64,000 bases of DNA from the NCBI GenBank assembly GCA_018223185.1, contig JAAEYW010000015.1, positions 29,119-93,118 on the forward strand. The letters run 5' to 3'. The notes under the pieces were generated by a model. That model saw only the letters and a list, made by a program, of their open reading frames with translations, was not told the DNA's origin and ran no database searches. The stretch is from Oceanospirillales bacterium (GTDB lineage: Bacteria; Pseudomonadota; Gammaproteobacteria; Pseudomonadales; Balneatricaceae). Each line of letters starts with the position of its first letter. Position 1 is the stretch's first letter. Shown here one piece after another: positions 1 to 64,000 of this stretch. Position numbers and translations under genes: made by a program.

Positions 1-806
1 GTCAGTGTAAGAAAGTTTTTGCCGGCAATATTGGCATTCGGATGGATCAGCATATTGGTGCTGGCATCAAATACAAACAGGTAGCCGGTAGAGGCAATTT
101 TTATCTCTTTTATCCCTTCACGCAGTTCAATCAGGGCCTCACTGCGGATACGTTCGATATCGGCATCCAGATCATCCAGATAAACCCCCGAACCAATAAC
201 AAAGCCTTTTTGCGGGAAGTTTTTAACAAAGGATACCTTGTCCAGCGGCTTCTCAGAGTCGAGTCGGTTCCATTTATACTGATAGAAACCCTCTCCCTGG
301 CTCAGCGCCAGATCGATCACCGCACGAACCGCTGTACCGCCATCGTTGGTTTGAACTGTCGCCGTGTCTTTGCCCTGATAGCGCGGGTCGGGATGGGACA
401 GCAGAATACCGTTCTGGTCGGCGATCCAGATATAGTCATTCTCGCCATATTTAAAACTTCTCAGCTGCTCAAATGCTACCTGACGAGCCTGGCTTTCACT
501 GAGACCGTTGTGGCGTGCTTCAGTGACGGCGCTCTCGAAAAAGGAGTCGGCCAGATCAACCACGGTGCGCAGACGCTTCTTGTGGGATTCAAGCGCCTGG
601 CTGCGGTATTTTTTTGTATCTGCGTACATTTTATTGGCGAGGGAAAATACGCTGTTCAGTGCAATGGCGCTGGAGTTTCGTTCAATCTCGAATACCTTCT
701 TCTTGATCACCGGTACCGAATAAAAGTACACCGTGACAAATATCATCGAGATGATTATCAGCAGGGTAACGAAGAAGCGTTGCATGAGTTTCGATCTGAA
801 AAGCAT
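1..806 (-). CDS. Cache-domain sensory protein (probable methyl-accepting chemotaxis or signalling protein), C-terminus outside window
   Basis: Reverse-strand open frame from ATG at 806 to window edge: MLFRSKLMQRFFVTLLIIISMIFVTVYFYSVPVIKKKVFE...YIWIADQNGILLSHPDPRYQGKDT...; N-terminal TM then Cache-like motifs. Confidence 0.8.
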   Translation of the reverse strand, partial: MLFRSKLMQRFFVTLLIIISMIFVTVYFYSVPVIKKKVFEIERNSSAIALNSVFSLANKMYADTKKYRSQALESHKKRLRTVVDLADSFFESAVTEARHNGLSESQARQVAFEQLRSFKYGENDYIWIADQNGILLSHPDPRYQGKDTATVQTNDGGTAVRAVIDLALSQGEGFYQYKWNRLDSEKPLDKVSFVKNFPQKGFVIGSGVYLDDLDADIERIRSEALIELREGIKEIKIASTGYLFVFDASTNMLIHPNANIAGKNFLTL

Positions 807-1009
807 AGTGCTGTCGTCTTGTAGCGTATTGTTTTTGTTGTGCTGTCATTCTATAGGAAATATGAGTCTGTCAAACCGGTTGTTACATTTCGTCAGATTT
901 CAGACAAATTGAGGTAATGATTATGAGCTCTAATGTGGATTAAACACAGAACAAATACTGTGACGTATAACAATAAAAACTGACTACCTAAAGTCAGAAG
1001 AGAGTAAAG

Positions 1010-1144
1010 ATGCCTTCTCTTTATCCGCATGATTATTTCACTGCCGCACTGAACCGTTATGGCTCGGCGACGGTACTCTGCTGCTGGTTAATCTTCCTGA
1101 GTTTTCGCACCGTTAATCCCACCTGTTGTAATGATAACGACTGA
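1010..1144 (+). CDS. candidate 44-aa small ORF upstream of acyl-CoA ligase
   Basis: ATG preceded by purine-rich AGAAGAGAGTAAAG; MPSLYPHDYFTAALNRYGSATVLCCWLIFLSFRTVNPTCCNDND with a hydrophobic core. Confidence 0.25.
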   Translation: MPSLYPHDYFTAALNRYGSATVLCCWLIFLSFRTVNPTCCNDND

Positions 1145-1268
1145 AGTGCTGACTGCCAGATTTAACCGGAATGCGCCCGTTCAGGGGCTTTAATGGAATT
1201 CTATTTCAGATTGACTGGCCGGGCTTAACTACTGAGCTACCGGTCGAAAACAGGTACAGGAAAATACA

Positions 1269-2903
1269 ATGTCAGAACATCATAATGTTTATAACCAGTC
1301 CCTTGATCAGAATCAGGCAAACTTTATGGCACTTACGCCGCTGAGTTTTCTTGAGCGCAGCGCTAAGGTCTACCCGCAGCGTATTGCGACGGTGCACGGC
1401 ACGGTTCGCCGAACCTGGGCTGAAACCTATCAGCGTTGCTGCCAGCTGGCCAGTGCCCTGGTGAAGCGGGGGATCGGCAGAGGAGATACCGTATCAATCA
1501 TTGCACCTAACCTGCCGGAACATTTCGAATCTCATTTTGGCGTACCGATGAGTGGCGCTGTTCTGAACTCCATTAATACCCGGCTGGATGCAGAAGCGAT
1601 TGCGTTTGTATTGCAGCATGCGGAATCCAGGGTGCTGATTACTGAGCGTGAATTTTCCGCTGTGGTGCGTAAAGCCCTGAAAATGATCGGTAAAAAAATT
1701 CTGGTGATCGATATTGATGATCCGACCTATGCTGAAGGCGAGCTGATTGGTGATCTGACGTACGATGCTTTTCTGTCCGAAGGTGATGCTTCTTTTGTCG
1801 GTGTAAAACCTTCAGATGAGTGGGATGCAATTACCCTCAACTACACCTCCGGTACCACCGGAGATCCGAAAGGGGTGGTTTATCATCATCGCGGCGCTTA
1901 CCTGAATGCGGTGAGTAATATCGTTTCCTGGGATATGGGCCAGCACCCGGTATATCTGTGGACACTGCCGATGTTCCACTGTAATGGCTGGTGTTTCCCC
2001 TGGTCGATTGCGGCTGCTGCGGGCACCAGTGTCAGTCTGCGACATGTCCGTGCCGATATGATCTTTGAACAGATAAAAGAGCAGAAAGTGAACCACTTCT
2101 GTGGCGCACCTATCGTGTTGAATATGCTCAACTCTGCACCGCAGGCGATGAAAGAGGGGATCGATCATCAGGTCAAGGTCATGACTGCGGGCGCAGCGCC
2201 ACCCGCTTCAGTTATTCAGGGTATGGAGGAGCTTGGCTTCAGGGTGACGCATGTTTATGGTCTCACTGAAACCTATGGCCCCTCAGTGGTCTGTGCCTGG
2301 CATGAAGAGTGGGATGCGTATGACGAAGAGAAAAAGTCCCGTCTGAAATCCCGTCAGGGAGTGCGTGCACCGATGCTGGACGGGTTGATGGTCGCGCATC
2401 CGGATACACTGGAACCTGTACCGCAGGATGGTGAAACCATTGGCGAGATCTTTATGCAGGGCAACCTGGTGATGAAAGGTTATCTGAAGAACCCATCTAC
2501 CACTGATGAAGCGTTTAAGGGCGGGTGGTTTCATTCCGGCGATCTGGCGGTGTGGCATGCTGATGGCTATATCGAGATAAAGGACCGTTCCAAGGATGTG
2601 ATCATCTCCGGTGGTGAAAATATCTCCAGTATCGAGGTTGAAGATGTGCTCTACCGTCATCCTAAAATTCAGGATGCGGCAGTGGTAGCCCGGCCGGATG
2701 AGAAATGGGGTGAAACGCCCTGTGCGTTTATAACCACCACCGAGGGCGAAACGGTGACGGAGCAGGAGATTATCGATTTCTGCCGGGCCAACATGGCGCA
2801 CTTTAAAACCCCTAAACGCGTGGTTGTGGGTGATCTGCCGAAAACCTCTACCGGTAAGATCCAGAAGTTTATTCTGCGCCAGAAGGCTAAAGAGCTGGAA
2901 TGA
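1269..2903 (+). CDS. AMP-binding acyl-CoA synthetase (medium-chain / DmdB-like)
   Basis: 544 aa; YTSGTTGDPKGV and GYIEIKDRSKDVIISGGENIS motifs. Confidence 0.9.
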   Translation: MSEHHNVYNQSLDQNQANFMALTPLSFLERSAKVYPQRIATVHGTVRRTWAETYQRCCQLASALVKRGIGRGDTVSIIAPNLPEHFESHFGVPMSGAVLNSINTRLDAEAIAFVLQHAESRVLITEREFSAVVRKALKMIGKKILVIDIDDPTYAEGELIGDLTYDAFLSEGDASFVGVKPSDEWDAITLNYTSGTTGDPKGVVYHHRGAYLNAVSNIVSWDMGQHPVYLWTLPMFHCNGWCFPWSIAAAAGTSVSLRHVRADMIFEQIKEQKVNHFCGAPIVLNMLNSAPQAMKEGIDHQVKVMTAGAAPPASVIQGMEELGFRVTHVYGLTETYGPSVVCAWHEEWDAYDEEKKSRLKSRQGVRAPMLDGLMVAHPDTLEPVPQDGETIGEIFMQGNLVMKGYLKNPSTTDEAFKGGWFHSGDLAVWHADGYIEIKDRSKDVIISGGENISSIEVEDVLYRHPKIQDAAVVARPDEKWGETPCAFITTTEGETVTEQEIIDFCRANMAHFKTPKRVVVGDLPKTSTGKIQKFILRQKAKELE

Positions 2904-2972
2904 GTCTACGCTGGTAACCTGTGCGGAGGAGAGTGTCTTCTCCGCAGCTCAATGTCAGACGGAAAAATAATA

Positions 2973-3512
2973 ATGAAGATCACCGTAATACTGACACCCG
3001 AAGCCTCAGAGGGTGATAAGCCCGCTCTGGGGAATCAGGCGCAGGAAAGTATCAGAGAAGCGTTAAAGCTGAAACTGAGTGGCCATGCTCAAGAGATCGT
3101 AGTTGTCTCAATCGGACAGCCTTTAAGTGAGACTCAGCGCGTCAGACTGTTGCTGCAGGGCGTTGACTCTACGCTGTTCCGGGCCTGTGATCGCTGTCCT
3201 GGCGTTATGGAACTGGCTGAGCAACTGATCGGAATAATCCATAGAGAATCCCCCGATCTCATGTTTATAAGTCGGGGTGATAATGATCGTCAGAGTCAGC
3301 TGGGGAATATGCTGGCCGAGTTGCTGGCGTTTCGCCTGTCTCAGTCTGATCCGGTCAAAGGTCAGCTTTATCGCACCCTGGTGATTCGTGAAATTGGTAG
3401 TGGAATGCACACTGTCAGGGTGTCGCTGTTACCGTCAGAGTCTGAAGATCTCAGCTGTTTCGGGGGCGAAAAAGAGTTTGGTTTCGATAACAGTCTGGTT
3501 ATTCCGGGATAA
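2973..3512 (+). CDS. divergent EtfB-like protein (orphan)
   Basis: ~179 aa starting MKITVILTP; EALKLKLSGHAQEIVVVSIG...PDLMFISRGDNDRQSQLGNMLAELL aligns with Etf[22 protein letters not shown]...[26 protein letters not shown] at 5052. Confidence 0.6.
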   Translation: MKITVILTPEASEGDKPALGNQAQESIREALKLKLSGHAQEIVVVSIGQPLSETQRVRLLLQGVDSTLFRACDRCPGVMELAEQLIGIIHRESPDLMFISRGDNDRQSQLGNMLAELLAFRLSQSDPVKGQLYRTLVIREIGSGMHTVRVSLLPSESEDLSCFGGEKEFGFDNSLVIPG

Positions 3513-3685
3513 AAACAGTTTCTGCGCTACTGCGGGATCTCTCCTGCGGGGGCGGAGGCTGGCAGATTTGAAAAGACTTAATTGTGGAGTAGCACCATCT
3601 GATGTGATGCCCTGCTATGCAGAATAGCATCAGACTTTTTGGGCTCTGAAAGGGGCCTTTTTTTTTATAATTTTATTAACAGATA

Positions 3686-3716
3686 AAAAAAACCGGTCTC
3701 TGTTAGACAGGACCGG
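3686..3716 (-). terminator. terminator of AraC-family gene
   Basis: minus-strand CCGGTC...GACCGG stem followed by T8. Confidence 0.6.
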
Positions 3717-3856
3717 CGAAAGCATATGGCTCTAAGGGCACGAGCCAATGAGTAAACAAGTAACTCAGGGACCACCATTATGGCGTCTTACCCTGTTGTT
3801 GACGATAGCCTGAGCAGTCAGTCTTTTGATCTAATCGGACATATGGTGGGGCAGCC

Positions 3857-4867
3857 TCAGCCTTTTGATTTTCGGTAGGTGCTGGGGGAAATGCCGGTCC
3901 AGTGTTTGAATGCCCGGGTAAACGCCGCGGCTTCGGCAAAGCCGAGGAGTCTGGCGATTTTGGAGATAGGCAGATTGGGCTGGCTGAGCAGATGAATCGC
4001 TTCATCCCGGCGAACACCGTCCTTGATCTCCTGAAAGCTGGTGCCTTCTTCGTCGAGTTTACGGCGCAGGGTCCGGGAGGTGGTATGCAGCTGATTGGCG
4101 ATATCTTCCATGCTGGTGTCGACCATCGATTCGGCGTTTTCGAGGTAGTCCATCACCTTGCGGGTGTAAACGGGGTAATAGGATTGTCGTTTAAACCAGT
4201 CCAGCGGAGCGCGCCTTAGATAGCTGCTAAGATTTTGCAGTGTCTGTACCACTGGCGCGCTCATGATGCTCCGGTCAAAGGTCAGACTGTTGTGGGGCTG
4301 GTCGAATACAGTGGGGCAGGGAAACATTAACCGGTACTCTTCAAAGTGTGCCGGTTTCGAATGCTGAAAGCCGACCTGTTTCAGCGGGATTCGCTGGCCA
4401 ATCAGCCAACTGGGAAAGCGGTGCCACAATAGCATCAGAAAATCGATCAGGGCGTGGTCCGGGTCTTTTTCCGGATGAGTCAGGTCCAGGGTGAAAATAA
4501 CCCGGTCCCCCTCTTCGGTGATGGTCATATGGGATGCCGGTACCAGCAGGTTATAAAAATGGGCCGCCTGAGTGAAAACCTGCTGCAGATCGGTGCAATG
4601 GATCACCATGCGGCACATCAGCGCGAATATGCCGAAACGACAGGGCGGGCTGGCAAGGCCGAGATAGTCATCATCGCTATGGCGCAGGATCGATTGCACC
4701 AGCCGGCTCAGCTGCATCGGGGTGATACGGACTTCCTGGTTTCTGAGCAGTTCACTGTTGAGCCCGGCTTCCCGTAACAGTTGCTGTTCATTAAGTCCGT
4801 TCAGCCGTGCGCCGTTGAGCATCGCATTGGCAAAGTGGATCGAGATTGAGTGATGGTTATAGCTCAT
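3857..4867 (-). CDS. AraC-family transcriptional regulator with arabinose-binding-type N-terminal domain
   Basis: 336 aa; C-terminal HTH ...HLLSQPNLPISKIARLLGFAEAAAFTRAFKHWTGISPSTYRK. Confidence 0.9.
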   Translation of the reverse strand: MSYNHHSISIHFANAMLNGARLNGLNEQQLLREAGLNSELLRNQEVRITPMQLSRLVQSILRHSDDDYLGLASPPCRFGIFALMCRMVIHCTDLQQVFTQAAHFYNLLVPASHMTITEEGDRVIFTLDLTHPEKDPDHALIDFLMLLWHRFPSWLIGQRIPLKQVGFQHSKPAHFEEYRLMFPCPTVFDQPHNSLTFDRSIMSAPVVQTLQNLSSYLRRAPLDWFKRQSYYPVYTRKVMDYLENAESMVDTSMEDIANQLHTTSRTLRRKLDEEGTSFQEIKDGVRRDEAIHLLSQPNLPISKIARLLGFAEAAAFTRAFKHWTGISPSTYRKSKG

Positions 4868-5051
4868 AACTGGGTACCAGAAGCATTAATGTGTTGTCCT
4901 ATAATGGAGCCGTTTGTCCGATAGTATCAGAAATATCCGAAATTAAATGCTTAATTGTGTCCGAAAATATCAAACATAAGGCTTTTTTAGTTATTGTTGT
5001 CCTGGCTGGCAACAGGCAAACTAGGCTTTAATAAGAAACCGCAATCTAAAA

Positions 5052-5810
5052 GTGAGTGCTATGAAGATACTTGTTCCGGTAAAACGTGTTATCGACTACA
5101 ACGTTAAAGTGCGGGTTAAGTCCGATAACAGTGATGTTGATCTGTCTAACGTGAAAATGGCAATGAATCCGTTCTGTGAAATCGCTGTAGAAGAAGCGGT
5201 TCGCCTGAAAGAGGCGGGTATCGCAAGTGAGATTATTGCAGTCTCTATCGGCGATAAGGCCTGCCAGGAACAGATCCGCACCGCTCTGGCACTGGGCGCT
5301 GATCGCGGCATTCAGATTGAAACCGAATCTGCACCTGATGCACTGTCTGCGGCCAAGTTACTGAAAGCCGTCGTTCAGCAAGAGCAGCCTCAACTGATCA
5401 TCATGGGTAAGCAATCAATCGATTCCGATAACAACCAGACCGGCCAGATGCTGGCGGCGCTGCTGGATTATCCTCAGGCAACCTTTGCCTCTGAAGTTAA
5501 AGTGGAAGGCGATAAGGTACAGGTGACCCGTGAAGTGGACGGTGGTTTGCAGACTCTGGAACTGGATCTGCCGGCAGTCATCACCACTGACCTGCGTCTC
5601 AACGAGCCCCGTTACGCTTCCCTGCCCAACATCATGAAAGCCAAGCGTAAACCGCTGGACGTTAAGGCGCCGGCTGATCTGGGTGTTGAAGTTGGCAACA
5701 AAGTGACACTGGTTGCAGTTAACCCACCGGCAGAGCGTCAGGCGGGTATCAAGGTGGCATCAGTGAGCGAGCTGGTGGATAAGCTGAAAAACGAAGCAAA
5801 AGTAGTTTGA
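5052..5810 (+). CDS. etfB: electron transfer flavoprotein subunit beta
   Basis: 252 aa; [20 protein letters not shown]..., classic EtfB; adjacent etfA. Confidence 0.95.
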
Positions 5811-5821
5811 GGAGCGGGCAG

Positions 5822-6751
5822 ATGACAATTCTGGTAATAGCTGAACATGATAACCAGGCACTTAAGCCTGCAACCCTGAATACCCTGGCTGCTGCACAGC
5901 AGATCGGTGGTGAAATTGAACTGCTGGTGGCGGGTCATAACTGTCAGGCGGTTGCCGACGCAGCAGCAGCGATCCCCTCTGTCGCTAAAGTGTTGCTGGC
6001 AGATAATGCTGCCTACGAGCATCAGCTGGCGGAAAATATTGCCAAGCTGATCGTTGCACTGGTCAGCGGCCACAGCCACATTCTGGCGCCGGCTACCACC
6101 AGTGGTAAGAACTACCTGCCACGGGTTGCTGCACTGCTGGATGTCAATCAGCTGTCTGACGTGATCGCGGTTGAAGCTGCCGATACTTTCCAGCGCCCAA
6201 TCTATGCAGGCAATGCTATCGCGACAGTGAAAACTGACGATGCAGTTAAACTGCTGACCATCCGTGGCACTGCGTTTGATGCGGTTGTTGCTGAGGGTGG
6301 CAGCGCAGCAATTGAAGCGGTTTCTGAGGTGTGTGATGCCGGAAACTCACGTTTTGTCGGTGAAGAACTGGCGAAATCAGACCGTCCTGAGCTGACCGCT
6401 GCATCGGTTATCGTGTCCGGTGGCCGGGGTATGGGTAACGGTGAAAACTTCGACATGCTTTACAGTCTGGCAGATAAGCTGGGCGCGGCGGTTGGCGCAT
6501 CCCGTGCGGCGGTTGACGCAGGTTTTGTACCGAATGATATGCAGGTGGGTCAGACCGGTAAGGTCGTTGCCCCGGATCTGTATATCGCCGTGGGTATCTC
6601 CGGTGCGATTCAGCATCTGGCAGGAATGAAAGATTCTAAGGTCATTGTGGCCATCAATAAGGATGAAGAAGCGCCAATCTTCTCCGTTGCTGACTATGGA
6701 CTGGTAGCCGATCTGTTTGATGCGGTTCCGGAACTGTCTGGCCAGATCTAA
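5822..6751 (+). CDS. etfA: electron transfer flavoprotein subunit alpha
   Basis: [25 protein letters not shown]...; [48 protein letters not shown]-binding C-terminus; RBS GAGGAG. Confidence 0.95.
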
Positions 6752-6774
6752 AAACTACATTACAGGTAAAGACC

Positions 6775-8520
6775 ATGAGTGACTATAAGCACCCCCTTAC
6801 AGATGCCGAGTTTGTTCTGAATGAACTGGTACAGTTCGACCAGCTGTGCGCTGACGCCGGACTGGAAGATATCAACAGCGAGCTGGCATCGGTTATTCTC
6901 ACCGAAGCGGGCAAGCTGGGCTCCGGCATGCTGGCCCCGCTGAACCGTACCGGTGATCTGAATCACCCGGTGCTGGGCGAAAACGGTGTACAGCAGACCG
7001 AAGGCTTTTCAGAAGCCTATAAAGAGTATGTTGAGGGGGGCTGGGCTACGCTGACGGCTGCAGAGGAGTTTGGTGGACAGAATCTGCCTAACGTGCTCGG
7101 CACTGCAGTTAATGAAGTATGGCAGACCGCTAACCTGGCGTTTGCGCTCTGTCCTCTGCTGAGTCAGGGGGCGATTGAATCAATCAGTCACCATGGTAGT
7201 GATGACCTGAAAGAACATTACCTGCCGAAACTGGTGAGTGGTGAGTGGACCGGTACCATGAACCTGACCGAATCCGATGCGGGTACTGATCTGGCTGCGG
7301 TGAAAACCAGAGCGGTTCGCAATGGTGATCACTACCTGATCACCGGCCAGAAGATCTTTATCACCTGGGGCGACCATCAGATGACGGATAATATTCTTCA
7401 TCTGGTGCTGGCTCGTCTGCCGGATGCGCCAGCGGGCGTGAAGGGTATCTCACTGTTTATCGTGCCTAAGTTCCTGCTGGATGAGAACGGCAACCCCGGT
7501 AAGCGTAACGATGCCTATGCGGTATCCCTGGAGCATAAACTGGGTATCCACGGCAGCCCGACCTGCGTTATGAGCTTTGGCGATAACGGTGGTGCGGTCG
7601 GTTATCTGGTGGGCGAGGAAAACAAAGGTCTGGCGTATATGTTCACGATGATGAACCATGCGCGTCAGGGGGTTGGCCTGCAGGGGCTGGCAGTTTCCGA
7701 GGCGGCTTATCAGCATGCGCTGCAGTATGCCAAAGACCGTATTCAGGGCACTAATAAAGATGGTAGCCGCTTCCCGATTATTCGTTTCCCGGATGTTCGC
7801 CGTATGCTGATGACGATGAAGTCCGGCACCGAAGCGATGCGGGCGCTCTGTCTTGTGGCTGCGGCCGAAGCTGATCGTGGCAACACTGCCCGGGTTGAGC
7901 TGCTGACCCCGATCGTCAAAGGCTGGGTGACAGAGTTTGCGCAGGAACTTACTTACCTGGGCGTGCAGATTCATGGCGGGATGGGCTTTATTGAAGAGAC
8001 CGGTGCGGCACAGTTCTACCGTGATGCCCGGATTCTGACTATCTATGAAGGCACTACCGGTATTCAGGCACTGGATCTGGTGGGTCGTAAAACGCTGATG
8101 AACGGTGGTGAATCTCTGCAGGCACTGCTGGATGAGATGGCCGCTGACATCGCGCAGTTTGAATCTCTGGGGGGGCAGTTTACCCTCGCGGCACAACAGT
8201 GTCGTACATCACTCGATAATGGTATTGCCGCACGTCAGTGGTTGCTGGATAGTGCAGCGGATAAGAATGCACCGGGCAGTGCCAGCGTTAACTTTATGAT
8301 GCTGTTTGGTTTCCTCTGTGGTGGCTGGCTGATGGCTAAAAGTGCTATACAGGCGCAGGCAAAACTTGATGCCGGTGAAGGTAATTCAGAGTTTTTGCAA
8401 TCCAAGCTGGCAACCGTCCGGTTCTTCTGTGAACATATGCTGCCACGCACCCAGTCCTGTCTTGCTTCCGTGATGGCGGGCAGTGAAAGCATTATGCAAC
8501 TGGATGAAGAGCAGTTATAA
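6775..8520 (+). CDS. acyl-CoA dehydrogenase with C-terminal extension (DmdC-type architecture)
   Basis: 581 aa; MNLTESDAGTDL, QIHGGMGFIEETGAAQFYRDARILTIYEGTTGIQ. Confidence 0.9.
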   Translation: MSDYKHPLTDAEFVLNELVQFDQLCADAGLEDINSELASVILTEAGKLGSGMLAPLNRTGDLNHPVLGENGVQQTEGFSEAYKEYVEGGWATLTAAEEFGGQNLPNVLGTAVNEVWQTANLAFALCPLLSQGAIESISHHGSDDLKEHYLPKLVSGEWTGTMNLTESDAGTDLAAVKTRAVRNGDHYLITGQKIFITWGDHQMTDNILHLVLARLPDAPAGVKGISLFIVPKFLLDENGNPGKRNDAYAVSLEHKLGIHGSPTCVMSFGDNGGAVGYLVGEENKGLAYMFTMMNHARQGVGLQGLAVSEAAYQHALQYAKDRIQGTNKDGSRFPIIRFPDVRRMLMTMKSGTEAMRALCLVAAAEADRGNTARVELLTPIVKGWVTEFAQELTYLGVQIHGGMGFIEETGAAQFYRDARILTIYEGTTGIQALDLVGRKTLMNGGESLQALLDEMAADIAQFESLGGQFTLAAQQCRTSLDNGIAARQWLLDSAADKNAPGSASVNFMMLFGFLCGGWLMAKSAIQAQAKLDAGEGNSEFLQSKLATVRFFCEHMLPRTQSCLASVMAGSESIMQLDEEQL

Positions 8521-8544
8521 AACCGGTAACCGAGGATAAGAATA

Positions 8545-10194
8545 ATGCAAAGAGAGTCGATGGAGTTTGATGTTGTTATAGTCGGTGCCGGACCGGCCGG
8601 ACTGTCAACCGCATGTCGCCTGATGCAACAGGCGAATGAAGCCGGGCAGGAACTGATGGTCTGCGTGGTCGAAAAGAGTGCTGAAGTCGGCGGACATATC
8701 CTTTCCGGCGCGGTGGTTGAACCCCGCGCTCTGGATGAACTGTTCCCCGAGTGGAAAGCCCAGGGCGCACCGCTTAAAACCGAAGTGACCGAAGACCAGA
8801 TCTACCTGCTGAAAAGCGGTGAGAAGGCCACCAAAATTCCTAACGGTTTAGTGCCAAAAACCATGCACAACCACGGCAACTATATTGCCAGTGTGGGTAA
8901 CCTGTGCCGCTGGTTAGGTGAGCAGGCGGAGCAACTGGGGGTCGAGATCTTCCCGGGTTTCCCCGCCTCGCACATTATCTACGGTGATGATGGCCGGGTT
9001 GCCGGTATCGGCACCGGCGATATGGGGCTGGATGAAAACGGTGAGCAGAAAGACAGCTATATGCCGGGTATGGACCTGCTGGCTAAATACACCATCTTTA
9101 CCGAAGGCTGTCGCGGCCATCTGGGTAAAGAGCTGATCGCCACGTTTGAACTGGATAAAGAGGCTGATGCCCAGCACTACGGTATCGGTATTAAAGAGCT
9201 GTGGGATATCCCTGCTGATAAGCACCAGCCCGGTCTGGTGCTGCACGGTGCCGGCTGGCCGCTGAGTGAAGCCAACGCCAGCGGTGGTTTCTTCCTCTAT
9301 CACGCTGAAGACAATCAGGTTGTGGTGGGCCTGATCACCGATCTGAACTACGAAAATCCGCATCTGAGTCCGTTTGATGAGTTCCAGCGGATGAAACACC
9401 ACCCCCTGATCTCTCAGTATCTGCAAGGCGGTAAGCGGGTGTCCTACGGTGCCCGTGCTATCACCAAAGGCGGTTTTAACGCGCTGCCGAAGATGACCAT
9501 GCCCGGCGCACTGTTGCTGGGTTGCGATGCCGGAACCCTGAACTTCGCCAAGATCAAAGGCACTCATACTGCGATGAAGTCTGGTATGGTGGCAGCAGAA
9601 ACCGTCTTTACCGCACTGAGTGGCGGAGACGAGGGCGGCAACGACCTGACCGTCTACGGTGAAAACTTCAAAAACTCCTGGGTCTATGACGAACTGTACA
9701 GCAGCCGAAACTTCGGTCCGGCGCTGCACAAATACGGCACCATGATCGGTGGCGCACTGAACTTTATCGACCAGAACATCTTCAGCCTGCCGTTCACCAT
9801 CCGTGATAACCATGCGGACTACGCCCAGCTGAAGCCAGCGTCTGAATGTCCGGTGATCAGCTATCCGAAGCCCGATGGCGTGCTGAGTTTTGACAAACCT
9901 TCCTCGGTGTTCATCTCCAACACCAACCATGAGGAAAATCAGCCCTGTCACCTGAAACTGAAAGACAGCAGCATCCCGCTGATGCAAAACCTGCCGACGT
10001 TCAACGAACCGGCGCAGCGTTACTGTCCTGCCGGGGTCTACGAAGTGCTGGAAAACGCTGCGGGAGAGAAAGTCTTCCAGATCAACAGCCAGAACTGCGT
10101 GCACTGCAAAACCTGTGATATCAAAGACCCGGCCCAGAATATTACCTGGGTGGCGCCGGAAGGCGGCGGCGGGCCGAACTACCCTAATATGTAA
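8545..10194 (+). CDS. electron transfer flavoprotein-ubiquinone oxidoreductase
   Basis: 549 aa; N-terminal FAD GxGPAG; C-terminal 4Fe-4S CVHCKTCDIKDPAQNITWVAPEGGGGPNYPNM. Confidence 0.95.
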   Translation: MQRESMEFDVVIVGAGPAGLSTACRLMQQANEAGQELMVCVVEKSAEVGGHILSGAVVEPRALDELFPEWKAQGAPLKTEVTEDQIYLLKSGEKATKIPNGLVPKTMHNHGNYIASVGNLCRWLGEQAEQLGVEIFPGFPASHIIYGDDGRVAGIGTGDMGLDENGEQKDSYMPGMDLLAKYTIFTEGCRGHLGKELIATFELDKEADAQHYGIGIKELWDIPADKHQPGLVLHGAGWPLSEANASGGFFLYHAEDNQVVVGLITDLNYENPHLSPFDEFQRMKHHPLISQYLQGGKRVSYGARAITKGGFNALPKMTMPGALLLGCDAGTLNFAKIKGTHTAMKSGMVAAETVFTALSGGDEGGNDLTVYGENFKNSWVYDELYSSRNFGPALHKYGTMIGGALNFIDQNIFSLPFTIRDNHADYAQLKPASECPVISYPKPDGVLSFDKPSSVFISNTNHEENQPCHLKLKDSSIPLMQNLPTFNEPAQRYCPAGVYEVLENAAGEKVFQINSQNCVHCKTCDIKDPAQNITWVAPEGGGGPNYPNM

Positions 10195-10237
10195 AAAACA
10201 AACGCGCCTTAGGGCGCGTTTTTTACATATTAGGGTA
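10180..10237. terminator. long inverted repeat/terminator overlapping the ETF-QO stop codon
   Basis: TACCCTAATATGTAAAAAACaaaCGCGCC-TTA-GGGCGCGTTTTTTACATATTAGGGTA; near-perfect stem with a ~4-nt bulge. Confidence 0.75.
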
Positions 10238-10244
10238 GGTCAGA

Positions 10245-10620
10245 ACGCGACTTTGTCGCTTGCTAGATCGGTGCTGCGCACCTGGCTAGATGTGAAATTC
10301 AGAGAGGTTGTTCACAACTTGCGAGTAGCTAGAGGCCGCTGCGCGGCAGACCGCACTGCGCCGCTTACCAGATCGCGTAGAACTTGCTCGTAGCGTGAAT
10401 GCCCGTGTAGGAGCGCCTTCCAGGCGCGAAAGATATATGGGTAGAGGTGGATTTGGGCAATAAATCTGCTGCTTATTTATGCTTAGATAATTCAGAACAC
10501 AAAAACGCAGACAGCAGCTTCTCCGCTTGCCAGATCGGTGCTTCGCACCTGGCTAGATGTTGCTGCGGGCTAGGGCTGCTGCGCGGTAGAGCGTGAAAAT
10601 ATAAGTCCCTTTTTTGAAAG
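10245..10620 (+). repeat. CTAG-delimited short-hairpin array plus one short REP-like element
   Basis: repeated ...GCTTGCTAGATCGGTGCTGCGCACCTGGCTAGATG... and GTAGGAGCGCCTTCCAGGCGCGA (10417). Confidence 0.6.
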
Positions 10621-10669
10621 TTGTTGCTCGAAAAAGCGAGGGCTTGTGGTTTTTTGCTGGAGCAACGCT

Positions 10670-11214
10670 AGCATACCCTCTGGGTACTAGGGGCGATCTT
10701 TTACCTCTACCTTCCTGTTCTTTTTCCTTCCCACTATGCTCCTAGTGTTCCCAATGTATAACGACTCTGAGACCTCAAAAATTAACCACAGAGAACACCG
10801 AGTACACAGAGAAAGATCCAGGCCTTTTCTTTAACTCAGAAGAGATTGAACCGCTTTCTCTGGTCTCGGGTTGACCTACAATTCGCTGTGGATAATTCCT
10901 CCTATTTTCCTGACTATATATACAGTTAATTGGGATAACTCAGAAAGACTGGCACGCTTTGTCACTCAGGGGTCTTAAAAAAAGCGCGTTTTGTTACTGG
11001 CATAACCCTTTAAAGTGGTGCAGAATCAGACAGATAAGGATATCAACAGGTGTGATTATGCGCCGGTTGAAAGTGCCAAAACGCGCATGCGCGTTTTCAG
11101 GGGATGAAAAACGACGTGCTTCAGAATTACTCTTTCAGTTCAAATAGATACATACCCCTCCGCCTTATTAGTAAGGTGTCAAAACGTGCACGCACACAAT
11201 TAAAATGTTATGCA
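10670..11214 (+). repeat. ~545-bp platform repeat, copy 1 (second copy at 61390-61950)
   Basis: shared blocks TTAATTGGGATAA, CCAGAAAGACTGGC-like, GGCATAAC..TTTAAAGTGGTGCAG, AAAACGCGC..GCGCGTTTTCAGGGGATGAAAAACGACGTGCTTCAGAATTA, CAATTAAAATGTTAT; similarity stops at GTTAT. Confidence 0.8.
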
Positions 11215-11236
11215 ATATTAGAGTTAAGGAATTTAA

Positions 11237-11782
11237 ATGAGTTTTGAAGTTTCTAGAAGGTATGGTCGATATTGGGATGATTGTATGGTTCTTGATGAGG
11301 TGATACAGGATTATCCTTTTCACACTACTGGCAAGAATGAAAGAGACTTTGAAAATGGTTTCGCCACTTCACTAATCGTTGCACAACGAAATTTTAACTG
11401 CAAAGTTATAACTCAGATTGATAAATCAACTACGGTAAAGTCCGTGCACTGTTTTGGGAAAAGACATCGTCCTGACATGACGCTTGATGAGAATGGCGTT
11501 GCAATCGAGTTAAAGTATATAACCTATTCAGGATTAAAAGATGCCATCGGCCAGGGGTATCTGTATCGCCTACAATATAAATTTGTATTTCTTATTCTTG
11601 TGATTAGTGAAGATCGCAAGGATATATATGAAGACATTCATACGGGAAAAGAAAAAGCACTAGAGGATACGTTGCAGCATCTGGCAGACAATATGAATAT
11701 ATTTACCTATATCGTTCCAGCATTTAACTTAAAACCTGCGGTAAGAAAATGCTATTCATTCTTTGAACCTGTAAATGCATAA
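11237..11782 (+). CDS. cassette-borne hypothetical protein, possible PD-(D/E)XK nuclease fold
   Basis: 181 aa; HRPDMTLDENGVAIELKYITYSGLKDAIGQGYLYRLQYKFVFLILVIS matches a PD-x(n)-ExK pattern. Confidence 0.5.
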   Translation: MSFEVSRRYGRYWDDCMVLDEVIQDYPFHTTGKNERDFENGFATSLIVAQRNFNCKVITQIDKSTTVKSVHCFGKRHRPDMTLDENGVAIELKYITYSGLKDAIGQGYLYRLQYKFVFLILVISEDRKDIYEDIHTGKEKALEDTLQHLADNMNIFTYIVPAFNLKPAVRKCYSFFEPVNA

Positions 11783-11875
11783 CAAGCGCGTGCACATGAC
11801 CTTCGGCAACTGTCACCTTTTGTGCATGCGCACAAAAGCCGCCAGTTACCTCGGCCTGTGACGCGGGCGTTAGGA
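11777..11875 (+). other. attC-like integron recombination site
   Basis: R'' GCATAAC overlaps stop TAA; TAAC-AAG-CGCGT(G)CACA ... TGTGACGCG-GGC-GTTAGGA: outer arms pair leaving one extrahelical G in L''. Confidence 0.75.
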
Positions 11876-11883
11876 GGCATAAA

Positions 11884-12396
11884 GTGGGCACAGAGTCTGT
11901 TGAAGTTATTGGTGCAATCACCAAGCTAATCCCTGTCCTTGGCGGGGCGATTATCGGTGTCATAGGGGGGCTTGTTGGAACCACATATGCTCACAAGCTT
12001 TCTAAAAATACTGACAAAACTAAAGAGAAAAAATCCAAACTGGAACAACTTGTCACTGAAGTTTTTGAGGTCGACATTTGGATTAAAAAAGAAGAAAACT
12101 ATTACCTTTACGGTGGTGAGGAAATATTAGAGCAATCACCTATATCAAAAATAGAAGCAATTCAGACTTTATACTTCTCTGAATTGAGCGACCAAGTGAC
12201 AGATTTATCCAATCACGCCATGGACTACCGTAAGTGGCTTATCGATGGTGCCCAGCTTCGATTAGCTGCGAAATCACCCTCTCCTCCAAAAGATCATATG
12301 GATAAAATCACCACCTTTTATAATCCACTAAAGGCATCAATTAACAACGTCATCAAAAAATCCAAAGAAATTAGTGGAGATTTAAATGCCTCCTAA
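11884..12396 (+). CDS. hypothetical membrane-anchored protein (second cassette-like gene)
   Basis: 170 aa; N-terminal glycine-rich TM GAIIGVIGGLVGTTYAHKL then charged coil; GTG start just after attC. Confidence 0.5.
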   Translation: MGTESVEVIGAITKLIPVLGGAIIGVIGGLVGTTYAHKLSKNTDKTKEKKSKLEQLVTEVFEVDIWIKKEENYYLYGGEEILEQSPISKIEAIQTLYFSELSDQVTDLSNHAMDYRKWLIDGAQLRLAAKSPSPPKDHMDKITTFYNPLKASINNVIKKSKEISGDLNAS

Positions 12397-12440
12397 CACA
12401 TATGAGCCGTCTCGGAGTCAATAGGCGATAACGCTCTTAT

Positions 12441-12466
12441 CTGACCGCGAAGCGGTCAGGTTTTTT
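12441..12466 (+). terminator. rho-independent terminator
   Basis: CTGACCGC-GAA-GCGGTCAG then GTTTTTT. Confidence 0.7.
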
Positions 12467-12825
12467 CAATTAATCAGTCAGCCAGTTATCTTCGTCTGTC
12501 ATTGTCGTTGCCAAAACAAGTTTGCAACAAACACATATTGAGACTCTCTTATCCCGTGCTCAACGGGTGCCTACCAATACATCATCACTGACGTAAGTAG
12601 GGGTACTAGACATTCATCGGTTAACCTGAGAAAGGCGCTATTCAAAACCGTGGAATACATTTCCAGTTAGTATCAGGCTCAGTTCAGGTGCAAACTGTTT
12701 TACTGATTGTTAATGCACGCCAGTGGAGCGTCTAATCAAAGCCAGGGGCTAATGTGCCCGGACCATAAGACCTGTTGAATGTAATAAGGGTTACCAGGCC
12801 TTCGACGGTCTCTGTTATTTCCAGA

Positions 12826-12922
12826 ATTAAGGGGTCAAAGCCCTTTTACAGAAGAGTTGGACAGGTAAAGCGGGGATGCCCAAAAAGAGCGATTGATTGA
12901 AAAGGGCTTTGACCCCATTAAT
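12826..12922. mobile_element. 97-bp MITE-like element, copy 1
   Basis: terminal inverted repeats ATTAAGGGGTCAAAGCCCTTTT / AAAAGGGCTTTGACCCC-ATTAAT. Confidence 0.75.
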
Positions 12923-12929
12923 ACGAGTA

Positions 12930-13115
12930 ACCCAAGCCCTGCGTAGCCTGATCCAAAGTCATCAATGGCTGTGATGAGGCCTGACTTTTGGTAATATTCA
13001 ACGATACTCCTGACGAATTCACTGTCCTCAATTTTTTCCACTTCGGTAAATTCGAACATGATTTTCGAGGTAGGAAAGCCATAGGTTTCGGCCGCTTCAA
13101 GGGTGGTTGTAAAAT
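12930..13115 (-). pseudogene. fragment of EAL-domain gene duplicated from 14244-15023
   Basis: encodes MFEFTEVEKIEDSEFVRSIVEYYQKSGLITAIDDFGSGYAGLGLL, near-identical to the intact copy; truncated at both ends, one end abutting the MITE. Confidence 0.85.
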
Positions 13116-13181
13116 TGGCTAGTTCTTAAAAGGTAGTCGTCGCTGTTTAGTCAGGACAAAATTGTTTTGCGAGAAAATCCT

Positions 13182-13352
13182 ATGACGAAGAAAGTAGTAA
13201 AGTTTGAGTTTGAGAAAGAAACGAAAAACAGTGTGCGGTATAAGGAAGTACCCGAAGAGGGAACCGCGCCCATCGTGGGCTCTTTGTATGTTCAGAAGTG
13301 GTTTGCGGGTAATAGCAAATCGATAGAGATAACGATTAGCAAAGATGACTAG
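13182..13352 (+). CDS. conserved small hypothetical protein
   Basis: 56 aa MTKKVVKFEFEKETKNSVRYKEVPEEGTAPIVGSLYVQKWFAGNSKSIEITISKDD. Confidence 0.6.
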   Translation: MTKKVVKFEFEKETKNSVRYKEVPEEGTAPIVGSLYVQKWFAGNSKSIEITISKDD

Positions 13353-13828
13353 TGGTAGCTTTTAAAAGAGTTGGCCCCAGAGGGAACTGATAACATATAT
13401 GAGGCATGTCGCAAGCAAGCCTGTGAGTTTATCCAGATCGGAGTTTGTAACATCTAAGTTGCAGATGAAGCGTGGAGGGCGTTAATTTTTCAGTGAGCAA
13501 GCTTGTCTGATATGCGCTTCGGGACCTTTAATAAAAAGGGAGTAAGATAATTCTGCTCACCCAGCTGCTGGTGCTGAAGCGGTAGAAACAAAACTGTCCC
13601 TTTTCGGTCGGTTATGTGTGTTAGCGGACAGACGGTCAGGCGCATTCTGTATATTCTAAAATGACTTGAGCACCGGAGCTGATCTGCAAACCTTCAAAGT
13701 GTATTGCCATTGTGAGTGCTGAATGCCCAGGGATGAATTAACGATGTATCAGTGCCCGGCTCAAGACCATAAACACATCAGATAGCATCAACACCCTATA
13801 TTCACCTTTAGATGAAACTCAGTTTTAT

Positions 13829-14005
13829 CCGATACGTATGCTGTGCTTTGACCCCAGTAGGCCGAATGCTTGTAACAGCCATATCACAACACCAATGACT
13901 ACGACGATGTTTTGATCTTGCGATCCATCGACAGGTACGTATTGACCAGCCAAAGCAGCTAAGATATTTTTGAATCCAGCCCATGCGAGTGAGTAAAAGA
14001 TTGAT
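13829..14005 (-). pseudogene. C-terminal gene remnant with TM segment, 5' end cut at MITE copy 2
   Basis: open frame APSIFYSLAWAGFKNILAALAGQYVPVDGSQDQNIVVVIGVVIWLLQAFGLLGSKHSIRIG*. Confidence 0.35.
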
Positions 14006-14010
14006 GGAGC

Positions 14011-14107
14011 ATTAAGGGGTCAAAGCCCTTTTACAGAAGAGTTTGACAGGTAAAGCGGGGATGCCCAAAAAGAGCGATTGATTGAAAAGGGCTTTGACCC
14101 CTTTAAT
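14011..14107. mobile_element. 97-bp MITE-like element, copy 2
   Basis: same TIRs and near-identical interior as 12826-12922; extra partial TTGACCCCTTTAATAA at 14111-14126. Confidence 0.75.
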
Positions 14108-14139
14108 AGTCTTGACCCCTTTAATAAGCAACGAACCAC

Positions 14140-14243
14140 GAGCTACTCCGACGCTTTTTCTAGCAAGCGGCGCAGCCGCGTCTAACTACTAACAAGTCAC
14201 GCAGTGACGTTCTAGCTTGCAACTGTTTTTTTAGCAGTGACGT
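14140..14243 (-). repeat. CTAG-delimited short-hairpin array downstream of EAL gene
   Basis: minus strand CTAGAACGTCACTGCGTGACTTGTTAG...TTAGACGCGGCTGCGCCGCTTGCTAGAAAAAGCG. Confidence 0.65.
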
Positions 14244-15023
14244 CTAGCGGTGCCCTAAAACCCACTGCTGCTCGACCTGCGGCAGGCTTTCAAAGCCGGG
14301 TTTGGCAAACAGGTATCCCTGCATCAGTTCAATGCCTGCATCGCGTAACCAGAGCATCTCCTCTTTTGTCTCAATGCCCTCAGCCAGCGGGGTAATATTG
14401 AGGTCACGAAACAGGTTCAGGCAGTGTCTGACGATAGCTTGCCGGGCTTTATGCTGATTGATATTACGAATAAGTTCCATATCGAGTTTGATGATGTTTG
14501 TCTGAAAATCAGCCAGCAACCCAAGCCCTGCGTAGCCTGATCCAAAGTCATCAATGGCTGTGATGAAGCCTGACTGTTTGTAATATTCAACGATGCTTCT
14601 GACGAACTCACTGTCCTCAATCTTTTCCACTTCGGTAAATTCGAACATTATTTTAGAGGTAGGAAAGCCATAGGTTTCGGCCGCTTCAAGGGTTGTTCGA
14701 ATGCAGCGTTCAGGTTTATAAATCGCGTTGGGCAGAAAGTTGATGCTCAGTACGGAATCAAGTTTTAATTTCGCCGCCAGAGCAATGGCTTTAACCCGGC
14801 AGAGCTGGTCAAACAGGTAGCGATTATCATCGTTAACCCGGGATATGATGGAGTAGGCGGATTCGTTGTTTAAACCCCGAACCAGTGCTTCATAGCCGAA
14901 GATCAGCCCTGTCTTGCAGTTTACAATGGGCTGAAAGGCCATCGTGAAATCGAAATCAAGACTGCTGTTATCTGCGCACCTGGCACACGAAAAGCGGTCA
15001 AAAACTATTGTTTTATCATTCAA
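14244..15023 (-). CDS. EAL-domain cyclic-di-GMP phosphodiesterase
   Basis: 259 aa; FGYEALVRG, DDFGSGYAGLGLL, LAEGIETKEEM, LMQGYLFAKP. Confidence 0.9.
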   Translation of the reverse strand: MNDKTIVFDRFSCARCADNSSLDFDFTMAFQPIVNCKTGLIFGYEALVRGLNNESAYSIISRVNDDNRYLFDQLCRVKAIALAAKLKLDSVLSINFLPNAIYKPERCIRTTLEAAETYGFPTSKIMFEFTEVEKIEDSEFVRSIVEYYKQSGFITAIDDFGSGYAGLGLLADFQTNIIKLDMELIRNINQHKARQAIVRHCLNLFRDLNITPLAEGIETKEEMLWLRDAGIELMQGYLFAKPGFESLPQVEQQWVLGHR

Positions 15024-15344
15024 TTTTTCGATCTCACTGAGGTCACGGTTTATCTTTCTGTTTTTACACGCTTACCAGCCGTTCTATACAGTCTGCAGGG
15101 TATGGCATTGTTGCCCAGAGCGAACAGCGCTCTGTCTTACTTAAAAAAGCAGGCCGGGTGGTTAGCTGTGTGGTGTTACCACAGGCTTCTGTTATCAATG
15201 AATACTGGCAAAAACCCGGGATGTGCACAATAGGAGGAAGGTCGAGACTGCCCAGTCTGAGATTATCTTATGAAGCATAAGGTCAGCGGGCTGTGAAACC
15301 AGCTTGATAAGACTTTCCCAGCGACGAAAGCGGGTAACCAGCGT

Positions 15345-15466
15345 TTGAACAACGAACTACGCCGACGCTTTTCCTGGCAAGCGACGCAGTCGCGTCTAAC
15401 GACTAGCGAGTCACGCAGTGACGTTCTAACAACTGTTTTTGTAGCAGTGACGTTCTAGCAACTCTT
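15345..15466 (-). repeat. CTAG-delimited short-hairpin array downstream of LLM gene
   Basis: minus strand TTAGAACGTCACTGCGTGACTCGCTAGTCGTTAGACGCGACTGCGTCGCTTGCCAGGAAAAGCG. Confidence 0.65.
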
Positions 15467-15468
15467 AG

Positions 15469-16476
15469 TTAGAACCCCTTCATGAGCTGGGTATAGCTAT
15501 CCAGCCGGTCTGCCTGACTGTGTGTTACGGCCACCGTGGCAACCTCGTTGCAGTCAAAGGCTTTCGTCAGCTGAGTGATCTCTTCGGCACACTGTTCGGG
15601 TGTACCGACGGTATAGCCATTGAGGATGTGATCATATTCAGCCTGATGGGCCGGCGAAAATGCTTTATAACGATCCTGAACGTCTGCCGGGGTGAGGAAG
15701 GCTTCGCGGATTCCCAGCTGGGCGGCCAGTTTCCGGTATACCGCTGTACCCGCCCGCAGTCTGGCTTCCTCTTCTGTGTCGGCACAGATGCAGGCGATGG
15801 CCAGCATTCTGTTGGGCGTACCCTGGTGTTCTGCGCGTTTCCACTGTTCCAGATACTCGCTGAAGATCGACGGATGGCAGTTATCCGGATCAATAAACCT
15901 GGCCAGGGCAATGTTATACCCCAGATGGCCAGCCAGCCCGGCACTGCCGCCGCTGGAACCGAGCATCCACAGTTCGGGTTGTGGGCTGCTGTCGGGCAGG
16001 ACTTTGATCTGGCTGTACGGGTTGTTTTGCGGCAGGTTGCCTTCGATAAACCCTTTGAGCAGCTGAGCCTGCTGCGCATAGAGATCGCCATGATGCGGCT
16101 GATGGGGGAATGCCAGTGCCTGGGAGGTGAGGCCGGTTCCGCCGGGCGCACGGCCAACACCAAGGTCGATACGGTCCGGAAAGAGTGTGGCCATCATCTT
16201 GAAGCATTCAGCGACTTTGAGCGGGCTGTAGTGGCTTAACATTACCCCGCCACTGCCAACCCGGATGTTATTGGTCACGCTGGCGATAGCGGTCGCCAGG
16301 ATTTCCGGGCACGGGTTGGCAAAGTGGATACTGTCGTGGTGTTCTGCCACCCAGTAACGGTAGTAACCCAGTTCGTCGCACAGCTTAGCCAGCTCTATCG
16401 TCAGCTGAGGGGCTTCTATTGCGGGGTGGGAACCGTGAACCGGTGACTGATCAACAACAGACAGTTTAATGCTCAT
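15469..16476 (-). CDS. LLM-class flavin-dependent oxidoreductase (luciferase-like)
   Basis: 335 aa; RIDLGVGRAPGGTG, YRYWVAEHH. Confidence 0.9.
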   Translation of the reverse strand: MSIKLSVVDQSPVHGSHPAIEAPQLTIELAKLCDELGYYRYWVAEHHDSIHFANPCPEILATAIASVTNNIRVGSGGVMLSHYSPLKVAECFKMMATLFPDRIDLGVGRAPGGTGLTSQALAFPHQPHHGDLYAQQAQLLKGFIEGNLPQNNPYSQIKVLPDSSPQPELWMLGSSGGSAGLAGHLGYNIALARFIDPDNCHPSIFSEYLEQWKRAEHQGTPNRMLAIACICADTEEEARLRAGTAVYRKLAAQLGIREAFLTPADVQDRYKAFSPAHQAEYDHILNGYTVGTPEQCAEEITQLTKAFDCNEVATVAVTHSQADRLDSYTQLMKGF

Positions 16477-16574
16477 TAGAATCTCCTGAAATTATTAATA
16501 TGTTAATTAATTTTGCCGGTGAGATCAATGAGGCGATCAGCGGTTGTTGATGATAGCAATATGCAGAGCTGAGA

Positions 16575-18524
16575 TCAGATAACGTATGTTATAAGTTCTG
16601 CAGATGTCGCCTCTAACTGACGGCAACAGTCGGGAATCAGTTGGGGGGCCAGCGGTTTGCTGAACAGATAGCCCTGACCGTAATCACACTGATATGCGGT
16701 GAGCAGTTCAACGTCGATTATATCTTCAATGCCTTCTGCGACCACCTTCATTCCCAGATCATGGCCGATACCGATAATGTTTTTAACTAATCGGCTGCTG
16801 GTGTGATCTGCGGCGATCTTGCTGATAAAGCTGCGATCGATTTTGAGCGTTTGAATGGGAAGCTGCTGCAGGTGACTTAGCGATGACAGTCCGGTACCAA
16901 AGTCATCGAGGGCGATACTGATATTGTGTCGGCTGAGACCGGGCAGCATGTCCTGGGTTTCTTTCAGAATCCGCATGCTGGTGTCTTCCGTGACCTCTAT
17001 CCGGATAAGCCCTTTGGGCAGGTTGTGCTGCTCCAGTGATTTATTAATGATGCCAGCCAGATCAAGTTGGTGCATTGATGGCGATATATTGATGGCAACC
17101 GGTAGAGGTTTAAAACCACCGGATCGCCATTCCTGAAGCTGGCGACATGTTTCTGCGATAACCCACTTGCCCAGGTCGTTAGCCAGCGAATATTTTTCGG
17201 CTATCTCTATAATTTCCAGGGGGGGAATAGCACCGTAGATTTCATGATTCCAGCGTAGCAGCGCTTCCAGACCAGCGACACGTGGGTTCTTAAGATCAAC
17301 AATGGGCTGGTAAACCAGTTGCAGTTTCTTATATTCAAGCGCTTCGCGCAGATCTGTATGCAGTTTTTGTCTGCGATTGATCTGAACATCCATGTCGAAG
17401 TTGAATAACATCTGTCTTGAATTGACTGCCTGCTCTTTAGCTTTATACATGGCGATATCCGCCCGGGTCATCAGACTGCCGACATCTGTTCCGTGTTCAG
17501 GGTAGAGAACCGTGCCAATACTGGCACCGATGAAGCAGCTGTGCTGATCGATCGTGAACTGTGTCTCAAACAGCTGGATAATTTTGTCGGCAATAATGTT
17601 CAGACTGTTGCTGCTGCGAATCGCTGGCTGGATGATCGCGAATTCATCGCCCCCGAGACGACAGGTGAGGCAGCCATAAAGTTGATCAATGTTCTGTGCA
17701 AGCCGGTCGGAGACTGACTGTAGCAGCGTGTCGCCAATGTGATGTCCCAGGGTATCGTTGACATCTTTAAACCCATTCAGATCGATGAGGTGCAGTGCAA
17801 AGGGCTTTTTCTTCTCACAGTAACGGGTTATCTCTCGTTTGAGATACGCCCGGTTAGGAATTCCGGTCAGACTGTCGTGCTCAGCCTGATGACGGTTAAG
17901 CCGGCTCTCCCGAATGATCATCAGTAACAGCATAATACCGATGAAAATGATCCCGCTCATGAGCAGAATAAGCTGCTGCTGCAGGCTGATTACCCGACTG
18001 TCGTTACTATTAATAATTGCATTAGTGCGGTAGAAGTTCTGCAATGCCAGTCCGTCAAGTGCGTCTATCTCTGGCTGCAGTATTTGCTGTATCCGGGTGC
18101 TGTATTCAGGTTCGGTTGCCAGTCTGTTTACAATACTGTCATCAAGAGATTTAACTGTCTCAAAGGCTTTGGCTATGGTGTTTTCTGCGTTTTCGACGTT
18201 GCGTAACCGTTTGCCGTCCTCGCCCTCCATTAACACCGGAAAACGACTCCAGAGGAGATTGTAGCGCTTGTTTACCTCGTCAAAATGTTGCGGGCCCGGG
18301 GCTGACCGGTAGAGTGACAGCGAATCATAAAAGCGCCGTAATTCCAGCTTTAGCTGGAACATAGAGAAGACACTGGTGCCATAGTTCTGGTCGAGAATAG
18401 TGATTGACTGGCGCAACTGGTAAAGGCTGACTGCACCGATGATAAAAAATATCATCATCACCGATATCAGCAGGACGAGTTTCTGGCGATATTCTATGGC
18501 GATTGATGTCAGCCTCTGAGCCAT
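16575..18524 (-). CDS. GGDEF/EAL bifunctional cyclic-di-GMP protein
   Basis: 649 aa; CRLGGDEFAII, GLEALLRWNH, DDFGTGLSSLSHLQQLP; N-terminal TM sensor. Confidence 0.92.
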   Translation of the reverse strand: MAQRLTSIAIEYRQKLVLLISVMMIFFIIGAVSLYQLRQSITILDQNYGTSVFSMFQLKLELRRFYDSLSLYRSAPGPQHFDEVNKRYNLLWSRFPVLMEGEDGKRLRNVENAENTIAKAFETVKSLDDSIVNRLATEPEYSTRIQQILQPEIDALDGLALQNFYRTNAIINSNDSRVISLQQQLILLMSGIIFIGIMLLLMIIRESRLNRHQAEHDSLTGIPNRAYLKREITRYCEKKKPFALHLIDLNGFKDVNDTLGHHIGDTLLQSVSDRLAQNIDQLYGCLTCRLGGDEFAIIQPAIRSSNSLNIIADKIIQLFETQFTIDQHSCFIGASIGTVLYPEHGTDVGSLMTRADIAMYKAKEQAVNSRQMLFNFDMDVQINRRQKLHTDLREALEYKKLQLVYQPIVDLKNPRVAGLEALLRWNHEIYGAIPPLEIIEIAEKYSLANDLGKWVIAETCRQLQEWRSGGFKPLPVAINISPSMHQLDLAGIINKSLEQHNLPKGLIRIEVTEDTSMRILKETQDMLPGLSRHNISIALDDFGTGLSSLSHLQQLPIQTLKIDRSFISKIAADHTSSRLVKNIIGIGHDLGMKVVAEGIEDIIDVELLTAYQCDYGQGYLFSKPLAPQLIPDCCRQLEATSAELITYVI

Positions 18525-19024
18525 CAGTCAATCTCAATTTTTGTCAGTTGCCAGATCATCCGGCCGGTGTGCAGTTCACCATTGAGTTCGGGAAATTTGT
18601 GGTGCGGCAGTATTAACCAGAGCGGTCCTTTTTCACGAACGGACAGGCGCTTGCCATCCTCACTCCAGGCCATAATCGGTTCATATTTCTCCATATAGTG
18701 TCGATCAAACTCAATGGAATAATCATTCAGTGCAGTCAGTCGTAAATGCTCACCCTTAGCGCCGACATAATCTAATACTGCGGAAAGCAGAGGCCCGTGA
18801 TAGCTGTGAATGTCGTCAGACCAGCGGGTCTGAAGCGTAAAGGTATCGCTTTGAAATGCCTGAAGCTGTGCCAGATCAAAGCGGGCAGTTTTGCCATCCT
18901 GAGTGTTCTGAATGTTGCCGGTGACAGAGAGTATCACAGCGCCTTCAGGCTCGGGCAGGGGAGCTGCAGCAACGCTGAATGCAACCGTACAGGTCGTCAA
19001 TAGCGCGATAATCCACTGGGTCAT
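18524..19024 (-). CDS. secreted oxidoreductase molybdopterin-binding-domain-like protein
   Basis: 166 aa with signal peptide; DLAQLQAFQSDTFTLQTRW...; 1-nt overlap with GGDEF/EAL gene. Confidence 0.65.
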   Translation of the reverse strand: MTQWIIALLTTCTVAFSVAAAPLPEPEGAVILSVTGNIQNTQDGKTARFDLAQLQAFQSDTFTLQTRWSDDIHSYHGPLLSAVLDYVGAKGEHLRLTALNDYSIEFDRHYMEKYEPIMAWSEDGKRLSVREKGPLWLILPHHKFPELNGELHTGRMIWQLTKIEID

Positions 19025-19206
19025 GAAGGATACCTTTTTGTGTAAATAAGAGATGAAAACTGATCATTGCGGTGCAGACTGCTGGTTAGCAAAGTGCAAT
19101 ATATCTGGTGTGTTAATGATCGAGTCAGCGTCGCTCCATGACATTAATACAGCCTAATTTACAGCCACTGCGGCTGTAAGTCAGTTGACACAATGGGTTG
19201 TATTAC

Positions 19207-19620
19207 TCATTTTGTGTATTTCTGGCAGGTAGTCATCTGTTTCAGGTCGTTAGAGATCTCTACGAGGTTGTTATCCGGATCCCTGAAGTATGCAGACAGA
19301 ATCTTTCCGGTGGCTCCGGTGCGCTCTGCCGGACCGTCGATAACCCTGACCTTGCATTTTTTAAGGTGTTCAATCGCTTCAGCCAGAGGTTGCCTGATGA
19401 TAAAACAGAGGTCAGCACTACCGGGTTGAACATGACAGGCATAAGGCTCGAATTCATTGCCCAGCTGATGCAGATTAATCTTCTGATTGCCAAAGCTTAA
19501 GGCGATACGGCCTTCACCAAAGATGACTTTTTCCATACCCATTACCGAGGTGTAGAAATTTACTGTAGCAGTGATATCTCTGACGGTAAGTACCAGGTGG
19601 TCTAATCGTTCTACCTGCAT
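19207..19620 (-). CDS. VOC family (glyoxalase/dioxygenase-like) protein
   Basis: 137 aa; VERLDHLVLTVRDITATVNFYTSVMGMEKV...FRDPDNNLVEISND. Confidence 0.9.
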   Translation of the reverse strand: MQVERLDHLVLTVRDITATVNFYTSVMGMEKVIFGEGRIALSFGNQKINLHQLGNEFEPYACHVQPGSADLCFIIRQPLAEAIEHLKKCKVRVIDGPAERTGATGKILSAYFRDPDNNLVEISNDLKQMTTCQKYTK

Positions 19621-20138
19621 GTCTGTTCCTTTTTTGCGCTTCCCCTGTGCCGGAATCGCCGGGCCAGAAAAGTGCAGGGGAGGGTCATCATAAGATTGAG
19701 CAGAAGCCCGATAATGACGCCGAAGAGCGCGCCCTCGATGGTCAGCGGTATTCCCGGTTTAAAGTTATCCAGTGTTTTTTCGAGGTAGTGGCGCCGGGAG
19801 GGGGTAAACATATAGAGGGTTTTACTCAGCAGGTTACCCTGTTCAAACACTGTTATGCCCTGGTGCAGTTCATCAAACAGATCCAGCGTTGCCAGCTTTT
19901 GTCCGGCGTCGGCCCGGACACTGGGTTCACTGTTCTGCTGGTGCTGTCTGATCATTGACCGGCTGTCAGAATAGCCAAACTGTCTGGCGGTTGCGGCATA
20001 CCCTTCAACCTGCCACTTTGTTGATTCGTACATGCCAGCCAGATACTGCTGATAATGGTCGGCCAGTTGCGGTATCTGCAACGCAAGCAGCAGCGTGACG
20101 CCAAACATCAGCTTATCTAATAGTCGACCTACCACCAT
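19611..20138 (-). CDS. DUF2937-like membrane protein
   Basis: 175 aa with two TM segments; LLALQIPQLADHYQQYLAG..., family by recall. Confidence 0.6.
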   Translation of the reverse strand: MVVGRLLDKLMFGVTLLLALQIPQLADHYQQYLAGMYESTKWQVEGYAATARQFGYSDSRSMIRQHQQNSEPSVRADAGQKLATLDLFDELHQGITVFEQGNLLSKTLYMFTPSRRHYLEKTLDNFKPGIPLTIEGALFGVIIGLLLNLMMTLPCTFLARRFRHRGSAKKEQTCR

Positions 20139-20246
20139 GAGTTTCCCGGAAAGTGAATTACAACCGAGTATAGCGGATTCACATTGCTTGTAATGAGTGC
20201 TTTTTGGCGCACGATACAGTCACTCCTATACAATCGCATCGGGGTT

Positions 20247-20936
20247 CTAGCGGCTCTTTTGATAGCGCCGTTCAGGTCGCCCGACACTACCATAGCTGAC
20301 TTCAGCGGTGAGCTCAGAGCAACTTACCAGGTATTCCAGGTAGCGACGGGCGGTGGTCCGGCTGGCGCCGATAATTTCGCCCACCTCTTCGGCGTTCAGG
20401 GCATCGCTGCGATCGGTAAATACCTTATTGATGTTTTCCAGGGTGATTGCATCAATTCCTTTGGGAAGCCGAACCACTTCACTGGCTGTCGGCTCGTGGG
20501 ACGGCGTGCTGCGGGGCAATACTTTGTCTACATCGCTCTGGGCGAGAGTGTCCAGGCTGCGAAATTTTTGCAGATGTTGCTGGTAGTTATGCAGTGTTTC
20601 CTGCAACCGTTCGAATACCAGCGGTTTCAGTATGTAGTCAAAAACCCCGCCATGCAGCGCTTCACGCAGGGTGTCCACCTCTTTTGCTGCGGTGATCATA
20701 ATCACATCGATAGCCGTATTGCCGGCGCGGATCTTTCGTAGCAGGTCAAAACCGGTACCACTGGGAAACTGAATATCCAACAGCAACAGGTCGGGCTGCA
20801 GAATTTCGATCAGATCTTCGGCTTCTTCCAGTCGGTGGGCGATGCCTGCCAGTTCAAACCCTTCTATTCGTTCCAGAAAACGGCGCTGGATCTCTGCGAT
20901 CTGCGGATCATCTTCGGCGATTACAACTTTTATCAT
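20247..20936 (-). CDS. CitB/DcuR-type response regulator
   Basis: 229 aa; VVIAEDDPQIAEIQRRFLE..., C-terminal HTH; adjacent to CitA-type kinase. Confidence 0.88.
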   Translation of the reverse strand: MIKVVIAEDDPQIAEIQRRFLERIEGFELAGIAHRLEEAEDLIEILQPDLLLLDIQFPSGTGFDLLRKIRAGNTAIDVIMITAAKEVDTLREALHGGVFDYILKPLVFERLQETLHNYQQHLQKFRSLDTLAQSDVDKVLPRSTPSHEPTASEVVRLPKGIDAITLENINKVFTDRSDALNAEEVGEIIGASRTTARRYLEYLVSCSELTAEVSYGSVGRPERRYQKSR

Positions 20937-20953
20937 CTGTGATTAAACCCATG

Positions 20954-22576
20954 TTATTTTTTGTTTTTGGGGATATATACGGTAAAGCGGCTACCGCCTG
21001 CGCTGCCACTCTCTATAGTTATAGTGCCACTGAGCTTATCCAGCAGATTTTTTACCAGATGCAGGCCATAGCCGTGGCCATCATTACTTTTACTGCTGAA
21101 TCCTTTTTCAAAGATCTTGTCTTGTTGTTGCATCGGAATACCGGGCCCCTGGTCTTCGATTTCAAAGATCAGATCGTTGCCCAGATCGGTCATCGACAGG
21201 AGTACTTTTCCGTCGTTACCGTGATGCTTCAGGGTCGCTTCAAGCGCGTTATCAATCAGGTTGCCAATAATACTGACCAACTGCTCGCGGGGGAGTTTAT
21301 CCGGCAGAGTGGTCATCTCACTTTCCGGATCGATCACCAGTGTCAGGCCCATTTCCCGGGCTCGGTTATATTTACCCAGTAAGCAACCTGCCAGCACCGG
21401 GTCTGGTACCGCTTTCATCAGCAATTTAATCAGTGCCTGGTGGCTTTGGGTTTCCTGGCCGATCAGTTGCAGCGCCTGCTCGGTTGCGCCGATCTGAATC
21501 AACCCGGCGATGGTATGAAGTTTATTGGAATATTCATGGGACTGGCTGCGCAGGGTGTCAGCGTACTGTTGAATGCGTGTCAGTTGCTGACTGACCATAT
21601 CCAGTTCATCTTTGCGGCGGAAGCTCGACACTGCTCCGGTGATTTTATCGCCCTGCTTCAGCGGTAAACGGTTGGCGATAATGCAGTGATCACCCCGCCA
21701 CACTTCACAGTCAAACTGAGGTTCCCCGGTTTTCAGCACGTCCAGCATGGAACTGTCGGGCAGCACTTCATCGACCTTACGGCCGATCAGGTTACTATCT
21801 TCGGGCAGTCCCAGCGTTTTGATTGCCGTCTGATTGATGGTGGTTATCTCACTGGCACAGTTAATCGCAATAATGCCTTCACGTACCGACTCCAGTGTAG
21901 CGCGTTGTTCATCAAACAGGCGGGCGATCTGCTCTGGTTCCAGTCCGAAGATCGCTTTTTTAAAGTGATTAGCAAACCAGACCGCGATGGCGGCACTGAC
22001 GGCAAATGAACCAAGAATCACCAGAATCAGTGTGAGTCGGTAGCGGTTGATAATCTCAGTCACCCGGTCCAGACCGTAACCAACCGAGATTACCCCGGCA
22101 ATGTTGCCATCCGCGCTGATGACCGGCGCCTTTCCGCGCATCGACCAGCCCAGCGAACCCACAGCCTTGGCTATATAGCCACGCCCTTCAATCAGTGCCG
22201 GATAGCCGGTATCGCCATCATCGTCCGCCATCGAGTGACCGACTCTCTCCGGTTTTGGGTGGGCCAGGCGAATACCATTATTATCGCCAATGACGACAAA
22301 ACGGGCCCGGGTTGTGTCCGCCAGAGAGATACTCAGTGGCTGCAGATAGAGGCTGTTTTTCTGTTCTACCGCCTGAATCACATCCGGCATCGCGGCGATC
22401 GTCTTGGCGACATCCAGCGCCCGCTGACCGATCTGTTCATCGAGCGAACGTTCCAGATAGTGCAGGGCAAACAGACCGATAAATCCTGTTTGTATCAACG
22501 CCATTATCCCAAGGATCAGGATCATCCGTTGTTTAAGTTTTAACTGGCGAAGCTTCATTGTTGCTCTCATTCTCAA
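20954..22576 (-). CDS. CitA/DcuS-type sensor histidine kinase
   Basis: 540 aa; sCache-PAS-HATPase; LRSQSHEYSNKLHTIAGLIQIG. Confidence 0.9.
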   Translation of the reverse strand: MRMRATMKLRQLKLKQRMILILGIMALIQTGFIGLFALHYLERSLDEQIGQRALDVAKTIAAMPDVIQAVEQKNSLYLQPLSISLADTTRARFVVIGDNNGIRLAHPKPERVGHSMADDDGDTGYPALIEGRGYIAKAVGSLGWSMRGKAPVISADGNIAGVISVGYGLDRVTEIINRYRLTLILVILGSFAVSAAIAVWFANHFKKAIFGLEPEQIARLFDEQRATLESVREGIIAINCASEITTINQTAIKTLGLPEDSNLIGRKVDEVLPDSSMLDVLKTGEPQFDCEVWRGDHCIIANRLPLKQGDKITGAVSSFRRKDELDMVSQQLTRIQQYADTLRSQSHEYSNKLHTIAGLIQIGATEQALQLIGQETQSHQALIKLLMKAVPDPVLAGCLLGKYNRAREMGLTLVIDPESEMTTLPDKLPREQLVSIIGNLIDNALEATLKHHGNDGKVLLSMTDLGNDLIFEIEDQGPGIPMQQQDKIFEKGFSSKSNDGHGYGLHLVKNLLDKLSGTITIESGSAGGSRFTVYIPKNKK

Positions 22577-22783
22577 CGCGGGTTCTTGTCGACCCTGTTC
22601 AGGATTTGTTTTAAGTCCTGCTCAGATATTAATCAATTTGCTCAGTGTTGGCCCGTAAACATTATAAACAAAATGAATTTTACGTATTAAAAAGTCTTTA
22701 AATTCATAAGCTTTATCTAAAAGCATCGGATATCTATTGTGCATATAACTATAAGAACGAGAGCTATAAGCGAGGATCTTCGA

Positions 22784-23767
22784 ATGTATTGTAAAACGAC
22801 GAATAAGAAAACCCTGATGGCTGCGCTGCTGACAACCTGTCTGACAGCGGGCGCCTCATTTCATGTTGCAGCAATGGAGAGTGTTCACTTTCTGATTCCC
22901 GGTGGCGCTGGTGGTGGCTGGGATGGTACTGCGCGTGGTACTGGTGAAGCGCTGAGTAAAGCCGGACTGGTTGACAGCATCTCTTATGAGAATATGTCCG
23001 GTGGTGGCGGCGGTAAAGCGATCGCGCATCTGATCGAAACGGCCAATCAGAAACATGACACTCTGATGGTTAACTCCACGCCTATTGTCATCCGTTCACT
23101 GTCTAAGGTGTTCCCGCAGTCGTTCCGTGATCTGACGCCTATTGCTGCCACTATCGGTGATTTTGGAGCATTCATCGTCAAGAAGGACTCCAAATACCAG
23201 AATTTTAAAGAGGTCGTTGCTGAGTTTAATGAGAACCCGCGTTCCATAAAGATAGGCGGTGGATCGGCCCGTGGCAGCATGGATCATCTGGTCGCTGCGA
23301 TGGCTTTTAAAGCGGCTGGCGGTGATGCCCGTCAGGTTCGCTATGTCGCCTATGATGCTGGTGGTAAAGCGATGGCAGGTCTGCTTTCAGGTGAGACGTC
23401 GATACTGTCGACCGGTTTCAGTGAAGCACTGGCGCTGGCTGAAGCGGGTGAAGTCCGGATTCTGGTGATGACCGGTGACGAGCGTAACGAGGCCGCTCCT
23501 GATGTACCTACCCTCAAAGAGTTGGGCTATGACGCCACCTTTGTAAACTGGCGTGGTTTCTTTGCCGCTCCGGGTATCACTGACAGCGAAAAGGCTGAGT
23601 TTGTATCTACCCTGCAGAAGATGTACGACACCGATGAGTGGGAAGCAGTTCGTGCCCGTAATGGCTGGGTAGAGATCTTCAAGCCGGGTGATCAGTTCAT
23701 TACGTTCCTCGAGCAGCAGGAAAAAGAGGTAGGTGACCTGATGCGGGAGCTGGGTTTCCTGAAGTAG
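22784..23767 (+). CDS. tctC: tripartite tricarboxylate transporter substrate-binding protein TctC
   Basis: Signal peptide; FLIPGGAGGGWDGTARGTGEAL; followed by TctB and TctA. Confidence 0.9.
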   Translation: MYCKTTNKKTLMAALLTTCLTAGASFHVAAMESVHFLIPGGAGGGWDGTARGTGEALSKAGLVDSISYENMSGGGGGKAIAHLIETANQKHDTLMVNSTPIVIRSLSKVFPQSFRDLTPIAATIGDFGAFIVKKDSKYQNFKEVVAEFNENPRSIKIGGGSARGSMDHLVAAMAFKAAGGDARQVRYVAYDAGGKAMAGLLSGETSILSTGFSEALALAEAGEVRILVMTGDERNEAAPDVPTLKELGYDATFVNWRGFFAAPGITDSEKAEFVSTLQKMYDTDEWEAVRARNGWVEIFKPGDQFITFLEQQEKEVGDLMRELGFLK

Positions 23768-23778
23768 GGCTTTACTTT

Positions 23779-23808
23779 GTCAGGCTGATAGCACGCTATC
23801 AGCCTGAC
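23779..23808 (+). promoter_or_regulatory. intergenic stem-loop between tctC and tctB
   Basis: GTCAGGCTGATAG-CACG-CTATCAGCCTGAC, perfect 13-bp stem, no T-run directly after. Confidence 0.6.
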
Positions 23809-23943
23809 CCTGTTGTTTTGTCTGTGTCATCTCTGTTTATTTGTTCTTCTCCGGGTCTGTATCGTCAGCGCTTAGTATAGGTAAGCCTGTGGCCCGGAGC
23901 TTTTTGTTATATCCGACAGGTTTTCGCTGTCCGGGAGTGCTTC

Positions 23944-24417
23944 ATGATTATTACTAAAGATCACATTGGCGGACTGGTGTTTCTCTGCCTGTCACTGCTT
24001 TATGGCTATTATGCCGGGGATATACAGATGCTGCCGGGTGATGAGTTTGAACCCTTTACTGCGCGCACGGTCCCCCACACTCTGGCTATACTCGGTGGTC
24101 TTCTGTCTATGGCCTTGCTGCTGACAGCCGATCGGACTGAGAGTAAGCGTCTGAGTCTTAGCAACTACGACTTTGCGCTGGTTGCAAAGCTACTGGTGCT
24201 GATCGTTGTGTTTGGTCTGGCACTGGAGTGGACCGGTTTTATGCTGGCGACGATGTTGTTCCTGGTAGGTGGATTCTGGTTACTCGGTGAACGCAGTATA
24301 AAAACGCTGTTGATGGTTTCGGTCCCCTTTGCTGTGGGGATCTGGTTTGTGCTGGCAAAGCTGCTGGATATCTATCTGGCTCCAGGTCAGCTTTACATGA
24401 ATTTATTCGGGGGCTAA
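23944..24417 (+). CDS. tctB: tripartite tricarboxylate transporter TctB
   Basis: 157 aa, four TM segments, position between TctC and TctA. Confidence 0.85.
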   Translation: MIITKDHIGGLVFLCLSLLYGYYAGDIQMLPGDEFEPFTARTVPHTLAILGGLLSMALLLTADRTESKRLSLSNYDFALVAKLLVLIVVFGLALEWTGFMLATMLFLVGGFWLLGERSIKTLLMVSVPFAVGIWFVLAKLLDIYLAPGQLYMNLFGG

Positions 24418-24421
24418 GGCG

Positions 24422-25963
24422 ATGTTAGACGGAATTTTTACCGGGCTTTCCACTGCAGTGATGCCCTTCAATCTGCTGATGGTTGTGGTGGGGTGTTTTG
24501 CCGGAACCTTTATCGGTATGTTGCCGGGCCTGGGGCCGATCTCGGCGGTCGCGCTGATGATCCCGATCACCTATGGTCTTGATCCCTCTTCCGGCATCAT
24601 TCTGATGGCGGGAGTTTATTATGGTGCTGTGTTTGGCGGTTCTACCTCCTCAATACTGATCAACGCTCCGGGTTGTGCCAGCACCGTGGTGACTGCATTT
24701 GACGGTTATCCACTGGCACAGAAGAATCAGGCGGGTAAGGCACTGGCACTGGCCGCTTATTCCTCTTTTACCGGAGGCACCGTGGGTGCGCTGGCACTGC
24801 TTTTTGCCGCGCCGGCTCTGGCGAAAGTGTCTCTCAGTTTCCAGTCGACCGATTACTTTGCCCTGATGATTCTGGGACTGACAGCGGTGGCGGCCTTTTC
24901 GGGTAAAGGACAGGTGATCAAAGCACTGATCATGACTATATTTGGTCTGATGATTGCCACGGTGGGAACGGACACAACCTCCGGAGCAACCCGCTTTACC
25001 TTTGGCAGTATCGATCTGATAGATGGCATCAGCTTCCTGTTGCTGGCGATGGCGACTTTCGCGCTCACTGAAGTGGTGATGACTGTACTCAGGGGTGAGC
25101 ACCGGGAAGAGGAAGAACAGGTTGATATGAGTAAGCTGGGCAGTATGAAGCTCAGTAAAGAGGAGATCAAAGAGGTCGCGCCGACGATCGCCCGGTCTTC
25201 TGTATTCGGTTTTCTGGTGGGTGTTCTGCCCGGAGCCGGTGCCACCATTGCATCTTTTCTGGCTTACGGGCTGGAGCGTAATCTGGCCTCGGCAAAAGAG
25301 AAACTGAAGTTTGGTAAGGGTTCATTGCGTGGACTGGCTGCGCCGGAGTCGGCAAACAATGCCGCGTCTACCGGTTCATTTGTTCCTCTACTGACACTGG
25401 GTATTCCCGGTTCCGGTACCACGGCTATCATGCTGGGGGCGCTGATTGCGTATGGTATTCAGCCGGGTCCGCGTCTGTTCCTGGATCATCCTGATGTGTT
25501 CTGGTCGGTGATTATCTCCATGTACTTTGGCAATCTGGTGCTGCTGATTCTGAACCTGCCGCTGATCCCGTACATCTCTAAGTTACTGGTGATTCCGCGT
25601 CCGATTCTGATCCCGATGATTCTGTTTTTCTCGATCACAGGGGTTTATCTGGTCAGCTTCAACACCTTCGATATCCAGATGATGGTGGTGATTACAGTGA
25701 TTGCGATCTTCCTCAAACTGCTGGAGTTTCCGATGGCGCCGATGCTGCTGGGTTATATTCTCGGCGGCCTGATGGAGACCAACCTCAGCCGTGCGCTGGT
25801 GATCTCTGATGGCAGTCTGGCATTCCTGTGGGAACGTCCACTGACACTGTCGATCATCTCTATCGCCATCATCGTTCTGGTGGTGCCGCCTGTGCTGGAT
25901 CTGTTCCGCAACCGTAAAGGTGTGCGCGGACCTGAAGTGGTGGTTAACGAAGGCGAGGGCTGA
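24422..25963 (+). CDS. tctA: tripartite tricarboxylate transporter permease TctA
   Basis: 513 aa; FIGMLPGLGPISAVALMIPITYGL. Confidence 0.95.
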   Translation: MLDGIFTGLSTAVMPFNLLMVVVGCFAGTFIGMLPGLGPISAVALMIPITYGLDPSSGIILMAGVYYGAVFGGSTSSILINAPGCASTVVTAFDGYPLAQKNQAGKALALAAYSSFTGGTVGALALLFAAPALAKVSLSFQSTDYFALMILGLTAVAAFSGKGQVIKALIMTIFGLMIATVGTDTTSGATRFTFGSIDLIDGISFLLLAMATFALTEVVMTVLRGEHREEEEQVDMSKLGSMKLSKEEIKEVAPTIARSSVFGFLVGVLPGAGATIASFLAYGLERNLASAKEKLKFGKGSLRGLAAPESANNAASTGSFVPLLTLGIPGSGTTAIMLGALIAYGIQPGPRLFLDHPDVFWSVIISMYFGNLVLLILNLPLIPYISKLLVIPRPILIPMILFFSITGVYLVSFNTFDIQMMVVITVIAIFLKLLEFPMAPMLLGYILGGLMETNLSRALVISDGSLAFLWERPLTLSIISIAIIVLVVPPVLDLFRNRKGVRGPEVVVNEGEG

Positions 25964-25987
25964 TGCGCTCGTAGAGGTTGTCACGCT

Positions 25988-26018
25988 AAAAAAGACCTGG
26001 CTCCGGCCGGGTTTTTTT
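25988..26018 (+). terminator. terminator of tct operon
   Basis: CCTGGC-TCCG-GCCGGG then T7. Confidence 0.7.
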
Positions 26019-26242
26019 ATGTCTGAAAGATGCTGTGAACAAAAAGTTTTTAATGTGATTAATGAATATTAAATCTTTTATTTTCAATAACTTCTAAAGT
26101 TTATTGGCTCTCTTTAAAGTGCTGTTAAGTCGATCCGGAACAGCCTCGGCTGATGCGGATAGCAGGCACCAATGGGATTCAGGTAACCCGAAAACCTGAG
26201 CAAAAAATATAAAAGCAATCCATCAATGATGTGGAGAACACG

Positions 26243-27184
26243 ATGAAGAGAGTAGCTCTGACTACTGCAATTGCAGCCGCGATGCTGGCCGGTTCCGTTC
26301 AGGCAGCAACTATCTATGAAGGCAACGGCCTGAAATATGATCTTAAGGGCGACCTGCAGGTTCAGCTGCGCCAGAAGATCGGTGATAACCAGGATCAGGA
26401 TCTTGAGTTTGACGATCTGGAACTGAAAAACCGGGTGACCTATAGCCTGAATGACGGGATGAGTGCATTCGCTCAGCTGGATTACAGTTTTGACAAACGC
26501 GCCAACGATCAAAGCGCTGACTCTCAGGATGGCGGCAAGCTGGAAGAGGCCTATCTGGGTCTTAAGTTTGACAATATCGCCCTGCGCCTTGGTAAGCAGA
26601 ACTACTCTACTGATGAGTTTAGCGTTGAAAAGGCTTATGAAACGGTAGTTGAGGACGATATTTTCGATCTGAACGATGATGCTGGCGATGACGTTGTCCG
26701 TGTGGATGCGCAGTTCGAAAACCTGTTTGTGTCAGTCTCTACCGACCTTAAAGCAGAAGGCAATGGGGACAGCGATGGTACTAAATCCACCGATCTGTTT
26801 GTCTCGACTGCGGTGGGTGATCTGGGCTTGATGGCGGCGTATCAGAACTATCAGGAACTGGGTTCAGACTCTGTCTCTTCATGGGGTGTGGGTGTAACCT
26901 TTGATGCCGGTTTTGCCAAGTTTGGCGCGGACTACGGTTCGATGGAAGATACTGCCGATGTCTATAACCTGGTGGCATCTTTCCCGGTTGCCGATACCAC
27001 TACTGTGGCTGTAGGTATTCAGAACCGCGATGAAGATGCCGGTGATGATGTGACTGGCTGGTATGCCAACGCCACCTATAAATTCCCGGAGCAGAAAGCG
27101 GTTAGCGTATTCGGAGAGATCGGTGATACTGATGCCGACAACACCGACCCGGGTTATCTGGTGGGTATGCGTATCGTCTTCTGA
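26243..27184 (+). CDS. Gram-negative porin
   Basis: signal peptide MKRVALTTAIAAAMLAGSVQAAT; beta-rich; terminal ...GYLVGMRIVF. Confidence 0.88.
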   Translation: MKRVALTTAIAAAMLAGSVQAATIYEGNGLKYDLKGDLQVQLRQKIGDNQDQDLEFDDLELKNRVTYSLNDGMSAFAQLDYSFDKRANDQSADSQDGGKLEEAYLGLKFDNIALRLGKQNYSTDEFSVEKAYETVVEDDIFDLNDDAGDDVVRVDAQFENLFVSVSTDLKAEGNGDSDGTKSTDLFVSTAVGDLGLMAAYQNYQELGSDSVSSWGVGVTFDAGFAKFGADYGSMEDTADVYNLVASFPVADTTTVAVGIQNRDEDAGDDVTGWYANATYKFPEQKAVSVFGEIGDTDADNTDPGYLVGMRIVF

Positions 27185-27272
27185 TTATCTGCTGCGGTAC
27201 CGTGATTGCGGGTTATGTGTCCTCCCCTTCGGGCATCTGATCGTATGACTGTACCGCTCATCAGCGCAGAAC

Positions 27273-27300
27273 AAGCCCGGCATCGTTGCCGGGCTTTCTT
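27273..27300. terminator. terminator downstream of porin
   Basis: AGCCCGGC-ATCGTT-GCCGGGCTTTCTT. Confidence 0.7.
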
Positions 27301-27324
27301 ATCTGCGGGTCAATACCGCTGCAA

Positions 27325-28758
27325 TTAACTTGCGGCAGGCTCACGCTTTTCCAGCTTCAGGTAGTTCTCGATCCCTTTGATCTTGTCTTCGGCATGGTGG
27401 TTGACGTAGAGAACCGAGGTTTCGCTGCCCGCGCAGATCTTTTCGATCAGCGCCAGCACCAGTTGCCGGTTCATATCATCCAGCCCCAGGCAGGGTTCGT
27501 CGAGAATCAGCAGAGGAGGGTGCTTCACCATGGCCCGGGCGATCAGCAGCAAACGCTGGTCACCATAGGACAGTTTGTTGAACGGGGTATCCGCCCGGTC
27601 AGACATCCCCAGCAGCGCCAGCCATTCGTCAGCGATTTTTTTCTGCCGGTCGGTCGCTTTAGTGTACAGGCCGATACTGTCGTAGAAGCCAGAGATAATG
27701 ACATTGCGCAGGCCGGTGCCCACTTTATATTCCCACTGCAGGGCGGTGGAGACGTAGCCGATAAACTGCTTAATCTGCCAGATGCTCTCGCCCTTGCCCC
27801 GCTGAAATCCAAACACAAAAATATCGTTTACATAACACTGCGGATGGTCGCCGGTGATCAGCGACAGCAGACCGGTTTTACCGCTGCCGTTAGGGCCGCT
27901 CAGCTGCCAGTGCTGATTGCGTTCGATGGTCCAGTCCAGTGAGTCGATAATCCGGTGGCCATCGTAGGTGATGTTGATGCTGTTCAGCTTAACTAATGGC
28001 TGAGCCGGGTCGAGCCTGGGAATCGCTGTTTCCGGGTCTGCACCCGGTACCTCAAGGTCTGTGGTCTTCAGGTGCAACAGCTGATACAGCTCGTTATAGG
28101 CCTGTTTGTCGTTACGGTCGATCTGATACTGCAGGCGGCCATGATCGACATAGGCGATATGGGTGACAAACTCGGGAAACTCGTCGAAGCGGTTAAGTAC
28201 CAGCACCATCGGAACCGTTGTTACCAGTCCGGCAAGATACTGCTGCAGCATCTCCAGGGTGTGGGCATCCAGACCATCGAAAGGCTCGTCCAGCACCAGC
28301 AGGTCCGGCTCGCTGGCCAGCGCGCGGATCAGCATCACTTTGCGGGATTCGCCGGTGGACAGTTTGCGAAAAGCGCGGTTAACCAGTGATTCCAGCTTAA
28401 ACATCTGTACCAGCTGATCGATCAGTTGCGGATTACGGTCGCCTTCGCTGAGAATCTCATGTACCGGGGTGCCCTCGGAGATAACGTCCATAATATCGGC
28501 GTCATCTTTCCTGCGTTCCCGGTCGATCAGCTCTGCCTGGGCCTCAAAAGAGACCAGTCCCACCTTTGCCGGCAGTCCTTCGAGAGTGCCGCTCAGGGTA
28601 TCGCCCGCGCCTGCCAGAACAGCGGCTAATGCAGATTTTCCTGAACCGTTGGCGCCGGTAATAACCCAGTGCTGGGCGTCGTCCAGTTGCCAGTTGATCT
28701 CATCCAGCTGAAAGCGGTCATCAAAGTTAACTGTCAGATTGTCGAGGCGAATATTCAT
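27325..28758 (-). CDS. ModF-like dual ATP-binding ABC protein
   Basis: 477 aa; two P-loops (GANGSGKSAL, GPNGSGKTGL), ABC signatures LSTGES and LSYGDQ. Confidence 0.85.
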   Translation of the reverse strand: MNIRLDNLTVNFDDRFQLDEINWQLDDAQHWVITGANGSGKSALAAVLAGAGDTLSGTLEGLPAKVGLVSFEAQAELIDRERRKDDADIMDVISEGTPVHEILSEGDRNPQLIDQLVQMFKLESLVNRAFRKLSTGESRKVMLIRALASEPDLLVLDEPFDGLDAHTLEMLQQYLAGLVTTVPMVLVLNRFDEFPEFVTHIAYVDHGRLQYQIDRNDKQAYNELYQLLHLKTTDLEVPGADPETAIPRLDPAQPLVKLNSINITYDGHRIIDSLDWTIERNQHWQLSGPNGSGKTGLLSLITGDHPQCYVNDIFVFGFQRGKGESIWQIKQFIGYVSTALQWEYKVGTGLRNVIISGFYDSIGLYTKATDRQKKIADEWLALLGMSDRADTPFNKLSYGDQRLLLIARAMVKHPPLLILDEPCLGLDDMNRQLVLALIEKICAGSETSVLYVNHHAEDKIKGIENYLKLEKREPAAS

Positions 28759-28797
28759 AGGAATCCGGAATCAGCGTAAAAATTGGTTATAAAGTCA

Positions 28798-28830
28798 AAA
28801 AAAAGGCCAGGAGATTAGTCCCGGCCTTCC
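28798..28830 (-). terminator. terminator of ilvC
   Basis: minus GAAGGCC...GGCCTTTTTTTTT. Confidence 0.6.
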
Positions 28831-28864
28831 GTTACCTGTGCATCATGCTCAGGTGAGATCGAAA

Positions 28865-30340
28865 TTAAACGATCTTCTTCATGTCAGCCATATGGCCACG
28901 CAGTACTGCACCGATCGCTTCAACCGGGTGTGAACGCAGAGCAGTGTTCACTTCGATCAGGCGAGCGTTATCAACGCCAGTGTCTTCCAGGTCCAGACCC
29001 TTACCGATTACATCGGTCTTGATGCCTTTCATGAAGTCGCCCAGCAGTGGCAGGCACGCGTGGTTGTACAGGTAGCAGCCGTATTCAGCAGTATCGGAGA
29101 TAGTTGCGTTCATCTCGTACAGCTTCTTACGGGCGATGGTGTTAGCGATCAGCGGAGTTTCGTGCAGTGACTCGTAGTATGCAGAATCAGCGATGATGCC
29201 AGCAGAGGTCATGGTTTCAAATGCCAGCTCAACACCCGCTTTAACCATAGCAACCATCAGGATGCCGTTGTCGAAGAATTCCTGCTCGGAGATCTCTACA
29301 TCGCCAGCCGGAGTTTTCTCGAAGGCTGTTTCAGCCGTTTCTGCACGCCAGCCCAGCAGGTTCTTGTCGTCGTTAGCCCAGTCTTCCATCATAGTACGGG
29401 AGAAGGTGCCGTCCATGATGTCGTCCTGGTGCTTGTTGTACAGCGGACGCATAATCTGCTTCAGCTCTTCAGACAGATCAAATGCTTTGATCTTAGCTGG
29501 GTTAGACAGACGGTCCAGCATGTTGGTAACGCCGCCGTATTTCAGTGCTTCAGTGATGGTTTCCCAGCCGTACTGAATCAGTCGGGAAGCGTAGCCAGGG
29601 TCGATACCCTCTTCAACCATCTTGTCGAAGCACAACAGGGAGCCAGTCTGCAGCATACCGCACAGGATAGTCTGCTCACCCATCAGGTCAGATTTAACTT
29701 CAGCGATGAAAGAGGACATCAGAACGCCCGCTTTGTGACCGCCGGTACCAGCAGCATAAGCCTTAGCCAGTGCCAGACCTTCGCCTTTAGGATCGTTGTC
29801 TTCGTGAACAGCGATCAGGGTAGGAACACCGAAACCACGCACGTATTCGTTACGTACTTCAGAACCCGGGCACTTCGGTGCAACCATGATAACCGTCAGG
29901 TCTTCACGGATTTTCATACCTTCTTCAACGATGTTGAAACCGTGAGAGTAAGACAGACACGCGCCTTCTTTCATCAGTGGCATGATTGCGTTAACAACCG
30001 GGGTGTGCTGCTTATCAGGCGTCAGGTTCAGCACAACGTCAGCGGTAGGGATCAGCTCTTCGTATGTACCAACAACGAAACCGTTCTCGGTAGCATTTTT
30101 CCAAGACTGACGTTTTTCAGCGATCGCCGCTTCACGCAGTGCGTAAGAAACATCACAGCCGCTGTCACGCAGGTTCAGACCCTGAGCAAGGCCCTGAGCG
30201 CCACAACCGATAACAACCATCTTCTTGCCTTTCAGTGCTTCAACGCCATCGCCGAACTCGTTGATAGACATGAAACGGCATTTACCCAGTTGTTCCAGTT
30301 GCTCACGCAGTGGCAGCGTGTTGAAGTAGTTATTAGACAT
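28865..30340 (-). CDS. ilvC: ketol-acid reductoisomerase (class II)
   Basis: 491 aa; [20 protein letters not shown]; long enterobacterial-type form. Confidence 0.97.
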
Positions 30341-30718
30341 ATCAGATAGTTCCGGTTAATTACGTCATAGCCTTGGTCGGTATGACTGAAAATTGGATTT
30401 AACGCCTGCCGGTGCATGATGACCGTCAGGCTTTAATTCTGGCAGGGCCAGCATTATACAGGCGGCTCTGCTGAAATTTAATAGGGCTACTCTATATAAA
30501 AACGAATCTTGCGTATATTGATATATATACATCACAGTATTGCGAAATATGAAATGCCGGGCGTTCGTGTGTCTCAGTTATCTCCGGCGACTCCGGGCTA
30601 ATGGGCGCTTACACACCTCTTTTTATAAGGCCCTTCGCGCTTTACCGGGAAAGGATTCCATCGTGGTAGATAGTAGTGGAGCTATATATTGCAGGGGCCT
30701 TTAGAATCTAAAACAGAC

Positions 30719-30793
30719 TCACCACAGAGGGCACGGAGAGCACAGAGAAAACCTGATTAATAGTGCGTCTCCGTGTCCTCTGTGCACTCTGTG
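30719..30793. repeat. ACCACAGAG-type inverted repeat element
   Basis: CACCACAGAGGGCACGGAGAGCACAGAG...CTCCGTGTCCTCTGTGCACTCTGTGGT; half-copies at 10787 and 61537. Confidence 0.6.
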
Positions 30794-31035
30794 GTAAAAC
30801 GCTTTTTAGCGTCAAGCGTTCAGACCTCCGCCAGTTGGTTTTGGCGCAGCGTGCTGTAACGATAAGGTATCCCCAATGAAAGATCGCTTTGAAGCTCCTT
30901 TTAAGTACAGCTGAAGCTCTTTTTAAAAATAACATCCAGGCAGCGTGGCATTTTAAGCTTCTTTTAAGAACTTCTCATTAATATGGCTCCTATAGAGATC
31001 GATCATGGATATGAACGGTATTAGGAGGCTAATAG

Positions 31036-31695
31036 ATGTCGATTCACAACTCACAACAGGTCATAAAAGTCTGGGACCCCCTTGTCAGGGTTTTTCACTG
31101 GTCACTGGCACTGTTTTTCACCATCGCTTACCTGACGGAGGACGACTTCGAAACGGTGCATTTCTATATGGGCTATGCCATCAGTGCATTGATCGTGTTT
31201 CGTCTGCTCTGGGGCGTTGTCGGGCCAAAATATGCGCGTTTTACTAATTTTGTCACCGGTAAGGAGAGGGTGGTTCGCTATCTGAAATCTCTGTTAACCG
31301 GCAAAGCTGAACATTATGTCGGCCATAATCCGGCGGGTGGCATCATGGTGGTTGCACTACTGCTGATGCTGGCACTGACCTGCTTTTTCGGTATGACACT
31401 GCTGGCTATCGACGATGCCGGCCCTCTGGCGGGCACCTTTGTCGGCAACTTTAATGAGGATCTGGTGAAAGGGATGCATGAGGTGTGTGCTAACGGCACG
31501 CTGATGCTGGTGTTTATTCATCTCGCCGGAGTGCTTATCAGCAGTTTGCTGCATCGGGAAAATCTTGTCCGCGCCATGATTACCGGCGTCAAAGTCACGA
31601 GAGCCAACGTTACGGGAGACAAAGCGAGCGGCGATACGGTAAACAGTGCGCAAAAGTCAGATGTTAAGTCAGTTAAAGGAGAGAGTCATGTCTGA
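31036..31695 (+). CDS. cytochrome b561-family (Ni/Fe-hydrogenase b-type) membrane protein
   Basis: 219 aa; KVWDPLVRVFHWSLALFFTIAYL. Confidence 0.9.
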   Translation: MSIHNSQQVIKVWDPLVRVFHWSLALFFTIAYLTEDDFETVHFYMGYAISALIVFRLLWGVVGPKYARFTNFVTGKERVVRYLKSLLTGKAEHYVGHNPAGGIMVVALLLMLALTCFFGMTLLAIDDAGPLAGTFVGNFNEDLVKGMHEVCANGTLMLVFIHLAGVLISSLLHRENLVRAMITGVKVTRANVTGDKASGDTVNSAQKSDVKSVKGESHV

Positions 31696-32071
31696 AAAAA
31701 GAGGGTTGCTGGCAGGGCTGATTGCCAGTCTGGCACTGACTGCAAATGCGGGTGTTATTGATCAGAAACTGGATGAATACCGGGCAGCAGGCGCTGCAAC
31801 GTTCAGTGCTGATGCCGGGCAGGCATTGTGGCAGTCGGATAATAACGGCCGCAGCTGCACCCAGTGTCACGGTGACGATCCAGCCAGCACAGGTAAGCAC
31901 GCAAAAACCGGTAAGGCGATCAAGCCGATGGCACCATCGGTAAACCCCAAACGGTTTACCGACAGTAACAAGATCGATAAGTGGTTTTTGCGAAACTGCA
32001 AATGGACACTTAACCGGGAGTGCACGGCGCAGGAAAAGGGTGACTTTTTAGTGTGGATCAGGGGGCAATAA
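31688..32071 (+). CDS. DUF1924/SHP-type monoheme cytochrome c
   Basis: signal peptide and SCTQCHGDDPAS. Confidence 0.85.
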   Translation: MSEKRGLLAGLIASLALTANAGVIDQKLDEYRAAGAATFSADAGQALWQSDNNGRSCTQCHGDDPASTGKHAKTGKAIKPMAPSVNPKRFTDSNKIDKWFLRNCKWTLNRECTAQEKGDFLVWIRGQ

Positions 32072-32075
32072 GCGT

Positions 32076-32624
32076 ATGAAACCAGTGGCGAAAAAAATTG
32101 CGGGATATATCCGCTATGGTGTGGCAGGCAGTGTTATCGTTGCCGCATGGGGGCTGGGGCTCACGGGTGTGAGCAACGCGTCTGGCACCTATAGTGCCGG
32201 TAAAGCGACCACGGCAGAAGCGGCTATGTACCGCGAAGAGTGTGGTGCCTGTCATGTCGCCTATCCTGCGGGTTTGCTGCCAGCGGCAAGCTGGAGCACT
32301 ATAATGGCTACTCTGGATGATCACTTTGGTGAAAATGCTGAAGTGTCAGCTGAATCAGCGGCAAGGATTACGGCTTATCTGACGGATAATGCGGGTAAAC
32401 CCGGCCATGGAATGTTAAAAAGAATTAAGGGTGACGCGCCTTTGCGGATTACCGAGTTGCCCTACTTTGTGCGTAAGCATGATGAAGTTCCCGAGCGTAT
32501 GGTCAGTGGTAATGAGGAAGTCGGTAGTTTCAGTAACTGTAATGCGTGCCATCAGCGCGCTGAAAGTGGAGACTTTGATGAGGATTCGGTTCGCATTCCT
32601 GGTTATGGCCGTTGGGATGATTAA
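32076..32624 (+). CDS. diheme cytochrome c (DHC type)
   Basis: 182 aa; CGACH and CNACH heme motifs. Confidence 0.88.
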   Translation: MKPVAKKIAGYIRYGVAGSVIVAAWGLGLTGVSNASGTYSAGKATTAEAAMYREECGACHVAYPAGLLPAASWSTIMATLDDHFGENAEVSAESAARITAYLTDNAGKPGHGMLKRIKGDAPLRITELPYFVRKHDEVPERMVSGNEEVGSFSNCNACHQRAESGDFDEDSVRIPGYGRWDD

Positions 32625-32880
32625 CCAGGCTTATGCCGGTTCTGATATCAGTGATGCACAGGTGCGGGAGTGGGTCGCTGCGGGCAGAATTATGTCCTTC
32701 GTTGATATCTATGCTATCAACAAGTCTCGTCTCGATGGCCGGCTGCTCGATCTTGAGGTCGAGCAGGAGGACGGCGAGATCGTCTATGAAATAGAGGTGC
32801 TGAGGGGCGATGGCGAGGTACGTGAGTTTCATATTGATGCGGTTACCGGTGCAGTGCTGAAAGAGGAACGGGACGATTGA
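32578..32880 (+). CDS. PepSY-domain protein
   Basis: MRIRFAFLVMAVGMINQAYAGSD... GEIVYEIEVLRGDGEVREFHIDAVTGAVL. Confidence 0.8.
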   Translation: MRIRFAFLVMAVGMINQAYAGSDISDAQVREWVAAGRIMSFVDIYAINKSRLDGRLLDLEVEQEDGEIVYEIEVLRGDGEVREFHIDAVTGAVLKEERDD

Positions 32881-33536
32881 GAATATTACTCGTCGAAGAT
32901 GATCTGGAGCTGGCTGAGGGGTTGAAACGCAGTTTGCAAAAGGCCGGTTATGTTGTCGAGATGGCGCATAACGGTATCGATGGACAGTTTCTCGGTGACG
33001 AGGAGCAGTTCGATGCAGTTATTCTTGACCTTGGCTTGCCGGAAATTCCGGGGCTCGAGGTGCTCAGACACTGGCGCAAAAAGGGAAATCATGTGCCGGT
33101 TATCATTCTGACTGCCCGCGATGCCTGGCATGAGCGGGTGGATGGTCTGAATGCCGGTGCTGACGATTATCTGGGCAAACCGTTTCATGCCGATGAGGTC
33201 ATTGCCCGTCTGCAGGCGGTTGTCAGACGCACCGTAGGCAAAGCGGATAATGTACTGGAATGGAAGGGGGTGCGACTGCTGCTGGCTGAACAGCAGGCGA
33301 TTGCCCAGGATGGCCGGGTGATCACGCTGACATCAACCGATTTTCGGTTGCTGAGGCACTTTATGATGTATCCCGATAAGGTGCATTCCAAAAGTTATCT
33401 GAGCGAGCAGGTTTATGAAGAGGAGCAGATCAAAGACAGTAATGTGATTGAGGTCTATGTAAACCGGCTGCGTAACTATTTTGGTAAAGACTTTATTAAG
33501 ACCCAGTGGGGCAAAGGATATCGGATAGGCGAGTGA
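32877..33536 (+). CDS. OmpR-family response regulator
   Basis: 219 aa; RILLVEDDLELAEGLK...; winged-helix C-terminus. Confidence 0.93.
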   Translation: MRILLVEDDLELAEGLKRSLQKAGYVVEMAHNGIDGQFLGDEEQFDAVILDLGLPEIPGLEVLRHWRKKGNHVPVIILTARDAWHERVDGLNAGADDYLGKPFHADEVIARLQAVVRRTVGKADNVLEWKGVRLLLAEQQAIAQDGRVITLTSTDFRLLRHFMMYPDKVHSKSYLSEQVYEEEQIKDSNVIEVYVNRLRNYFGKDFIKTQWGKGYRIGE

Positions 33537-34888
33537 ACAGTGATCTGAACAACCAGTTTAAGACCCGTCCCGTGGCGAGAATATCGATCCGCAGAGAGTT
33601 GAGCCGCAGCCTGATTGTTGCCCTGTGCCTGACGATGGGGGCACTGCTGATGGTCGTTAACTGGGGTATAGGTCAGATCTCCCACGAATATATTCAGTCC
33701 CGCCTTAAACACGATGCCGAATCCATTATCGCAGCGTTGCAGTTGCAGCCCGGCACACAGACATGGGTGGTAGGCGAGCGCGGTGCGAGTACCGTTTTTC
33801 AGCGTGCACTGTCCGGGCATTACTACCTGATCACGGGGCCGGATATTGAGATCAGAAGTCGCTCACTGTGGGACTATCCGGCGGATTTTGGCCGGCTGTC
33901 CCAAGGCGAGGAAAAAAGCTTTGAGATGCCCGGTGCTAACGATCAGAACTGGCTGGTCTGGCAGTTGGGCTTCAGTAAAAATGATACCCCGTTCACCCTG
34001 ACTATCATCGAAGACAGTTCGCCTCTGGATGCCCTGAAGTGGCGCTATTCGCTCTGGGCGCTGCTGGTGCTGGCCTGTGGTGCCATATCGCTGTTTTTTA
34101 TGCAGCAATGGATTCTGACCCGCAACTTTCGTTATCTGGATTCAGTACGGCAGAAAATCCAGTCGTTCCGTTACGCCGAAGATAAACCCGATCTGAGCGC
34201 TGTGCCGCAGGAACTGGCCCCCCTGGCGGATGATATTGATCAGCTGTTGCAACAGTTGAAGCAGCGGGTCAGTCGTTCCCGCAACGCCCTGGGCAATCTG
34301 GCCCATGAAATCAAACGACCTTTGCAACGGCTGCAACAGTTACAGGATGAATCTGCAAACCGGTTTGCACCGGATATCAAAGCGCTGCTGGATGATATTC
34401 AGTGGCTGATTCAGCGGGAGCTGAAGCGGGCCCGGATAGTCGGTGTTTCATCGCCGGGCCGACAGACTAATCTGGCGGTCGATCTGCCCCCGCTGATCAA
34501 TATACTCGGCAAGTTATACCCGGCGATCCGCATCGAGACCGATTTTTCAGCGGTTGAGACACTGCCGCAGGACCGTGATGATATGCTCGAGCTGATCGGT
34601 AATCTGCTCGACAACGCCTGTAAATATGGCCTGAGTGAGGTGCGCTTAACGGTAAAAACCTGTGATGACCGGGCGGTGATCTGTGTGCAGGATGATGGTA
34701 AAGGGTTGCCCCAGGAGAGTATCGAAAATCTTCTGCAACGGGGACAGCGTCTCGACGAACGTCAGGAGGGCGCCGGACTGGGGCTGTCGATCTGCAATGA
34801 TATTATCGAAAGCTATCAGGGGCGGCTGACACTTGAAAACCGCAAACCCCACGGGATTATGGTTACCATCGAATTGCCGCTGCGCTGA
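33533..34888 (+). CDS. sensor histidine kinase (QseC/PhoQ-like)
   Basis: NLAHEIKRPL H-box; N- and G-box GAGLGLSICNDII; overlaps regulator. Confidence 0.9.
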   Translation: MNSDLNNQFKTRPVARISIRRELSRSLIVALCLTMGALLMVVNWGIGQISHEYIQSRLKHDAESIIAALQLQPGTQTWVVGERGASTVFQRALSGHYYLITGPDIEIRSRSLWDYPADFGRLSQGEEKSFEMPGANDQNWLVWQLGFSKNDTPFTLTIIEDSSPLDALKWRYSLWALLVLACGAISLFFMQQWILTRNFRYLDSVRQKIQSFRYAEDKPDLSAVPQELAPLADDIDQLLQQLKQRVSRSRNALGNLAHEIKRPLQRLQQLQDESANRFAPDIKALLDDIQWLIQRELKRARIVGVSSPGRQTNLAVDLPPLINILGKLYPAIRIETDFSAVETLPQDRDDMLELIGNLLDNACKYGLSEVRLTVKTCDDRAVICVQDDGKGLPQESIENLLQRGQRLDERQEGAGLGLSICNDIIESYQGRLTLENRKPHGIMVTIELPLR

Positions 34889-34965
34889 ATGACCGGCAGT
34901 CCGGAGATGGCCTCAGTGAAACCTGATTATTCTCAACGTTGCATGACTATTGTAAAGGAGTGTCG

Positions 34966-35577
34966 ATGGATCAACTGCATATCGGCCAGGCACTGAACTG
35001 TCTGGCCAGCGTGGATGCCGATATTGCCCGGGCACTGCCTCACACGGGTGTTCCTGCGCCCCGGCAAAGAGCGTCAGGGTTTGCCGCGCTGCTGGCGATT
35101 ATTATCGGTCAGCAGGTTTCTACCGAGGCTGCGGCGGCGATTCGGGGACGGGTCGAAACCGTGTTGGCCGAGGTTACGGCTGAACGGTTGCTGGAGACTG
35201 ACGATCAGGTGTTGCGGGATGCCGGGATGTCCTGGCGTAAGATTGAATATGCCAACGGGCTGGCCAGTGCCGTTTTAACGAATAGCCTTGATCTTCACGC
35301 TCTCGCCCAGATGTCAGACGCTGATGCGATTAAAGCACTCTCATCCCTGCGGGGCTTTGGCCGCTGGAGTGCCGAGATCTATTTGATGTTTTCCCTGCAG
35401 CGTCAGGATATTTTTCCCGCCGATGATCTGGCCCTGCTGGTGGCACTGGGACGGTTGAAACGGCTGGAGCAAAAACCGACCCCCAGAGAGGCGCGGAATA
35501 TGGTTGAACACTGGGCACCCTACCGCAGTGCCGGGTCACTGTTTCTCTGGCACTATTACCGTGGCGCGCCAGCCTGA
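34966..35577 (+). CDS. DNA-3-methyladenine glycosylase II family (HhH-GPD)
   Basis: ALLAIIIGQQVSTEAAAAIRGR; LSSLRGFGRWSAEIYLMFSLQRQDIFPADD. Confidence 0.88.
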   Translation: MDQLHIGQALNCLASVDADIARALPHTGVPAPRQRASGFAALLAIIIGQQVSTEAAAAIRGRVETVLAEVTAERLLETDDQVLRDAGMSWRKIEYANGLASAVLTNSLDLHALAQMSDADAIKALSSLRGFGRWSAEIYLMFSLQRQDIFPADDLALLVALGRLKRLEQKPTPREARNMVEHWAPYRSAGSLFLWHYYRGAPA

Positions 35578-35937
35578 CCGGCTCTGCTGACCAGGCTGTC
35601 GTTATTATTGTGATAAAGCTTCACTCTCTGAGTGGTCTGCGGTGAATCTGGACTACCTCTTCGGCAACCGTTCGTGCAGAGAAAAAGTGATCAGCGGGTT
35701 GCCACCGGCTTTCTTTTCGGCCATTGAGTTTTACTCTCCCGGCGTAATGCAGATAAAATCTTTTTTTGTTCAATAAATGTACAGCTTTCCCTCGACATTA
35801 GGTCGCTAACTCTTTAAAGTTGCCGCTTCTTTAACAGTATCGGTTTGGTGCTGTTTAACCTGTACTTTTCAGGGCTCTTTTTCAGGATTCTCTTTCAGTA
35901 CATTCTTTCCAGAACACTCTTTTCAGGACCTATCCTT

Positions 35938-37542
35938 TTGATCTCCTCTGCAAACATCACCATGCAGTTTGGCGCTGAGCCGCTGTTTGAAAATATCTCT
36001 GCGAAATTTGGCAACGGTAATCGTTACGGTCTGATTGGCGCGAATGGCTGTGGTAAATCCACCTTTATGAAAATCCTCAGCGGCGAACTGACGCCGACCG
36101 CCGGTAACGTCTCTATGACGCCGGGTGAAAAGCTGGGTATCCTCAGCCAGAACCAGTTTGCCTTCGAAGAGTACAGCGTTATTGACGCTGTGATTATGGG
36201 TGATGCTGAACTGTGGAAGGTTAAGCAGGAACGCGAACGGATCTACTCCCTGCCGGAGATGTCCGAAGAGGACGGTATGAAGGTCGCCCATCTGGAGGTC
36301 GAGTTTGCCGAGATGGACGGCTACAGTGCTGAGAGCCGTGCCGGGGATATCCTGCTGGAAGCGGGTATTGCAGAGGAGTATCACTTTGGCCTGATGAGTC
36401 AGGTGGCACCCGGCTGGAAACTGAGGGTATTGCTGGCCCAGGCGCTGTTCGCCAATCCTGATGTTCTGCTGCTGGACGAGCCTACCAACAACCTGGATAT
36501 TCACACCATCAGCTGGCTTGAAAATGTTCTGAATCAGCGCAAGAGCACCATGATTATCATCTCTCACGACCGTCATTTCCTCAATGCGGTGTGCACCCAT
36601 ATGGCAGATATTGATTACGGTGAGCTGCGTATCTATCCGGGGAATTATGATTATTATCTGGAAGCCTCGGCGCTGATCCGTGAACAGCTACTGACTTCAA
36701 ACGCCAAGAAGAGTGCTGAGATGGAGGATTTACAGGCGTTTGTAAACCGTTTCTCAGCCAACGCCTCGAAAGCTAAGCAGGCCAGCTCCCGGGCTAAGAA
36801 ACTGGAAAAAATAGAGCTGGATGAGGTAAAAACCTCCAGCCGTCAGTTCCCGTCAATCACCTATAAGCAGGATAAAAGGCTGCACCGTCAGGCGCTTATT
36901 CTGGAAGAGATGGGGCATGGGTTTGATGACGGAATGCTGTTTTCCGGCGGCAACCTGATCCTGGAAGCGGGGGCTAAACTGGCGGTTATCGGTGAAAACG
37001 GTGCCGGCAAGACAACCTTTCTGCGCTGCCTGATGGATGAGCTGCAGGCGAAAGAGGGCACTGTTAAATGGTCTGAAAATGCCTCAATTGGCTACTGTCC
37101 ACAGGACAGCTCCGCTGACTTTAACTGTGATCTGACCCTGTTTGAGTGGATGTCACAGTGGCGTACCCCGAAACATGATGATCTCAAGGTTCGCGCCATG
37201 CTGGGTCGTCTGTTGTTTACCGCCGATGACTTCAATAAGAAAGCCCGTGTCTGCTCCGGTGGTGAAAAGAACCGTCTGCTGTTCGGTAAGCTGATGATGA
37301 TGGATATCAACGTGCTGATTATGGATGAGCCCACCAACCATATGGATATGGAGGCGATTGAAGCATTGAATATGGCGCTTGAAGGGTTTGACGGTACGCT
37401 GATCTTCGTCAGCCATGACCGTGCCTTTATCTCCTCCCTGGCGAACAATATCATCGAGATTAAAGACCAGAAAGTGGTTCACTTTCCGGGTACCTTCGAT
37501 GAGTATCTGGATAACCAGACCAAGGCCGCCCGGGTCGCCTGA
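35938..37542 (+). CDS. ybiT: ABC-F family ATPase, YbiT-like
   Basis: Recognised co-linear with E. coli YbiT ([36 protein letters not shown]); probable TTG start. Confidence 0.88.
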
Positions 37543-37575
37543 AGATCATCGTGATCAGGCTAATTTGCCTGAACT

Positions 37576-37618
37576 AAAAAAGCCCCTTCACTGGTTAACC
37601 GGTGAAGGGGCTTTTTTG
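37576..37618 (+). terminator. terminator of ybiT-like gene
   Basis: AGCCCCTTCAC...GTGAAGGGGCTTTTTT. Confidence 0.85.
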
Positions 37619-37656
37619 TTACCGTTGACGGGTTATACCAGACCCGCCACGTCTTC

Positions 37657-37711
37657 GTAGGAGCCCCTTCCAGGGGCGATAATACTATCGCGGCGGGACG
37701 CCGCTCCTACA
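37657..37711. repeat. paired REP-like elements (BIME-like)
   Basis: CGTAGGAGCCCCTTCCAGGGGCGAT and inverted ATCGCGGCGGGACGCCGCTCCTAC. Confidence 0.75.
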
Positions 37712-37729
37712 GCATAGAGGCTGCTGCGA

Positions 37730-39355
37730 TCAGAGCATCTTGCGCACGTTATCGGTTGGGATATAAGGGACTTCCAGTTCTTCCAGTTCTTTGTATTCAA
37801 ACTGGGCGTTGATCGCGTTTACCCACTCTTTAGCGCGGGGCAGCAATTGACGGTCATCGGATTGCATCCGCCCACGGGCTACCAGAATCCCCATATCGGC
37901 GCCCAGATAACTGTAATCGCCTTCACCGTATACGCGCAGATAGAAGGCGTCATTGTTGTCACTGACGTTGCCCCAGTCGATACTGCGGCGCATGAATTTG
38001 ATGCTGCCATCGTCCTGCATCCGCCAGATACCGGACTGCGGCGCTTTGGTGATCAGGCGAACCCTGTCTTCGGTATGCTTGAGCACCAGCTGAGTCCAGG
38101 TATCAAAATCAGCCCAGCGCTTCTGTATCTCATCAACGTCGATTTCGAAGTCAACATCCATGAACTCCAGCAGGTGAATCAGCATCAGCGGGATACCGCC
38201 GTATTTTGAGGTCACCAGATTGGTTAACGGGCTGGCACCGCTGATACGTGGGTTGATCTCTCCCAGATAGACTTCGCCATCATCGGTATCCACCAGATAA
38301 TCAAAGCAGAAGGTGCCGCGGTAGCCGTTCTCGTAGAGCTTATCGCCCATCGCTTTTACCATGGCGATGATCTTATCCCGTTGTTCGCCCTGCAGCAGTT
38401 CCGGGAAGATATCGTTGCCACACCAGCCACCTTTATAGGGGGTCAGTTCAGCATAGCCGGTGATATCGGTTTGCAGCGGGCCAACCATGGTGCCGCATCG
38501 GGTGGCAACCGCTTCAACGGTGCCGGGGATGTGATTGATATACTTCATCACTTTAAGCTTTTCACCAATGATGTTTTTGGATCGCTTATCCCAGTCTTCC
38601 TGGTTGTTGATGAAGAAAGTCGTTTTGCCTGAGTCACCATAAGGGGTCTGTACGACCAGATTGTTACCCAGATTTTTCTCAGCCGCTAAGGCCAGTAGTT
38701 CCTCATAGCTGGAGGCTTCCACATCCACCAGGTTAGGTGCACTGGGAACGCCGGCTTCATTGGCCAGCTGAGTGGTGACAATTTTGGAATCGATGCGTGA
38801 ACGCAGTTCAGCCGGTGGCAGGGCAAGCTCCATGCCCAGGCTTGCAGCGATCTTTTCCGCTTCTTCATCGAACATCACTGTGAGGATCTTGCCTTTACTG
38901 CCATTCGCCTCAAAAAGCTCCACCGACTGTTTATGGCTCAACAGATAGTTGACCATATCTTCCATCGACCGGAACTCCCGTTCGGTGTTCTTTTCAACAT
39001 TGGTCACCCGGAAATGCCCGCCATCGAAGGAGTCAAAGTGGGATATATATTGGAACCCCTGAATCCATTGTCCCAGACCGAGAATATTGTAGGCGGTGGG
39101 CGATACAAAATAGATCGGCGTGGTTGTGTTACGGAAGAAACGATAGATATCGGAGAGGCTGCGAAGCTTATCGGGGGTTTTCGTGTCTGGCGTACTCATA
39201 GTAACGTCCTCTGTATTATTATCTTTGTTTAACGTAGGGGCTGATGTGGGTGATCCGCTCTTATCGGACGATAAAGGCGCAAAGATCGCTTTATAGATCC
39301 GGCATAGTAGTGAGGTGAGTTTATTCGTTTGTGTATTCATCGGTTGGACAGGCAC
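37730..39355 (-). CDS. ATP-grasp ligase (biotin carboxylase-like)
   Basis: 541 aa (likely start MSTPDTKTPDK near 39201); VVQTPYGDSGKTTFFI, GTFCFDYLVDTDDGEVYLGEINPRISGASPLTN. Confidence 0.85.
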   Translation of the reverse strand: MPVQPMNTQTNKLTSLLCRIYKAIFAPLSSDKSGSPTSAPTLNKDNNTEDVTMSTPDTKTPDKLRSLSDIYRFFRNTTTPIYFVSPTAYNILGLGQWIQGFQYISHFDSFDGGHFRVTNVEKNTEREFRSMEDMVNYLLSHKQSVELFEANGSKGKILTVMFDEEAEKIAASLGMELALPPAELRSRIDSKIVTTQLANEAGVPSAPNLVDVEASSYEELLALAAEKNLGNNLVVQTPYGDSGKTTFFINNQEDWDKRSKNIIGEKLKVMKYINHIPGTVEAVATRCGTMVGPLQTDITGYAELTPYKGGWCGNDIFPELLQGEQRDKIIAMVKAMGDKLYENGYRGTFCFDYLVDTDDGEVYLGEINPRISGASPLTNLVTSKYGGIPLMLIHLLEFMDVDFEIDVDEIQKRWADFDTWTQLVLKHTEDRVRLITKAPQSGIWRMQDDGSIKFMRRSIDWGNVSDNNDAFYLRVYGEGDYSYLGADMGILVARGRMQSDDRQLLPRAKEWVNAINAQFEYKELEELEVPYIPTDNVRKML

Positions 39356-39375
39356 CTCGTTCTATGGCGGGTTGG

Positions 39376-40347
39376 TTATAGATAATGGATATCCAGAATC
39401 TGTTCGGGGAATTGATCGAAACTGAGATCCAGACTGTGATGCGGCCAGATATAAGTGACCACCCCCTCTGCGGGCAGATAGACCGCGGTATACAGCGTTC
39501 CCGATGTGTAGATATCATGGGGACGGTAGAGCGGCGGTTTCAGAAAATTGGCTACCGTCTCTGTTAAGGTCGTCTCTCTTGGCGAGGCGAGTACGTTTAA
39601 TGCATCCAGCCGTGTCAGTGAATCATCCAGAAATAGCGGCTTGCCGGGCTCCTGCGGCCCCTGATGATTCGTCGAGGTGGTTGCCTGGGTCACACAGATA
39701 TCCCGGTCTGGCGCAATAAACAGCGTCGCGTGATGGCCCGCTTTATCCAGCAGCGCGATGTTGTAATCCAGATGCACCGGTACCCGTTTAAAGACTTCGA
39801 TCGCCTCGTCGACAGTGGCGCAGGTTTCCAGCACATAACGAATCACAATCGTGATGCCAAACCCTTTACCCTCAACCAGCCGGCCGCCATAGTTTATGGA
39901 AACACTCAGACCGTCATCATTTACCCCGTCCAGCACACCCCAGAGGCAGTCAGCAGTGGCAATAACTTTTTTATCCAGCCACTGGCTTTGTAATATGGTG
40001 CCTTCACAAAGAAATGCAGGAAAATCATAGTTACGGATCAGGGCGGTTCGTTCTTTTTTATAGATCAGCTGTGAACAGGCTGAGTAGAAGGTGGGCGGGC
40101 AGTAGAGACTCAGGAAGCGGGCCTGCAGATCATCGCAACCGAGCAGGCCTGTGAGTTCTTTATACAGTGGCAATAGCTCGGGCATATACTCTTTAAGTGC
40201 GTTTAAACACTCCAGATAGCTGGGCCGTGCCGCTTCGCCTTCATCAAGATACCAGGCCCGGTAGGCGGGCCAGGTGCGGTTAAACAGCTGACGGAATTTA
40301 TCGCCGGGTGAGAGTTCGCTGATGATATCGAACTGCAGACTTCTCAC
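39376..40347 (-). CDS. C45 / acyl-CoA:6-APA acyltransferase-like Ntn hydrolase
   Basis: 323 aa; FYSACSQLIYKKERTALIRNYDF (candidate nucleophile Cys), GVNDDGLSVSINYGG. Confidence 0.75.
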   Translation of the reverse strand: MRSLQFDIISELSPGDKFRQLFNRTWPAYRAWYLDEGEAARPSYLECLNALKEYMPELLPLYKELTGLLGCDDLQARFLSLYCPPTFYSACSQLIYKKERTALIRNYDFPAFLCEGTILQSQWLDKKVIATADCLWGVLDGVNDDGLSVSINYGGRLVEGKGFGITIVIRYVLETCATVDEAIEVFKRVPVHLDYNIALLDKAGHHATLFIAPDRDICVTQATTSTNHQGPQEPGKPLFLDDSLTRLDALNVLASPRETTLTETVANFLKPPLYRPHDIYTSGTLYTAVYLPAEGVVTYIWPHHSLDLSFDQFPEQILDIHYL

Positions 40348-41864
40348 TTCGTCACCGTCCCGCGTAGCTGTAACAGACGATCGCGGGCGCGTTTCATCTG
40401 GTGAATGATGCCTTTGCCTTCATCCTCATTAAACTCATTTTCATCCGTTTCGGCTTTTGGTTCCGATGCTGAATCTTTCGGGGAGTGATCCCAGCCGATA
40501 ATCTGTTCCAGTTGTTCGGCGATATCAAGAACCGTGGCATCGGTTCCCCGTGGTCCCTGCACCTGAATTGACAGTGGCAGGCCCTCATTCCCCAGTCCCA
40601 TGGGCAGGGCACAGGCGGGCATCCCGATCAGATTAGCATCGTACATAAAGGTGGCCCAGTCCAGCCACGGGTAGGTAATGCGGGTGGAGCCTACATATTT
40701 CGGGTGGCGCAGGGTGTGCCTGAATGCCTCAACCCCGAGTGTGGGGGTAATGAAAGTTGAGCACTCATTACGATCAAACATCGCTTTATACGCGGCATGA
40801 ATGGCTTCGCGGTGATCCTCTGCTGCATTGAACTCCTCTTCTGTGATACTGGCGCCAAAGGTCATTGAGTCCAGAGTACCCTGTTCAAGCCGGGCCAGTG
40901 GTTCCGCTTTATCTTTCTGGAAGCTCCAGGTGTCGTACATCGCTGAAGTGGCCCAGGCGATAACAGAAGAGGGCAGATGCGGATGGTCATAAATGATGTC
41001 TGCACCGGCCTCTTTCAATTGGTGAACGATGTAACGGAAGGTCATCCGGACATCATCGTCGATGGGAGCGATACCCAGATCTTCAGAAACAATCACTTTC
41101 TGTCCGGCTAATGACAGCGGATGCAGCGCAGAGGTATGCAGTGAATCCACATAGGCATGCTCATCATTATTGGCGGCGATAACCGAATACATCAGGCGGG
41201 CATCGGCCACGGTACGGGCCATCGGTCCATAGGAGACAATAGTGCTCCAGGAAGGATTGCAGGGCTCTCTCGGCACTGCTTTATAAGAGGGTTTAAAACC
41301 CACAATGCCACAGAAGGCCGCGGGAATCCGGATCGATCCGCCGCCATCGCCACCTAATGAAAGCGTACCCGCACCGGCTGCAATCGCCGCGCCTGCACCG
41401 CCGGATGAGCCGCCACAGGTGCGCTCAGTGTTCCAGGGATTGGTGGTGGTGCCATAGCGTTCAGATGAGGTGGTGCCGGTCAGACAGAACTCAGGGCAGG
41501 TGGTCTTGGCAAAGATAACGGCCCCCGCATCTTCGAGGCGCTGAACCGCAGCGCTGGTTTCCTGTGGAATGAAATCGTTCTCAGACATCGAACCGTTGGT
41601 CAGGGGTACACCGGCAAGCCACTGGGATTCTTTAATGGTAATGGGTAAGCCGCACAGAGGCCCCCCCAGTCCCTGAGCCAGAAGCTCATCTGCTCTGGCT
41701 GCTGCTTCGCGGGCACGATCATAGAGTTTTACGGAAAAAGGATTGTAGGTTTCAGCGACATATTCAGCATGCTGGATTGTTTGCTCAAGCAGTTCTGTTG
41801 CCGTGATGCGCAGATCGCGAAGATCTTTAAGTAGTTCAAGCGCCGTTTTATTACCTGAATCCAT
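40344..41864 (-). CDS. amidase signature family enzyme
   Basis: 506 aa; GGSSGGAGAAIAAGAGTLSLGGDGGGSIRIPAAFCGIVGFKPS; 4-bp overlap with downstream gene. Confidence 0.95.
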   Translation of the reverse strand: MDSGNKTALELLKDLRDLRITATELLEQTIQHAEYVAETYNPFSVKLYDRAREAAARADELLAQGLGGPLCGLPITIKESQWLAGVPLTNGSMSENDFIPQETSAAVQRLEDAGAVIFAKTTCPEFCLTGTTSSERYGTTTNPWNTERTCGGSSGGAGAAIAAGAGTLSLGGDGGGSIRIPAAFCGIVGFKPSYKAVPREPCNPSWSTIVSYGPMARTVADARLMYSVIAANNDEHAYVDSLHTSALHPLSLAGQKVIVSEDLGIAPIDDDVRMTFRYIVHQLKEAGADIIYDHPHLPSSVIAWATSAMYDTWSFQKDKAEPLARLEQGTLDSMTFGASITEEEFNAAEDHREAIHAAYKAMFDRNECSTFITPTLGVEAFRHTLRHPKYVGSTRITYPWLDWATFMYDANLIGMPACALPMGLGNEGLPLSIQVQGPRGTDATVLDIAEQLEQIIGWDHSPKDSASEPKAETDENEFNEDEGKGIIHQMKRARDRLLQLRGTVTK

Positions 41865-42021
41865 CTGAATTCCTTATTGCATAGGGTGTTAAAGGTTCCC
41901 GGGTGCGACTGAAAACAGGGTGTTTCAGGTTAACGGGGCCGCGGTATAATCGTTGTGGAACCTCTCATCATGACTCATAATGTATGACTGTATTTTTAAA
42001 AAAGCAACACTATGGTTCATG

Positions 42022-42480
42022 ATGTTTGATAATGAGAGCTTAGAGATCTACCTTGAAATCGCCGGAACAGTAACCCAGGCGGAGCTTCCTGCGTGTCGTG
42101 AACAGGGACGTCTGGGGGACTATGCGGTCGCGTACCGCATCTTCAGAAACAAGCAGGGAGGTGGCTTTGGTGATCCGGATAAACACCCTTATGCCTGGGC
42201 CGCTATCGTCTATGTGGATGGTCTGCCGCTAAGGGTCAACAGTGCCCGAGGCGATTGCCGGGAGTGGTCAACGCTGGACCGGATCGGTCAGTGGATGGTT
42301 GATAACGGTTTCCGTTATTGGTGGACCCGTAATGATCTTGAGTATGTCGAATCACCGCTGCCAGCGGATACCTTTGACGCCGCTGCCGGAGCGGCGGTTG
42401 GTGCCGTTGTTGAAGAGGCTGAGAGCGTTGTGGAAGCCGGACCGGGCATCGCTGTTGAACCTGATCCCTATGGGGTTTAG
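42022..42480 (+). CDS. hypothetical protein
   Basis: 152 aa; MFDNESLEIYLEIAGTVTQAELPACREQGRLGDYAVAYRIFRN..., no family recognised. Confidence 0.55.
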   Translation: MFDNESLEIYLEIAGTVTQAELPACREQGRLGDYAVAYRIFRNKQGGGFGDPDKHPYAWAAIVYVDGLPLRVNSARGDCREWSTLDRIGQWMVDNGFRYWWTRNDLEYVESPLPADTFDAAAGAAVGAVVEEAESVVEAGPGIAVEPDPYGV

Positions 42481-42486
42481 CCTGAT

Positions 42487-42525
42487 CGGCACCTGATGAA
42501 GTGTTGCGCTTCATCAGGTGTTTAT
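42487..42525. terminator. bidirectional terminator
   Basis: CACCTGATGAAG-TGTTGCG-CTTCATCAGGTG. Confidence 0.6.
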
Positions 42526-42557
42526 AAAATACTAACTCTCTGTTTGATAAGACTATT

Positions 42558-43058
42558 TTAGTTTTCTGCCGACAGTGCTTCAGCAGGCAGCTGAGCGGAT
42601 GTCTGAACTGCTGTTTGAGCTGGGTTTTGATGGACGGGAAACAACCGGTCATATCCCCAGTTAAATATCAGGGTGTAGAGCATTACCGCGAATATCATCA
42701 CCAGATCGACGATCAGTGCCTGCATAAAGGTGACCTCCAGCCACCAGACAATCAGGGGCAGAGAGGTGGCGGTCAGGGTAACTTCCAGTCCCATCGCGTG
42801 AATAATACGGCCCGCCAGTGTTCGCTCGGTCGGAACCTTTCCACGACTCACGTCAAAGCGGTCAAAAAAGTAGTTAAAGACCGGGTTGATCAGCATCGCT
42901 TTGATACTGAGAACCACCGACAGCATACCTACATCAACGATATCTTTATTGAGCATAAGTGACATCATGGGCGCCAGCAGGGTCAGTAACAACGCCTCAA
43001 ACATCAGGGCGTGGCGCAGACGGTCCAGAGGTGTACGGGTAATAATTGGCTGATTCAT
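42558..43058 (-). CDS. PACE family multidrug efflux transporter
   Basis: 166 aa, four TM; RLRHALMFEALLLTL and RIIHAMGLEVTLTATSLPLI duplicated motifs; divergent LysR. Confidence 0.88.
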   Translation of the reverse strand: MNQPIITRTPLDRLRHALMFEALLLTLLAPMMSLMLNKDIVDVGMLSVVLSIKAMLINPVFNYFFDRFDVSRGKVPTERTLAGRIIHAMGLEVTLTATSLPLIVWWLEVTFMQALIVDLVMIFAVMLYTLIFNWGYDRLFPVHQNPAQTAVQTSAQLPAEALSAEN

Positions 43059-43181
43059 GATGACTCCTTACTAAATCCCTGTCAGGTGACAGTGCTTAAA
43101 TTCTGGAGGCCATTCTAGGGTTTATTTAGATAGATAAAAGTTAGATACTATCTGAAAATCAGATAGGTTAAGGGTGCTCAG

Positions 43182-44069
43182 ATGGCGGGAATTGATCAGT
43201 TGGAAGCCTTTGTAATGGCGGCCGAAACCGGTTCGTTTTCCGCTGCCGCCCGGCGTCTGGGTAAAGCTCAGTCGGCGGTCAGTACCGCGATCAGTAATCT
43301 CGAGCTGGACAGCAATGTCGAGCTGTTTGATCGCAGCAGCCGTAACCCGGTTCTGACTGACAGTGGCCGGGCGCTGCTGGAGTATGCGCGTACAGTGCTG
43401 CACAGCCAGCATGAATTTCGGGTGCATGCCCAGGCGCTGGGGCACAGTGATGAGGTTGAGCTGTCTCTGGCTGTCGAGCAGAGTATCTCCAACCGGCCAC
43501 TGCTGGAAATACTGCACCGTTTTGAACAGCGTTTTCCTCATATCCAACTGGAACTCCTTGACCCGGGCGGCAGCGATGTGGCCGAACTGGTGCGTACCAA
43601 CCGCGCGGATATCGGTCTGATGCTGGAGCGGGAAAGCTATCCACAGGGGTTTGGCTTTCGCGGTATCGGTTATTCTGAGCTGGTGGTGGTATGTCGCCAT
43701 GATCATCCGATTGTCGATAAGCAGCCTGTCAGTCATGCCAATCTGCGAGCGTACCGACAGCTGGTATTGCGCAGTCTGGAGCTGAATGATCGCAGCCATG
43801 AACGGCTGATGCTCAGCCCCAGTGTCTGGTTTTCCGAAAGTCCCCACCTGATTATGGACCTGCTGTGCAGTGGTCTGGGGTGGGGGTTTCTGCACCGTAA
43901 TGTGGTGCAGGAAAAGCTGGATAACGGCGAGCTGATTATTCTGCAGCGGGACTATCAGAAGGTCGCCAGCCTGCAGGGGGTTGATGTGGTGTGGGCGGAA
44001 AATCGTTCGCTGGGCAGTGCCGGCAGCTGGCTGCTGGAGGAACTCTCTCAGCTGGATCTTACTTTGTAA
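43182..44069 (+). CDS. LysR-family transcriptional regulator
   Basis: 295 aa; LEAFVMAAETGSFSAAARRLGKAQSAVSTAISNLE. Confidence 0.93.
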   Translation: MAGIDQLEAFVMAAETGSFSAAARRLGKAQSAVSTAISNLELDSNVELFDRSSRNPVLTDSGRALLEYARTVLHSQHEFRVHAQALGHSDEVELSLAVEQSISNRPLLEILHRFEQRFPHIQLELLDPGGSDVAELVRTNRADIGLMLERESYPQGFGFRGIGYSELVVVCRHDHPIVDKQPVSHANLRAYRQLVLRSLELNDRSHERLMLSPSVWFSESPHLIMDLLCSGLGWGFLHRNVVQEKLDNGELIILQRDYQKVASLQGVDVVWAENRSLGSAGSWLLEELSQLDLTL

Positions 44070-44074
44070 ATCTT

Positions 44075-44175
44075 AGAACGCGGCTTCGCCGCTTGCTAGA
44101 ACGGAGCCTTCGGCTCCTGCTCGTGGTTAGACGGAAACTTCGTTTCCTTGCTAGAAAAAGCGAAGAAAAGGGCAT
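44075..44175 (+). repeat. CTAG-delimited short-hairpin array downstream of LysR gene
   Basis: TTAGAACGCGGCTTCGCCGCTTGCTAGAACGGAGCCTTCGGCTCCTGCTCGTGGTTAGACGGAAACTTCGTTTCCTTGCTAGAAAAAGCG. Confidence 0.8.
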
Positions 44176-44227
44176 AAAAAGCCTGTTGTTCGTTTTTTAA
44201 AATAGTCTGCTCTCGAGCCAAAGCGGA

Positions 44228-44308
44228 CATTAACGCTTGTGGCACAGGCGACCGCGCAGCGGTTGTCCCAGCCAGCTTTGCTGGCGGATGTGCCCACCCT
44301 TGTTATAC
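44228..44308 (-). other. attC-like integron recombination site (minus orientation)
   Basis: minus: GTATAAC-AAGG-GTGG(G)CACA...TGTGCCAC-AAGC-GTTAATG; arms fully complementary except one extrahelical G; R'' overlaps the stop codon of 44303-44647. Confidence 0.8.
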
Positions 44309-44647
44309 ATCAAGCCACTGAAAAACATAGCTAGATACAATTAATGTCACCATACAAACTGCAGCAAATACCCAAGACTTAATGAATAGTTCGTAAGAAG
44401 TAGCCTGCTTGGTTGCAAGTTTATATTCAAGACTTCCTTTCTCAAGATGTAGGTCAATTTCCTGTTTGCTTAGAAGAATAATAAGTGGCAGTGACGCCCC
44501 AAACTTTTTTTGAAATTTCTTATTAGCGGCATTACTGACAATAGTTTGGCCCTTAAGAATGTGAAACATGCATATAACCATTGACAGAAAACCGCACGCC
44601 ATAGCCAAGAAAAGTATGTTGTGTAGAGCACTTCGCACAAATTCCAT
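44303..44647 (-). CDS. hypothetical two-TM membrane protein (cassette-borne)
   Basis: MEFVRSALHNILFLAMACGFLSMVICMFHILKG...; RBS AGGAAA; boundary GTTATAC upstream and attC at stop. Confidence 0.6.
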   Translation of the reverse strand: MEFVRSALHNILFLAMACGFLSMVICMFHILKGQTIVSNAANKKFQKKFGASLPLIILLSKQEIDLHLEKGSLEYKLATKQATSYELFIKSWVFAAVCMVTLIVSSYVFQWLDV

Positions 44648-44763
44648 TTTTGCTGAGTTTCCTTTGGTGTATAACAACTTTATTATTGCGCCCATGCAAG
44701 GTTCTAAACCTTGCAAGCTCTGCTACCTTACAAGGTACGTTATAATCCAAGGACGGGTAAAAT

Positions 44764-45078
44764 ATGTATCGCAGAAGCCGTAAGTATCAGGAATATGTGA
44801 CTAAATATGCAAAGGCAAGGGCTGCCAGAGAGGAAAAAAGGATCAAAGGTATTCATCCTGAATATCCGTCTGAGTTACCAGCGCTGCGCAGGTTAATCAA
44901 AATTACAGACTACGATACGGGTACTCCAGTTACCCATTGAATTGAACTATATCGCAGTAAGCGTGTTGATTGCTACAACGTTTGGGTAAACGGCAAACTT
45001 TGGAAAAAACGAATTGGTTGGAGCAAAGTTCTTGAAGGATTAAGAAAAGCTTTACCACGTTGTATCAATCACTGGTGA
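44764..45078 (+). pseudogene. small basic protein of unknown type interrupted by in-frame TGA
   Basis: MYRRSRKYQEYVTKYAKARAAREEKRIKGIHPEYPSELPALRRLIKITDYDTGTPVTH*IELYRSKRVDCYNVWVNGKLWKKRIGWSKVLEGLRKALPRCINHW*. Confidence 0.5.
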
Positions 45079-45228
45079 GCATGTCCGTTATTGGCACGGA
45101 ACAGCCCCCAGAAAGCCCCGAGAGCTGTTTCAGGTCATCGTCCGACCGTAAAAACTAATGTACTATAGCCATTTTGTGGGTATTTCAATCTCGTAAAATC
45201 AGAAGATTCAATAGAACAGGGTTGTTCA

Positions 45229-45522
45229 ATGTTTGTCACTAAAGTATCAAAAGTGGAAATGACTCTCTGGATTTCGGGACTTTCAGTTTTCATTATATCC
45301 AGGCTCTTTAAGCAAGAGTTCTTAGGAGAAGGCTTCCTCTTCGGTTTGATTTTCCTTGTTCTCGGTTTTTGGTGGTTTGTCGTGCCCTTTGCGACAGGTA
45401 AAGAGATTTCGTTACCAAGCTATGCAGATACTGACTTCATCAAAGGGAAAGATGATCTGATGAGGTGGGCCTTTTTACTGCTAGGTATTTTTATGTTCGT
45501 GGTAAGTCTGTCTGTACAGTAA
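45229..45522 (+). CDS. hypothetical three-TM membrane protein
   Basis: 97 aa; hydrophobic segments FGLIFLVLGFWWFVVPF and WAFLLLGIFMFVVSLSV. Confidence 0.45.
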   Translation: MFVTKVSKVEMTLWISGLSVFIISRLFKQEFLGEGFLFGLIFLVLGFWWFVVPFATGKEISLPSYADTDFIKGKDDLMRWAFLLLGIFMFVVSLSVQ

Positions 45523-45639
45523 GAATGTAACTAGGGTGGCAATGTCCGCATTTGGCACCAAGCAGACCCTCTCTCCTCCTGATTTTCGCTGCAAAAAAAC
45601 CACTCCTAAATCGTCGCCGTGCAGATCGCTCTCTTCGCT

Positions 45640-45705
45640 TTTTCTAGCGAGTCGCGAAGCGACGTTCTAACAACTAGCAGCCGCGAAGCGGCGATCTAGC
45701 CACTG
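45640..45705 (-). repeat. CTAG-delimited short-hairpin array downstream of IclR gene
   Basis: minus: CTAGATCGCCGCTTCGCGGCTGCTAGTTGTTAGAACGTCGCTTCGCGACTCGCTAGAAAAAGCG. Confidence 0.75.
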
Positions 45706-46466
45706 CTTTTCACATACCCCAGTTGCTCTGATATCGCTTTTCCGGCCTGAATCAGTTCATCAACCCATTCATCCCGGCGCCGGTCAATGGGTGCGGAGAG
45801 CGACAGCCCTGCGATGGGCTGGTTGCTCTGATCGTAGATCAGTACCCCGATGCAGCCTACACCGATCTCTGCCTCTTCGTTATCCAGTGCATACCCCCGG
45901 GCTGCCGAGGTCAGGCACTCTTCGGTCAGAGTTTCCAGAGAGTTGAAGGTATTACGGGTGTAAGCGGGCAGATTGGTGCGCTGTGCATAGCCGGCAATCT
46001 CCTGTTCGCCACTCATCCCCAGCATCAGTTTGCCAACACCGGTAACATGCAATGGCGCCCGGCTGCCGACGATCTGCTGCACATGCATCATGCGGTTAGG
46101 CGTGACTTTTTCAAAATAGATCACCACATCGCCTTCGCGGATGGTCAGGTTGATTGTCTCCCCCAGCTTATCCCGCAGTTTTTCCATATAGGGCATCGCC
46201 ACAGCCCGAAGGTCTATATCAGTATGCAGACGATTACTCAGTTGCAGTAATCGCTGCCCCAGCCGGTATTCGCCGGCACTGCTGCGCTCAACGAAGCGGT
46301 TATCGATCAGTGAGTGCAGAATACGGTGGGCAGTAGAGGGATGCAGGCCGGCATCCGCACTCAGCACTTTCAGTTTTACCGGTTTTGAATAACGGGAGAT
46401 AACGTCCAGCAGCAGGGTCGCGCGGTCGATAACCTGAATCCGGGATTCCGGTTTTGATTCTGACAT
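45696..46466 (-). CDS. bhcR: IclR-family regulator of beta-hydroxyaspartate cycle
   Basis: 256 aa IclR fold (LHPSTAHRILHSLIDNRFVER...); divergent from bhcABCD as in the known locus. Confidence 0.85.
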   Translation of the reverse strand: MSESKPESRIQVIDRATLLLDVISRYSKPVKLKVLSADAGLHPSTAHRILHSLIDNRFVERSSAGEYRLGQRLLQLSNRLHTDIDLRAVAMPYMEKLRDKLGETINLTIREGDVVIYFEKVTPNRMMHVQQIVGSRAPLHVTGVGKLMLGMSGEQEIAGYAQRTNLPAYTRNTFNSLETLTEECLTSAARGYALDNEEAEIGVGCIGVLIYDQSNQPIAGLSLSAPIDRRRDEWVDELIQAGKAISEQLGYVKSSG

Positions 46467-46563
46467 AGAGATCTCCTGTTAACGACTGATGCTAATAGAT
46501 TGATGTTTTTTATAGTGTGCAATTTTTAATGAAATTACCACATCGCAATAGTAAAAAACATAA

Positions 46564-46578
46564 TTTCATAATATGGAA
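46564..46578. promoter_or_regulatory. putative BhcR operator half 1
   Basis: TTTCATAATATGGAA, imperfect palindrome. Confidence 0.45.
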
Positions 46579-46658
46579 TTTTATATTTTTAACTTTATTG
46601 GTTTTTTATCCCTTTAATTTCAATTATTTAATCTAAAAATAACCGACAAATACTATAT

Positions 46659-46673
46659 TTTCATAATGTGAAA
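46659..46673. promoter_or_regulatory. putative BhcR operator half 2
   Basis: TTTCATAATGTGAAA, palindrome; 95 bp from the first. Confidence 0.5.
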
Positions 46674-46790
46674 TATTTGCATATTGCGGAAGTTGTCTGT
46701 TCTTCTTATGGTTGATAACACTTAAGTATTACTGCTTCAGATGATCCGGAAGTAATACGCCTTTTCTCAATAATTAAAAGAGTAATCACC

Positions 46791-47972
46791 ATGACAGATC
46801 AGAATCCTGTTTTCATACCCGGCCCGACCAATATTCCTGATCGGTTACGTAATGCCATGCATCTCCAGACCCGCGATCACCGGGCGCCGGACTTTGTAGA
46901 AACATTCGCCCCGGTACTGAATGACTGCAAACGTGTTTTTGGTACTGAGTCGGGTCAGGTGATTACATTCCCTTCCAGCGGTACCGGTGGCTGGGAAGCA
47001 TCGATCTGCAACACGCTGTCGCCAGGCGATAAAGTTCTGATCGCCCGTTACGGGATGTTTTCTCATCGCTGGATCGATCTGTGTCAGCGTCACAATCTTG
47101 ATGTTGAGGTTATCGAATGCCCCTGGGGCAGTGGTGCACCGGCTGACAAGTTTGCCGAGGTGCTGAGTGCCGACAAGGGTCATGAGATCAAAGCAGTACT
47201 GGTGACTCACAACGAAACCGCAACCGGGGTTAAGAGTGATATAGCAGCGGTTCGCAACGCAATGGACTCAGCAAATCATCCGGCCATGCTGTTTGTTGAC
47301 TGCGTAAGTTCACTGGCGTCTATGCCGTTTGAGATGGATGCCTGGGGCGTCGATATCGCGGTATCCGGTTCTCAGAAAGGTTTTATGCTGAATACCGGCA
47401 TGGCGATTCTGGGGGTTAGTCAGAAAGCCCTGGCGGCAATGGAGAGCGCCACGCTGACACGCACGTTCTTTGATTTTCGCGACATGATGGCCGCGAACGC
47501 CAACGGCGGGTTTCCCTATACGCCGCCGCTGCAGCTGATCTATGGCATGAAAGAGAGTCTGGCGATGCTGTTTGAAGAGGGACTGGAAAATGTTTATGCC
47601 CGCCATCACCGGCTGGCCGAAGGGGTTCGTAAAGCGGTTGCTGCCTGGGGGCTGGAACTCTGTGCTCAGTCGCCGGAACTGTATTCCGACACCGTGAGTG
47701 CGATCTATGTACCGGAAGGTTTTGACAGCAACCAGCTGACCGAACATGCCTTCAATGCCTATGGCGTATCGTTTGGCATCGGTCTGGGCGAGATGAATGG
47801 TAAAGCGTTCCGCATCGGCCATCTGGGATCGCTGACTGACGTTATGGTGCTGTCGGGACTGGCAACCATTGAGATGGCAATGGCCGATCTGAACTACCCG
47901 ATTCAGCTGGGCTCCGGCGTTGCCGCAGCACAGGAATATTTCCGTAAGACGGCTAACCGGAACAAGTGTTAA
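46791..47972 (+). CDS. bhcA: L-aspartate:glyoxylate aminotransferase
   Basis: 393 aa class-V aminotransferase (FIPGPTNIPDRLRNAM, SGSQKGFMLNTGMAILG); operon context. Confidence 0.9.
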   Translation: MTDQNPVFIPGPTNIPDRLRNAMHLQTRDHRAPDFVETFAPVLNDCKRVFGTESGQVITFPSSGTGGWEASICNTLSPGDKVLIARYGMFSHRWIDLCQRHNLDVEVIECPWGSGAPADKFAEVLSADKGHEIKAVLVTHNETATGVKSDIAAVRNAMDSANHPAMLFVDCVSSLASMPFEMDAWGVDIAVSGSQKGFMLNTGMAILGVSQKALAAMESATLTRTFFDFRDMMAANANGGFPYTPPLQLIYGMKESLAMLFEEGLENVYARHHRLAEGVRKAVAAWGLELCAQSPELYSDTVSAIYVPEGFDSNQLTEHAFNAYGVSFGIGLGEMNGKAFRIGHLGSLTDVMVLSGLATIEMAMADLNYPIQLGSGVAAAQEYFRKTANRNKC

Positions 47973-48030
47973 TAAAGGCGCGTGCAGTAAGCAGAGCAAG
48001 ACAGCAGTAATCAATTTTTTGAGGTATCTC

Positions 48031-49008
48031 ATGACCGATACAAATGAACAGACGATGACGATTCCGACCTATGACGATGTCCTGATCGCCCATGAGCGGA
48101 TTAAACCCTATATCCATGAAACGCCGGTGCTGACCTCCCGTTTTCTTAATGAGCTGACCGGTGCTGAACTGTTTTTCAAGTGTGAAAACCTGCAGAAAGC
48201 CGGAGCCTTTAAAGTGCGGGGTGCATCCAATGCGGTGTTTGGCCTGACTGAAGCTCAGGCAGCGGTGGGGGTGGCAACACACTCATCCGGCAACCATGCG
48301 CTGTCGCTTTCCTATGCGGCGGGTCAGCGGGGGATTCCGGTAACCGTGGTCATGCCACGCACCGCTCCCCAGGCGAAGAAAGATGCAGTACGGGGTTATG
48401 GCGGCACCATCGTTGAATGCGAACCTTCAACCAGTTCCCGTGAAGCGGTATTTGCCGACGTCGTGGCCGAATCCGGGGCCGATTTTGTCCACCCCTATAA
48501 CGACCCCCGGGTTATTGCCGGACAGGCAACCTGCGCTAAAGAACTGCTGAGCCAGGTAGACAATCTGGATGCGGTGATCGCGCCCATTGGTGGCGGCGGG
48601 ATGATCTCAGGCACCTGTCTGACACTCTCGACTCTCGCTCCACAGGTGAAAATCTATGCGGCGGAACCGCTGAATGCCGATGATGCTGCCCGCTCTTTCA
48701 AAGCCGGTTACATCATTGCCGATGATGCCCCCGAAACGGTGGCCGATGGTCTGAAAGTGCCGTTGAAAGATCTCACCTGGCACTTTGTCAGCAACCATGT
48801 CACCGACATTCTTACCGCGACAGAGGAAGAGATTGTCGACGCGATGAAGCTGATCTGGAAGCGCATGAAGATCGTGGTTGAACCGAGCAGTGCCGTGCCG
48901 CTGGCTACGATTCTTAAGAATCCGGAACTTTTCAGAGGTAAGCGGGTGGGCGTGATTATAACCGGCGGTAATGTTGATCTCGACAAATTGCCATGGCTGA
49001 ACGACTAA
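48031..49008 (+). CDS. bhcB: beta-hydroxyaspartate dehydratase
   Basis: 325 aa PLP fold-type II (KCENLQKAGAFKVRGASNA, ATHSSGNHALSLSYAA); RBS GAGGT. Confidence 0.9.
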   Translation: MTDTNEQTMTIPTYDDVLIAHERIKPYIHETPVLTSRFLNELTGAELFFKCENLQKAGAFKVRGASNAVFGLTEAQAAVGVATHSSGNHALSLSYAAGQRGIPVTVVMPRTAPQAKKDAVRGYGGTIVECEPSTSSREAVFADVVAESGADFVHPYNDPRVIAGQATCAKELLSQVDNLDAVIAPIGGGGMISGTCLTLSTLAPQVKIYAAEPLNADDAARSFKAGYIIADDAPETVADGLKVPLKDLTWHFVSNHVTDILTATEEEIVDAMKLIWKRMKIVVEPSSAVPLATILKNPELFRGKRVGVIITGGNVDLDKLPWLND

Positions 49009-49030
49009 TAATTTTGACAGGAGAATAATA

Positions 49031-50188
49031 ATGAATGCACAGAATGAGCTGCACAATCTTGAAGTAGGTTACGACGTTCCGGCCATCCCGGGAATGGATG
49101 AAGCGGATATTCAGACACCCTGTCTGATTGTTGACCTCGATGCGCTGGAAAAAAATATCCGCACCATGGGGCAGTACGCTAAACAGATGGGGGTGCGTCA
49201 CCGGGTGCACGGCAAGATGCATAAGTCGGTTGATATTGCATTATTGCAGGAAAAACTGGGTGATAGCTGCGGTGTTTGCTGCCAGAAGGTTTCTGAGGCT
49301 GAGGTGTTTGCCCGCGGCGGAATTAAAGATGTACTGGTATCGAACCAGGTGCGTGATCCGGCCAAGATCGACCGTATGGCACGGTTGCCAAAACTGGGTG
49401 CCCGGACGATCTGCTGTGTTGATGATATTGAAAACGTAGCGGAACTATCTGCCGCAGCGCAGAAGCATGGCACGCAGATCGAGTGTCTGGTTGAGATCGA
49501 TTGTGGTGCCGGACGTTGCGGTGTTGCCGCAGGGCAGCCGGTTGTGGATATCGCTCTGGCGATTGATGCGGCTCCCGGTCTGAAGTTCGCCGGTATTCAG
49601 GCGTATCAGGGGGCGATGCAGCATCTGCAGAACTATAACGAGCGCAAAGAGAAAGTCGACATTGCCATTGAGATGGTGGCCCGTTCGGTTGAGATGCTTA
49701 AAGCCGCAGGGCTTGAGTGCGACATCGTCGGTGGCGGCGGTACCGGGTCCTATTATTTTGAAGGGGCTTCCGGTGTTTATAACGAGCTGCAGTGTGGTTC
49801 CTACGCCTTTATGGATGCCGATTACCAGACCATCCATGATGAAAACGGTGAGCGGATCTCCGAGTTTGAAAACTCACTGTTTATTCTCACCTCGGTCATG
49901 AGCCACGCTAAAGCCGATAAAGCGATCTGTGATGCCGGTCTGAAAGCGCAGTCTGTTGACAGTGGACTGCCCTATATTTTTGGCCGCGACGATGTGGAAT
50001 ATATCAAATGCTCTGATGAGCATGGGGTGATCTCCGATCCGAATGGCGCACTGAAGGTGAACCAGAAGATACGTCTGGTGCCGGGGCACTGTGATCCCAC
50101 CTGTAATGTTCACGATTACTATGTGGGTGTACGTAATGGCAAGGTGGAAACACTGTGGCCGGTATCGGCCCGCGGTAAGGCTTACTAA
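49031..50188 (+). CDS. bhcC: beta-hydroxyaspartate aldolase
   Basis: 385 aa D-threonine aldolase-like (TPCLIVDLDALEKNIRTM...RHRVHGKMHKS; C-terminal metal-site HCDPTCNVHDYY). Confidence 0.9.
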   Translation: MNAQNELHNLEVGYDVPAIPGMDEADIQTPCLIVDLDALEKNIRTMGQYAKQMGVRHRVHGKMHKSVDIALLQEKLGDSCGVCCQKVSEAEVFARGGIKDVLVSNQVRDPAKIDRMARLPKLGARTICCVDDIENVAELSAAAQKHGTQIECLVEIDCGAGRCGVAAGQPVVDIALAIDAAPGLKFAGIQAYQGAMQHLQNYNERKEKVDIAIEMVARSVEMLKAAGLECDIVGGGGTGSYYFEGASGVYNELQCGSYAFMDADYQTIHDENGERISEFENSLFILTSVMSHAKADKAICDAGLKAQSVDSGLPYIFGRDDVEYIKCSDEHGVISDPNGALKVNQKIRLVPGHCDPTCNVHDYYVGVRNGKVETLWPVSARGKAY

Positions 50189-50256
50189 GGCACTTAAACC
50201 CGATGAACAGATGTCCGTCAGGGCATCTGATGAATATCTGATTAAGGAGAATATGT

Positions 50257-51270
50257 ATGGGTGCTTCTTTAGAAGAGCCGGCCACAGTCAATGCAATAGG
50301 GGGAATAAACCTTGTATCTGAAGCTGTTTGTGAGCAAGTGGTTGGCAGGCCAGAGGCCTTTACTGCCGTTGAAAACGTGTTTGCGGCAATGGCCCGTGGT
50401 GATGCGTATAACTTCCCTGTGGTTCGGGAAGCGATCGGTCATGCCGATGCCCTCTATGGTTTCAAGTCCGGCTTCGATCGTGCCGGGATGGTACTGGGGG
50501 TCAAATCCGGTGGTTACTGGCCGGGTAACGTCGATAAAAACCTGACCAATCATCAGTCCACCGTGATTCTGTTTGATCCGGATACCGGTCAGCTGAAGTC
50601 GCTGGTGGGCGGCAATTATCTGACCGCCGTGCGCACGGCAGCGGCTTCGGCAGTGTCGATTGCGCATCTGGCGCGCCAGGATGCCCGGGTGCTGGGGATG
50701 GTCGGTGCCGGACATCAGTCAACCTTCCAGTTGCGGGCCGCGGTTGAGCAACGCAACTTTGAAAAAGTGGTGGCCTGGAATCCTCATCCGGAATATCTGT
50801 CGCGGCTGGCGGCGGTGTGTGATGAGCTGGGGCTGCCGTTTGAAGCGGTTGAGCGGGAGCAACTGGGAGCCGAGGCGGATGTCATTATCACCATCACCTC
50901 TGCTTTTGAACCGCTGCTGATGAAACAGTGGATTAAACCGGGCACCCATATCGCCTGTATGGGCACCGATACCCGGGGCAAGCAGGAAGTTGATCCTGAA
51001 CTGCTGGCGAGCGCTTCGGTATTTACCGATGAGGTGGCACAGTCGATCTCTATCGGTGAAGCCCAGCACGCAGTCGCCTCGGGTCTGCTGAGTGAAACCG
51101 CTATCACGCCTGTCGGTGAGGTGATCAATGGCACCCATCCGGGCCGTCGTGATGACCAGGAGATCACCCTGTTTGATGGCACGGGTGTCGGCCTTCAGGA
51201 TCTGGCGGTTGCCTCCGCTGCGGTCGAACTGGCGCAGAAACAGGGGCTGGCTCAGACAGTCGTGCTGTAA
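50257..51270 (+). CDS. bhcD: iminosuccinate reductase (ornithine cyclodeaminase/mu-crystallin family)
   Basis: 337 aa; GGNYLTAVRTAAASAVSIAHLARQDARVLGMVGAGHQS. Confidence 0.9.
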   Translation: MGASLEEPATVNAIGGINLVSEAVCEQVVGRPEAFTAVENVFAAMARGDAYNFPVVREAIGHADALYGFKSGFDRAGMVLGVKSGGYWPGNVDKNLTNHQSTVILFDPDTGQLKSLVGGNYLTAVRTAAASAVSIAHLARQDARVLGMVGAGHQSTFQLRAAVEQRNFEKVVAWNPHPEYLSRLAAVCDELGLPFEAVEREQLGAEADVIITITSAFEPLLMKQWIKPGTHIACMGTDTRGKQEVDPELLASASVFTDEVAQSISIGEAQHAVASGLLSETAITPVGEVINGTHPGRRDDQEITLFDGTGVGLQDLAVASAAVELAQKQGLAQTVVL

Positions 51271-51297
51271 CTCAGCCCGTTTTTATCGCCAGACTTA

Positions 51298-51340
51298 AGC
51301 ACCCCTGACGTTCAGGACGGGGTGTTTCTTCTCTTAATTT
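51298..51340 (+). terminator. terminator or attenuator between bhcD and downstream gene
   Basis: AAGCACCCC-TGACGTTCAGGA-CGGGGTGTTT then T-rich tract. Confidence 0.5.
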
Positions 51341-51361
51341 TTTATCGTACAGGTGCTGATC

Positions 51362-52246
51362 ATGAGTTCTGCTGCACGATTACGACTGCGTGAGCTGCTG
51401 GATAGTCAGCAATGTGTTACCTGCGCGTCGGTATTTGACCCTCTGTCCTCACGGATGGCGGATGAGATAGGTTTTCAGGTCGGCATTCTGGGTGGCTCTG
51501 TGGCATCGCTGATGTCGCTCGGGGTGCCGGATATCTATCTGCTGACCCTGAGCGAACTGGCGGAACAGGCGCGCAGGGTGTGTCAGGCGTCCGATCTGCC
51601 GGTGATTGTTGATGGTGATAACGGTTATGGTAATGCCCTCAATGTGATGCGCACGGTGGCTGAGCTTGAACATGCCGGTGCAGCGGTGATCACCATCGAA
51701 GATACGGTTATTCCCAGACCCTATAAACAGCCGGAGCTGAACCTCAGCAGTATTGAAGAGGGCTGCAGTAAACTACAGGCGGCACTGAACGCCCGTAAAG
51801 ATGCAAACCTGGCGATCTTTGCCCGTACTCATGCACATCAGCCTCATCGGAATCTGCTCGAACGGATGGACGCTTACAGTCGCAGCGGAGTGGATGGCAT
51901 CTGTATTTTTGGCCAGATATCCAGAGCGTTGCTGGTGCAGCTTAACCGGGTTACCGATCTGCCGCTGATGCTGATCGATTATGAAGCGTCTGGGCTATCT
52001 TCAGGCTCAGGGCTGTCTTCAGAAGAGTTGATGCAACTGGGGGTGCGGATTCATTTCAATGGTCATCGTGCGTATGAAGACTCGGTTAAGGCGACCTATC
52101 AGTCGCTGCTGCAACTGCATAACGGCCGTGAATCCCGCGGCAGGACCGATAACGATCAGAATGCGAAGCAGCTGATCGGACGCTTTGCCCGACAGCAGAG
52201 CTTTACGGCTATGAGCAACGATTATCTTGATCCCGTTGCCCGTTAA
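51362..52246 (+). CDS. isocitrate lyase/PEP mutase superfamily; oxaloacetate decarboxylase-like
   Basis: 294 aa; DLPVIVDGDNGYGNALNVMRTVAELEHAGAAVITIEDTVIPRPYK. Confidence 0.8.
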   Translation: MSSAARLRLRELLDSQQCVTCASVFDPLSSRMADEIGFQVGILGGSVASLMSLGVPDIYLLTLSELAEQARRVCQASDLPVIVDGDNGYGNALNVMRTVAELEHAGAAVITIEDTVIPRPYKQPELNLSSIEEGCSKLQAALNARKDANLAIFARTHAHQPHRNLLERMDAYSRSGVDGICIFGQISRALLVQLNRVTDLPLMLIDYEASGLSSGSGLSSEELMQLGVRIHFNGHRAYEDSVKATYQSLLQLHNGRESRGRTDNDQNAKQLIGRFARQQSFTAMSNDYLDPVAR

Positions 52247-52254
52247 GCGGGTAA

Positions 52255-52899
52255 TTACTTAATCAGAAGATCAATCAGTACCCCAGGTTCGTTAATCAGA
52301 TAATCACTGTTGGCGCTGTTCAGTTCGTCAGTTTCGCCATAACCCCAGCTGACGGCCACTGAGTTCAGCCCGTGTGCCCTGGCGGCCTGAATATCGCTGG
52401 CTCTGTCGCCGACCATCCAGTGGATGCTGTGAGGGCGGGGGTGATGTCTGATTAACTCCCCCAGATGCTCGGTTTTATCGCTTTTACCTCCGCTGAGTTC
52501 ACTCCCGTGGATGCCATCAAACAGGTTAGCCAGCCGTGCATCCTGTAGCAGCCACTCAGCCTGAGGCTGGGGTTTAACCGTCAGGACCCGCAACCGTAAC
52601 CCGGCATTTGCAAGCTGTTCTAACACCTCCCGGACACCGGGATAAACGACGTAGTTTCTGATCCCCTGCTGCAGGTAATGCTGCCGGAAGCGGGTGACCG
52701 CATCCTCAATCAGAGGCACCTCTTTACTGCCCATCAGCCGGGCAAAGCTATCGCGAATAGGCGGCCCAAAGCAGCTCTGTAACTGCTCTGCTGTGGCCTG
52801 TGGATAACCGAGCCCGGCGAGCGCACTCTGAATTGATTCGGCAATGCCGTTTTGAGAGTCGAGCAGGGTGCCATCGAGATCAAAAAATACAGTGTTCAT
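52255..52899 (-). CDS. HAD-family phosphatase (phosphoglycolate phosphatase-like)
   Basis: MNTVFFDLDGTLLDSQNGI...; WMVGDRASDIQAARAHGLNSVAVSWGYG. Confidence 0.88.
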   Translation of the reverse strand: MNTVFFDLDGTLLDSQNGIAESIQSALAGLGYPQATAEQLQSCFGPPIRDSFARLMGSKEVPLIEDAVTRFRQHYLQQGIRNYVVYPGVREVLEQLANAGLRLRVLTVKPQPQAEWLLQDARLANLFDGIHGSELSGGKSDKTEHLGELIRHHPRPHSIHWMVGDRASDIQAARAHGLNSVAVSWGYGETDELNSANSDYLINEPGVLIDLLIK

Positions 52900-52947
52900 A
52901 GTGAGGCTTATCTTCGTGGATATCTGGTTACCGGTGCAGAGTGTTTT

Positions 52948-52959
52948 ATTGTACACAAT
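52948..52959. promoter_or_regulatory. ATTGTACACAAT palindrome upstream of HAD phosphatase
   Basis: one-base-class variant of ATTGTATACAAT seen at 53892 and 59682. Confidence 0.35.
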
Positions 52960-53029
52960 TTTAAACAGGGTGGTTTGATCTGAGAACGCTGCGCGTGTCT
53001 GAGGCTCGAAAGAACATCGGGCGGTGGCC

Positions 53030-53640
53030 GCTTCTGTAGGAGCCGCTTCCAGCGGCGATTGAAACGCTCGCGTAGGAACGCCTTTAGCATGCCCTCTGGG
53101 TACCCGGTGCGATGGTTTGTGCAGGTGCAAGGTCTTATCGCTGCAAGATGCAGCTCCTACGATTAAACCTACAATTCAACCCCGCAATGAAACTGATGAT
53201 CTGACCACTTTTGTGGGAGCCGCTTCCAGCGGCGATAAAACCGCTCGCGTAGGAGCGCCTTTAGCATGCCTTCTGGGTATCAGGCGCGATAGTCTGTGCC
53301 GCGTGAGATAAATCGCTGCAGGATGCAGCTCCTACGATTAAACCTACAATTCAACCCCGCAATGAAACTGATGATCTGACCACTTTTGTGGGAGCCGCTT
53401 CCAGCGGCGATAAAACCGCTCGCGTAGGAGCGCCTTTAGCATGCCCTCTGGGTATCAGGCGCGATGAATCTATTCGTGGTTCGATGTCCGAACGCTACGC
53501 TTGTCCGGGGTCTGGAAAAACATCGGGTGGTCGCATTTTTCGTAGGAGCGCCTTTAGCATGCCCTCTGGGTACCAGGCGCGAAGGTCTGTGCCGGTGCAA
53601 AGCCTTATCGCTGCAGGATGCAGCTCCTACAGATTAGCAC
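53030..53640. repeat. REP-like array including a ~175-bp tandem duplication
   Basis: GTAGGAGC..CTTCCAGCGGCGAT units and long-loop units GCGCCTTTAGCATGCCCTCTGGGTATCAGGCGCGAT; CGATTAAACCTACAATTCAACCCCGCAATGAAACTGATGATCTGACCACTTTTGTGGGAGCC occurs at ~53160 and ~53335. Confidence 0.85.
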
Positions 53641-53707
53641 CTACAATTTAGCTCCTACACTTCAATCGACAATGAACCGACAATAAAACCAACACCTTTA
53701 AAACACA

Positions 53708-53804
53708 TAAAAAAAAAAGACCGTCAGTCGCCTGACGGTCTTAAAACCCTCGAAAGGGGAGTCAACAAGAACCTCACCGAAAATGGATAGGTTGACGGTG
53801 AAGA
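53708..53804 (-). ncRNA. candidate small RNA with own promoter and intrinsic terminator
   Basis: minus: TTGACT-17-CACTAT promoter-like; GTCAAC...GTTGAC stem, CCCTTTCGAGGG tetraloop, AAGACCGTCAG-GCGA-CTGACGGTCTTTTTTTTTT terminator; no ORF. Confidence 0.6.
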
Positions 53805-53891
53805 GCTGTCATAGTGTCTAATCCTGACTTTTTAGTCAACTTTATGCCGGGTTAAAAGGTTTCACTATATGGCAACAATATATCTATTATT

Positions 53892-53901
53892 TTGTATACA
53901 A
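53892..53901. promoter_or_regulatory. TTGTATACAA palindrome upstream of GlcG-like gene
   Basis: perfect palindrome in the promoter region; recurs at 59682. Confidence 0.45.
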
Positions 53902-54025
53902 TAATTTGGTGTGAATGTATGTTTTATCTATAGAGTCGTTTTATATACCGCTGCACGAAGGTGTCGTCAGCGCCGAACGATCAGGTTTCTCAAATAATAA
54001 AATTAATATTTCAGAGGTAATACTG

Positions 54026-54463
54026 ATGGTCAGACTTGATCTGGAAAGTTCAATCGTCATAACCCAGGCGGCATTTGGTAAAAGTCGTGAGCTGAGTGCA
54101 GCGCCATTAACGGTGGCAATTCTGGATAGCGCCGGTAAGCTGATTTCGCTTCAGCGCCAGGATGGTTCGAGTATGCTGCGCCCGGATATAGCGATCGGTA
54201 AGGCATGGGGGGCCGTTGCCATGGGAAAGTCATCCCGTGAACTGGGCCGGGATGCGCTTGAGCGTCCGGCGTTTATATCTTCTTTAACGACTCTCGCTCA
54301 GGGTCATCTGGTGCCTGTTGCGGGCGGTGTGCTGGTGCGCAACAGCGATAATGAAGTGGTCGGAGCAGTGGGAATCAGCGGTGACTTGTCGGATGTCGAT
54401 GAGCTTTGTGCGATTACAGGCATTCAGGCCGCAGGACTGATTGCGGATGCGGGCACTGTCTAA
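54026..54463 (+). CDS. GlcG/HbpS-family (heme-binding-like) protein
   Basis: 145 aa; APLTVAILDSAGKLISLQRQDGSSMLRPDIAIGKAWGAVAMG...VPVAGGVLVR. Confidence 0.88.
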   Translation: MVRLDLESSIVITQAAFGKSRELSAAPLTVAILDSAGKLISLQRQDGSSMLRPDIAIGKAWGAVAMGKSSRELGRDALERPAFISSLTTLAQGHLVPVAGGVLVRNSDNEVVGAVGISGDLSDVDELCAITGIQAAGLIADAGTV

Positions 54464-54486
54464 AGCCTGATGGCGTAACCCTACAG

Positions 54487-54520
54487 ACACAGCCTCCGTG
54501 AATACGGGGGCTTTTTTGTT
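54487..54520 (+). terminator. terminator of GlcG-like gene
   Basis: GCCTCCGT-GAAT-ACGGGGGCTTTTTT. Confidence 0.75.
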
Positions 54521-54527
54521 ATTAAGC

Positions 54528-55145
54528 TTAAGCTTGAGAAGGCTGCACGCCGCAACCTTTCAATATCAGCCGGGTAAGCTGATCGGCCGCGATATCATAG
54601 TCATTCTGAGTCATCTTATCTTTGCCGGTGACCTTTGAAATCTGCCAGTCGAAGTCGGCATAGGTCTGAGTTGAGGCCCAGATGGTAAATAGCAGGTGGT
54701 GCGGATTAACCGGGTCGATCAGCCCCCGGTCGACCCAGGACTGAATCTTGTTACTGCTGACACGAGTCTGTTCCATCATCTGTTCAGCGATATCATCGGG
54801 CAGGTGAGGGGCGCCGTGCATGATCTCACTGGCAAACACCTTGGAGGCAGACGGGTGTTGTTGAGAAACCCGTATTTTGGCACGGATATACTGTTCCAGC
54901 ACCGTTGTGGGGTCATCGTTTTCGTAAAACGGGGTGGCAGCCTGAAGCAGTGGTTCAATCACGCTTTCAATAACGCTGCGGTAGAGGTTTTTTTTGCTTT
55001 TAAAATAGTAGTAAACGTTAGCCTTGGGCAGGCCTGCATGTTCGGCTATATCCACGGTTTTGGTCGCGGCATAACCCTGAGCGGCAAAAATTTCACTGGC
55101 AGCCTGAATAATCAGCTCCCTGTTACGTTCCCTTATCTTAGCCAT
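54528..55145 (-). CDS. TetR-family regulator, RutR-like
   Basis: start MAKIRERNRELIIQAASEIFAAQGY...; SQQHPSASKVFASEIMHGAP and DPVNPHHLLFTIWASTQTYADF resemble RutR. Confidence 0.85.
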   Translation of the reverse strand: MAKIRERNRELIIQAASEIFAAQGYAATKTVDIAEHAGLPKANVYYYFKSKKNLYRSVIESVIEPLLQAATPFYENDDPTTVLEQYIRAKIRVSQQHPSASKVFASEIMHGAPHLPDDIAEQMMEQTRVSSNKIQSWVDRGLIDPVNPHHLLFTIWASTQTYADFDWQISKVTGKDKMTQNDYDIAADQLTRLILKGCGVQPSQA

Positions 55146-55228
55146 CGGCGCATCTGCTTCCTGTTTTCTTATTATTCTGAGTGTGACTGTCAACTGCCGG
55201 GCAATGGTATCACCGGCACTCAACCCGG

Positions 55229-55269
55229 CTCAAGAGGGTTCAGGAGGGTTCAAGAGGGTTCAAGAGGGT
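55229..55269. repeat. 10-bp tandem repeat x4
   Basis: TCAAGAGGGT TCAGGAGGGT TCAAGAGGGT TCAAGAGGGT. Confidence 0.85.
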
Positions 55270-55293
55270 TAGGTCCCGCAGCCTGAGTGATAA

Positions 55294-55328
55294 AAGCAAA
55301 AGCCCTGTTATCTGAACAGGGCTTTTTA
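55294..55328. terminator. terminator between puuD operon and TetR gene
   Basis: AAAAGCCCTGTT-ATCTG-AACAGGGCTTTTT. Confidence 0.8.
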
Positions 55329-55358
55329 GTGTGCTATCTGAAGACGGCGTGTGCAAGG

Positions 55359-56534
55359 TTACTCAGTCAGAGCTCCCTGCGCGATCCAGGTGCCCAGCAG
55401 ATCACGTTCCTGTTGCGTCATCTGGGTGATATTACCCAGCGGCATCGCCTGAGTGGTGATCGCCTGAGCCTGAATTCTGGGTGCCAGAGTCTGGATCTGA
55501 TGCGCATCATCCATCACCACGCCGAGCGGTGCGGCGGTGAAACCTGCAAAGGTTGGGGTGGTGGAGTGACATACGGTGCAGCGTTCATCAATGATCTGTT
55601 TGACCTGAGTAAAGCTGACCCGGGTGTCTGATGTTTCAACGCTCTTGGGTGCGGTAACAAAGGCCAGTGCGATCATGCCCAGCGCCGCAGCCGGAATCGT
55701 CCAGATAAATTTCTGGCTTTGGTGACGGGTGTTAAAGTAGTGACGCACCAGTACACTCAGCACCGCCAGCCCGGCCAGAATTGCCCAGTTGTATTCAAAT
55801 CCGTAGGTGCTCGGGAAATGATTGCTGATCATGATGAACAGCACCGGCAGGGTGAAGTAGTTGTTGTGCCGGGAGCGCAACAGGCCTTTGGCAGGCAGTG
55901 CCGGGTCGGGTTCACGACCCGCATTAATGGCACCCACCAGATCGGTCTGCGCCGGCATAATGATAAAGAATACGTTACCCACCATGATGCTGCCGATAAT
56001 GGCGCCGATATGGATGAACGCAGCACGACCACTGAAGACCTGAGTGAATCCCCACGCTGCAGCAATCAGCAGGACAAACAGTACCAGACCCAGTAGCGCA
56101 GGATTCTTACCCAGCGGTGAGTCACACAGGGCGGTATAGATAAACCAGCCAGCGATCAGGCTGCCGATACTGATGCCGATGGCCGCGGCAGAGCTGAGCC
56201 CTGAACCGGGTGCCACCAGATAGAGTTGTGCATTCAGATAATACACCACCGCCAGCAGGATAAAGCCTGACAGGAAGGTGGCATACGCCTCCCATTTAAA
56301 CCAGTGCAGCTGCTCCGGCATCTTTGGCGGGGCAAGTTTGTATTTCTCAAGGTGATAGATACCGCCGCCGTGGATCGCCCACAGATCGCCGGACAGTCCT
56401 TCCCGTGGATTGCTACGGTCCAGATGGTTTTCCAGCCAGACGAAATAGAAGGAAGCGCCGATCCAGGCGATACCGGTAATCATATGTACCCAGCGTACCG
56501 CCAGGTTTAACCATTCAGTGATATGGGGATCCAT
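55359..56534 (-). CDS. puuD: membrane urate hydroxylase with C-terminal cytochrome c domain
   Basis: 391 aa; multi-TM, C-terminal IDERCTVCHSTTPTFAG. Confidence 0.9.
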   Translation of the reverse strand: MDPHITEWLNLAVRWVHMITGIAWIGASFYFVWLENHLDRSNPREGLSGDLWAIHGGGIYHLEKYKLAPPKMPEQLHWFKWEAYATFLSGFILLAVVYYLNAQLYLVAPGSGLSSAAAIGISIGSLIAGWFIYTALCDSPLGKNPALLGLVLFVLLIAAAWGFTQVFSGRAAFIHIGAIIGSIMVGNVFFIIMPAQTDLVGAINAGREPDPALPAKGLLRSRHNNYFTLPVLFIMISNHFPSTYGFEYNWAILAGLAVLSVLVRHYFNTRHQSQKFIWTIPAAALGMIALAFVTAPKSVETSDTRVSFTQVKQIIDERCTVCHSTTPTFAGFTAAPLGVVMDDAHQIQTLAPRIQAQAITTQAMPLGNITQMTQQERDLLGTWIAQGALTE

Positions 56535-56623
56535 GGTTTACTCCTCATATAGTGACGCTTATCGCTTTCGCTAAAGGCCAAAGTTATTAATTTTTATTGT
56601 GTCCGTTCCCGCTTGCCTGTCTG

Positions 56624-57142
56624 TCAGTGGTCTGACTCAAGCTCTATCCGGGTGTCTTCAGCAAAGTAATATTCATCACAGTTATTGCCTTCACCCTCGC
56701 GGTCGACAACCAGAAAGTCATCTTCCGGTACACAGCTTAAAACCGGGTGATGCCAGACGCCGGGGTGATAATTGATACCCTGACTGCCATCGGTGATAAA
56801 GGCGCGAATTTTGCCAGGTTCGGGTGTATCACCGGGTTCAGCAACGATGATCAGAAACGGGTTCTGCTTCAGGGGAATAAATGCCTGACTGCCAAACGGA
56901 TGCCGCTCCAGCAGTTTTATCTGTAGCGGCATCTCCAGTCCCTGTGCCCGGAAGATACTGATAATGCCACGGTCGCCCGGCTTGCCCAGCATCACCTCGG
57001 CTAAGCGGTGAAAACGCTGGGTTGAACCATTGTTGATCATGAAAAAGTCACGATCCCGGGTTTCAATAACTGTCCCGTAGGGGGCAAATGCGGCGGCTGT
57101 CAGGGGTTCCGGTGTCAGTATCTGACGGGTCTGTTTAGACAT
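56624..57142 (-). CDS. allA: ureidoglycolate lyase
   Basis: LTAAAFAPYGTVIE...; INYHPGVWHHPVLSCVPEDDFLVVDREG. Confidence 0.93.
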   Translation of the reverse strand: MSKQTRQILTPEPLTAAAFAPYGTVIETRDRDFFMINNGSTQRFHRLAEVMLGKPGDRGIISIFRAQGLEMPLQIKLLERHPFGSQAFIPLKQNPFLIIVAEPGDTPEPGKIRAFITDGSQGINYHPGVWHHPVLSCVPEDDFLVVDREGEGNNCDEYYFAEDTRIELESDH

Positions 57143-57152
57143 TTCAGGTTCC

Positions 57153-58139
57153 TCAGTCGGTGATTTTGCCAAACAGTCTCAGGCGGCTGACACCCCCATC
57201 CGGGAAGATGTTGAGACGGATATGGGTGATTGGCCCCAGATGATTAATCTGCTCAGTAAACTCATGTTCCTGATGCATCTCCAGTTTCTGAGAGGGCAGC
57301 AGTTCTTTCCAGAACAGGCTCTGGGTTTCAATCTGCTCATCGGTGCCGCCTTTAACAAAGGCCGCCTGAATTGAGCAGCTGTCCGGGTAGTTCCCCTTAA
57401 AGTGCAGGGTGTCCACAACGATACGGCTGATCTCACCCGGGTGACCCAGCGCAACGATGACCCAGTCGTTACCCGGTGTGCGGCGGCGGGCGGTTTCCCA
57501 GCCATCGCCCATGTTAATGGCCCGTCCGGGATTAAGAATGTTATTCATCTTACCGAAATGTTCATCACTGCAGGCCAGCGCCCGGCCCCCGTTAAGGGAT
57601 GCCGCCAGATCGATCTCCTGATCGCTGCTGATGCCGGACCAGTTCAGATAAGGGGTGCCATAGACTCTCAGACGGGCGACACCGCCATCCGGGAAAATAT
57701 TAAAGCGGATATGGGTCCAGGGCTGGTCATTATTAATCGCGTGCAGGTGCTGGCTGTCACCGTTGAGGCTGACAGCACCCAGTAGTTCGGTCCATTCGGT
57801 ATCGTCCGCCGGATCGCCGTCCTGACAGAAGCAGGCTTCCAGTGATGCCGAAGGCGGGTAGTTGCCGGTGAAGAAAGAGGTATCAATATCGACACCTTTG
57901 ATTACACCGGGCACACCGAGACGGATGATGGTGTAATCATAGCCTTCAAAGCGCTTCCGGCGGGATTCCCAGCCATCCATCCACTTACCATTGTCATCAA
58001 ATACACCCTCTTTCCAGACCGGGGCTTCCGGTTGTAGCATCCGGTCGACGGCGGCAAACCAGTCGTCAGTTACAAAGATCGCCTTGCTGCCCAGACGGGC
58101 GTCAGCCAGGTTGATGTGTTTCTCAAATGTTGTTGTCAT
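57153..58139 (-). CDS. alc: allantoicase
   Basis: duplicated allantoicase motif [12 protein letters not shown]...[25 protein letters not shown] and [25 protein letters not shown]. Confidence 0.95.
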
Positions 58140-58166
58140 TATCTGTCTCATTCTGGCAAAAATTAG

Positions 58167-58688
58167 TTACATAGCGTCCAGTCGGAACTGCGCTATTTTA
58201 TTAATCTCCAGCAGGGCACGATTGAACTCCTGCTCGGGGTTGTTATGTATACGCTCTTCAAAGGCGCTCAGAATCTGGTGCCGGTTGCTGCCCTTTACCG
58301 CCATAATGAACGGGAAGCCAAACTTTGCTTTGTAAGCATCATTTAACCGGGTAAACCGGTCGAACTCTTCGGCGGTGCACTCACTGATGCCGGCACCGGC
58401 CTGTTCTGAGGTTGAAGATTCAGTCAGCTCACCTGCGATAGCAGCCTTGCCGGCCAGATCCGGGTGAGCGTTGATCAGATCCAGTTGAGATTGTTTATCA
58501 GACTCAAGCAATATCTTTGCCATGCGCTGATGCAGCGCCGTTATCTGATCATGCTGGCTATCAATCCCCAGGTCATAGGCCTGTTCCGCGACCCAGGAAG
58601 AGTGCTCATAGATGTCGCCGAAGGTTTCGACAAACGCTTCACGACTCATCTGGCTCGGGGTGCAGTGTTGAAACTGAGCGTGACTCAT
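58167..58688 (-). CDS. uraD: 2-oxo-4-hydroxy-4-carboxy-5-ureidoimidazoline decarboxylase
   Basis: 173 aa; ...FVETFGDIYEHSSWVAEQAY...INAHPDLAGKAA...NDAYKAKFGFPFIMAVKG. Confidence 0.95.
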   Translation of the reverse strand: MSHAQFQHCTPSQMSREAFVETFGDIYEHSSWVAEQAYDLGIDSQHDQITALHQRMAKILLESDKQSQLDLINAHPDLAGKAAIAGELTESSTSEQAGAGISECTAEEFDRFTRLNDAYKAKFGFPFIMAVKGSNRHQILSAFEERIHNNPEQEFNRALLEINKIAQFRLDAM

Positions 58689-59608
58689 AACGCGGTCTCC
58701 GGGTTAAATGGGTGGTGGGCATGCCAGTGCTGGGCAATTTCGATTCGGCGACTGAACCAGACCTGTTCATGGCTCTGGGCATACTGGATAAACCGTTCCA
58801 GCGCCGCGATGCGTGCAGGCCGTCCGATGAGGCGGCAGTGCAGACCGATAGAGAGCATTTTTGGTGCATCGGCACCTTCTGCATACAGGGTGTCAAAGCT
58901 GTCTTTCAGGTATTGATAGAACTGTTCGCCACTGTTAAAACCCTGTTGCGTGGCAAAGCGCATATCATTGGTGTCCAGCGTGTACGGAATCACCAGATGG
59001 CCTTTGCCGTCGTTATTAACCCAGTAGGGCAGGTCATCGTCATAAGCGTCGGAGTCATACATAAAGCCGCCTTCCTCCATCACCAGTTTACGGGTGTTGG
59101 GACTGTTGCGGCCGGTATACCAGCCCTGCGGACGCTGACCGGTCACGCGGGTGATCACATCGATGGCACGCATCAGGTGATCACGTTCTTCTGATTCATC
59201 GAAATACTGATAATCGATCCAGCGGTAACCGTGGCTGCAGATCTCATGACCGGCATCGACCATCGCCTTCGCCACATCCGGATGACGCTCAATCGCCATC
59301 GCCACGGCAAAAATAGTCAGCGGAATATCATATTTACTGAACAGTTTCAGCACCCGCCACACACCGGCACGGCTGCCGTATTCATAACAGGATTCCATGC
59401 TCATATGACGCACACCCGGCAACGGCTGTGCGCCCGGCATCTCAGACAGAAATGCTTCGGACTCGCTGTCACCATGCAAAATGCAGCGCTCACCGCCCTC
59501 TTCGTAGTTGAGAACAAATGATATAGCGATACGGGCCTGTCCGGGCCAGCCGGGATGAGGCGGGTTGCTGCCATATCCGATCAGATCACGAGGATAGTCA
59601 TTGTTCAC
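58685..59608 (-). CDS. puuE: allantoinase PuuE (polysaccharide deacetylase type)
   Basis: GTG start with AAGGAG RBS; NNDYPRDLIGYGSNPPHPGWPGQARIAISFVLNYEEGGE. Confidence 0.93.
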   Translation of the reverse strand: MNNDYPRDLIGYGSNPPHPGWPGQARIAISFVLNYEEGGERCILHGDSESEAFLSEMPGAQPLPGVRHMSMESCYEYGSRAGVWRVLKLFSKYDIPLTIFAVAMAIERHPDVAKAMVDAGHEICSHGYRWIDYQYFDESEERDHLMRAIDVITRVTGQRPQGWYTGRNSPNTRKLVMEEGGFMYDSDAYDDDLPYWVNNDGKGHLVIPYTLDTNDMRFATQQGFNSGEQFYQYLKDSFDTLYAEGADAPKMLSIGLHCRLIGRPARIAALERFIQYAQSHEQVWFSRRIEIAQHWHAHHPFNPETAL

Positions 59609-59681
59609 GGGGGCACTCCTTAAAGAAACTGAAAGCGTGTAATGGATTAGATAATGGATCAATCCAAACCGGTATGCAATC

Positions 59682-59693
59682 ATTGTATACAAT
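59682..59693. promoter_or_regulatory. ATTGTATACAAT palindrome upstream of puuE operon
   Basis: perfect 12-bp palindrome; related TGTATACA at 59833-59840. Confidence 0.5.
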
Positions 59694-59956
59694 ATTTTTT
59701 AATAATGACAAGTTTGATGGTGCTGATAATTCCGGATTATCCGCTCAAAAGTATCATGTGACCTGGCGCTATCCCTTTAATATCAAAGGATTCAGGGTTT
59801 GTTTTCAGTATGTGATAATGTTACGAAATTAATGTATACAATTAAATTAAAAATTGTCTGTAAAAGTTGTTTTGCCTGTTCTATAGTGTAGTCATCTGCA
59901 GATCAGTTTAGCCTGATCTGCTCACAGGTATATATATGACAGAGGATTAATGACTC

Positions 59957-60310
59957 ATGGGTTATCTGACCACGCATGTGCTGGACTCAGCTCACGGCTG
60001 TCCCGGCAGTGAAATACCAGTAGCGCTCTACCGTATAAGCGACACCCGCCGCGAGCTGATACACACAACCCTGACCAATGACGATGGCCGCTGCGATCAG
60101 CCGGTGCTGGAAGGGGAGGATTTCAAAAAGGGCGTCTACGAACTGGTCTTCAGCGTTGGCAGCTATTACCGTCGGCGGGGTGTTGAACTGCCTGAACCGG
60201 CTTTCCTCGATGATGTGGTGCTGCGCTTTGGCATCGCCGATGAAGACGAGCATTACCATGTGCCGCTGCTGATCTCGCCTTATAGTTATTCAACGTATCG
60301 CGGGTCTTAA
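59957..60310 (+). CDS. uraH: 5-hydroxyisourate hydrolase
   Basis: 117 aa; LTTHVLDSAHGCPGSEIPVALY... C-terminal SPYSYSTYRGS. Confidence 0.96.
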   Translation: MGYLTTHVLDSAHGCPGSEIPVALYRISDTRRELIHTTLTNDDGRCDQPVLEGEDFKKGVYELVFSVGSYYRRRGVELPEPAFLDDVVLRFGIADEDEHYHVPLLISPYSYSTYRGS

Positions 60311-60314
60311 CGGC

Positions 60315-60470
60315 AGTCGCTAGAACGTCGCTTCGCGGATAATAACTTCAGTCGCTAGACGTCGCTTCGCTCCTCGCTAGACGCGGCTTCGCCGCTTGCT
60401 AGTTGTTAGAAAAAGCGTTTTGAGAGCCGTTGCTCGTGGCTTGTTGCTCGAAAAAGCGGGGGTTGTGGCT
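60315..60470 (+). repeat. CTAG-delimited short-hairpin array downstream of uraH
   Basis: GCTAGAACGTCGCTTCGCGGAT..GTCGCTAGACGTCGCTTCGCTCCTCGCTAGACGCGGCTTCGCCGCTTGCTAGTTGTTAGAAAAAGCG. Confidence 0.75.
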
Positions 60471-60733
60471 CTCTGCTGGATCTGTGGGTTTTGTGGGAGT
60501 GACGCTAGCATGCCCTCTGGGTATCAGGGGCTATCCTGATTAATACACATCTAAACCTCCCAATCTTGCTGTATAAAATGGCATTGCTTATCGCTGGCTC
60601 AAGGCTTTCACACCAGCCCAGTTGATTTCGTCGATGCGGTTCAGAGAAGGGTGAAACGAGTATCGGCACCCGGGTAACGCTTCGATGCGCTTGTGACTAA
60701 TGGGTGCGACTTACGGGTGTGACTTAATGATGT

Positions 60734-60772
60734 GACTGATGCAAGTGACTGATGCAAGCGGCTGATGCAAGT
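60734..60772. repeat. 13-bp tandem repeat x3
   Basis: GACTGATGCAAGT GACTGATGCAAGC GGCTGATGCAAGT. Confidence 0.8.
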
Positions 60773-60856
60773 GGCTTGTGGATGAGTCAGGCACTAAACC
60801 ATCATCTCGACAGTGTCGATGGAAGCCAGGCTCTCCAGCTTGTTGGAAGATGAGCC

Positions 60857-61030
60857 TTATTCCGCTTTTTTTAGTTCCAGGATCTGCTTATAAATCGCGT
60901 CTGCCTCAGTGCTTAACTGAGAATAGCCTTCAATATTGCCGTTTCTTTGGGCGTGCATCGCCTCTTCCAGTTTAGACCTGTAGAGCTTATCCAGCTTTTT
61001 AGCTGGGTTTGACTTAAATATAGAAAACAT
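60857..61030 (-). CDS. small DUF6435-like protein (missed by ORF track)
   Basis: MFSIFKSNPAKKLDKLYRSKLEEAMHAQRNGNIEGYSQLSTEADAIYKQILELKKAE. Confidence 0.7.
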   Translation of the reverse strand: MFSIFKSNPAKKLDKLYRSKLEEAMHAQRNGNIEGYSQLSTEADAIYKQILELKKAE

Positions 61031-61389
61031 GGCTTGTCTCGGTTGTCTTAATTTCGAATTGTACGGTGGGATGACGATGTTGGATTCTTTCTGGTCTTAG
61101 TTGCCAGCACGCCGCTTCGCGGCTATTCACTTCAGTAGCCATATGTCGCTTCGCTTTTGCTGGTTGTTAGAAAAAGCGGTTTAAAAGTCGCTGCTTAGAA
61201 AGGCCGTTGCTCGTTGTTCGTAGCTTGAAAAAGCGATTTAAACTACTTATGTAGAGCGGCTTTAGCATGCCCTCTGGGTAGTAGGGGTGATAGTCTGTGC
61301 CGGTGCAAGGTTTATCGCTGCAGGATGCAGCTCCCACAATTTAACTCCTACACTTTAATCGATAATGAAGCCTGTGATTAAACTGCTAT

Positions 61390-61950
61390 CGTAGGAGCTC
61401 CTTTAGCATGCCCTCTGGGTACCAGTGGCGATCTTTTGCTTTTAAATTCCCTGTTCTGTTTTCCTTTCCTTCCTAAGATGCTTCTGGTGTTCCCAGCGTT
61501 TTCTGCGCTAGAACGATTCTGAGACCTCAAAGATTAACCACAGAGAACACAGAGAAAGATCCCGGGCACTTTCTTCAGCTCTGGGGAGGTTCAGCCGCTT
61601 TCTATCGTCTCTGATCGTCTTGTTATTCGCGGTGGATAATTCCCTCAATTATTCTGACTCTATATACAGTTAATTGGGATAAACCAGAAAGACTGGCGCG
61701 CTTTGTCACTCACAGGCCTGAAAAAAGCGCGTTTCGTCACTGGCATAACACTTTAAAGTGGTGCAGTATCAGACAGATAAGGATATTAACAAGTGAGATT
61801 ATGTGCCGGTTGAAAGTGCCAAAACGCGCAGGCGCGTTTTCAGGGGATGAAAAACGACGTGCTTCAGAATTATTTCTTCAGTTCAATTAAAAACAGCTTC
61901 CCCTCCAACAGTCTTGTGGCGTCAAAACGCGCACAATTAAAATGTTATAT
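61390..61950 (+). repeat. ~545-bp platform repeat, copy 2
   Basis: co-linear with 10670-11214; similarity ends at ...CAATTAAAATGTTAT. Confidence 0.8.
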
Positions 61951-61962
61951 GGCAAGTGAACT

Positions 61963-62451
61963 ATGAAATATTTACTCATATTACTGATAACACTCTTTTT
62001 TCCTACTGTTTCATTTGGAGAAACTAAAGAGAGTATGTGTCTTTCGTATGTTGCAATTACTGGCAATATCAAAAAGGCACATGAATATCAGCCTTGTTTG
62101 GATGCCTCAGATTTAGGTATAGGATCGGCTCAATACTCTGTAGGAATGAGCTATGGTTATGCTGGTAAGAATGATTTGGAGGAAAGATATTATCGGTTAG
62201 CTGCAAACAATAGTAATATTGCAGCATACCTTTCCTTAGGCCATGTGCTCCGTGAGAATAGTCCATGGAAAGCTATTTACTGGTATCAACGCTATGCGGC
62301 AACTAAAGCTGACGGTTATGGTTATGCGGCAATTTTGATTTCAAATTTGTTTAGTGAGTTAGGAGATGCTTCTCAAGCAGAATACTGGCTTGAAGTATGT
62401 AAGTTATCTCCATACAAAGGTTGTACTAACGCATATAACAAAAAGCTGTAG
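61963..62451 (+). CDS. secreted Sel1-repeat-like hypothetical protein (cassette-borne)
   Basis: 162 aa; signal peptide; GIGSAQYSVGMSYGYAGKNDLEERYYRLAANNSNIAAYLSLG. Confidence 0.55.
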   Translation: MKYLLILLITLFFPTVSFGETKESMCLSYVAITGNIKKAHEYQPCLDASDLGIGSAQYSVGMSYGYAGKNDLEERYYRLAANNSNIAAYLSLGHVLRENSPWKAIYWYQRYAATKADGYGYAAILISNLFSELGDASQAEYWLEVCKLSPYKGCTNAYNKKL

Positions 62452-62493
62452 CGGATCGTCGCTACGCTCCTCCCACTAAGCTAAGCGTTAGTT
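62433..62493 (+). other. attC-like integron recombination site (compact, ~61 bp)
   Basis: ATATAAC-AAAA-AGCT(G)TAG ... CTAAGCT-AAGC-GTTAGTT; arms pair with one extrahelical G; inner GGATCG TCGCTA CGCTCC hairpin. Confidence 0.8.
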
Positions 62494-62520
62494 TTACACC
62501 ACTGAGCTGAGAAGGGATTT

Positions 62521-64000
62521 ATGGCAAGAGTAAATAAAATCAGAAAAGAAAAGCTATCTATCTATTTGGCGAGAGATGGCAGTAAGCCAGATTCTGATGT
62601 GATAAAGCTAGAAAATTCTAAGCAACCTATTGAAATGGACTTGCCAGGGGCAGAATCAGCCCGCCTTTACATAAAAAAGCAGCCACCCAAAAATGCTCCT
62701 CCTTGGACTAGATTGTTTACAACAGATAGCCAAGTTGATGCTTCTGAATTTGGCACCTCTTCAAATGTAGGGGCTGTATTTTTAGTAAGAGTATCAGGAT
62801 CTACATTTGTACTGTCATTTGGCACTGGTTTTCATCTTTTAAAGCAAGAGTCTATCGAGCGTGATTTCGGTCTAAAGGTGACGCTGAACTCGGTAGATCC
62901 TGACAAACTGAGAAGTTTGGATAAAGCCAGTTATGATCACAATCCATTGAACTCAAGAACTCAAAGCACTCGGGATGTAGATATATTTAATCTCCATCTA
63001 GATTCTGAGATGGAGATGCTTTACGCAGTAACAGGCACATCATTAGTAAAAGAATTTGGTAGTCATGTAACTGGTAGGGATGCCCTGACAATAGCAGTAG
63101 AAACCAACCTTTCAGATATACCCGCGATTCTTTCAAAGTCGATCAAACAATATCGTTCTAAGCTTCCAGACAAATTTAGCTGGGTAGAAAATATAAATAG
63201 GGTTCGGGACTATGATGAGATTGAAATACTCGATTTGGAGCTAGATCAATACTTAAGCAGTAACAATATTTCTAATTTCTGGTTAGGGGAGCCGGAAATA
63301 GTAGACTGGGAAGGTCAAATCGGCTATTCATTTGATATGTACCAGAAAACCCTTCGTCATGTGGTTTTATCTTTCGATGACTATATAACATACCTTGGTG
63401 ATGTTACTCCTACAGTTGAGTTAATGAAGAGTAATGTTATTCACGTAAACAACAATGAGTATCAGTCTGTAAAAAGTTGGCCTGTCTACCGCTGCTTGTA
63501 TGCTGAAATTAAATTTGGGAGCGATCATTACATCCTAAGAAATGGAGTATGGTACAAAATAAACTGTGATTTTGTGTCAGCAGTTGATGACTACCTCAGC
63601 GATATTGATATTCATCCATTCTCATTTCCCATATATTCTCATGATGATGAGGGCGATTATAACGAGTTGGTTGCTAAGACGAACAGTATTTTTTGTTTGA
63701 TGGATAAAAAGAATATCCAGATTGGTGGCCCTTATGACAAGTTAGAGCACTGTGATTTGATAAAGGGTGGAAATGAATTTGTTCATGTCAAGTTATACAG
63801 AAGCTCAAGCACACTCAGTCACCTATTCTCTCAAGGATTTGTGGCTGCGGAAGCGTTTATAAAAGACTCTGACTACAGAGAGAAATTGAACCCAAAATTG
63901 CCTGCATCAATCAAATTATCTGATCCAAAACCAAGGCCTGATCCAAGGGAAGTTGCGAATAAGTCCCTCCTCTTGAGACAATCTGCGATGCAACCTTCTC
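62521..64000 (+). CDS. TIGR04141-like sporadically distributed protein, C-terminus outside window
   Basis: open from ATG (RBS GAAGGGA) to window end: MARVNKIRKEKLSIYLARDGSKPDSDVIKLENS...VGAVFLVRVSGSTFVLSFGTGFHLLKQESIERDFGLKVTLNSV...; family by recall. Confidence 0.7.
   Translation, partial: MARVNKIRKEKLSIYLARDGSKPDSDVIKLENSKQPIEMDLPGAESARLYIKKQPPKNAPPWTRLFTTDSQVDASEFGTSSNVGAVFLVRVSGSTFVLSFGTGFHLLKQESIERDFGLKVTLNSVDPDKLRSLDKASYDHNPLNSRTQSTRDVDIFNLHLDSEMEMLYAVTGTSLVKEFGSHVTGRDALTIAVETNLSDIPAILSKSIKQYRSKLPDKFSWVENINRVRDYDEIEILDLELDQYLSSNNISNFWLGEPEIVDWEGQIGYSFDMYQKTLRHVVLSFDDYITYLGDVTPTVELMKSNVIHVNNNEYQSVKSWPVYRCLYAEIKFGSDHYILRNGVWYKINCDFVSAVDDYLSDIDIHPFSFPIYSHDDEGDYNELVAKTNSIFCLMDKKNIQIGGPYDKLEHCDLIKGGNEFVHVKLYRSSSTLSHLFSQGFVAAEAFIKDSDYREKLNPKLPASIKLSDPKPRPDPREVANKSLLLRQSAMQPS

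Follow-up and report, generated by a model that had tools for sequence, protein, structure and literature searches.

Introduction

The beta-hydroxyaspartate cycle (BHAC) has so far been presented as a route for algal glycolate, and the degradation of urate by PuuD, UraH, UraD, PuuE, Alc and AllA is usually viewed as nitrogen salvage. In Paracoccus denitrificans, the four enzymes of the BHAC are encoded by bhcABCD with a divergent IclR-family regulator gene, bhcR, and the cycle has been described as fed by glycolate (PMC11323563). Purines and allantoin appear in that article only as glyoxylate sources in general, and no ureide gene cluster turned up when its text was searched by term. The allantoin/glyoxylate regulon of E. 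coli (allA, gcl-hyi-glxR, AllR) ties ureide-to-glyoxylate genes to glyoxylate assimilation by glyoxylate carboligase, with loss of CO2; for AllR, also of the IclR family, binding to the gcl promoter and to the allS-allA region has been described (PMC11323563). A link between the BHAC and ureides was not found described in the literature searched, which did not cover the founding 2019 BHAC paper. Both pathways are individually known and their coupling is apparently undescribed, with priority subject to that paper.

The stretch analysed here (the window, 64,000 nt) comes from an Amphritea-like gammaproteobacterium; the nearest named relative of its BhcC is that of Amphritea balenae (93%). Between positions 45696 and 60310, bhcABCD lies next to PuuD-AllA-Alc-UraD-PuuE/UraH, and together these genes are predicted to form a urate-to-oxaloacetate route.

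Gene content of the locus

An earlier note had proposed a complete BHAC and a urate-to-glyoxylate gene set at this locus, and the gene positions and strands given there were correct (Table 1). BhcA, BhcB, BhcC and BhcD all scored above the NCBIfam equivalog cut-offs and are encoded in one cluster, a complete operon with a divergent IclR-type gene. The four enzymes, their order and the presence of a divergent IclR-family regulator gene are as in P. denitrificans (PMC11323563). In contrast to that cluster, bhcABCD in the window is followed by an oxaloacetate-decarboxylase-like gene, a GlcG gene and the urate genes, and the IclR protein resembles the curated BhcR only remotely. Its designation as bhcR held for family and place, but the score fell short of the BhcR cut-off. 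In other gammaproteobacterial bhc clusters, a counterpart with 67-83% identity is placed and oriented likewise.

Table 1. Features of the bhc-urate locus, in window positions. The start sites of bhcB (48061), the HAD gene (52899), glcG (54026) and puuE (59608) were refined by eye.
Feature	Position	Strand	Basis
IclR-family regulator in bhcR position (putative gammaproteobacterial BhcR)	45696..46466	-	Best NCBIfam match BhcR, 158 bits, cut-off 350
Palindromic box TTTCATAATATGGAA, candidate IclR/BhcR site 1	46564..46578		bhcR-bhcA intergenic region
Palindromic box TTTCATAATGTGAAA, candidate IclR/BhcR site 2	46659..46673		bhcR-bhcA intergenic region
bhcA, L-aspartate-glyoxylate aminotransferase	46791..47972	+	NF045640, 733 bits, cut-off 650
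bhcB, beta-hydroxyaspartate dehydratase	48061..49008	+	NF045641, 609 bits, cut-off 550
bhcC, 3-hydroxy-D-aspartate aldolase	49031..50188	+	NF045642, 732 bits, cut-off 690
bhcD, iminosuccinate reductase	50311..51270	+	NF045643, 593 bits, cut-off 500
ICL/PEP-mutase-superfamily protein, likely oxaloacetate decarboxylase (oxaloacetate to pyruvate)	51353..52246	+	PDB search
HAD-IA hydrolase	52255..52899	-	Profile matches; ORF to 53130 takes in repeat-derived sequence
TTGTATACAA, candidate purine-regulon-type operator upstream of glcG	53892..53901		Same place in six Amphritea species
glcG, GlcG/HbpS-like protein, candidate BHAC companion	54026..54463	+	PF03928
TetR/RutR-like regulator, likely start 55145	54528..55223	-	Family profile matches; between glcG and puuD
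puuD, membrane urate hydroxylase	55359..56534	-	PF06181 (Urate_ox_N), E 5e-128; C-terminal CxxCH motif
allA, ureidoglycolate lyase (glyoxylate and urea released)	56624..57172	-	NF002949, 254 bits, cut-off 230
alc, allantoicase	57153..58151	-	TIGR02961, 484 bits, cut-off 278
uraD, OHCU decarboxylase	58167..58688	-	TIGR03164, 233 bits, cut-off 96
puuE, allantoinase, likely GTG start	58685..59608	-	TIGR03212, 533 bits, cut-off 425
TTGTATACAA, candidate operator in divergent puuE-uraH promoter	59683..59692		Sequence conservation
ATGTATACAA, second candidate operator, 149 bp from first	59832..59841		puuE-uraH promoter
uraH, hydroxyisourate hydrolase	59957..60310	+	TIGR02962, 134 bits, cut-off 87

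All enzymes of aerobic urate degradation were present at or above family cut-offs, PuuD by its Urate_ox_N match; the difference from that known pathway is that the urate genes here are linked to the BHAC. XdhABC and guanine deaminase (GuaD), encoded on contig C27 of the same genome, could supply urate from xanthine and guanine.

The gene directly after bhcD, of the ICL/PEP-mutase family, had been overlooked in the earlier note. The same succession was found in Amphritea, Marinobacterium and Bermanella. Its product gave its best PDB match to 3b8i, the oxaloacetate decarboxylase PA4872 (E 7e-67; next family, E 1e-25). Full-length identity of the two proteins is about 40%, and both have the segments LGGSVAS, GYGNALNVMRTV and NGH, but DADHGYG of PA4872 is DGDNGYG in the window protein, and the window gene is encoded downstream of bhcD. 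It is likely an oxaloacetate decarboxylase-like enzyme. The GlcG-family protein of the earlier note matched PF03928, an HbpS-like family. In Colwellia, Thalassotalea, Shewanella, Marinomonas, Bermanella and Marinobacterium a glcG homologue adjoins bhcR or follows bhcD; glcG is a conserved companion of gammaproteobacterial bhc clusters, and its product may have a role in the BHAC network.

Recurrence of the neighbourhood

The adjacency is not unique to this strain, as the neighbourhood recurred in other Amphritea, in alphaproteobacteria and in Colwellia and Thalassotalea. Intact BhcC above the family cut-off was found in nine Amphritea genomes. Allantoicase lay within 8 kb of bhc in the same layout in five of the nine (the window counted), about 15 kb away in A. 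balenae, and elsewhere in the genome in the other three. In a second genus of the same family it was about 18 kb from bhc. Three further Amphritea genomes carried allantoicase without bhcC, and in another gammaproteobacterial family 13 of the 15 genomes sampled had bhcC but no AllA. Since some relatives carry either pathway alone, the BHAC is not dedicated to ureides; its coupling to them is frequent but not obligatory.

The alphaproteobacterial genomes were picked by assembly quality and mostly represent single genera of one family. Both BhcC and AllA were present in 57 of them, and in 22 of these AllA lay 1.0-5.3 kb from bhcC, downstream and convergent in every case (22/22). Uniform placement would give about 0.3 of 57 genomes with AllA within 10 kb of BhcC (binomial P ~1e-35, with no correction for kinship). 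The adjacency of AllA and bhcC in alphaproteobacteria is beyond chance. Mapped onto a BhcC tree, adjacency to ureide genes required at least 17 changes, seven of them forced by starred branches; these numbers describe patchiness and not rate, because the sample was enriched for adjacent loci.

Plasmids from Ruegeria sp. THAF33, Leisingera methylohalidivorans and Sulfitobacter sp. W027, whose annotation was made independently, share one gene order. It runs from allantoicase/ureidoglycine aminohydrolase through bhcR and bhcABCD to extra genes, and then to a nucleobase symporter, ureidoglycolate lyase, PuuE, UraH, a LysR gene and PuuD. On the Ruegeria plasmid xdhABC follows PuuD, and on a Pseudosulfitobacter plasmid xdhBC-permease-guaD-allantoicase precede bhcR. 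An AmiS/UreI urea-channel gene is added on two Sulfitobacter plasmids. On these Roseobacteraceae plasmids, bhcRABCD is placed inside urate or xanthine catabolism islands with flanking genes in varied combinations. Colwellia and Thalassotalea showed a third layout, with bhcRBCD, GlcG, malate synthase G, guanine deaminase (guaD), PuuD, AllA, UraH, UraD and Alc; the Colwellia locus holds adenosine deaminase (add) as well.

Other glyoxylate sinks

The earlier note had suggested checking the genome for gcl and malate synthase. No protein of the window's genome scored above the Gcl cut-off (TIGR01504; best 364 bits against 711), which rules out a gcl route elsewhere in the genome, and glyoxylate carboligase was found in none of 78 genomes (the window's and 77 others), with a positive E. 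coli control. As gcl was also absent from sampled Rhodobacteraceae without bhcC, this does not amount to a pattern of replacement. Two malate synthase G genes of the window's genome scored above the cut-off. Malate synthase alone gives no net synthesis from glyoxylate without acetyl-CoA. Because gcl is absent and malate synthase needs acetyl-CoA, the BHAC is the only predicted net glyoxylate-assimilation route identified in the genome, in a comparison that covered gcl and malate synthase G.

Promoter boxes and candidate regulators

Box TTTCATAATATGGAA was kept in the bhc promoters of five Amphritea and of other gammaproteobacteria. The IclR-type box TTTCATAATATGAAA was conserved across gammaproteobacterial bhc promoters, and in three Amphritea it was also present at glcG, no more than about 150 bp from the TTGTATACAA box there. 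The TTGTATACAA box of the puuE-uraH promoter was kept in all Amphritea urate loci examined, even those not adjoining bhc.

TTGTATACAA is a rare palindrome, with five exact copies in the window's genome. One precedes glcG, one lies in the puuE-uraH promoter, a third precedes xdhABC-guaD, a fourth separates a GntR/FCD gene from a divergent xanthine/uracil permease gene, and the fifth falls inside an ORF. The GntR/FCD gene is at 12530-13258 on contig C27. In relative G010, the only three exact copies in 4.6 Mb were those of the glcG, puuE-uraH and GntR/permease promoters, and a xanthine block lies 10-20 kb past uraH. In Motiliproteus, the bhcR-bhcA gap itself contained two copies, one exact and one with a mismatch, and further copies precede a glcG homologue and occur in the puuE-uraH and GntR/permease promoters.

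The box was absent from the window's own bhc promoter, and no palindrome common to bhc and urate promoters was found in the window or within the Colwellia or Thalassotalea clusters. The evidence for a direct link to bhc therefore comes from Motiliproteus, and that for the link in Amphritea from glcG. With this distribution, purine genes and bhc genes seem to be partly co-controlled. The protein binding TTGTATACAA would be the GntR/FCD purine regulator, and the network may be under the overlapping control of a GntR repressor that responds to purines and an IclR regulator that responds to glyoxylate.

Interpretation

The locus probably constitutes a module that salvages carbon from purines and ureides through glyoxylate and the BHAC, with regulatory links between its parts. 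GuaD and XdhABC would convert guanine and xanthine to urate, and PuuD, UraH, UraD, PuuE, Alc and AllA would convert urate to glyoxylate and two urea. BhcA-D would then join two glyoxylate into one oxaloacetate with no CO2 lost, which the oxaloacetate-decarboxylase-like enzyme could optionally convert to pyruvate. Most likely, two urate would yield two glyoxylate and four urea, and one oxaloacetate. Control would probably have two layers, an IclR-type BhcR homologue sensing glyoxylate and the GntR/FCD purine regulator acting via TTGTATACAA on xdh, permease, puuE/uraH and glcG, and in Motiliproteus on bhcA itself. Gene identities, the recurring neighbourhood, the lack of gcl and the common palindrome are observations; flux, induction, the binder of the palindrome and the parts played by GlcG and the decarboxylase-like protein are predictions.

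The coupling of the ureide pathway to the BHAC instead of glyoxylate carboligase, as proposed in the earlier note, is supported by the recurrent adjacency, the absence of gcl and the shared palindrome. We rate the locus as a ureide-glyoxylate regulon in which the BHAC holds the place of glyoxylate carboligase in E. coli. The two regulons are alike in tying ureide-to-glyoxylate genes to glyoxylate assimilation and in having an IclR-family regulator; they differ in that the window's genome is without gcl and has the BHAC in its stead.

The urate genes might serve nitrogen supply only, with by-product glyoxylate passing to malate synthase G or being excreted and the BHAC being an unconnected glycolate pathway encoded close by through coincidence. 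The Paracoccus BHAC was characterised as a glycolate pathway (PMC11323563), the genome has two malate synthase G genes, the Colwellia malate synthase G is encoded within the purine cluster, and the urate pathway occurs without bhcC in three Amphritea genomes. We nevertheless consider this explanation unlikely, given the 22 of 57 recurrence in a single fixed orientation, the position of bhcRABCD between ureide genes on Roseobacteraceae plasmids, and the palindrome common to the purine genes and glcG or bhcA. In this marine bacterium and in many unrelated to it, adjacency and apparent partial co-control suggest that purine carbon is used and not only nitrogen.

Plasmids could also account for the proximity if bhc and ureide genes travelled together on mobile catabolic islands, as cargo without metabolic coupling. 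bhcC was present on 119 plasmid records, and other bhc plasmids have cargo of an unrelated kind, for example mer genes or glutamine-synthetase-like genes. However, the linked genes are specifically those whose pathway ends in glyoxylate, one orientation is maintained across many genera, and the arrangements differ among Amphritea, Rhodobacterales and Colwellia/Thalassotalea. Mere co-transfer is very improbable beside a carbon salvage module.

We give an even chance to a wider proposal, that in marine Alpha- and Gammaproteobacteria the BHAC is widely the terminal module of purine and ureide catabolism, repeatedly assembled or kept adjacent and controlled in part by a GntR regulator that responds to purines; a sizeable share of marine BHAC use would then be fed by dissolved purines and ureides in addition to algal glycolate. 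If the BHAC takes up urate and allantoin carbon without CO2 loss, marine heterotrophs that use purines would be assimilating carbon in addition to salvaging nitrogen, and counts of BHAC genes in seawater could not be equated with glycolate use. Amphritea and culturable Roseobacteraceae such as Ruegeria or Leisingera would allow a direct test.

Other features of the region

The HAD-IA protein had been linked to phosphoglycolate phosphatase, a role left unsupported by scores under every such cut-off (114 against 225 and 99 against 180) and by lack of conservation outside Amphritea, the only genus among the loci examined in which the gene was kept. The first 77 codons of its longer ORF derive from an interspersed repeat. 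Copies of TTGTATACAA at C7 in the window's genome and at C52 in Motiliproteus lie inside ORFs and were treated as chance occurrences, not operators; a further copy (C43) is found shortly before a LysR-type gene. The RutR-like TetR gene had also been overlooked in the earlier note, and relatives of this regulator accompany the urate genes in Colwellia and Thalassotalea.

Composition of bhc clusters

In Colwellia, Thalassotalea and Shewanella, bhc loci (L050, L056, L057, L065 and others) contained bhcR-bhcBCD without an adjoining bhcA. A divergent class V aminotransferase gene was located close by in several of them. Its product shared about 30% identity with BhcA and scored 210 bits against a cut-off of 650. 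It may have replaced bhcA in these loci. A gene for a GlcG/HbpS-like protein accompanied the bhc clusters of Gammaproteobacteria as a conserved neighbour (the window, L048, L050, L056, L059 and L097), either next to bhcR or 3' of bhcD. In the A. balenae block (L196), a pyruvate kinase gene was inserted with the HAD gene on one side and glcG on the other, and lay beside the oxaloacetate-decarboxylase-like gene.

In Sulfitobacter bhc/urate islands, the gene immediately 3' of bhcD encoded an AmiS/UreI-type urea channel. This is consistent with either removal or uptake of the urea that allantoicase and AllA release.

Coordinates of features in the window and in compared loci
Feature	Locus	Position
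GlcG/HbpS-like gene	window	54026-54463
Pyruvate kinase gene	L196	13466-14947
AmiS/UreI-type gene	L241	11426-11872
AmiS/UreI-type gene	L247	11402-11908
TTTAGCATGCCCTCTGGGTA repeat copies	window	53083, 53260, 53435, 53553, 60504, 61261, 61402, 10667

bhc genes on plasmids

A search of a plasmid collection found bhcC in 119 records, commonly from Pseudosulfitobacter, Leisingera, Paracoccus and Sinorhizobium. In Phaeobacter gallaeciensis, a conjugative plasmid (L243) carried bhcBC with RidA and oxidoreductase genes, next to mercury-resistance genes; no bhcA was annotated on it.

Interspersed repeat

An interspersed repeat bearing TTTAGCATGCCCTCTGGGTA occurred in eight copies within the window (0 expected). 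Four of these fell inside a 500-bp stretch that separates the HAD gene from glcG, and the HAD ORF owes its spurious N-terminus to the repeat.
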